Below are positions 1 through 32,528 of a stretch of 32,528 nucleotides of DNA, piece by piece. The DNA is from Bacteroidota bacterium (GTDB lineage: Bacteria; Bacteroidota; Bacteroidia; UKL13-3): the NCBI GenBank assembly GCA_034439655.1, contig JAWXAU010000140.1, positions 1 through 32,528 of the forward strand. The letters are read 5' to 3'. A model generated the notes under the pieces. The model was given only the letters and a program-made list of their open reading frames with translations. It did not search any database and was not told where the DNA came from. The number at the start of each line of letters is the position of its first letter. Within the stretch, counting starts at the first letter, position 1. Position numbers and translations under genes: made by a program.

Positions 1-185
1 AATCAACCCTTTATCTTTAATTACAAAGCCTATAAATAAGGTAATAATATTATGACCAATTAGAACTAATGGGCTTAATAATAGAAGAGTAATATCATCA
101 AAACCTTTGCTAGTTGCAAGTAAAAGAACACTTAAAAAAATTAAGTAAATATCAAATGTTTAACAAATTTAGGTCTTGGTTTCAT
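1..185 (-). pseudogene. Partial membrane-protein gene with a probable frameshift, running off the left edge
   Basis: On the minus strand an ATG at 185 opens MKPRPKFVKHLIF and then meets TAA at 143-141 in a T-rich stretch. One base out of phase, the frame from about 150 to base 1 is open and strongly hydrophobic (for example YLIFLSVLLLATSKGF and PLVLIGHNIITLFIGFVI), which looks like two membrane segments. A single-base indel would join the basic N-terminus to these segments. I do not recognise the family, and most of the gene lies outside the window. It could also be a chance AT-rich open frame or a sequencing error. No other gene is visible in bases 1-328. Confidence 0.3.
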
Positions 186-283
186 CTAGGCAAATATAGC
201 CTTTAATATCATTCCATTCAGGTTCTTCAGCTACTTCAAAAAAAACCATGACGCTTAAATGACAATATTTAAATCATATCCAT

Positions 284-291
284 TACATTTG
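284..291 (+). promoter_or_regulatory. Candidate -7 box for the cytochrome c gene
   Basis: TACATTTG matches the Bacteroidota -7 consensus TAnnTTTG and lies 37 bp before the cytochrome start codon. I see no clear TTTG -33 element at the expected distance, so this is a half-supported promoter. Confidence 0.35.
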
Positions 292-328
292 CCAAATCTT
301 TAATTTAAATTAACCAAAAACTAAAATC

Positions 329-1315
329 ATGAAAAAAATTATTCTTAGAATTGTTGCAGTATTAGGCGTTATAATCATTGGATTGGTCGTCTTTATTTTT
401 GCATCGTGGGACAAAAAATTTGATGCCCCATTTCCTGATATTAAAGCCAGTAAAGACTCTGCAGTAATTGCACGAGGTCGCTATTTAGCTTTTGGTCCTG
501 CCCATTGTGGAACCTGCCATGTGCCCATGGAAAAATATAAGGATGTAGAAAATGGCGAACAAATACCATTGAGCGGCGGCTGGGAGTTGTCTATTCCCCC
601 GGGAACTTTTAGAGCACCTAATCTCACACCCGATATGGAAACTGGGATAGGCAAATTTAGTGATGGCGAGATTGCCCGTGCTTTGCGTCACTCGGTTAAA
701 CATGATGGTAGTATTATGTTTCCATTTATGCCTTTTCAAGATATAAGCGATGATGACCTCACCGCAATAGTTTCGTTTTTGAAATCGCAGCCCGCTGTGA
801 AAAATGAATTGAAAAAAAGTGAACTTACGTTTTTAGGGAAAGCAATAATGGCTTTTGGAGGAATAACACCCACGCCCCCAATGGGTACACCACCTAAATC
901 GGTAGTAATAGATACGAGCAAAGAATACGGTTCATACCTAGCCAACAGTGTGGCTAACTGCGTAGGATGCCATACTGAGCGAGATTTAAAGACAGGTAAA
1001 TTTACAGGCCGTCCATTTGCGGGTGGTTTGCGTTTACCTCCAGATCCATACTCTGAAGGTTATTCATTTATGACCCCAAATATTACACCTGATAAAGAAA
1101 CGAGTATTATGGCAGCTTGGGACGAACAGGGTTTTGTTGATAGGTTCAAAACGGGAGGACGCATTCGCAAAGGATCGCCCATGCCTTGGGGTGCTTTTTC
1201 CAGAATGAACGAAATGGATATAAGAGCTATATATCGTTATATCCATACAGTAGATGCAGTTAATAATAAAATATCGAAGGTTGTTTTTGCACCTGGAGAG
1301 AAATTCCCTGACTAG
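329..1315 (+). CDS. Membrane-anchored di-heme cytochrome c
   Basis: This 328-residue protein has one N-terminal membrane segment (about residues 4-25) and two c-type heme sites, CGTCH at 60-64 and CVGCH at 211-215. It has the duplicated architecture of the cytochrome c subunits that accompany periplasmic dehydrogenases. Each half ends in a Met-containing segment that can supply the sixth iron ligand (FMPF near 133-136, and SPMPW in the C-terminal half). It should sit in the cytoplasmic membrane facing the periplasm and pass electrons to a terminal oxidase. No dehydrogenase partner is adjacent, so the electron donor is unknown. The start follows an AT-rich leader and gives a compact lysine-plus-hydrophobic anchor. 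Confidence 0.85.
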   Translation: MKKIILRIVAVLGVIIIGLVVFIFASWDKKFDAPFPDIKASKDSAVIARGRYLAFGPAHCGTCHVPMEKYKDVENGEQIPLSGGWELSIPPGTFRAPNLTPDMETGIGKFSDGEIARALRHSVKHDGSIMFPFMPFQDISDDDLTAIVSFLKSQPAVKNELKKSELTFLGKAIMAFGGITPTPPMGTPPKSVVIDTSKEYGSYLANSVANCVGCHTERDLKTGKFTGRPFAGGLRLPPDPYSEGYSFMTPNITPDKETSIMAAWDEQGFVDRFKTGGRIRKGSPMPWGAFSRMNEMDIRAIYRYIHTVDAVNNKISKVVFAPGEKFPD

Positions 1316-1356
1316 TAATACGAATTCTTAAACTAAAAGTCCAAAGACTATTATAG

Positions 1357-1477
1357 CTTTTAGAATGGTGACGCCGAACTACAGCCCGAAAGCCCCGCTT
1401 AATCCCGATAATTATCGGGATTAAGCGGGGGGGTAGTCTCTTTCTTTTGGACTATTATATATTGAGTTTCGGTATAA
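1357..1477 (+). repeat. Dispersed palindromic intergenic element, copy A
   Basis: The two ends, 1357-1384 (TTTTAGAATGGT..GCCGAACTACA) and 1449-1477 (GGACTATTATATATTGAG, then TTCGGTATAA), recur in inverted orientation at 11676-11753 with only a few differences. The middle differs between the copies. Inside, TAGTC and GACTA form a small stem, and the outer CGAACT and AGTTTCG segments are roughly complementary. The element ends where the antitoxin remnant's homology ends. It is non-coding and may be a MITE- or REP-like mobile repeat. Confidence 0.65.
1393..1430. repeat. Perfect 38-bp palindrome inside copy A
   Basis: Arms of 19 bp (CCCCGCTTAATCCCGATAA and its exact reverse complement) meet with no loop. 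There is no T tract on either side, so it is not an ordinary terminator. It fills the part of the dispersed element that is absent from the second copy and looks like a separate nested insertion. Confidence 0.85.
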
Positions 1478-1618
1478 TTTCTTCGCCAAATCATTTGCAA
1501 TCTCAATAGTTTCAGCAAATGTTCTTCATTGTGCTACCAAGCCTTGAATGCTATCGCAAGTTGCTAGATAATATCCTTCAGGTAGTTTTTCTATATGCAA
1601 GTTGATTATTTTTTCCAT
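1475..1618 (-). pseudogene. Decayed HicB-like (DUF1902-type) antitoxin gene
   Basis: Reading from ATG at 1618 gives MEKIINLHIEKLPEGYYLAT, then CDSIQGLVAQ, an in-frame TGA at 1528-1526, then RTFAETIEIANDLAKKL. From memory of the family, small HicB/DUF1902 antitoxins read LPEG.YLATSD.IQGLVAQGRT..ETIEIA.DVA.KL, so one change of a glycine GGA codon to TGA explains the stop. The match on both sides is strong enough to call a dead gene. Its homology ends at the boundary of the dispersed repeat, after which the frame runs into repeat sequence and stops at 1421. No HicA-type toxin is adjacent, so only the antitoxin fossil remains. Confidence 0.7.
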
Positions 1619-1694
1619 CTGCTATTTTAATTTAAATGTTATAAATTTAATAGATTTAGATCCTGAAAAAGTTTGAAAGATGAAAGTGGAAATC

Positions 1695-3728
1695 CTATTC
1701 CCCCTTCAACCACTTGCCCAACCACTCAAAATATACTCGTTGCCATAATATACTATTTTGTGGTTTACTTACCCAATGGTTCTCATCGGGGAAGTAAAGG
1801 AAACGACTAGGTATATTGCGGCTTTGGGCTGCAGTAAATGCTTCCATTCCTTGGCCAATGGGTACACGAAAATCTTTTTCATTATGTATGATAAGAATAG
1901 GAGCATCCCAGTTTTTTACAAAGTTGTGTGGTGAAAACTTATTATAGTTTTGTGGATTGTCCCAGTACGAACCTTTTTGGTCGTTTTTGGCAAAGAACAT
2001 TTCCTCCGTAGTGCCATACCAACTTTCCATATTGAACATACCGCAATGCGATATAAAACATTTGAAACGTTTGTTATGATGACCTGCCAACCAATAAGCA
2101 CTATAACCACCAAAGCTTGCACCTACGCATCCGAGGCGGTCTTTATCTACATATTTCTCTTTACTTAAAGTATCAATTGCTGAGAGATAATCATTCATAC
2201 ATTGGCCACCATAATCACCAATTATTTGGTCGTTCCATTCTTTGCCAAAGCCTTGCAGTCCGCGGCGATTGGGTGCTACTATAATATATCCATTAGATGC
2301 CATAATCTGGAAATTCCAACGGTAACTAAAAAACTGCGATAAGGGGCTTTGGGGGCCGCCTTGGCAGTATAATAATGTAGGATATTTTTTTGCTTTGTCA
2401 AAATCGGGAGGATATATAACCCAGGTTAATATATTTTTCCCATCGGTGGCTTTTACCCATCGTTTTTCTATTTTGCCCAATTTTTGTTTGCCCCATAACT
2501 CATCGTTTACATGCGATACACGGGCTTCTTCGCCTTTGTCGATAGTAATAGTATATAACTCCGTGGGCATACTCATACTTTGTTTACTACCCACTAATGT
2601 TTTTTCATCTTGCCATTCTACGCTTAAATAATCGTGATCGCCCTTGGTGATTTGTTTAATTTTTTTCTTTTTGAATTCGTAACTATATATTTGTTTGGTG
2701 CCTTCAGTAATAGCTATAAAATATATATGTTGTCCATTAGGGGCTATGCAAAAATTATCTACGCTTCTATCTAATGTTGCTGTGATTTCATATTTATCTT
2801 TCTTATCAAAATCGTAGCACATCAAGCGGTTCTTGTCGCTCTCGTAACCTGGAGTTTCCATGCTCAACCAAAATAGTTTTTTACCATCGCTGCTGTATTG
2901 TGGGTCTTGGTCGTAGCCTGTCATACCATCGGTAAGGTTACTCGTAACTTTGGTATCCATATCGAAACGGAAAAGATCGCTATTGGTGGAGTGGGCATAC
3001 TCAGTTCCTGAATTTTTTTTGCAGGTATATATAATATTTTTCCCATCGGGACTCCAACATATTTGCTCCTCGCCACCCATGGGCTGCACAGGGCTTTCGA
3101 AGCGTTGGTCTTTCATAATATCATAAGGAGTTCCCGTAATGAGTCCACTATCATACTTCACATAAAATACATGACTATAGCTTTCATCTTCCCAGTGATC
3201 CCAATGTCGGTAGGCGAGGGCATCAATAATTTTTGCTTTCACATTGGGCAGGTCGGGGTATTGTTCGTTAATTGTTTGGTCGAGTTTAACCTCCATTATT
3301 AGCATCAAATGTTTTCCATCGGGCGAATAGCTAAAGCCATTCACATCGTCTTCGTAATTGGTTACTTGGCGTCTATTGCTGCCGTCAGTTTTCATTTCCC
3401 ATACTTGAGCCTTGCCGCTTTTGCTCGATATAAAACCAATACGCTTGCCATCGGGCGTGTATTTGGCCGAACTCACATTATAAGTAGAATCTGCCATTAC
3501 CTTAGGTGTAGATGTGGCACTAAAACCAATTTTATATAAAGTATTTGCACCCTTATTCAGCTTCACATCATAGCGTTTTACTGCATAAAGCAGCATTTTT
3601 TTATCGGGCGAAAGGCGAGGCTCGTTCACACGACCAAGTTTCCAAAGAGTTTCGGGTGTTATCATATTTTGTGCGTTCGTGAATTGATAGCAAAAACAAA
3701 AGAAAAAAACAATACGGGAAAGTTTCAT
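1695..3728 (-). CDS. Exported S9 family prolyl-oligopeptidase-type peptidase
   Basis: This 677-residue protein has a signal peptide ending near FTNAQ (residues 16-20), so it acts in the periplasm or outside the cell. Residues of about 30-400 hold a propeller with repeated SPDGK, TPDGK and SSDGK motifs of PD40/WD40-like blades. The C-terminal alpha/beta-hydrolase domain carries the triad: Ser538 in GASFGGYS, Asp619 in HNEKDFRVP and His651 in DENHW. The layout fits acylaminoacyl-peptidase/DPP-type S9 enzymes that cleave short peptides entering through the propeller. It is transcribed alone, and its length is normal for the family. The exact substrate class cannot be read from sequence. Confidence 0.92.
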   Translation of the reverse strand: MKLSRIVFFFCFCYQFTNAQNMITPETLWKLGRVNEPRLSPDKKMLLYAVKRYDVKLNKGANTLYKIGFSATSTPKVMADSTYNVSSAKYTPDGKRIGFISSKSGKAQVWEMKTDGSNRRQVTNYEDDVNGFSYSPDGKHLMLIMEVKLDQTINEQYPDLPNVKAKIIDALAYRHWDHWEDESYSHVFYVKYDSGLITGTPYDIMKDQRFESPVQPMGGEEQICWSPDGKNIIYTCKKNSGTEYAHSTNSDLFRFDMDTKVTSNLTDGMTGYDQDPQYSSDGKKLFWLSMETPGYESDKNRLMCYDFDKKDKYEITATLDRSVDNFCIAPNGQHIYFIAITEGTKQIYSYEFKKKKIKQITKGDHDYLSVEWQDEKTLVGSKQSMSMPTELYTITIDKGEEARVSHVNDELWGKQKLGKIEKRWVKATDGKNILTWVIYPPDFDKAKKYPTLLYCQGGPQSPLSQFFSYRWNFQIMASNGYIIVAPNRRGLQGFGKEWNDQIIGDYGGQCMNDYLSAIDTLSKEKYVDKDRLGCVGASFGGYSAYWLAGHHNKRFKCFISHCGMFNMESWYGTTEEMFFAKNDQKGSYWDNPQNYNKFSPHNFVKNWDAPILIIHNEKDFRVPIGQGMEAFTAAQSRNIPSRFLYFPDENHWVSKPQNSILWQRVYFEWLGKWLKGE

Positions 3729-3750
3729 AAAGTGCGTAAAATTGTGGGGT

Positions 3751-3781
3751 CAAAAATAAACCCAAATTGAGCAATTAACAA
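3751..3781 (-). promoter_or_regulatory. Candidate promoter of the S9 peptidase gene
   Basis: On the minus strand TTG (3781-3779) is followed after 20 bp by TATTTTTG (3758-3751), a full match to TAnnTTTG at consensus spacing. The start codon lies 22 bp further on, which gives a short leader. Confidence 0.55.
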
Positions 3782-3828
3782 TTTTCAATATATATTGTTA
3801 AATATGTGATAAAGAGGAATGAAGCAAT

Positions 3829-4617
3829 ATGATAACAATTGATTTAACAAATAAGAACGCTGTGGTATGTGGTTCCACACAAGGAATTGGCCTTGCGACT
3901 GCTCAGCAAATGGCGATGGCAGGAGCAACGGTCACTTTGGTAGCCCGCAACAAAGAAAAGTTGGAAGAAGCCCTACAAACCTTGGATACCAAAGTAGGTC
4001 AAGTACACAATTATATAGTTGCTGATTTTGCCCAACCTGTTTTTTTGCAAGAGAAAATAGAAGAATGGGCCGAGACACATGCCTGCCACATACTTGTAAA
4101 CAATACAGGAGGACCCGCAGCGGGCAAAGCCATAGATGCCGAACCTATGGATTATGTGAATGCTTTTAAACAGCATTTATTGTGTAATCAAATATTGGTG
4201 CAAGCCCTCTCGAAAGCTATGAAAGAACATGGCTATGGTCGTATTATAAATATAATAAGTACTTCAGTTAAACAGCCATTGAAAGGATTGGGTGTATCGA
4301 ATACAATCCGTGGTGCAGTAGCCAGTTGGGCAAAAACTTTAGCGATGGAATTAGGCCCATTTGGAATTACGGTAAATAATGTATTACCCGGTGCAACAAG
4401 TACCGAAAGATTGGAAACTATTATACAAAATAAATCGAAAAATAGTGGTGCAGATATAGATAAAGTAACACAAGAAATGCTCGCTGAAATTCCTGCAGGA
4501 CGATTTGGAAATCCTACTGAGATTGCGAATGCAGTTACTTTTTTAGCAAGCCCGTTAGCTGCTTACATCAATGGAATTAATGTGCCTGTGGACGGGGGTA
4601 GGACGGGGTGTTTGTAA
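3829..4617 (+). CDS. SDR family protein with a non-canonical catalytic motif
   Basis: This 262-residue Rossmann-fold protein has the nucleotide-binding loop CGSTQGIG (14-21), the NNTGG segment (91-95) and a C-terminal PVDGG typical of short-chain dehydrogenases. The catalytic YxxxK is missing: counting from Ser144, the Tyr and Lys places hold Ser157 and Arg161 (GVSNTIRG). This fits the BKR-like SDR subgroup (cd05344 as I recall it), which resembles FabG but lacks a perfect tetrad. Its reaction is therefore uncertain and may be a reductase with another acid/base. It stands alone, with the S9 peptidase gene divergent on its left. Confidence 0.85.
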   Translation: MITIDLTNKNAVVCGSTQGIGLATAQQMAMAGATVTLVARNKEKLEEALQTLDTKVGQVHNYIVADFAQPVFLQEKIEEWAETHACHILVNNTGGPAAGKAIDAEPMDYVNAFKQHLLCNQILVQALSKAMKEHGYGRIINIISTSVKQPLKGLGVSNTIRGAVASWAKTLAMELGPFGITVNNVLPGATSTERLETIIQNKSKNSGADIDKVTQEMLAEIPAGRFGNPTEIANAVTFLASPLAAYINGINVPVDGGRTGCL

Positions 4618-4877
4618 TATATTATAAAGTAGTTAGCCAGCCGCGGCGGGAATTATAAAGTAGCTGACGCCAGATTATTGCGTGATTTTTTAGAATGGAA
4701 GCTGCCTGCGTTCACCCTCCTGTAGGTATTTTTCCGAGGGCTATCGGGATTAACGAATGCTGGAAAGGGACTGTCTATTATTCACATACAAAGATAGCCG
4801 CTTCAGAGACTCTCTTTTCGTTATACCCCACAAGTTGTGCACTAAGGTCGAACACTTGTGGGAACAATGTATAGTTT
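4618..4877. other. Gene-free gap with direct and inverted repeats
   Basis: No gene is visible between the convergent genes. ATTATAAAGTAG occurs twice (4621 and 4652) around a GC-rich block, CCAGCCGCGGCGGG. Further right, CCCACAAGT (4827-4835) and ACTTGTGGG (4854-4862) form a 9-bp stem with an 18-base loop. That hairpin lies just past the stop of the minus-strand gene but lacks a T tract, so a terminator role is uncertain. Confidence 0.45.
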
Positions 4878-5504
4878 CTATCTAATTCTCAACCAAAGTT
4901 CCAGTTCATTTTTAGACCTATCAACCGCTAGCCAAGTATTTATTTTGTCAATATCTCGTTTATCGTAAGCAGATAAATATTGAATATGAATTTGCTCCCC
5001 TTTTTTTAAGTCAGGTATAATTGTACTGAAACCATTCTCTTGAGCTAGCGTAATTGGATGAGAAATATCGATATTCGCTGCAAGTCTTATTGGTAGCCAA
5101 TCGTCGGCTGTTGCTCTATTGTGCATCATATCCCCATCTTCGGTTCCGATATGCAAAGTCCAATCATTATTATATATTTCTATTGCATCTAAATGTTCTC
5201 CATTGGCAGAATCTAATTCTACATTTGTATCTCCTTTTTCAAAGAAACAATAGGTCTCAATAATCTCAGTAAGTTCATTAGTTTTTTCAATTCTCCAAAT
5301 CCATGCACTTGAGTCGGCAACGGTTACTTCATGATTAAGCTTAAATTCGATTATTTCGATTTGATGTGCTCCAGTTTTTAAAATTTCCGATTTACCATTT
5401 TTATAAATCGTGCTTTCAATCTGTACAATATCACTAACGCCTGATTGTAAACCGCAATGCACTATACCCAATGGTGTTTTAAAGGTTTTTTCCAATATTT
5501 TCAA
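4878..5504 (-). CDS. Hypothetical protein, translationally coupled to the ABM-domain gene
   Basis: I do not recognise this 208-residue protein. It has no signal peptide or membrane segment, so it should be cytoplasmic. It is rich in acidic residues, with alternating beta-like stretches and a central patch GTEDGDMMHNRATADDW. Its ATG overlaps the stop codon of the upstream ABM gene by four bases (ATGA), which implies co-translation and perhaps a shared task. The N-terminus KTFKTPLGIVHCGLQSGVSD looks like an ordered start, so this ATG is probably right. No fusion or truncation is visible. Confidence 0.7.
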   Translation of the reverse strand: MKILEKTFKTPLGIVHCGLQSGVSDIVQIESTIYKNGKSEILKTGAHQIEIIEFKLNHEVTVADSSAWIWRIEKTNELTEIIETYCFFEKGDTNVELDSANGEHLDAIEIYNNDWTLHIGTEDGDMMHNRATADDWLPIRLAANIDISHPITLAQENGFSTIIPDLKKGEQIHIQYLSAYDKRDIDKINTWLAVDRSKNELELWLRIR

Positions 5505-5803
5505 TATAGTACTTCCTCCATTTTCTCCAAACTAAAAGCTTTGGGTTTATCAGCAAATAATACTTTGGTTTTGTCCCAAGTCGTTTTAAAAAGTTCTGAA
5601 TTTCTATACACATTTAAGCAATCTTCATTATCCCAAATGCTATAAGTATATAATATATTTTTTTTTGTCGCATCTCTATGCAATTCCAAATGATTACAAC
5701 CTTCAAAATTGCGTATAAAACTTTTCGAACGGTTAAATACTTCTTCTATAAAGTAATCAACTTCAGTATGTTTAAAGGTCATCTGCACGATTCTAACTAT
5801 CAT
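5501..5803 (-). CDS. Antibiotic biosynthesis monooxygenase (ABM) domain protein
   Basis: This 100-residue single-domain protein follows the ferredoxin-like ABM pattern: a first strand MIVRIVQMTFK, a long helix with FNRSKSFIRNFEGCNHLELHR, then YSIWDNEDCLNVYRNSELF and a final helix. Such proteins usually form dimers and include quinol monooxygenases and heme-degrading enzymes, but many are unassigned. The EGCNHLEL..D....LYTYSIWDNED order is typical of the small YgiN-like members. It leads a two-gene unit whose second gene overlaps it by four bases. The substrate cannot be told from the sequence. Confidence 0.8.
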   Translation of the reverse strand: MIVRIVQMTFKHTEVDYFIEEVFNRSKSFIRNFEGCNHLELHRDATKKNILYTYSIWDNEDCLNVYRNSELFKTTWDKTKVLFADKPKAFSLEKMEEVLY

Positions 5804-5850
5804 ATATTTATTTGCGGCTTTATTGATGTCAGTCTTAGCGTATTCGAAGA

Positions 5851-6609
5851 CTAAAACTCTATAATAACTTTCATACCCAATTCCATACCCAATAATCCAG
5901 ATGCATTTTGTTTGTTGAGTGCTATTTCCATATAATCGGAACTATTGAAGAATATTACCAGTTCTGTTTCGGGGCGGTCGTTATAATGTGTTTGCAAGGT
6001 ATTATGGGTATCGTGTTTGCGGAGGTAAAGTGTGAATTTTCTGACACCAATATTCTTATCGAAATAGGCTTTGCTTATATTGGTATGCAGATTCCCAAAC
6101 CCATCTACATGCATTACATGGCCTGTGAGCATATTGCCCGCTAGGGAAGGCATATCATATTTCTCGTTTAGGTTTATATAATCTTTGGTGGCCTTTGCAA
6201 AATCATCGGGGTGATTTCCAGCACTAAGCTTCTGTGCAAATTCGGCAGCCAGATTTATATAATTAAATGGAGATTCTTTAGTATTGCAAACCCATACATT
6301 TTCTATATTATCAAGCATTGAAATAAATCCATTATTGCTACTTATAATATATTGTTCATTTGCAAGGGCTATTAATATTTGTTTATCCTTTTGGTCACTA
6401 TTTATATAATTGATATGGATACTGCCTTTGGGAAACTTAGAAAAAGAAATATTGAGTAAATAGGCTCCAGGAGCCAATTCGAAGTTTTTAACTTGATTGC
6501 ATAATTCAATAATTTGCAAATCGTTAGCCCGCGAAAGCAAAGCTGCCTTGGCCCATGCACTATACACAGATTCGTTTTGCCAGTCGCTTAACAAAGAAAT
6601 GATTTGCAC
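5851..6609 (-). CDS. Divergent SAM hydroxide adenosyltransferase family (DUF62) protein
   Basis: This 252-residue protein fits the DUF62 family, whose members hydrolyse S-adenosylmethionine or, in a few cases, halogenate it. Visible family marks are LLSDWQNE (6-13, in place of TxTDFGxxD), SNNGFISML (91-99, cf. PDNGLLS) and VDGFGNLHTNI (168-178), the strongest match. The segments that normally carry the conserved Asp-Arg-His triad read INSDQKDKQ (69-77) and SPFNYINLAAEF (113-124), so the Arg and His appear to be replaced. Activity is therefore doubtful, or a lineage-specific site is used. The gene is divergent from phoH with closely packed promoters. Confidence 0.75.
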   Translation of the reverse strand: MQIISLLSDWQNESVYSAWAKAALLSRANDLQIIELCNQVKNFELAPGAYLLNISFSKFPKGSIHINYINSDQKDKQILIALANEQYIISSNNGFISMLDNIENVWVCNTKESPFNYINLAAEFAQKLSAGNHPDDFAKATKDYINLNEKYDMPSLAGNMLTGHVMHVDGFGNLHTNISKAYFDKNIGVRKFTLYLRKHDTHNTLQTHYNDRPETELVIFFNSSDYMEIALNKQNASGLLGMELGMKVIIEF

Positions 6610-6634
6610 TTGGAAAGATTTATAATTACTTTTG
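6603..6634 (+). promoter_or_regulatory. Candidate phoH promoter
   Basis: TTTG (6603-6606) is followed after 20 bp by TACTTTTG (6627-6634), a full Bacteroidota -33/-7 pair. The -33 box lies inside the first codons of the divergent DUF62 gene. Four bases downstream a minus-strand -7 box (TAATTTTG, 6645-6638) faces it, so the two polymerases would compete for one site. Confidence 0.55.
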
Positions 6635-6686
6635 GGGCAAAATTAACCCAATAACACTCACCATATATTAAAACATTTACCACAAA

Positions 6687-7643
6687 TTGAACGAAATTGA
6701 AATCATGCTCGATGAGGTGAACCCCTCCGACTTTCTTGGTGTGAACAACGCCAACCTTAAAATTATTCAAGCCGCATTTCCCAAAGCCAAAATTTTTAGC
6801 CGTGGCAACCAACTAAAAATTGTGGGCGACGACAACGAAATTTTGGACGTAAAAGAAAAGATAGCTCACCTCATTTCTCATTTGCTAAAAAAAGGTTCGC
6901 TCACCGAAACCCATGTTGCTGATTTGCTAAACCACAAACCTGATGCTGACCCCAGTCCCAATGCCAATACCGATAAGGATGTGTTGGTATTTGGCCCCAA
7001 TGGCAAGGTGATAAAAGCCCGTACGCCCAACCAACTTAAAATGGTGGAAGCCATGGAGCACAATGATATATTGTTTGCTATTGGCCCCGCAGGTACTGGC
7101 AAAACTTATACTGCTGTGGCTATTGCGGTAAAGGCACTCAAAAACAAAGAAATAAAACGTATCATATTAGCTCGTCCCGCTGTGGAAGCAGGGGAGAGCC
7201 TAGGCTTTTTGCCAGGTGATATGAAGGAGAAAATAGATCCCTACCTGCGTCCTTTATATGATGCATTGGATGATATGATTCCTGCCGAAAAATTAAAACA
7301 ATATATAGAAAGTCGTGTCATTGAAATCGCACCCATGGCTTTTATGCGTGGCCGCACTTTGGATAATGCTTTTGTAATACTTGATGAGGCCCAAAACGCA
7401 ACCGAGCTTCAGTTAAAAATGTTCCTTACCCGCATGGGACCTCATGCCAAGTTTATCATCACCGGCGACATCACGCAGATAGATTTGCCTAGACAACACC
7501 AATCAGGTTTACCAAGTGGTATAAATAGATTGAAAGATATTAATGGAATAAAAATTATTACACTTACCATGGAAGATGTGGTGCGACATCGATTGGTAAG
7601 AGAAATAATAAAAGCATATAGTAATACCGACGACCGTAAATAA
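6687..7643 (+). CDS. phoH: PhoH family ATPase
   Basis: This 318-residue protein has Walker A GPAGTGKT (133-140) and the Walker B/DEAQ motif ILDEAQNA (231-238), the marks of PhoH/YbeZ P-loop ATPases. In many bacteria these act with the YbeY endoribonuclease in RNA and ribosome maintenance. I chose TTG at 6687 because it gives MNEIEIMLDEVNP, in line with homologues that begin MNE and have the NPxxFxGxNNANL motif soon after. ATG at 6705 would cut into that region. The stop codon abuts the next gene's TTG start, so the two are probably one transcript. Confidence 0.92.
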   Translation: MNEIEIMLDEVNPSDFLGVNNANLKIIQAAFPKAKIFSRGNQLKIVGDDNEILDVKEKIAHLISHLLKKGSLTETHVADLLNHKPDADPSPNANTDKDVLVFGPNGKVIKARTPNQLKMVEAMEHNDILFAIGPAGTGKTYTAVAIAVKALKNKEIKRIILARPAVEAGESLGFLPGDMKEKIDPYLRPLYDALDDMIPAEKLKQYIESRVIEIAPMAFMRGRTLDNAFVILDEAQNATELQLKMFLTRMGPHAKFIITGDITQIDLPRQHQSGLPSGINRLKDINGIKIITLTMEDVVRHRLVREIIKAYSNTDDRK

Positions 7644-8423
7644 TTGTCAAGAATTAGTTCATTTGCCCACCATTTTATCACTGCCAAAAAAAGAGGGCAC
7701 GGAGTACATTCGCCCTTTGTATACGATTTGGCTACCAAGGTAATTGGTGATAAGCGGAACCATGAGGCTTATCTTTTGCCCGAAGATTATTATAATGAAA
7801 CTCGTAATAATTCTCAAAATATATCACATATAGAATTGGGTGCTGGGCAGCAAATAAACAAGAAAATTAAAATATCAGATATCGCATCACGCTCTGCAAT
7901 CACACCCAAGTGGGGTAGGTTGCTTCATCGATTGGTGAAATTTTCTCATCCAACTATGGCAGTAGAATTGGGCACTTCACTAGGTATTGGCTCCTTATAT
8001 ATTTCAACTGCACTCTATGGTGATGCAAAGCTTTTTACTTATGAAGGAAGTCCCCAAATTGCAGCGTTTGCCGAGAAAAATTTTGAACGGCTTGATCAAG
8101 AGGATACCATTACTATATTTAAAGGGAATATCGATGATACATTTCCGCAAACAGAAGGTTTAATTGATAGAATAGATTTCGCATTTATTGATGCGAATCA
8201 TAAGTTTACACCTACTATCAAATACTTTAGTTGGTTGGCTCAGAAATCGCACAATGATACAATGATAGTTTTGGATGATATACACTGGAGTAGCGAAATG
8301 GAGCAAGCTTGGCTCGAAGTTCAGCATTTGCCCGGTGTAACAATTACTATAGATTTATATCGTTTTGGCTTGGTGTTTTTCAAAAAGGATCAAGCTAGAG
8401 AGCATTTTAAGTTATGGGTATAA
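7644..8423 (+). CDS. Class I SAM-dependent methyltransferase (O-methyltransferase-like)
   Basis: This 259-residue protein has a conserved N-terminal motif RGHGVHSPFVYDL (18-30), the SAM-binding loop VELGTSLGIGSL (108-119) and an acidic motif IDFAFIDANHKF (177-188) like the metal/SAM region of O-methyltransferases. The acceptor is unknown. The only start that keeps the HGVHSPFV segment is TTG at 7644, immediately after the phoH stop with no gap. The next in-frame ATG lies inside the SAM domain at residue 105. Translation probably continues from phoH by reinitiation. Confidence 0.88.
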   Translation: MSRISSFAHHFITAKKRGHGVHSPFVYDLATKVIGDKRNHEAYLLPEDYYNETRNNSQNISHIELGAGQQINKKIKISDIASRSAITPKWGRLLHRLVKFSHPTMAVELGTSLGIGSLYISTALYGDAKLFTYEGSPQIAAFAEKNFERLDQEDTITIFKGNIDDTFPQTEGLIDRIDFAFIDANHKFTPTIKYFSWLAQKSHNDTMIVLDDIHWSSEMEQAWLEVQHLPGVTITIDLYRFGLVFFKKDQAREHFKLWV

Positions 8424-8428
8424 ACCAA

Positions 8429-8462
8429 TGTCAGTCTGTCTGCCGCGGCGGACAGACTGACA
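8429..8462. repeat. 34-bp near-perfect palindrome with a GC core
   Basis: TGTCAGTCTGTCTGCCG and CGGCGGACAGACTGACA form 17-bp arms with a single T/G exception and no loop. It lies six bases past the methyltransferase stop and lacks a T tract. It resembles the GC-cored palindromes seen elsewhere between genes in this window. Confidence 0.75.
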
Positions 8463-8493
8463 ACACGTAAATTGCCCAATAATATATAACATA

Positions 8494-9327
8494 ATGAAAC
8501 TACATACCATACATACAGGATTTTTCAAACTCGACGGAGGAGCCATGTTTGGCATCGTACCCAAAACCATTTGGCAAAAACTAAACCCACCTAACGAAAA
8601 CAATATGTGTACCTGGGCCATGCGTTGTTTGCTTATTGAAGATGAAAATAAACTCATTTTAATTGACAACGGAATAGGAAATAAGCAAAGCGAAAAATTC
8701 TTCAGTTATTACCACTTGAGTGGTGACTTTTCTTTGAAAAAATCGCTTTCAGATTTGGGTTTTTCCACTGCAGATATCACAGATAATTTTTTGTCGCACT
8801 TGCATTTCGACCATGCGGGTGGTGGTATTGAGTGGAATGATGATCGAACAGGATATCAAACCACTTTCAAAAATGCAACTTACTGGACGTCTAAAAAACA
8901 TTGGGCAAATGCATTGGATTCAAACCCCAGAGAGAAGGCATCTTTCCTAAAAGAAAACTTGTTGCCTATGGAAGAATCAGGTCAGTTAAAGTTTGTGGAT
9001 GATGGGCATGATTTGCCTTTTGAAATATTCCATTCCGATGGGCATACACATGGAATGATGGTAGCCATGATCCCTTGTAAAGATACAAAAGTTTGCTTCG
9101 TGGCCGATTTATTTCCTTCCATGCATCATATTCCTGTAAATTATAATATGGGCTATGATATAGAGCCACTATCTATTATGAAGGAGAAGAAAGCGTTTTT
9201 AGACATGGCCACATCAAACAATTGGGTGCTGTTTTTTGAACACGACCCTCTGAATGAATGCTGCACTGTGGAGCTAACAGAGCGAGGTTATAAGCCGAAA
9301 GAAATTTTTAAACTATCAGAATTATAA
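8494..9327 (+). CDS. MBL-fold metallo-hydrolase
   Basis: This 277-residue protein has the zinc-binding motif HLHFDHAGG (102-110) of the metallo-beta-lactamase superfamily. Later ligand candidates are the His residues in SDGHTHGMM, Asp in CFVADLF and His in FEHDP. There is no signal peptide, so it acts in the cytoplasm. The overall form resembles the AHL-lactonase-like/uncharacterised hydrolase branch, but no substrate can be assigned. Its last six bases overlap the end of the convergent ftsH gene (9322-9327), so no terminator can lie between them. Confidence 0.85.
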   Translation: MKLHTIHTGFFKLDGGAMFGIVPKTIWQKLNPPNENNMCTWAMRCLLIEDENKLILIDNGIGNKQSEKFFSYYHLSGDFSLKKSLSDLGFSTADITDNFLSHLHFDHAGGGIEWNDDRTGYQTTFKNATYWTSKKHWANALDSNPREKASFLKENLLPMEESGQLKFVDDGHDLPFEIFHSDGHTHGMMVAMIPCKDTKVCFVADLFPSMHHIPVNYNMGYDIEPLSIMKEKKAFLDMATSNNWVLFFEHDPLNECCTVELTERGYKPKEIFKLSEL

Positions 9328-11379
9328 AGGAGGATTTTCCTCTTCTTTCTTTTCTTCTTCTGCTTTAGGGATAGGAGGTAGGGCTTCCAATTCGGGCTGT
9401 ATAGCACCATTTACAAATTCATCATAAGAAGTTTTTTGATGGAAGGGGCGTTTGCCTAATATCTCTTCCAAATCATATTGGAAAATAACCTCTCTTTTCA
9501 AAAGTTCATTTGCTACTTTCTCGAGTGAATCACGCTTCTCGTTCAATAAATTCTTGGTACGTTGGTATGCTGCAGAAATCATTTCACGAACTTGTTCATC
9601 AATAATCTCAGCAGTTTTTTCACTATATGGTTTGGTAAATCCGTATTCGTTATTCGGGTCGTAGAAGTTCACATTACCTACTGCATTGTTCATTCCGTAC
9701 ATGGTTACCATGGCATAACAAGTTTTGGTAACACGTTCCAAATCGTTTGATGCACCAGTTGAAATTCTGCCAAAAACTATATCTTCAGCTACTCGACCAC
9801 CTAAGGTCATACATATAGTATCGGTAAGTTGTTCGGTAGTATATAAATATTGTTCCTTGGGTAAGTACTGGGCATAACCTAATGCAGCTACACCTCGAGG
9901 CACAATTGATACTTTTACTACAGGGTCGGCATGTTCCAAGAACCAACCACTAATAGCATGTCCAGCTTCGTGATAGGCGATAATTCGTTTCTCTTCGGGC
10001 GATATAATTTTATTTTTCTTTTCAAGCCCACCAATTACACGGTCGATGGCATCATGAAAATCTTGCATTTCAACACACTCTTTATTATTACGGGCAGCTA
10101 TCAAAGCCGCTTCGTTACAAACGTTTGCTATATCAGCACCAGCAAAACCAGGGGTTTGTGCTGATAATCTTTTTGGGTCAATATCATCTCCCAATTTCAA
10201 AGGTTTCAAATGCACCTTGAATATATGCTCACGACCATTCAAATCGGGGCCATCAATTGATATCTGCCTATCGAACCTACCTGGACGCATCAATGCCGAA
10301 TCTAAAATATCGGGACGGTTGGTAGCCGCTAGTATAATAACTCCCGAGTCGGTACCGAAACCATCCATTTCTGTAAGAAGTTGGTTTAGGGTATTTTCAC
10401 GTTCATCGTTTCCTCCTTGCACCATTGAGCGGCCACGGGCACGGCCAATAGCATCTATTTCATCAATAAATATAATACAAGGTGCTTTCTCTTTTGCTTG
10501 GCGGAATAAATCCCTCACACGCGATGCACCCACACCTACAAACATCTCCACAAAATCGGAACCGGAGAGTGAGAAGAAAGGTACATTGGCTTCACCTGCA
10601 ACGGCTTTCGCCATCAAGGTTTTGCCAGTGCCCGGAGGGCCAACAAGCAAAGCACCTTTGGGAATTTTGCCGCCGAGCTTGGTATATTTAGTTGGATTTT
10701 TAAGGAAGTCAACAATCTCCATTACTTCTACTTTTGCTTCCTCCAAACCTGCCACATCGGCAAAGGTTACATTTACTTTGGTATCCTTGTCGAACAAGGT
10801 AGCTTTCGATTTGCCAATATTAAATAATTGGCCTCCGCCTCCGCCTCCGCCGCCCACTCTACGCATAATAAATATCCAGGCACCAATAAATAGTGCCCCA
10901 TATATTAAATATAAAAATAGGGAGGAGTCTGATTCTTCAATACGTTTGGGTTCAATCTTTTCATTTTCTTGGTAGCCATATTCTTCCTGTGCTTTGCCAA
11001 GGTCGGTTAAAAACTTTTCGGGATTTATAAGATCCATATAATACTGCGGACCTGTAGATTCTTGTTCTTTTAAATCATTATAACGACTTTCTTTTAAACG
11101 CTCTTGTTTAATATATATTTTTGCAACGTCTTTGGTTTTTACAACTTCTATTTTTTCAATATCATGGTTTTTGAGCATCTTGTTTTTAATGTCGTACCAA
11201 GTAACCGATTCTACACTACGCTTTGGGAAAAGGTATATAGCCGCAAATGCTGCTATCAGAATTATATAGAACCAATAGAAATTAATTTGAGGTAAATTAT
11301 TCTTTTTCTTTTTCTTAAACGGATTGTTCGGATCGGCTTGTGGATTCGGGTTCGACGGTTTTTTTTCTTCTTCGGCCAT
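9322..11379 (-). CDS. ftsH: ATP-dependent zinc metalloprotease FtsH
   Basis: This 685-residue membrane protease degrades misfolded membrane proteins and short-lived regulators as a hexamer. Two membrane segments (about 34-51 and 153-171) flank a periplasmic domain. A run of eight glycines (176-183) leads into the AAA+ domain, with Walker A GPPGTGKT (247-254), Walker B IIFIDE (302-307) and the second region of homology ending RPGRFDR. The protease site is HEAGH (470-474). The tail is acidic and lysine-rich (EEEKKEEE). All key residues are present and the length is normal. The gene has its own promoter and ends six bases inside the MBL gene. Confidence 0.98.
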   Translation of the reverse strand: MAEEEKKPSNPNPQADPNNPFKKKKKNNLPQINFYWFYIILIAAFAAIYLFPKRSVESVTWYDIKNKMLKNHDIEKIEVVKTKDVAKIYIKQERLKESRYNDLKEQESTGPQYYMDLINPEKFLTDLGKAQEEYGYQENEKIEPKRIEESDSSLFLYLIYGALFIGAWIFIMRRVGGGGGGGGQLFNIGKSKATLFDKDTKVNVTFADVAGLEEAKVEVMEIVDFLKNPTKYTKLGGKIPKGALLVGPPGTGKTLMAKAVAGEANVPFFSLSGSDFVEMFVGVGASRVRDLFRQAKEKAPCIIFIDEIDAIGRARGRSMVQGGNDERENTLNQLLTEMDGFGTDSGVIILAATNRPDILDSALMRPGRFDRQISIDGPDLNGREHIFKVHLKPLKLGDDIDPKRLSAQTPGFAGADIANVCNEAALIAARNNKECVEMQDFHDAIDRVIGGLEKKNKIISPEEKRIIAYHEAGHAISGWFLEHADPVVKVSIVPRGVAALGYAQYLPKEQYLYTTEQLTDTICMTLGGRVAEDIVFGRISTGASNDLERVTKTCYAMVTMYGMNNAVGNVNFYDPNNEYGFTKPYSEKTAEIIDEQVREMISAAYQRTKNLLNEKRDSLEKVANELLKREVIFQYDLEEILGKRPFHQKTSYDEFVNGAIQPELEALPPIPKAEEEKKEEENPPL

Positions 11380-11418
11380 GTAGTTATTTTTTTGCTTGTG
11401 AGGTCAATAGATATGCCA

Positions 11419-11426
11419 CAAAGGTA
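11419..11426 (-). promoter_or_regulatory. Candidate ftsH -7 box
   Basis: On the minus strand TACCTTTG matches TAnnTTTG, 39 bp before the ftsH start codon. No good -33 TTG is seen at the usual distance. Confidence 0.35.
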
Positions 11427-11490
11427 ATGACAAACTACTGTGACATTATTGCCGCTCTAATAAAAAAATAATAGTTTTTTTTTGACAGAT

Positions 11491-11521
11491 TTGTTAGCAG
11501 CCCCATGTCTTCCTATATTTG
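11491..11521 (+). promoter_or_regulatory. Promoter of the CAT-anticodon tRNA
   Basis: TTG (11491-11493) and TATATTTG (11514-11521) are spaced by 20 bp, 30 bp before the tRNA. This is a full Bacteroidota consensus pair. Confidence 0.6.
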
Positions 11522-11551
11522 CACCCGAATTCTAGTAAACTAGTGTTCGTG

Positions 11552-11625
11552 GGGCCTATAGCTCATTCGGTTAGAGCAACTGACTCATAATCAGTAGGTG
11601 CTTGGTTCGATTCCAAGTGGGCCCA
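11552..11625 (+). tRNA. tRNA with CAT anticodon (elongator Met, possibly Ile2)
   Basis: The 74-base cloverleaf has acceptor arms GGGCCTA and TGGGCCC, anticodon stem ACTGA/TCAGT around loop CTCATAA (anticodon CAT), and a T arm CTTGG/CCAAG with TTCGATT. The G1-C72 pair rules out a typical initiator tRNA. CAT can be elongator Met or, if the C is modified to lysidine, Ile2, and sequence alone does not separate them here. The CCA end is not fully encoded (CCT follows). Confidence 0.93.
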
Positions 11626-11636
11626 CCTTTAAAGTA

Positions 11637-11664
11637 AGAGTTGCCAAATGGCAACTCTTTTTTT
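11637..11664 (+). terminator. Rho-independent terminator after the tRNA
   Basis: AGAGTTGCC and GGCAACTCT form a perfect 9-bp stem with loop AAAT, followed directly by a run of T. Confidence 0.9.
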
Positions 11665-11675
11665 ATGTTTGTGGT

Positions 11676-11753
11676 TTATACCGAATCTCAATATATAATA
11701 GTCCCAAAAAGGGGGACTAGACATATTGTAGTTCGGCAGTACCATTCTAAAAA
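11676..11753 (-). repeat. Dispersed palindromic intergenic element, copy B
   Basis: Read on the minus strand this repeats both ends of the element at 1357-1477: TTTTAGAATGGT..GCCGAACTACA, then GGACTATTATATATTGAG, then TTCGGTATAA. It lacks the 38-bp palindrome. Here the inner stem is better, TAGTCCC and GGGACTA around a 7-base loop. It lies between the tRNA terminator and a dead gene. Confidence 0.65.
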
Positions 11754-11797
11754 CTAATCCGCCACAGGTGGAGAACTATTAAAGTTTAAGAATGGGT

Positions 11798-12248
11798 CTA
11801 AAATGCCCGACCAAATCCAATAAAAATATATTCTGGTAAGGCAATCCCCATTCTAAAAACTTTCTTTCCACCGGGATTTTGCTTTCTAAATGCGAGCGAC
11901 AGAGAAGGCTCAAAACCTTTGTTATATTTATCATAATAGGTGCCGATTGCTACTTCAAAATGTAAGTTCTCCCTGCGTGTAAAAAATCCAATTTGTGGAA
12001 TAAAGTACATATAATCGCCATCCCACCCAGATGTTTATCCTAAACCGCTGCGAACGAAGGTTGGAATTTTTGTTTTGAAAAGTCTTTCATAATACAATGT
12101 TGCGGATATGTTCAACTCAAAATAGCCAATCGAGCCATATACTGAGTTTGCCTTAAACTCTTTTTTTTTTCAATGAATCGGAAGGAATTTCTACAGTGCA
12201 TATTTTTAAAGAACCTAAGAAAACTATATATAGAAAATACTTTTTCAT
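11798..12248 (-). pseudogene. Broken gene for a small outer-membrane-type protein
   Basis: ATG at 12248 starts MKKYFLYIVFLGSLKIC, a signal-peptide-like N-terminus. The frame is lost in a run of A residues (T run near 12162-12170), after which the other frame reads EFKANSVYGSIGYFELNIS and IPTFVRSGLG. An in-frame TAA (12037-12035) follows, and then the open part MYFIPQIGFF.. to the end. The repaired product would be about 149 residues, with alternating aromatic strands and a C-terminal phenylalanine, as in outer-membrane beta-barrels. Two separate lesions make a true pseudogene more likely than a read error, although the homopolymer lesion alone could be one. The family is not recognised. Confidence 0.65.
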
Positions 12249-12584
12249 ACTATTTCGTGTTTTAATTTACAAAGGTGGGAAGATCACAAATCCTGTTAGT
12301 TTTTTCTTTAGTACTGCTATTTTCATAGGTATTTGCATTTATATATGGTAAGACAATCAAGTAAATGCTCTATTTATGATATCACAAACTAAATGTATAG
12401 AATTTTGAAAATCCATTTTTATTTTAAAATATTTCAAAAGTCAAATCCATCAAAGAATGATATATTAAATTCCAGCCTTAATTTTGACTGCTTAGAAATC
12501 CCCTCATTGTTGGTGTTTCGCCACCAACCAGAAGAGACATTTAAACAACAAAAAAGAACCAATATAAAAACTATATATACTACA
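12249..12584. other. Gene-free AT-rich stretch with one hairpin
   Basis: I see no gene here. The open frame extending upstream of the DUF1415 start lacks family homology. The only structure is a 7-bp hairpin, GTTGGTG/CACCAAC with loop TTTCGC (12509-12528). Confidence 0.5.
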
Positions 12585-13130
12585 ATGCTTGAAGAAGAAG
12601 TTGTAATAGCACAAACCAAAAAATGGATAACCGATGTAGTAATCGGGATGAATTTTTGCCCCTTTGCGGCTAAGGAAGTAAAACAAAATACTATAAGATA
12701 TTATATAGAAAATAGTGCTGATATTGCTATTTGTGTAGCGTCGTTTTTAAATGAGTGTAGCAAACTAGTTGCAGATGAACATATAGAAACTACGTTAATT
12801 ATTTTCCCAAATGCTTTTGCTCAGTTCGATGCTTATTTGGAACTGGTTTCATTGGCCGAAGAATTAATTGTGGAGCAAGATTATGAAGGTGTGTATCAAG
12901 TAGCAAGTTTCCATCCTGACTATTGTTTTGCAGATTCTGTATTTGATGATGCGGCAAATTATACCAACCGTTCGCCTTACCCAATGCTGCATGTACTGCG
13001 AGAAGAATCAATAGAGCAGGCTCTTGCGAATTATCCCAATCCTGATAGCATTCCTGAACGGAATATCAATTTTGCCCGAGAAAAGGGGAGTGCTTATATG
13101 AAAATGTTGAGGGATGCTTGCTTGAAATAA
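12585..13130 (+). CDS. DUF1415 family protein
   Basis: This 181-residue protein fits DUF1415: an N-terminal TKKWITDVVIGMNFCPFA motif, a central FPNAFAQFDAYLELV, then YQVASFHPDYCFA and NRSPYPMLHVLREES. The conserved Cys in NFCPFA and the His/Asp in FHPDY suggest a metal or catalytic site, but the family has no settled function that I know of. The frame is open upstream to 12393, but I take ATG at 12585 because the domain starts right after it and the upstream part is low-complexity. It is cytoplasmic and transcribed alone. Confidence 0.85.
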   Translation: MLEEEVVIAQTKKWITDVVIGMNFCPFAAKEVKQNTIRYYIENSADIAICVASFLNECSKLVADEHIETTLIIFPNAFAQFDAYLELVSLAEELIVEQDYEGVYQVASFHPDYCFADSVFDDAANYTNRSPYPMLHVLREESIEQALANYPNPDSIPERNINFAREKGSAYMKMLRDACLK

Positions 13131-13216
13131 TTATAAATCCTACAAACACAAATTGCTGCTTTTTTCCAACATTAAGTCCATATTTAATACTTAATGATGG
13201 CTTTTTACAACATTTA

Positions 13217-13266
13217 TTGGTTTTAGACAAATTAATGGTTTACCTTTGTATGAAAGAAATAAACCA
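13217..13266 (+). promoter_or_regulatory. hipBA promoter with candidate HipB operator
   Basis: TTG (13217-13219), a 21-bp spacer and TACCTTTG (13241-13248) form a consensus promoter. A perfect inverted repeat, TGGTTTA (13236-13242) and TAAACCA (13260-13266), brackets the -7 box and ends on the first base of the hipB start codon. A dimeric HTH repressor bound there would block transcription, which fits the autoregulation usual in toxin-antitoxin operons. A half-site-like TTGGTTTT overlaps the -33 box. Confidence 0.55.
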
Positions 13267-13610
13267 TGGAAAAAAAAGCTCCCAACTGGTATGCATTAAG
13301 CGATATAGCTATTATGGAAATGATAGGGAAATATATTCAAGAAACACGCTTACAGCAACGCAAAACACAGACTGAGGTAGCCAAAGCTGCTGGTATAAAT
13401 CGTTCAACTTTAAGTCAGATAGAAAAGGGTGGGGGAACTATCATCACATTCATTCAAATAATTAGAGTTTTGCATAAGTTAGATATTATGGAAATTTTTG
13501 AACTACAAAGTATCGAAAGTCCTTTGCAGTTAGCCAAATTGGAAAAGAACAAACGACAACGTACTCGCACTAAAAAGACTATTGGCAAACAAACCAAAAG
13601 CACTTGGTAA
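13266..13610 (+). CDS. hipB: HipB-like XRE-family antitoxin
   Basis: This 114-residue protein has an XRE helix-turn-helix (about residues 20-76), with TQTEVAKAAGINRSTLSQIE as the core helices. In HipBA systems such a protein binds the toxin kinase and represses the operon. The C-terminal tail (about 92-113) is very basic (KNKRQRTRTKKTIGKQTK), longer and more charged than a minimal HipB, and may add DNA or toxin contact. Its stop shares one base with the toxin start (TAATG), so the two are translationally coupled. The start ATG gives MEKKAPNWY directly after the candidate operator. Confidence 0.85.
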   Translation: MEKKAPNWYALSDIAIMEMIGKYIQETRLQQRKTQTEVAKAAGINRSTLSQIEKGGGTIITFIQIIRVLHKLDIMEIFELQSIESPLQLAKLEKNKRQRTRTKKTIGKQTKSTW

Positions 13611-14902
13611 TGATTAATACAGCTACTATAAATATATGGGGCAAACAAGTGGGGGCTATTGCTTGGAATAGCGATACAAATATTGCTTCATTTGAATATG
13701 ATCCTGACTTTTTAAAAAACCAATGGGATTTATCACCCTTGAAAATGCCCCATACGCAAGCAGAAAATAAAATATATTCATTTAATGAATTACGCGACAG
13801 TAATACTTTTAAAGGCATACCCGGATTGATAGCAGATGTAATGCCCGATAAATATGGTAATACTTTAATTAATGCATGGTTGGCACAGCGAGGCCGCCCC
13901 AGCGATAGTATGAATCCTGTGGAAATTCTATGTTTTGTAGGTAAGCGGGGAATGGGTGCTTTAGAATTTGAACCAACAGTGCCCAAAGGTAATAATACAG
14001 CTTCCAAAATAGAATTAGATAGTCTTATAAATACAGCACAGCAAATACTTTCAAGCAAAGAACAATTTGGAGCGAACTTAGAAAAAGATGAAGAAAAAGC
14101 ATTGCTTGATATATTGAAAATAGGCACGTCAGCAGGCGGGGCAAGGGCAAAAGCTGTAATCGCATATAATCCATTAACAAACGAGGTAAGATCGGGACAG
14201 GCTGATGCACCTGAGGGGTTTAGCCATTGGCTTATTAAATTCGATGGGGTAGCAGATGCCCAGTTGGGAACGGCATCAGGTTATGGTAAAGTAGAGATGG
14301 CATATCATTTAATGGCAGTCGATTGCGGAATTGAGATGACTGAATGCAGGATTATTGAAGAGAATAACCGTGCACATTTCATAACGAAACGGTTTGACCG
14401 AACTGCGGAAAATAAAAAAATACATTTGCAAAGTTTTTGTGCCTTGACCCATTATGATTTTCAAGATATATATAGTTATTCCTATGAACAAATTTTTGAA
14501 ACCATGAGAGTTCTTCATTTGCCATACCTGCAAGCGGAACAATTATATAGGCGAATGGTGTTTAATGTGCTTGCCCGCAATTGTGATGATCATACCAAAA
14601 ACTTTGCATTCATGATGGACAAAGATGGCGTTTGGAAACTTTCTCCTGCTTATGATATTTGCCATGCTTACAGACCGGGTAGTGCTTGGGTAAGTCAGCA
14701 TGCTTTGAGTATGAATGGAAAAAGAACAGATATCAATCGTGATGATTTATTATCAGTAGCCAAACAAATGAATATAAAAAAGGCGAACACTATCATCAAT
14801 CAAATATATGATGTCGTTCAAAAATGGCCTGAATATGCCGAAAAAACTAGCGTGAATACAAAACTTTTGAAAGCGATTTATCAAACTTTGATAAAAGTAT
14901 GA
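13610..14902 (+). CDS. hipA: HipA family Ser/Thr kinase toxin
   Basis: This 430-residue protein carries the HipA N-terminal subdomain (about 1-120) and the kinase core. It has a P-loop-like SAGGARAKA (174-182), the lysine of HWLIKFDG (206-213), catalytic NCDDHTKNF (324-332) and the metal-binding SPAYD (345-349). HipA kinases phosphorylate aminoacyl-tRNA synthetases (GltX in E. coli), stopping growth. Ser174 sits where E. coli HipA autophosphorylates. A TTG six bases earlier is possible, but the TAATG junction favours ATG. All motifs are intact and the N-subdomain is not split off as in HipBST systems. It ends two bases from the convergent pterin dehydratase gene. Confidence 0.92.
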   Translation: MINTATINIWGKQVGAIAWNSDTNIASFEYDPDFLKNQWDLSPLKMPHTQAENKIYSFNELRDSNTFKGIPGLIADVMPDKYGNTLINAWLAQRGRPSDSMNPVEILCFVGKRGMGALEFEPTVPKGNNTASKIELDSLINTAQQILSSKEQFGANLEKDEEKALLDILKIGTSAGGARAKAVIAYNPLTNEVRSGQADAPEGFSHWLIKFDGVADAQLGTASGYGKVEMAYHLMAVDCGIEMTECRIIEENNRAHFITKRFDRTAENKKIHLQSFCALTHYDFQDIYSYSYEQIFETMRVLHLPYLQAEQLYRRMVFNVLARNCDDHTKNFAFMMDKDGVWKLSPAYDICHAYRPGSAWVSQHALSMNGKRTDINRDDLLSVAKQMNIKKANTIINQIYDVVQKWPEYAEKTSVNTKLLKAIYQTLIKV

Positions 14903-14904
14903 TA

Positions 14905-15183
14905 TTATAATACTTTCTCAATCTCGGCTGCCAATTCAAAATCCTTGTCAGTAAGGCCACCTGCACTATGTGTGCTTAATCTGATATCAACTTTATTATA
15001 TACATTTGACCATTCAGGATGATGGTCTTTTTTCTCGGCCGCTAGGCCAACCCGCACCATAAAAGCCAATGCCTCGCTAAAGTTTTTGAAAGTGAATTTC
15101 TTTTCAATGCCTTTTTTGTTGTACTTCCAATCTTTTAGTTTATCAAGGAATGGTTTTGCTGATTTTTCATTATAAGTTGCCAT
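14905..15183 (-). CDS. 4a-hydroxytetrahydrobiopterin dehydratase (PCD/DCoH)
   Basis: This 92-residue enzyme dehydrates 4a-hydroxytetrahydrobiopterin to regenerate the pterin cofactor. The signature [19 protein letters not shown] with the active-site His pair is complete. I take ATG at 15183 (MATYNEKSA), because the frame extending further upstream runs back into the thioredoxin reductase gene and matches nothing. It lies 68 bp behind trxB on the same strand and may share its transcript. No pterin-dependent hydroxylase is in the window. Confidence 0.93.
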
Positions 15184-15251
15184 GGTAGTATTTATTGATA
15201 TATTAGTATAGCAAATGTAATACTTTTTCCTAGGTTTATTACAATATAATA

Positions 15252-16193
15252 TTATGCTTGGTGCATCTTCGCACTCAAATAACGCTCCGCGTCCAATGCA
15301 GCCATGCAGCCAGTGCCAGCAGCAGTTACCGCTTGTCTGTAAATTTTGTCTTGAGCATCGCCGCAAGCAAAAACGCCTTCTACATTGGTATGTGTGCTAT
15401 CGGTTTTTGTTATAATATATCCCGTTTCATCCATTTCTATCCAAGGTTTAAAAATATCGGTATTGGGTGTATGTCCGATGGCTACAAAAAAGCCACCGAT
15501 TTCCACCTCACGAGTTTCACTTGTTTTATTGTTTTTAATTCGCAAACCTGTTACAGCTTTATCGCCCAATACTTCATCAGTATCGGTATTAAATAATACT
15601 TCGATATTGGGTGTATTCATAACTCTATGTTGCATAGCTTTTGATGCACGGAAATTATCTCCACGCACTAACATATATACTTTACTACAAATTTTTGATA
15701 GATAACTTGCTTCTTCGCAAGCGGTATCTCCACCTCCCACAATAGCTACAGGCTGGCCTTTGAAAAAAAATCCGTCGCACACTGCACATGCCGATACACC
15801 CGAGCCATTGAGCCTTGTTTCGCTAGGAATTCCTAACCAACGAGCACTTGCACCGGTACTTATAATAACCGTGGCGGCAGACATTTGTGTAGTATCGTCC
15901 ACCGTTATTATATAAGGTGGTTTTCCTGATGAAAAATCAACTGCAGTTACAAGCCCAAATCGAACATCAGTTCCCAATCGCACGGCTTGTGCTTTAAATA
16001 GTTCCATCATTTCAGGCCCCATAATTCCATTGGGGTAACCAGGATAATTTTCTACATCGGTGGTAATGGTAAGTTGGCCACCAGGCTGCATACCTTCATA
16101 TACAACAGGTTTCATATCTGCCCTAGCGGCATATATTGCAGCGGTATAGCCGGCAGGGCCGCTACCTATAATCAAACATTCTATGTGTTCCAT
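15252..16193 (-). CDS. trxB: Thioredoxin reductase
   Basis: This 313-residue flavoenzyme passes NADPH electrons through FAD and a disulfide to thioredoxin. Visible motifs are the FAD loop [16 protein letters not shown] (10-25), the redox pair CAVC (136-139), the NADPH loop [10 protein letters not shown] (153-162) and the C-terminal FAD motif VFACGDAQD. The NADPH-phosphate region reads [12 protein letters not shown], with the second basic residue of the textbook HRR motif changed to Gly. Length is normal. It acts in the cytoplasm in antioxidant and ribonucleotide-reductase supply. The pterin dehydratase gene follows on the same strand. Confidence 0.97.
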
Positions 16194-16271
16194 AATTTAG
16201 TAATAAATATAATTTAGTTGCCAATAAATATTATAATGTTGCAACTTGTCAAGTTCAATAATATAAGTTTA

Positions 16272-16928
16272 TTAGTCATTAACCTTATGATGGTCGGCCA
16301 AAAACTTTTGCAGTCCGATATCGGTAAGCGGGTGCTTCAATAATTGTAAGATGGGCTCTAAAGGAGCAGTAATAACATGTGCACCTACTTCGGCACATCG
16401 AATTATATGCACAGGATTGCGAATACTTGCTGCCAATATTTCTGTTTGGAATCCTTGCACGGCATATATACCCGCTAATTGTGCTATCAATTGTATCCCA
16501 TCATAGCTAATATCATCGAGCCTGCCAATGAAGGGTGATATATAACTTGCTCCTGCTTTGGCTGCTAATATGGCTTGACCTGCACTAAATACCAAAGTAC
16601 AATTGGTCCGAATACCCACATTGCTGAAATGCCTGATGGCTTTTAATCCTTCTAAAGTCATAGGTACTTTTACTACGATCTTCTCATCGATGGCAGCGAG
16701 TTCTTCACCTTCGGTAATAATTGTTGCCAACTCAGTGGCTATCACTTCAGCACTAATGTCGCCTGCCACCAAGTTGCAGATGGCTTTGTAGTGTTTAATT
16801 GCATTGGCCTTGCCTTTTATGCCTTCTTTGGCCATGAGACTAGGGTTAGTAGTTACCCCATCCAATATGCCCAATGATTGTGCTTCGGCTATCTGGTCAA
16901 GGTTTGCGGTGTCAATAAAAAATTTCAT
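16272..16928 (-). CDS. fsa: Small transaldolase / fructose-6-phosphate aldolase type
   Basis: This 218-residue TIM barrel is of the short transaldolase (FSA/TalC) class. It has MKFFIDTANLDQI at the N-terminus, GVTTNPSLMAKEG (24-36) and the Schiff-base Lys87 in VVKVPMT (85-91). It may transfer dihydroxyacetone units in the pentose phosphate pathway, or cleave fructose 6-phosphate. Sequence alone does not separate these reactions, and most Bacteroidota copies are called transaldolase. It is cytoplasmic, lies 78 bp upstream of trxB on the same strand, and is complete. Confidence 0.92.
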   Translation of the reverse strand: MKFFIDTANLDQIAEAQSLGILDGVTTNPSLMAKEGIKGKANAIKHYKAICNLVAGDISAEVIATELATIITEGEELAAIDEKIVVKVPMTLEGLKAIRHFSNVGIRTNCTLVFSAGQAILAAKAGASYISPFIGRLDDISYDGIQLIAQLAGIYAVQGFQTEILAASIRNPVHIIRCAEVGAHVITAPLEPILQLLKHPLTDIGLQKFLADHHKVND

Positions 16929-17054
16929 ATATTATAGTTATAAAGTTCTTGTAATAAATATTTTTTAGTTGGGTGCAATTATATAACACCGAACAAAGCA
17001 TAAAAGTTTAGGCAAATTACGACTTGATAGCACCGAATAGCATCCACCAATTTT

Positions 17055-17096
17055 CAACAAAAAACAAAAGCCGCCCTTTTTTAGGAGGACGGCTTT
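17055..17096 (-). terminator. Terminator of the SBBP/Ig-like secreted protein gene
   Basis: On the minus strand AAAGCCGTCC and GGGCGGCTTT form a 10-bp stem with one G-T pair, followed by a T-rich run (TTTTGTTTTTTG). It lies 26 bp past the stop. Confidence 0.85.
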
Positions 17097-17122
17097 GCAA
17101 AATTTTGTAATGGCTAAATATA

Positions 17123-20100
17123 TTATCTAATAACTTGTACTTTCTCTCTCCAAAGTTTGTTGCCCGATTTTACGCTGAGCAAATACAAACCTTCGGGTTG
17201 TGTTCCCAAATCTATATTGGTTAAACCATTTAAAGTATTATATGTTTGGTTTAAAACAACTCTTCCAGTCATATCAGTTATTTGAATGATTGAACTATTG
17301 GGACAGTTTAAGCTCAAAGCGAATGACCCAACATTTGGATTGGGTATTACCTGTGCTTTTTCAACACTAATGGTTTCAATTCCATTATTGGTAAAGCTTA
17401 CCAATTGCGATTTTGCAATGCAACCATTGGCATCTGTGACTTCAACCATATAAAAACCAGTTTGCCATCCATATATAAATTGGTTATTGCTATTGGCAAT
17501 AGGTTGGCCATTCAAATACCATTGATAACTTGTTGCGGTTACCGTGCAGGCCAAATTATTTACATTTATTACGATGCCCGGAGTGGCAGGTGCAGAATAG
17601 GGTGTAACTGCAACAGCAGTAGTGGTGTCAATACATTTATTTAAAATTATATAAACCAAATACGAACCAGAAGTAGTAACATCAAGCATACTATTGGTGG
17701 CACCACTTATTTTGGTTCCATTCATTTCCCATTGATAGGTAGAACCAGCATCCGCCGAAACAGCATTTAGAGTCACCGTATCATTGGGGCAAAAACCTGC
17801 AGTTGGGCTAGGCGTGATAGCAGCATTTTCGTTAATAAAAGTGAGTACCGTATCTTTTGAAAAATTAGAACACCCATTTGCCATCACTTCTACTTTATAA
17901 TCGCCGCTTTTTGTTATTGCAATAAATCTTGTTGTGCCATTAGGAACAGGGATTGTTCCATCATACCATTGGTAGGTTGTGCTTGGCCCTCCTCCCTGGG
18001 TACCTAAAAATACAGTGTTACCTTTGCATAAATAATTCTGCCCAGCAGGATACACTACCTGCAACGGGGCTTGAGTACCATTGGGTGCATTAACCACGAT
18101 ATTATTTGAAAGTACTGTGCAACCTGCAGGGGTGCTAATTAGCATGCGGTACGAACCACCTAATTTAGCATAATACTGATCGGTATTTGCATTGTTAAGT
18201 GATTGCGTATTACGTTGCCACTGATAAGTCCAAGTAGAGTTTGTATCTGATGTTAAAAGCACAGAATCGCCAAGGCAGAAAGTGGTTGATCCAGTTGCTT
18301 TGATAGTGACAGTGGGCGATTGTATAGTTGTTAAAGTTACTTTTGATGACATCTTTTTGCATCCAAAGCTATTTACTTCAACAGTATAATCACCAGCCTG
18401 TTTAGCATAGTACAATGTTGAGTTTGTATAATTTGCTGATTGTGCAGTACCATTCAAATACCATTTATATGTATAACCATTTCCAGCATTTGATGTAAGC
18501 ACTATACTGTCTCCAGTGCAAAACTGTGTGGCAGGTGCCGAAATACTTGCCGATGGGGGAGTGCCCACATTCACAGTTACTTTTACTGAACTTTGAGAAC
18601 AACCTTGGGCATTGGAAATAGTAACATCGTAAGTACCAGCAGCATTTATTGTAATAGATATATTTGTATCATTGTTAATAGGTGAACCATTTAAATTCCA
18701 TTGATAAGAAGTTGAACCGTTAGCGGCTGTCAAGGTAACTGAATCGCCTGAGCAAAAATCTGTGGGACCACTTGCAGTAACTTTTGAACTTATGCCCGGG
18801 CAACCAGAAAATTCCGCAACATAAATATCACTTTGGTCGACGGCGGTAATAGATTGGCTGCCAAAGGTAGCCTTAGTACCCGAAGTTCCAGTTCCATTAA
18901 ACGAACCTGTTATATATTGTTTTCCCTTACCTGTAGCTAATATATCTCTACAATCATCGACAAAGGCACTTCCTACTCCCAAGGCCCATTGCAAGTTGAA
19001 TGATGTGTCAATCGCACAAACAAAAACATCGTTACCACCTAGAGAGGTTAAAGTATTTGAACCTATGGATGCTGTACCGTTGAAATTACCAGCAATATAT
19101 ATATTACCATCACTTGAAGCACTCATTTTTTGAATGGCATCACCTTGCGAACCACCATAGTTCGTTGCCCACTGTACTGATAAATTACTATCAAAACAAG
19201 CTATAAAAGCATCCTGTGCTTGTGGGGTAAGTGTATAGGAACCAAAGGCGATACTGTTATTTCCGCCATTAGCAGCAGCTTGGTTAAAAGCACCACCTAC
19301 ATATATTCGTCCATCAATACCAATGGTAACGGCATTGGCAAAGTCATTCTGCCTGCTCCCTGTTGTGTAAACGCTGTTTAAATTTCCTTTTTGATCCAAA
19401 ACAGCGACGAAAATATCGGCTCCGCCTTTTGAAACTTTGTAACCATTGCCGAAATTAACCGAATCGGAAAATTGCCCGACAACATAAAGGTTACCTGATT
19501 TATCAAAAGTCAAATCATTTGCACTTTCACCTTGAAAATTAGCACTACCACCACCTACTGCCCATTTCCAGTTACCACTGTTGTTTATTTTGGCAGCGAA
19601 AAAATCACCTCTGCCAACACCATTTAAAGTTATATTTCCAAAAGTGGCATTGGCATTTGAAGGTGGGTTGCCACCACCAACTAGATTATAATAACCACAT
19701 ATATATATATCATCACTTTGGTCAAGCACAATTCTCACTGCCCTTTCATTATTTGTTGAGCCTGCAGACTTTGCCCATTGCAAGGTACCTGAACTATTAT
19801 ACATTGCCACAAATAAATCTGTACCACCAGCACTTGTTAGGCTAACAGAATTAGCTCCTGTGCCAAATGTACACGTACTACTATATAAGCCACATACATA
19901 TAAATTACCACTGGCATCGATGGTAATTCCGTAGCCACGGTCATCTCCCTTACCTCCTGCGTTAACCGCCCATTGTGGAGTGCCTGTGGAATCTAATTTG
20001 GTGAGGTAGATATCGTTACTTCCTTGGTTGGTAAGCGATGTAGAACCGAAAGATATATTTCCTGTATACCATCCCATTGTATAAGTATTGCCATTGGCAT

Positions 20101-20221
20101 CTGCCGCTATGCTAGATCCCGCATCATTTGTAGAGCTTCCGAAATCTTTCGCCCATTTTACAGTTTGAGCATTACTGTTAAACCCCCATAACAGGAGCAG
20201 TATGTAAATTATTTTCTTCAT
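17123..20221 (-). CDS. T9SS-exported protein: seven SBBP propeller repeats plus six Ig-like modules
   Basis: This 1032-residue protein starts with signal peptide MKKIIYILLLLWGFNSNAQ. About residues 22-470 hold seven repeats of 60-70 residues, most starting WA.. followed by DxxGNxYxxG.., which is the SBBP beta-propeller repeat. Seven copies suggest one closed propeller. Six Ig-like modules follow (about 470-945), each with paired Cys and FC.GDSV.L / YQW..NG patterns. The end (PNPNVGSFALSLN..REKVQVIR) is a type A T9SS sorting domain, so the mature protein should be cell-surface or secreted. It resembles adhesins or surface scaffolds, and no catalytic motif is seen. Confidence 0.88.
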   Translation of the reverse strand: MKKIIYILLLLWGFNSNAQTVKWAKDFGSSTNDAGSSIAADANGNTYTMGWYTGNISFGSTSLTNQGSNDIYLTKLDSTGTPQWAVNAGGKGDDRGYGITIDASGNLYVCGLYSSTCTFGTGANSVSLTSAGGTDLFVAMYNSSGTLQWAKSAGSTNNERAVRIVLDQSDDIYICGYYNLVGGGNPPSNANATFGNITLNGVGRGDFFAAKINNSGNWKWAVGGGSANFQGESANDLTFDKSGNLYVVGQFSDSVNFGNGYKVSKGGADIFVAVLDQKGNLNSVYTTGSRQNDFANAVTIGIDGRIYVGGAFNQAAANGGNNSIAFGSYTLTPQAQDAFIACFDSNLSVQWATNYGGSQGDAIQKMSASSDGNIYIAGNFNGTASIGSNTLTSLGGNDVFVCAIDTSFNLQWALGVGSAFVDDCRDILATGKGKQYITGSFNGTGTSGTKATFGSQSITAVDQSDIYVAEFSGCPGISSKVTASGPTDFCSGDSVTLTAANGSTSYQWNLNGSPINNDTNISITINAAGTYDVTISNAQGCSQSSVKVTVNVGTPPSASISAPATQFCTGDSIVLTSNAGNGYTYKWYLNGTAQSANYTNSTLYYAKQAGDYTVEVNSFGCKKMSSKVTLTTIQSPTVTIKATGSTTFCLGDSVLLTSDTNSTWTYQWQRNTQSLNNANTDQYYAKLGGSYRMLISTPAGCTVLSNNIVVNAPNGTQAPLQVVYPAGQNYLCKGNTVFLGTQGGGPSTTYQWYDGTIPVPNGTTRFIAITKSGDYKVEVMANGCSNFSKDTVLTFINENAAITPSPTAGFCPNDTVTLNAVSADAGSTYQWEMNGTKISGATNSMLDVTTSGSYLVYIILNKCIDTTTAVAVTPYSAPATPGIVINVNNLACTVTATSYQWYLNGQPIANSNNQFIYGWQTGFYMVEVTDANGCIAKSQLVSFTNNGIETISVEKAQVIPNPNVGSFALSLNCPNSSIIQITDMTGRVVLNQTYNTLNGLTNIDLGTQPEGLYLLSVKSGNKLWREKVQVIR

Positions 20222-20393
20222 TTTTTAAATTGGTTTTTTTATATGTTTACGTTTAAAATGAAAAAAGGGTGGGGCAAATTCACTTATCTCCCAAAAATTC
20301 CTATATAAATTACTTACACACTTGTAAAACCCTCTTTGTATTTAATAGACAACAAAACTGGAATAGGTTGGATAAAATAAATGTATATTAAAG

Positions 20394-21719
20394 TTATTCG
20401 ACTTTAATAAGTTGACTTTCAGTAAATTTATTTGATTTTATTTGCACGATATACATTCCAGGGGTTAAGTTATTAACTTCTATTTCTGTTTGTGTGCAAT
20501 TAGAAAAATTCTGGGTCATTACTTTTCTACCAGTGAGGTCATATAACTCGATTTCAATTTTTTCTAGCATTTGACTGAAACGAACATATAACTTATCGAT
20601 TGATGGATTGGGATATAATAAAAAATTATTTGTTCCTACCGCATCTTCGATACCTGCAAGTTTCGATGCACTTATATAATTCGATTTGGTGCGGGTTGAT
20701 GTGCCAGCATTGTTAGCTACAATAAGTTTGATGTTATAGTTACCAAATGTATCGAACACTACTGATATGTTTTTGTTTCCTGCATTACTGCCATTGATAT
20801 AGTGGAATTTGCTGGGCGTAATATCCCAAATATAGGAGGTAGGGGTATTAGTACTTTTATCTATAATGTTAACGGGTTGCCCTGCCAATATATTGGTCTT
20901 GTCAGCCTGGAAATCAGCCACAGGTTTAATGTCTCTTTTATTATCCCTAAATTTTACTGAGGAAATAGCAAAGGTATTAAACACTTCTGTTCCATCAATT
21001 TGAAGAATCGGTATTTTTTCTCCATTGGTCAACCATTTATATTCATATCGAGTACCAGGAATACCAAATGAAAAATTGGATACTTTAATGGAGTCGATGT
21101 AGGTGATTTTAGATTTAACACGAACACAATCAAAATTCCCATAAGGCGTGGTAAGACTTCCCCATCCGTCAACAGTGTTTACACGGGTTCCAAATTCTTT
21201 AAAACTAATAGGCAAAGTACCTGTGGGGTCACTTAATGCAAATGCATATTCATTGGAATCGATATCTCCATAGTTCAAAGGGAATTTATATATAATATCT
21301 TCTTTGGTAAAATTGGCAGGCAAGGGTATTTTGCTATAGGTAAACCCACGGCCCACAATACTCCATTTGTCTTTGTTCTTTTTATAAAAATCATAGATAT
21401 CATAAAAAGTAGCGATAAACAAATTCAAAGAATCTTGTGTTTTGAGACCGATGGTATTGAAAAAATAAAGGAGATACGACGTTTGTAAGGAACTTTTAAA
21501 GTTATATACATCTTGAGTGGTAGGTACCAACTTAGAAAAATCCCAAGTTTGGTTCGACCCAGTTTTTGTTGCAGAAAATCCAGTATTCTGAGCTTGAGCA
21601 ATAGTATATATAATTTGATCGCCATTGGAAGGCATATCACTTTGCGTAATCGTGATTTGAGCTTTTGCAAGGTTAACAATCGCAAAAAATAATATTGATA
21701 CTTTGACTGTTTTTAACAT
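20394..21719 (-). CDS. T9SS-exported protein with a PKD-like domain
   Basis: This 441-residue protein has a signal peptide ending near LAKAQ (17-21) and a beta-rich N-terminal region of unknown fold (22-260). A PKD-like domain follows (about 265-355; PVADFQADKTNILAGQPV .. SYIWDITP). It ends in a type A sorting domain (LYPNPSIDKLYVRF .. GMYIVQIKSN). The cell surface or outside is its likely place. Similar proteins recur in Bacteroidota genomes with no assigned role. It is upstream of, and on the same strand as, the SBBP protein gene, separated by 172 bp. Neither has a clear consensus promoter. Confidence 0.82.
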   Translation of the reverse strand: MLKTVKVSILFFAIVNLAKAQITITQSDMPSNGDQIIYTIAQAQNTGFSATKTGSNQTWDFSKLVPTTQDVYNFKSSLQTSYLLYFFNTIGLKTQDSLNLFIATFYDIYDFYKKNKDKWSIVGRGFTYSKIPLPANFTKEDIIYKFPLNYGDIDSNEYAFALSDPTGTLPISFKEFGTRVNTVDGWGSLTTPYGNFDCVRVKSKITYIDSIKVSNFSFGIPGTRYEYKWLTNGEKIPILQIDGTEVFNTFAISSVKFRDNKRDIKPVADFQADKTNILAGQPVNIIDKSTNTPTSYIWDITPSKFHYINGSNAGNKNISVVFDTFGNYNIKLIVANNAGTSTRTKSNYISASKLAGIEDAVGTNNFLLYPNPSIDKLYVRFSQMLEKIEIELYDLTGRKVMTQNFSNCTQTEIEVNNLTPGMYIVQIKSNKFTESQLIKVE

Positions 21720-21728
21720 ATTTTAGTT

Positions 21729-21782
21729 TTGGATAATCATGAAAAGGAAGTGCAATTAACGCTTTTTTTTTTAATTATCCAA
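21729..21782. repeat. 9-bp inverted repeat spanning 54 bp
   Basis: TTGGATAAT (21729-21737) and ATTATCCAA (21774-21782) flank 36 bp with a run of ten T in the gap between the glycosyltransferase stop and the next gene's start. It may be a short hairpin or a remnant of a small insertion. Confidence 0.4.
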
Positions 21783-21785
21783 ATG

Positions 21786-22907
21786 TCAGCCAAGAATTTT
21801 ACAATAAAGTGTTTCGTGTCTTTTTACTTCAATATCAATTGTATAGCTTGAATTGACCAATGACGATTGCTTTGCAACTATCTTGTTTAACTCACTTTCC
21901 GCCAAATTTAATAACCAATCAAGCTTTAGTGCCAAGCTAACTGAATCGGACTCTTGAAACATTTGAGCGGGCAAAGTTTTTAATTGGTCTCTTATTCCAT
22001 ACACATCGCTAGCAATGCAGGGTAAGCCCACTGCCATAGCCTCCAAAAGTGCAACAGGGCTTCCTTCGCCCAAATTGGTAGTAGGTAGGATGAAATAATC
22101 GGAGCAGTTCAATAATTCATTTACGTTCATCCGTTTGCCAATCAAATAAACCCTTTCAGAAAGGCCCTTTTCTACTATTATACTTTTTAATTTTTCGGCA
22201 TATTCATTTCTGTCGTCACCTATTATAAATACTACAGAATTTATATGTTTGTCTTTAATAGAATGAAAACCTTCAATCAGATATTCTATTCCTTTGCGGG
22301 GAACTAAATTGGCAACTGTAGTAATTATTTTTGTACCTGAATTTAGTTTGAATTCCTTTTTCAGAAGATTCTCATGCAATGTTATTTTTTTGAACTCACC
22401 AGTATTTACACCCCTATGTAAAAGCATGGTTTTATTATTCCCACCCTTAAAAAAATCCTGCATCATATCATTATTTTGCACGGCAATGCCGTGGGCCAGC
22501 ATCGTGCGAAAACGCCAACCATTACCGCCCCAGCTCATATTTTTTTTGGTAAATATCCACTTGGCACCGCCCAATCTACATGCAAGTGCTTCATAATAAT
22601 CGTCGGAATAATTGAAGGAATGCACCAAATCGAACTTGTGCTTTTTAATGAAACGCGAAACTTTCCATGCATGCAAAATTGATTTAACTCTACTAGGTCT
22701 ACCTTTTAATAAATAAGGATAAACATGCACAGGGACACCACTATTTTTAACCGTTTCAAAAAATTTTCCGCTATCGTTTATACAACATAAATGCGGCTCA
22801 AATAGATTCTTATCAAGCCGCAAAGCTATATTGAGCATGGCTTTCCCACTTCCAGCCGTATCGAAATTGGGGATGGTGAAAAGAATTTTGTAAGGTTTTT
22901 TTGGCAT
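21786..22907 (-). CDS. Family 4 glycosyltransferase
   Basis: This 373-residue GT-B fold protein has the N-terminal donor/acceptor loop TAGSGKAML (18-26). The C-terminal half has VANLVPRKGIEYLIEGF (198-214) and the E-x7-E motif EGSPVALLE (281-289), both typical of retaining GT4 enzymes. It would transfer a sugar from a nucleotide donor to a surface glycan. Which sugar is unknown. Its start is 13 bp behind the asparagine synthetase stop, so the two form an operon. Together they look like a small remnant of a surface-polysaccharide locus. Confidence 0.9.
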   Translation of the reverse strand: MPKKPYKILFTIPNFDTAGSGKAMLNIALRLDKNLFEPHLCCINDSGKFFETVKNSGVPVHVYPYLLKGRPSRVKSILHAWKVSRFIKKHKFDLVHSFNYSDDYYEALACRLGGAKWIFTKKNMSWGGNGWRFRTMLAHGIAVQNNDMMQDFFKGGNNKTMLLHRGVNTGEFKKITLHENLLKKEFKLNSGTKIITTVANLVPRKGIEYLIEGFHSIKDKHINSVVFIIGDDRNEYAEKLKSIIVEKGLSERVYLIGKRMNVNELLNCSDYFILPTTNLGEGSPVALLEAMAVGLPCIASDVYGIRDQLKTLPAQMFQESDSVSLALKLDWLLNLAESELNKIVAKQSSLVNSSYTIDIEVKRHETLYCKILG

Positions 22908-22920
22908 TTAATATATTATC

Positions 22921-24777
22921 TCAATTTATTTTGGCATGACTCATAGCCAGTGCATACAAAGTAAATATAGGCCATTTCAAATCTGCTTTTTTCGATTTGT
23001 GTACGTTCAATATATTCTGTAGTTTTTCTTTGTCTATATCAAATGTGGAAATAAAATTATCCGACAACAAAGTGTCATACACGGGTTGTTTTAATTGCTC
23101 ACGCAGCCATTTGTCTAAAGGCACGGAGAAACCACGTTTAAACTTATCGTGAGGCGTATGCCCCGTTTTATTTCTCAATAATGTTTTCAATAATTCTTTT
23201 TTCTTTTGGTCTTTGCAGCTCAAATAGGGGTCGATAGTCAAAGCTTTTTCTATAAAACTTTTCTTTAAAAATGGAACACGTACTTCCAAAGAATTCTCCA
23301 TGCTCATGCGGTCCACCTTGGCTAAAGTCTTTTGCATCATCCCATAAAATTCAGCCTTCGCCATCCGCAAAAGCAATTCTTTTTCACTCCCTTTGTCATC
23401 ATAGTTATAAGCATCGAATAGGGGAGAGAAGTTGGTGTTTTTAAGTTCGGGAAATATATTATCAATATCGGTTGTATGGAAACGGCTATGCAAATGTGCA
23501 TGAGCTTCTGCCATCGTATCGAATAGGAAATTGCTATTGATATTTTTATTGTTGGTAAACATTTTATCAGTAGCATAAGCCATATACCGCAATTTTTTGG
23601 GAATGAAATTGAATTTGCGGTTTTTCAGCAACGACCAAAATCTTTCATAACCATAAAAAAGTTCATCTCCGCCATCGCCCGAGAGGGCTACTGTTACCTG
23701 CTTACGGGCATGGTTACATACTAGCCAAGTAGGTATTACCGAAAAATCTGCAAGAGGTTCTTTAATGCCTTGCATCACCTGTTCTAAATATATAGCTGCC
23801 TTGTCGGAGTCCATCATATCCAGCAAAAACTCAGTCTTGAATTTTTCTGCATAATAGCGAGCATCCTCACTCTCATCATGCTTTTTGCTATCGCTTCCTA
23901 TAGAAAAAGTCTTTAAGGTTCCAGTAGTTTTCTTACTTGCATAGCTTACAATAAGTGGCGAATCAATACCACCTGAAAGGAAGGCCCCGAGTGGTACATC
24001 GCTCAGCATTTCATCACTAACAGCTTGCTTTAAAGATTCATTAATAATCTCCAATGCTTCTTTTTTATTATCAATAGTTGATTCTATATGGTTAGGAAAT
24101 TCCCAATATATTTTCTTCGAAACAATACCACCTTTATCAAATATAATAATCTCACCCGGCCTTAACTGATGCGTACCTTGGTGCAAGCCCAATGGTGCAG
24201 GAACATAGTGCCATTTAAGATAAGTCTTTAATACTTCTTTATCGTAAGAAGCACCCTTAATAAGTGGGTGCAAAGCTACTTGGTCGTATTGACTGGCAAA
24301 AACCACATTGTTATTTTTGAACCCATAAAACACAGGTTTTATTCCTGCAAAATCTCGGGCCAAATATAGTTTTTCTGAAGGTGTATGAAAAGCAGCAATT
24401 CCAAACATGCCATCCAATTTTTCAATAGCTTTTTCAAATCCATATTCATCAATACAGCATAAAATAGTTTCTGTATCACTGTGAGATTTGAAGGTGTATT
24501 TATTCGCAGGAAGCTGTGCTCGCAATTCTAAATGATTATATATTTCGCCATTGAATACCATTACCCAATCATTCTTATGGCTGTGCATCGGCTGATTGCC
24601 GGCTTCGCTTAAATCTATAATTGCTAAGCGTCTAAAACCGAGACTGCACATTCGCCCGTCACACCAATAACCATCGGAGTCGGGGCCACGTTTTGCTGCC
24701 AGATTATTTAACTGAATAAATTCTCCTTTTGGCGTAAGTTTGAAGTTGGGAAGAAACTCCCCGAAGATTGCACACAT
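22921..24777 (-). CDS. asnB: Asparagine synthase (glutamine-hydrolysing)
   Basis: This 618-residue enzyme has nucleophile Cys2 of the class II glutaminase (MCAIFGE), glutamine-site motifs RGPDSDG (30-36) and NGEIYNH (76-82), and the synthetase P-loop SGGIDS (268-273). It makes asparagine, or amidates a related acid, from glutamine and ATP. Paralogues next to glycosyltransferases often amidate sugars or act in surface-polysaccharide loci, and the 13-bp link to a GT4 gene supports that reading. All catalytic residues seen are intact. A TATATTTG -7-like box lies just upstream (24793-24786). Confidence 0.93.
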   Translation of the reverse strand: MCAIFGEFLPNFKLTPKGEFIQLNNLAAKRGPDSDGYWCDGRMCSLGFRRLAIIDLSEAGNQPMHSHKNDWVMVFNGEIYNHLELRAQLPANKYTFKSHSDTETILCCIDEYGFEKAIEKLDGMFGIAAFHTPSEKLYLARDFAGIKPVFYGFKNNNVVFASQYDQVALHPLIKGASYDKEVLKTYLKWHYVPAPLGLHQGTHQLRPGEIIIFDKGGIVSKKIYWEFPNHIESTIDNKKEALEIINESLKQAVSDEMLSDVPLGAFLSGGIDSPLIVSYASKKTTGTLKTFSIGSDSKKHDESEDARYYAEKFKTEFLLDMMDSDKAAIYLEQVMQGIKEPLADFSVIPTWLVCNHARKQVTVALSGDGGDELFYGYERFWSLLKNRKFNFIPKKLRYMAYATDKMFTNNKNINSNFLFDTMAEAHAHLHSRFHTTDIDNIFPELKNTNFSPLFDAYNYDDKGSEKELLLRMAKAEFYGMMQKTLAKVDRMSMENSLEVRVPFLKKSFIEKALTIDPYLSCKDQKKKELLKTLLRNKTGHTPHDKFKRGFSVPLDKWLREQLKQPVYDTLLSDNFISTFDIDKEKLQNILNVHKSKKADLKWPIFTLYALAMSHAKIN

Positions 24778-24807
24778 AGATACTGCAAATATATATGTGA
24801 ATTAATA

Positions 24808-26475
24808 TTAAATTTGATGTTTGCCTTTAAAATATTTTTCCAATTCTTCTCTGCCAAGTGCGTTCAAAGTGAAGTCTTTTGTTAAGCCTCCTTTACGAGC
24901 TGAGTTCACACCGTACTGCATATCATGTAATCCTTCTTTTTTATGGGCATCGGGATTGATACTAACTGGAACAGACTTCTCCATACAGTAATAAAGCCAT
25001 CGCCAATCTATGTCAAGTCTGTAGGGGTGAGCATTAAGCTCTATTGCGACACCATTAGCAGCACATGCATCTATAATCAATTTATGGTCGATTGGATACC
25101 CTGGGCGTGACAAAAGTAACCTTCCGGTAGGGTGACCTAAAATATTTGTATAAGGATTTTCGATGGCTTTAAGCAAACGCATATTTGCTTTTTCCTCATT
25201 CATTTTTAAATTTTGATGCACTGAGGCTACAATAAAATCGAAGGTAGCTAACACATCATTATTATAATCCAATGAACCATCGCCCAATATATCACTTTCT
25301 ATCCCTTTAAATATTTTAAACGGTGCCAGCTCCTTGTTCAATTGATCAATTTCTATATGTTGTTGTTGCACACGTTCTATCTCTAATCCTTTAGCATAAA
25401 CTGCTGTTCGGCTATGGTCGCATATACCGAAGTATTCATAGCCCAGTTCTTTGCAATATAATGCCATTTCCCTAAGCGAATGCTTGCCATCGCTATAAGT
25501 GCTGTGATTGTGCAAAATCCCTTTTAAGTCGCTTAGCTCTATAATTTTTCCGCCTTTTTTAGTTAACTCAATTTCAAGTTCACCTTCACGCATTTCTGGA
25601 ATGATATAAGGCAGATTCAGATTACTATATACAGTTGTCTCGTCCACTTCTTTATCGGCAAGCGAAGTATATCCTATTTTGTTTAAATGCTCAGGCGTGG
25701 CAGTGGTTTCAAATAGTATTCGTTCGTAATTATAATCTGCACATTTATATATAATAGCAGGGTAGGAGCCCAATATATTAAATTGTATATAGGCATCTTG
25801 TTCGTCTTCAACTTCCAGTTGTGGCAGCTCTTGCAAATACTCTGAAAGATATTCTTCATTAGCAATACAAACCCATTCAAATAATTCCACTACATCACAT
25901 TTGCGGCGAACTTGGCCAGATATTGTTATAGTTTCAAACGCATTTGTTTGTTCTAATAATGCTTGTATTTCATTCGCAACTTGCTCGGCAGTTACATAAT
26001 GAAGTTTGCCCGTATTGCTCGCAATGAAATTAATTCCTTCTATAATAGTTTGCTGTGTTTTTTCACCAAATCCTTTGTGCTGCGAAAGTCTATTTTCATT
26101 ACAAGCATATAATAGCTCGCCGACAGATTCTATGCCCAGTTCTTGCCAAATCTGTCTTACTTTTTTAGGGCCAATACCTTTTATATTGAGCATATCCATC
26201 ACACCTACAGGCGTTGCTGCATGTAGGTCTTGAAGGTCTTTGAAAGAACCTGTTTGATTTATTTCATTAATTTTTGAAGCCAAGCTTTTCCCTACACCTT
26301 CTACTTTTTCCAATGCAGAAATATCCAATTCAGATAAATCTGTAGCGAGCTTATCAATACGATAAGAAGCACCTGCATAGCTTTTTACTTTGAATGGATC
26401 TTTGCCATGCAGGTCCATCAACTGACTATATAGTTTCAGTTGGTCGGCTATGGAATCGCTTGAAATCTTTGGCAC
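24808..26475 (-). CDS. polX: PolX family protein with intact PHP domain and apparently dead polymerase site
   Basis: This 555-residue protein has the PolX order: helix-hairpin-helix repeats (about 45-145; VEGVGKSLASKI, IKGIGPKKV, KGFGEKT), a palm region and a C-terminal PHP phosphoesterase. In the palm, the canonical GS.RRG...GDIDIL reads SGQVRRKCDVVELFEW (186-201), so both aspartates that bind the catalytic metals are missing. The PHP ligands are complete: HNH (322-324), DH (353-354), E393, H420, GHP (447-449), H483 and PDAH (508-511). The likely activity is 3'-5' exonuclease or AP-type repair rather than synthesis. Confidence 0.9.
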   Translation of the reverse strand: MPKISSDSIADQLKLYSQLMDLHGKDPFKVKSYAGASYRIDKLATDLSELDISALEKVEGVGKSLASKINEINQTGSFKDLQDLHAATPVGVMDMLNIKGIGPKKVRQIWQELGIESVGELLYACNENRLSQHKGFGEKTQQTIIEGINFIASNTGKLHYVTAEQVANEIQALLEQTNAFETITISGQVRRKCDVVELFEWVCIANEEYLSEYLQELPQLEVEDEQDAYIQFNILGSYPAIIYKCADYNYERILFETTATPEHLNKIGYTSLADKEVDETTVYSNLNLPYIIPEMREGELEIELTKKGGKIIELSDLKGILHNHSTYSDGKHSLREMALYCKELGYEYFGICDHSRTAVYAKGLEIERVQQQHIEIDQLNKELAPFKIFKGIESDILGDGSLDYNNDVLATFDFIVASVHQNLKMNEEKANMRLLKAIENPYTNILGHPTGRLLLSRPGYPIDHKLIIDACAANGVAIELNAHPYRLDIDWRWLYYCMEKSVPVSINPDAHKKEGLHDMQYGVNSARKGGLTKDFTLNALGREELEKYFKGKHQI

Positions 26476-26522
26476 CGGATATTTAATGAATGAATGAGGT
26501 TTGATTTAATTATTTATAATAG

Positions 26523-26585
26523 TTTGTCATGCTTTGTTATCCTGTCCGCCGCCGGTGGATGTCGAAGGATAATCGAAGCATAGTG
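26523..26585 (+). repeat. Palindromic repeat unit 1 (hairpin)
   Basis: TTTGTCATGCTTTGTTATCC, a GC-rich loop, then GTCGAAGGATAATCGAAGCA. ATGCTT pairs with AAGCAT, and TTATCCT with AGGATAA. The same plan recurs 98 bp to the right with matched base changes in the stem. Confidence 0.7.
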
Positions 26586-26620
26586 TATAATAGGTCTTCG
26601 ACAAACTCAGACTGAAAGCA

Positions 26621-26671
26621 TTTGTCACACTTTGTCATCCTTAGTTTGTCGAAGGATTATCGAAGTGTTTA
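26621..26671 (+). repeat. Palindromic repeat unit 2, overlapping the ABC gene's 3' end
   Basis: TTTGTCACACTTTGTCATCC, then GTCGAAGGATTATCGAAGTG. ACACTT pairs with AAGTGT, replacing ATGCTT/AAGCAT of unit 1 at the same places. An inverted third half-copy (CTTCGACAAACTCAGACTGA, 26595-26614) lies between them. The unit supplies the last 14 codons and the stop of the neighbouring ABC gene. Confidence 0.7.
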
Positions 26672-27368
26672 TCTGCGACCGCTGCAGATTCTGTTCATCG
26701 CTCTCCACCACTCCGTCTCGTAGACGAACTACACGATAGGCAAATTTTGCTATATCTTCTTCGTGGGTAATCAGTATTACTGTATTTCCTTGTTGGTGTA
26801 TCTCCTCGAACAAAGCCATAATCTCCATACTGGTTTTGGTATCGAGGTTACCTGTGGGTTCGTCGGCAAGTATAATAGCAGGATTGTTGACCAATGCCCT
26901 AGCTATTGCCACACGCTGGCGTTGCCCTCCGCTAAGCTCGTTTGGTTTGTGGTTCATGCGGTCTTCTAGCTTTACGTGTTTCAATACTTCTGTGGCTTTT
27001 TGTTCACGATCCTCCTTATTTTTACCTGCATATACCAGCGGCAAAGCCACATTGCCCAGTGCTGTTAAACGGGGCATGAGGTTAAATGTTTGGAACACGA
27101 AACCTATGTCTTTATTGCGTACTTCGGCAAGTTCGTTGTCATCCATTTTACTCACGTCGGTACCGTTAAGTATATAAGTCCCGCTTGTAGGCGTATCGAG
27201 GCAGCCCAGCATATTCATTAAGGTTGATTTGCCCGAGCCTGATGGCCCCATTAAAGCAACGTACTCGCCTTTGTTGATGACAAGGTTTACGCCTTTAAGT
27301 GCATGCACTTGCTCTTGCCCCACGGTGAAGGTCTTGGTGATTTCGGATATTTGTATAATAGGAGTCAA
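26625..27368 (-). CDS. ABC transporter ATPase, MacB/LolD type
   Basis: This 247-residue ATPase has Walker A GPSGSGKS (41-48), Q-loop VFQTFNLMP (91-99), signature LSGGQ (145-149), Walker B ILADEP (166-171) and the H-loop histidine THE (201-203). It belongs to the MacB/LolD/FtsE-like group that powers lipoprotein or peptide efflux and cell-envelope permeases. No permease gene is adjacent, so the partner is elsewhere. The C-terminus [14 protein letters not shown] is encoded by palindromic repeat unit 2, so the original end of the protein was probably at or near [19 protein letters not shown] -7 box is at 27401-27394. Confidence 0.93.
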
Positions 27369-27486
27369 GGTAGTGGTTAATTGTTAAGGAGGGCAAATAT
27401 AATATGAAAATGGGATTCAGGATTCAGGATTTGGGGGCTGACGCAGATATTATATAGGATAGTTTTGAGAGACAATTCTCCACATC

Positions 27487-27621
27487 GGTCGAATTTGCAA
27501 TTCGTCCATCCTCTTATAGCGTTTGCAACGCGATGCAAAATCTAATATACCATTTCACTAGTGTCAGAGACGCAATAGGAATTCGAACAAATCACATTCG
27601 CCGTGGCGAATGCCCGATTGC
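27487..27621. repeat. Cluster of three compact hairpins (REP-like)
   Basis: Three hairpins lie in one gap: GGTCGAAT/ATTCGTCC (27487-27507, one mismatch), GCGTT/AACGC with loop TGC (27519-27531), and CATTCGCC/GGCGAATG with loop GT (27595-27612). The third is enclosed by GCAAT (27572) and ATTGC (27617). No coding frame is seen from 27369 to 27636. The set resembles repeated extragenic palindromes, and no tyrosine transposase of the RAYT kind is in the window. Confidence 0.55.
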
Positions 27622-27636
27622 TTACGCTAGATTCAG

Positions 27637-28086
27637 CTACCAACTATCATACCCCGGCACCCCATCCAAAAAAGTATATCCACCATCATTATTAAATGCA
27701 CAACAAAAATGCTGTAGGCCATTGCTCACACATAAATAAGTAACGGGCAACTGTGTGCGGTAGCGGGCTGCTTGTTCAAATGTTTCGCGGCTTATCGGTA
27801 TTGAGGGGGCTTTGCACTCAAGCAATAATGTGGGTAGTCCTTTATTATTATACACCACCACATCGGCACGTTTTTGCAAGCGGCCCAGTTTAAGTCCTGC
27901 CTCCACAGCTATAAGTGCAGCGGGCACTTTCAGCTCTTCTATCATATAATGTAGCCAATGTTGTCTTACCCATTCTTCGGGAGTGAGTGGGATAAATTTT
28001 TTTCGTATTGTGTCGTAAATCAGTTTTTTTTGCCCCCCAGTTACGGATTTCAATTCAAATTGATATTCGGGCAGATTGAGTTTCAT
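27637..28086 (-). CDS. HsdR N-terminal-domain-like nuclease-fold protein
   Basis: This 149-residue protein matches the stand-alone type I restriction HsdR_N domain common in Bacteroidota. The PD-(D/E)xK site is visible as ADVVVYN (Asp75) and LLLECKA (Glu90, Lys92), with Gln105 in FEQAARYR. The name comes from the fold, and there are no HsdM or HsdS genes here, so it is not a restriction system. I chose ATG at 28086 because an earlier frame start would run past the divergent holA start. The 17-bp gap to holA suggests a shared control region. The cellular role is unknown. Confidence 0.87.
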   Translation of the reverse strand: MKLNLPEYQFELKSVTGGQKKLIYDTIRKKFIPLTPEEWVRQHWLHYMIEELKVPAALIAVEAGLKLGRLQKRADVVVYNNKGLPTLLLECKAPSIPISRETFEQAARYRTQLPVTYLCVSNGLQHFCCAFNNDGGYTFLDGVPGYDSW

Positions 28087-28103
28087 TATTACACGGCAAA
28101 TAT

Positions 28104-29132
28104 ATGGCAGCGGCAAAAACACCAGATACCGAAGGGCAATTTAAAACCATTATGCAAAATTTGCAGCAACGCAAGTTTGTGCCCGTGTATTTTTTGATGG
28201 GGGGCGAGCCGTTTTATATAGATAAGATAAGTAAATACTTAGAAGAACATATACTTACTGAGGGCGAACGCAGCTTTAACCAAACTATTGTTTATGGTCG
28301 TGATACCGATTGCAAGCAGATAGTAAATATGTGTAAACGCTACCCGATGATGGCCGATTACCAAGTGATAGTGGTGAAGGAAGCACAAAACCTAAAAGAT
28401 ACCGACAGCCTCATCCCTTATTTTGAAAACCCTTTGAAAAGTACTATACTGGTGATGTGTTGGAAAAGCGATAAGGTGGACAAACGTACCAAGTTTTATA
28501 AAGTAGTGAAGGAACTTCAAGTATTTGAGTCGCAGCCTGTAGCCGAATATAATTTAAGCAAATGGATTAACAGTTATATGCATGGTCGCCATTTGGTTAT
28601 AGCTCCTCGCACCGCAGACTTGCTTGCCGCACATTTGGGTAGCGACCTTACCAAAATAGAAAACGAGATCGACAAAATTCTTATCAATAAACCCGGTGCA
28701 AAAGAAATAACCTCCGATGATATAGAAAAATATGTGGGTATTAGCAAAGAGTTCAATGTGTTCGAGTTGCAAAGTGCTATCGGGCAACGCAACTTAGCCA
28801 AAGCCATGAAAATAGTAAACAATATGGGGGAGGGGAGCAGCAGTAAAAACTCTATCATACCTACCATCAGTATATTATATGGATACTTTGCCAAACTATA
28901 TACATTTCAGCACTTGCCCGACAAGGGTAATAACAGTGCTATCCAAGCACTCGGCGTCAATTATTATGGTATGGACGATTTTAAAAATGCAGGAAGAAAT
29001 TATCCCAAAGGCAAAATAGAAAAAGTGATGGGGGTCTTGCTCAACTTCGATCTACGGGCAAAAGGCGTAAACGATACAGGCACAGCCGATAAGGAACTGT
29101 TCAAAGAAATGTTGGCCCAAATCATGACCTGA
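28104..29132 (+). CDS. holA: DNA polymerase III subunit delta
   Basis: This 342-residue clamp-loader subunit opens the sliding clamp during replication. It has the HolA N-terminal pattern FVPVYFLMGGEPFYIDKIS, then MMADYQVIVVKEAQNL, and a C-terminal collar region with TISILYGYFAKLY. As in other delta subunits there is no Walker A motif. The start codon ATG overlaps a minus-strand TATATTTG box (28104-28097) that could serve the divergent HsdR_N-like gene. The length is normal and nothing is missing. Confidence 0.92.
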   Translation: MAAAKTPDTEGQFKTIMQNLQQRKFVPVYFLMGGEPFYIDKISKYLEEHILTEGERSFNQTIVYGRDTDCKQIVNMCKRYPMMADYQVIVVKEAQNLKDTDSLIPYFENPLKSTILVMCWKSDKVDKRTKFYKVVKELQVFESQPVAEYNLSKWINSYMHGRHLVIAPRTADLLAAHLGSDLTKIENEIDKILINKPGAKEITSDDIEKYVGISKEFNVFELQSAIGQRNLAKAMKIVNNMGEGSSSKNSIIPTISILYGYFAKLYTFQHLPDKGNNSAIQALGVNYYGMDDFKNAGRNYPKGKIEKVMGVLLNFDLRAKGVNDTGTADKELFKEMLAQIMT

Positions 29133-29223
29133 TGCAACCATTCTTTGTCAAAAATTGTTTTACAGGTACAACTTTGAAATAAATGCCTTTGATTTGCATA
29201 TCTAAAACCACTATTAACTAAAC

Positions 29224-31149
29224 ATGAAAAAATTATTTACACTATTTGCTATTATACCTATGATAGCATGGGGTCAAACACAGATTTTGCCAGCTCACAA
29301 ATTCATTAAAATGACCCCCACAACAGATGCTGTTTTCCCAAACCCCGCACCTAAATCGACAACTTCCAACAAAACATCTTCAGCAAATTCGGCCGCAGGT
29401 TCTACCACTATTGGGCATACGGAATACGATTTACAATCGAATGCAGCAGTTGCCCGTCGTATTATCCAACTTCCGGGTAATAAGATATCTATAGTGTGGA
29501 CCACAGCCAGCGATGCTTCGCCTTGGCCAAGCCGCGGAAGTGGTTACAATCATTATAATGGCACCACCTGGTTGCAAACAGATTTGAACCTTACCAAAAA
29601 CAGAATTGAGAGCCAGCGTGTGGGATGGCCAAACCTTGGCGTAATTACCGAAAACGGAACTACACAAGAATTTGTACTGGCACACAATGTATCAACCACA
29701 GGATTGGCCGGTGGATTTATGTTCTCCAAAAATGGTGGTATCGGAAACGGTTCTTTCGCAGGTTCAGTAGTATTGGATGATACCTACAATGCAACTGTTT
29801 CTCCAGGCCCAATATGGGGACGCTCGGCAACCTTAAAAAACAAAATATTTTTGATAGGCACGTTCTCCGATTCAAATGCTACACAGCCAAAAACTTTTGT
29901 AAAATCAGGGGTTAGAGGACCAACGGTTTATTCTATATATGATGCAACTAGCAAAACATGGACAGTAAAAAATGAAACACTTCCCGGTTATGATTCGGTT
30001 CGCTATACTAGGGGAAATGGTGATGAATATGCAGTTGATGCAAACGACAATATCATTTCGTATGTTATTGGCGGCATAGCGGATGACCTTGCTTTGTGGA
30101 AATCGTCGGACGAAGGGCAGAATTGGACCAAAGTAATTATTGATTCTTTCAATAGAGCATTGCCTGTTCCCAATGGTTCTGATGTAATTTGTAATAATGG
30201 TTCAGTACATGTGATAGTTGACAAAAATGATATCACTCATGTATTCTATCCAATATTAGCGTTAAGCTACGATTCAATTACACTTACCGATACCGTACGT
30301 TATTACAAAACAAGTCCAACTATTAATGGAATCGTGCACTGGATGGATAAAATAGACCCTAATACGAATACTTATTATCCTGCAAGCATTATTGGTCAAG
30401 CTGTAGATATTGATGCCGACCAAGCACTCACTTTCCAAGCCAATGCAAGGAATCTGAATTATGGTGGTTATGGCCAGTCGCTCAATTTCTCTTCCACCAA
30501 TGTAGTTAGTGCTGTAGTATCGCAGCCGTCAGCTTCTATTGATGATAGCGGTATTATATATGTTACCTATGTATCGTTGGTAGAACTTGATGAGAATACT
30601 GGCGACGAAGAAAACTTCCGTGATATATATTGTGTATATTCTCGCGACGGTGGTTTAACTTGGTCAACTCCGCTTAACATTACTAACACGATAGGTATTG
30701 AAGAATGCTATCCTGCACAAACCCGTTTGGCCGACAATAGTCTTCATATTACTTATCAAGAAAAAACTGACCCAGGTTCATTCGTTACCAGTGGAACCAA
30801 TAATCCCTCTCAGACCTGTGATATCAAATATTGGGAATTACCTACCGCTTCTATCAAAAAAGGAAATGTAGGCATTGCAAAAGTGGAAAACAATTTGTTC
30901 TCAATCGGTCAGAACCAGCCCAATCCATTTAAAGAAATTACTTTTATTAACCTTGATATGAAACAAGCTGGCAAAGTAAATTTTGCCGTTACCAATTTGA
31001 TAGGTCAACAAGTATATACTAACACATACAACTATAGTGCTGGTAAACAAACCATCGAGTTCAATGGTTCAAGTCTTGCCCCTGGCATTTATATATATAC
31101 ACTTGCTTCTAACGGTCAATCAACAAGCCGCAGAATGATTGTTAAATAG
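29224..31149 (+). CDS. T9SS-exported BNR/sialidase-like propeller protein
   Basis: This 641-residue protein starts with signal peptide MKKLFTLFAIIPMIAWGQ. The body (about 60-535) is beta-rich with propeller-like motifs such as WKSSDEGQNWTKV and YSRDGGLTWSTPLN, the S-x-D-x-G-x-T-W Asp-box pattern of BNR repeats. No sialidase catalytic set is evident. The C-terminus (NQPNPFKEITFINLD .. SRRMIVK) is a type A T9SS sorting domain, so it should reach the cell surface or medium. It has its own terminator downstream and is not in an operon with holA. Confidence 0.85.
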   Translation: MKKLFTLFAIIPMIAWGQTQILPAHKFIKMTPTTDAVFPNPAPKSTTSNKTSSANSAAGSTTIGHTEYDLQSNAAVARRIIQLPGNKISIVWTTASDASPWPSRGSGYNHYNGTTWLQTDLNLTKNRIESQRVGWPNLGVITENGTTQEFVLAHNVSTTGLAGGFMFSKNGGIGNGSFAGSVVLDDTYNATVSPGPIWGRSATLKNKIFLIGTFSDSNATQPKTFVKSGVRGPTVYSIYDATSKTWTVKNETLPGYDSVRYTRGNGDEYAVDANDNIISYVIGGIADDLALWKSSDEGQNWTKVIIDSFNRALPVPNGSDVICNNGSVHVIVDKNDITHVFYPILALSYDSITLTDTVRYYKTSPTINGIVHWMDKIDPNTNTYYPASIIGQAVDIDADQALTFQANARNLNYGGYGQSLNFSSTNVVSAVVSQPSASIDDSGIIYVTYVSLVELDENTGDEENFRDIYCVYSRDGGLTWSTPLNITNTIGIEECYPAQTRLADNSLHITYQEKTDPGSFVTSGTNNPSQTCDIKYWELPTASIKKGNVGIAKVENNLFSIGQNQPNPFKEITFINLDMKQAGKVNFAVTNLIGQQVYTNTYNYSAGKQTIEFNGSSLAPGIYIYTLASNGQSTSRRMIVK

Positions 31150-31208
31150 TGCGTGGCCGAAAACTCCTCTTTTTTAGTTCAAACACTAAATAAGAAATTA
31201 CAATATAT

Positions 31209-31244
31209 TAAAAAAGCTCGAACATACCTTGTTCGGGCTTTTTT
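31209..31244 (+). terminator. Terminator after the T9SS protein gene
   Basis: AAAAAAGCTCGAACA and TGTTCGGGCTTTTTT form a long stem around a short loop, ending in a T run. It lies 60 bp past the stop. Confidence 0.9.
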
Positions 31245-31273
31245 AATGCCCTTCAAAAAAAATAAAAAATATA

Positions 31274-31304
31274 TTTGTATCCATTGATATTAACCTTACT
31301 TTTG
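31274..31304 (+). promoter_or_regulatory. tRNA-Val promoter
   Basis: TTTG (31274-31277), 19 bp, TACTTTTG (31297-31304): an exact Bacteroidota consensus pair, 13 bp before the tRNA. Confidence 0.75.
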
Positions 31305-31317
31305 CAGTCCTAAAAAT

Positions 31318-31392
31318 GGGGGCATAGCTCAGCTGGTTCAGAGCATCTGCCTTACAAGCAGAGGGTCACAGGTTCGAACCCTGTTGCCCCCA
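31318..31392 (+). tRNA. tRNA-Val (TAC)
   Basis: The 75-base cloverleaf has acceptor arms GGGGGCA/TGCCCCC, anticodon stem TCTGC/GCAGA with loop CTTACAA (anticodon TAC, valine) and T arm ACAGG/CCTGT with TTCGAAC. CCA is not encoded. A truncated integrase lies 224 bp downstream, so the 3' part of this gene is a likely attachment site. Confidence 0.96.
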
Positions 31393-31393
31393 C

Positions 31394-31546
31394 TTTTACA
31401 CGTCAATAACAATACAGAAGCCGCAAACACTATAGTTTGCGGCTTTTTTGTTTAACAACCTTATTTACAAATAGACCCTTGGAGGTTTCTATATCGGTTA
31501 CTCCCCATAAAAAGGGGCAACCGATATTTTACATAAACGTGTAAAA
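31394..31546. repeat. 10-bp inverted repeat bracketing the tRNA-integrase gap
   Basis: TTTTACACGT (31394-31403) starts two bases past the tRNA, and its exact reverse complement ACGTGTAAAA is at 31537-31546. They enclose the tRNA terminator and a second hairpin, ATATCGGTT/AACCGATAT with an inner CCCC/GGGG (31491-31527). They could be recombinase-binding arms, but this is inference from place and symmetry only. Confidence 0.45.
31419..31449 (+). terminator. tRNA-Val terminator
   Basis: AGCCGCAAAC and GTTTGCGGCT form a perfect 10-bp stem with a 6-base loop, followed by a T run. Confidence 0.92.
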
Positions 31547-31616
31547 CCTTACAACCACTCATTTTATTTTGTTTTTTATATTACAATTGCAGCCCTAAAA
31601 CAAATCTTTAATCAAA

Positions 31617-32426
31617 ATGATACAAAAACTTTCAATCCTATTTTGGCTCAACAAATCAAAAGCAAATTCCATTGGCTTTGCCCCTATAATGTGGCGTATT
31701 ACTATTGATGGGGTGCGAAGTGGCAACTATAGCACTGGCAAGCGTATAAATTCGCAAGGCTGGGACAATAAAAAACAGCGGGCTACCTGTGTGATAGTGA
31801 ACGGTAAAATAAAACAAATAGAACACGATTTAGATAAAAAATATTTGGAACTATATAATACAAACGGCTCAGTTGATGTGTTCACACTTTGCGACTATTA
31901 TAATAAGAAAACAGATATAAACCCAAGCTTGCAAAACGTGTGCGAAGCTTATTTTATGCACCTACAGGACATGGGCGAAAAAAAGAAAATGGCAAGCGGC
32001 ACGGTACGCAAATATAAAAACTATTATAATAATATTGCAAGCTATTTAATAAATGCACATAGCCACATAGCAGCCGAACAATTCGACCTAAAGCAAGCTG
32101 ACTTGATGGATGCACATATAAAAAAAGGCAAGGGTTGCCAGCAGCTTAATGTAAATAAAATACTGCAATTTGTTTTCAATTCACTTGCACACGCCCGCGG
32201 GCTAGGCCGTATAAGTAAAAACCCATTAACGGGCTTGTGTTTTGCACCCATTGCGGCCAAGAAACCTACCTTCCTCACCAGCATAGAAATTGCCATGATA
32301 CAAAACCACAAATTTGCAAGTACCAGGCTTCAGCATGTTGCCGATATGTTCCTATGGCAGTGCCACACGGGGCAAAGCTTTTTAGACTTTGCAAACTATC
32401 ATAATAATACTAGACCTCTTTCATAA
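31617..32426 (+). pseudogene. Truncated tyrosine recombinase (integrase)
   Basis: This 269-residue open frame has the N-terminal arm-binding domain (about 20-85; ITIDGVRSGNYSTGKRINSQ, QGWDNKKQRAT) and the SAM-like core-binding domain (about 104-205) of Bacteroidota phage/transposon integrases. The catalytic domain begins (FLTSIEIAMIQNH .. MFLWQCHTGQSFLDFANY) and then breaks off into HNNTRPLS and a stop. The His-x-x-Arg and Tyr of the catalytic set are absent, and the first Arg place reads Ser (TGQS for TGLR), as I recall for IntDOT-like enzymes. It cannot be active as it stands. Its place behind a tRNA is that of an integrated element. Confidence 0.85.
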
Positions 32427-32528
32427 TTTGATTCTAATAAATATAAAGGTTTGAAACACGAATTTTAAAACTTAGAATGCTGCCCTTTTTTATTTACAGC
32501 AGCCCGCTGCGGCGGGGTGGCAAAATAA
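32427..32528. other. Sequence after the integrase break
   Basis: No integrase C-terminus is seen in any frame. The stretch is AT-rich and ends in a GC-rich block (CCCGCTGCGGCGGGG) of the same style as other intergenic palindromes in the window. Confidence 0.4.

Follow-up and report, generated by a model that had tools for sequence, protein, structure and literature searches.

The window, a 32,528-nucleotide stretch of DNA from a Bacteroidota bacterium (hereafter, the host), contains two copies of a short repeat, and the coordinates of their parts are collected in Table 1. Copy 1 adjoins a remnant frame (1478-1620, minus strand) that ends at the repeat, carries one internal stop between MEKIINLHIEKLPEGYYLATCDSIQGLVAQ and RTFAETIEIANDLAKKL, and presumably resembles an antitoxin of the HicB type. 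Copy 2 sits just past a tRNA gene, and a broken frame (11799-12150, minus strand) ends at this copy in ...YIFIGFGRAF; our guess is that this frame is possibly the remnant of an outer-membrane barrel. The preliminary description had placed both copies next to dead genes, which agrees by eye with both frames; a Pfam search with the frame at 1478-1620, at E up to 0.01, returned no family. Elsewhere in the window, a tRNA gene (31318-31392) is followed by an ORF (31617-32426) with an integrase-like Arm-DNA-bind_5 domain, and the pair may be the edge of a genomic island.

Table 1. Positions of the two element copies and their parts in the window.
Feature	Position	Strand	Description
MITE copy 1	1319..1474	+	156 bp, longest hairpin B class, tips TACG...GGTA
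Left target duplication of copy 1	1316..1318	+	TAA
Right target duplication of copy 1	1475..1477	+	TAA
Hairpin A of copy 1	1319..1370	+	Shortened in this copy; limits from alignment with other copies
Hairpin B of copy 1	1372..1474	+	38-nt palindrome in loop
MITE copy 2	11679..11798	-	120 bp, shortest main class, tips GACC...GGTA
Flank at GGTA end of copy 2	11676..11678	-	TTA on + strand, TAA on - strand
Flank at GACC end of copy 2	11799..11801	-	TAA on + strand, TTA on - strand

The shared ends that had been described at 1357-1477 and 11676-11753, in inverted orientation, are present at those places and recur far beyond chance. At up to 3 mismatches, the left block gave 220 matches (95 + 125) in the host genome (3.5 Mb in 205 contigs) and the right block gave 216 (97 + 119), compared with 0 for the reversed control of each; a 23-mer from the centre of the element gave 223 host matches at the same threshold, and its reversed controls gave 0 in the host. 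The span proposed for the element was too narrow, as 39-48 more bases before the left block belong to it, and the two described stretches proved to be pieces of one element whose full copies occupy 1319-1474 on the plus strand and 11679-11798 on the minus strand. We fetched 60 host stretches with copies. Together with the window they contained 67 left blocks, of which 58 were accompanied by the further left end; complete elements, 115-163 bp long, numbered 49. The mean pairwise identity among aligned host copies was 0.89. The repeat is a gene-free, small mobile DNA element with approximately 220 copies in the host, and it has the short length, the many copies and the lack of a transposase gene that are expected of a MITE. 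By simple arithmetic (about 220 copies of about 135 bp), it accounts for some 30 kb of host repeats, and its copies interrupt genes and are present at many contig ends of the assembly.

Each element has the layout TACC(A/T).. hairpin A ..GGTA-A-TGCCGA.. hairpin B ..TCGGTA, in which two adjacent predicted hairpins meet at GGTA-A-TGCC between the tips TACC and GGTA. Hairpin B falls into three main size classes of approximately 75, 87 and 116 bp, measured from the left block to the end, and its loops differ by palindromes such as TCCCGAAAGCATTCGGGA or longer ones of up to 38 nt. The centres therefore do differ in length and content, as had been proposed, and the variable centre consists mainly of different small palindromes inside the loop of hairpin B. 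The tip TACC was exact at the left end in 37 of 48 host copies and at the right end in 43 of 48. The inner motif TAGTCCAA was found within 1 mismatch at the right end of 45 of the 48 copies and at the left end of 2, such that the terminal inverted repeat typical of a MITE is weakly developed in the host. As the left end has mostly lost the inner motif, it either withstands change or is recognised in another way. The outer end of hairpin B in copy 1, read inward, is TACC-N16-TAGTCCAA; when folded alone, this copy showed pairing unlike that of the other copies shown. In copy 2, the two flanks were not identical and the tip was changed.

The 3-mers flanking both tips were identical in 34 of 49 complete host copies, as expected of the target site duplication of a mobile element. 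Across 10,000 permutations of the right flanks, identical pairs averaged 22.1 and reached at most 33. The flanks differed in the remaining 15 copies, among them copy 2 of the window. TAA or TTA stood at each end of 42 copies, as TAA/TAA in 22, TTA/TTA in 12 and a mixed pair in 8. These flanking repeats are direct, because a stem extended outward would have put TAA opposite TTA. When match lengths of 1-8 bases were tested on 48 copies (excluding the doubtful copy L064), 33 copies matched over 3 bases, 4 over 2 bases and none over any other length. Additionally, nearest-neighbour elements agreed in their TWA flank at a rate close to that of shuffled data, both on the right (24 of 42, versus 21.7) and on the left (21, versus 21.6), and two near-identical copies (L062 and L068, 1.5% apart) were flanked by TTA/TTA and TAA/TAA, respectively. 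The flanking TWA is thus a property of the insertion site rather than of the element lineage.

To look across the insertions, we joined the flanks of 48 copies, kept one TWA and counted the frames that ran across the junction. This gave 12 spanning frames, 8 of them of at least 90 residues, and in controls shifted by the removal of 1 or 2 bases, 7 and 9 frames spanned the junction, 4 and 6 of them with at least 90 residues; given these controls, the bulk count is weak evidence, and individual cases are stronger. Five of the 12 frames were chosen for a domain scan, and after removal of the element and one TWA, domain matches crossed the junction in 4 of the 5. DUF2306 matched over 147 residues at positions 1-147 of 147, through a junction at residue 177. 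Matches to DUF2442, Glyoxalase and Response_reg likewise ran through their rejoined junctions, and the fifth frame had a WG repeat match on one side of the junction only.

The congener G002 was compared at orthologous places, and the element was absent from five of them (L030, L054, L064, L070 and the place of window copy 2), at which one or both flanks aligned. At the place of copy 2, G002 had approximately 48 bp, compared with approximately 800 bp plus the element in the host. The comparison was uninformative at L027 and L039, as well as at copy 1 of the window, since G002 does not have the upstream gene that adjoins this copy. No base-exact empty site was recovered in G002 because the spacers were too diverged, and we infer the empty sites from the interrupted genes. 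The earlier suggestion of a small non-autonomous mobile repeat is supported by approximately 220 copies with defined ends, a 3-bp duplication that follows the site, insertions into genes and the five absences in the congener; the opposite outcome, only two copies and no empty sites, was not obtained.

We then considered whether the repeat could instead be a dispersed structural RNA or terminator kept for its function and not recently mobile. Such a reading draws on the predicted fold, since 14 chosen representatives folded more stably than approximate dinucleotide shuffles (z of -2.3 to -10.7, calculated on one strand with RNA parameters), and on the tRNA gene beside copy 2. In hairpin A of these representatives, arms paired with their own partner gave -13.1 kcal/mol on average, compared with -6.9 for swapped arms; in hairpin B the difference was less clear (-12.0 versus -9.6 kcal/mol), and the own partner was the best of all swaps in 7 of 14 cases for hairpin A and 6 of 14 for hairpin B. 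However, the RNAalifold consensus of the 48 host copies contained a two-sided change in 0 of 22 pairs, and a palindrome does not by itself imply a need for the fold, as inverted duplication of an end also yields one. No Rfam family matched the element at the gathering score, and the window gave two tRNAs only. Together with the gene insertions, the target duplications and the near-restriction of the repeat to one of the 395 genomes sampled, these observations make an RNA kept for function extremely improbable.

The two hairpins would also fit a REP/REPIN-like or IS200/IS605-derived element, whose single-stranded hairpins are moved by a Y1 transposase of the RAYT type. In the host, two Y1 matches that fall short of the Pfam cut-off are found close to copies (we labelled these frames RAYT, as an assumption of ours), and a similar Y1 frame lies approximately 230 bp from a relative of the element in the genome G422. 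The closeness of Y1 genes is non-specific, because other IS genes, too, contain or adjoin copies; in the locus L074 (G000:C88), one of the Y1-like frames, at 1279-1773, has even been truncated by a copy of the element that is flanked by TAA at each end. REPIN/RAYT and IS200/IS605 derivatives make no target duplication and carry the right cleavage site within the element, and the present element has a duplication that varies with the site, so its identical 3-bp flanks are at odds with a right cleavage site carried by the element. Mobilisation by Y1/RAYT, which the hairpins and the nearby Y1 genes had prompted, was dropped on this ground and is very unlikely.

Two further transposase genes in the host lie within or near copies. 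In the locus L072 (G000:C83), an IS occupies approximately 430-1865 in the hairpin A loop of a copy; its DDE_Tnp_1 gene, which we take to belong to an IS4-like element, is a passenger within that copy and was rejected as a partner; the inserted IS has ends of its own and 9-bp flanks that, judged by eye, are nearly identical. The DDE_Tnp_1 gene in C95, which we assume to be IS1182-like, lies near a copy and was likewise rejected.

A search of 395 sampled genomes of the class, the host included, gave matches in the host and one 3-mismatch match elsewhere. An exact 22-mer from the centre had 0 occurrences in genome_contigs and 0 in viral_contigs, collections that the host's own records possibly lie outside, and a 121-bp query matched 1 of 39 relatives, through a 24-bp stretch of the central palindrome. 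A covariance model built from 48 host copies and searched in the 57 other genomes of the host's family revealed full-length relatives in 11 of the 57 (19 matches, E of 5e-5 to 7e-3). We read 13 of the 19 matches; most had, by eye, the double-hairpin layout with a recognisable centre, a layout towards which the set leans because the model was made from host elements. By eye, 9 of the 13 had identical TWA flanks, the right motif was found within 1 mismatch in all 13 (one at a spacing of 15), and the left motif was found within 1 mismatch in 8 (two at a spacing of 15). Within the host's family, cousins of the MITE are found in further genera. G001 and G002, which belong to the host's genus, gave no covariance-model match; G002 had one cousin elsewhere (L151), and G001 had two end-signature matches near contig ends.

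When both ends of the relatives were read inward, they reduced to one signature, TACC-N16-TAGTCCAA. The exact form preceded by the target, TWATACC-N16-TAGTCCAA, occurred 54 times in 15 of the 57 genomes, versus 4 times for the reversed control, and this search was independent of structure. The loci fetched contained 94 short inverted end pairs, some nested in others, and 21 of these were flanked by the same TNA at either end. Of the 21, 15 had a loose centre motif, although a few of the motif matches, such as that in L139, are doubtful. We also observed that small GC-rich loop palindromes recur across genera, with TCCCGAAAGCTTTCGGGA in L139 and L171 and a near form in the host. CCCGAA-N2..8-TTCGGG was found 15 times in 796 kb of G002, compared with 0 in three 2-base-block shuffles, and these palindromes possibly represent a second, smaller class of dispersed palindrome.

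The same ends were found around a transposase. In the genome G415, a split IS630-like transposase lies between a pair of exact ends, over a span of 1,182 bp that includes the TWA at either side. Both frames matched the NCBIfam model transpos_IS630 (E of 2e-15 and 3e-25; 56.8 and 89.2 bits against NF033545, each under the whole-protein cut-off of 100), and a DDE_3 match lay above its own cut-off; the flanks of this IS were unequal, TAA and TTA. A DDE_3 search of 58 genomes gave matches in 5, with those in the host, G001 and G415 over the cut-off. The only DDE_3 match in the host (C91:70384-70791; PF13358, E of 3e-23) belongs to an IS whose left tip is TACC-N16-TAGTCCAA, preceded by GAA. This IS has two overlapping frames over the 1,147 bases to the contig end, where it runs off the contig, so its right end and duplication are not seen; its second frame was 68% identical to that of G415 and 50% to that of G001. 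Of 28 bases compared, 22 were shared by the right ends of the MITE consensus and the G415 IS; the left end of the host IS agreed with the right and left ends of the consensus at only 18 and 14 of 28, respectively. An A-rich run opens the frame overlap in 8 of 9 IS copies printed at that offset, which suggests that the two-frame transposase may be made by frameshifting.

In genome_contigs, 164 loci encode relatives of the IS transposase, nearly all of them in Bacteroidota, and 80 were kept for end analysis; one of these, L184, is probably the same record as G415:C124. The ends paired within 4 mismatches in 47 of the 80, at least three of which look wrong (L198, L214 and L236), and identical 3-mers flanked 39 of the 47 (TTA 23, TAA 14 and TCA 2). 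The complete chromosome of Flavobacterium sp. NK2020 has 24 such loci; the two ends were exact in 22, and each of these copies duplicated exactly 3 bases (TTA 11, TAA 10 and TCA 1). The proposed partner thus has a DDE_3 transposase that matches IS630 models and does not make the 2-bp TA duplication of IS630; in view of the NK2020 copies, we name it IS630-like by its transposase and not by its footprint.

A different DDE transposase that makes 3-bp TNA duplications was weighed as well, since the IS5 group (IS1031-like) duplicates TNA. Two DDE_Tnp_4 matches, one over the cut-off, lie at host contig ends (L144, G000:C19; L145, G000:C168). The IS beside them seems by eye to end in GACCTCTTTCATAATT, whereas the IS630-like elements have both the end signature of the MITE and its duplication; neither a MITE block nor a MITE tip was found at L144 or L145, and this candidate was rejected. 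We consider movement by another DDE transposase of this kind very improbable. An end similar to GACCTCTTTCATAATT was also seen after a broken copy in L053.

Taken together, the element is with high probability a MITE that moves with an IS630-like transposase, makes a 3-bp TWA duplication and consists of two foldback modules. Because its two foldback modules lie next to each other, end-like sequences are present four times, once at each tip and twice back to back at GGTA-A-TGCC. The MITE inserts at 5'-TWA-3' and duplicates those 3 bases, most likely through cut-and-paste transposition in trans by the DDE transposase of an IS630-like (Tc1/mariner-related) IS. The assignment of the partner draws on the shared bipartite ends (TACC, 16 bases and TAGTCCAA) and on the same kind of 3-bp TNA duplication, and both the movement by this transposase and its cut-and-paste manner are read from sequence comparison. 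The partner may also be a different one or have been lost, since a DDE_3 match is missing from most of the family genomes that carry MITE-like ends.

Cardinium is a member of the Bacteroidota. Its MITECca01 is a lineage-specific repeat of approximately 240 bp with a parental IS in the same genome, as far as the available part of the source describes it; that parent is ISCca4 of the IS982 family, in contrast to the IS630-like partner proposed here (PMC9769881). The nearest known MITE of an IS630 element is RUP of Streptococcus pneumoniae, which in the portion of the source available is 107 bp long with 108 copies, is also inserted in IS genes, and is proposed to be moved by IS630-Spn1 (PMC2229807). 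RUP is similar in that its ends resemble those of an IS630-family element, and differs in that its sites contain TA, whereas 3 bases (TWA) are duplicated and two hairpins are present here (PMC2229807); RUP resides in S. pneumoniae, while the IS relatives of the present MITE are found in Bacteroidota. The CIR repeats of Caulobacter and Brucella consist of two long inverted repeats, that is, two arms and a linker, which recall the two hairpins; in the same portion of that source, CIR has no terminal inverted repeat marked, its duplication is questioned and it has a GANTC motif (PMC2229807).

With the IS630 family and its member ISY100, the partner shares a DDE transposase with N-terminal HTH domains; both G415 frames match transpos_IS630. 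The available part of the ISY100 paper regards insertion at TA, with duplication of these 2 bp, as a hallmark of IS630/Tc1-mariner transposition, and ISY100 duplicated TA in 34 of 39 products, in contrast to the 3-base TNA and the transposase in two overlapping frames found here (PMC2170065). Departures from TA are known within the IS630-Tc1-mariner group, as Fot (pogo superfamily) used TAA in 341 of 385 cases and Sailor used TATA in the majority; the portions of these two papers available report no TNA for a bacterial IS630 element (PMC7386202, PMC8533490). Similarly, the open-licence literature, searched at title and abstract level and without ISfinder, yielded no IS630 element with a TNA duplication. 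This kind of MITE is known; its variants here are the build from two hairpins and, among bacterial IS630-like elements, a TNA footprint of 3 bp, neither of which was described in the titles and abstracts covered by that search.

A broader reading, which we offer tentatively and regard as rather doubtful, is that a Bacteroidota branch of IS630/Tc1-mariner elements shifted from TA to a 3-bp TNA target and gave rise to MITEs whose four ends form two hairpins, with transposition aided by the inner pair of ends or by the folded state itself. The end signature of the MITE provides a simple handle for finding relatives. A bacterial branch with a strict 3-bp TNA duplication, if true, would offer an inroad to what determines strand-transfer spacing among the IS630/Tc1-mariner elements.
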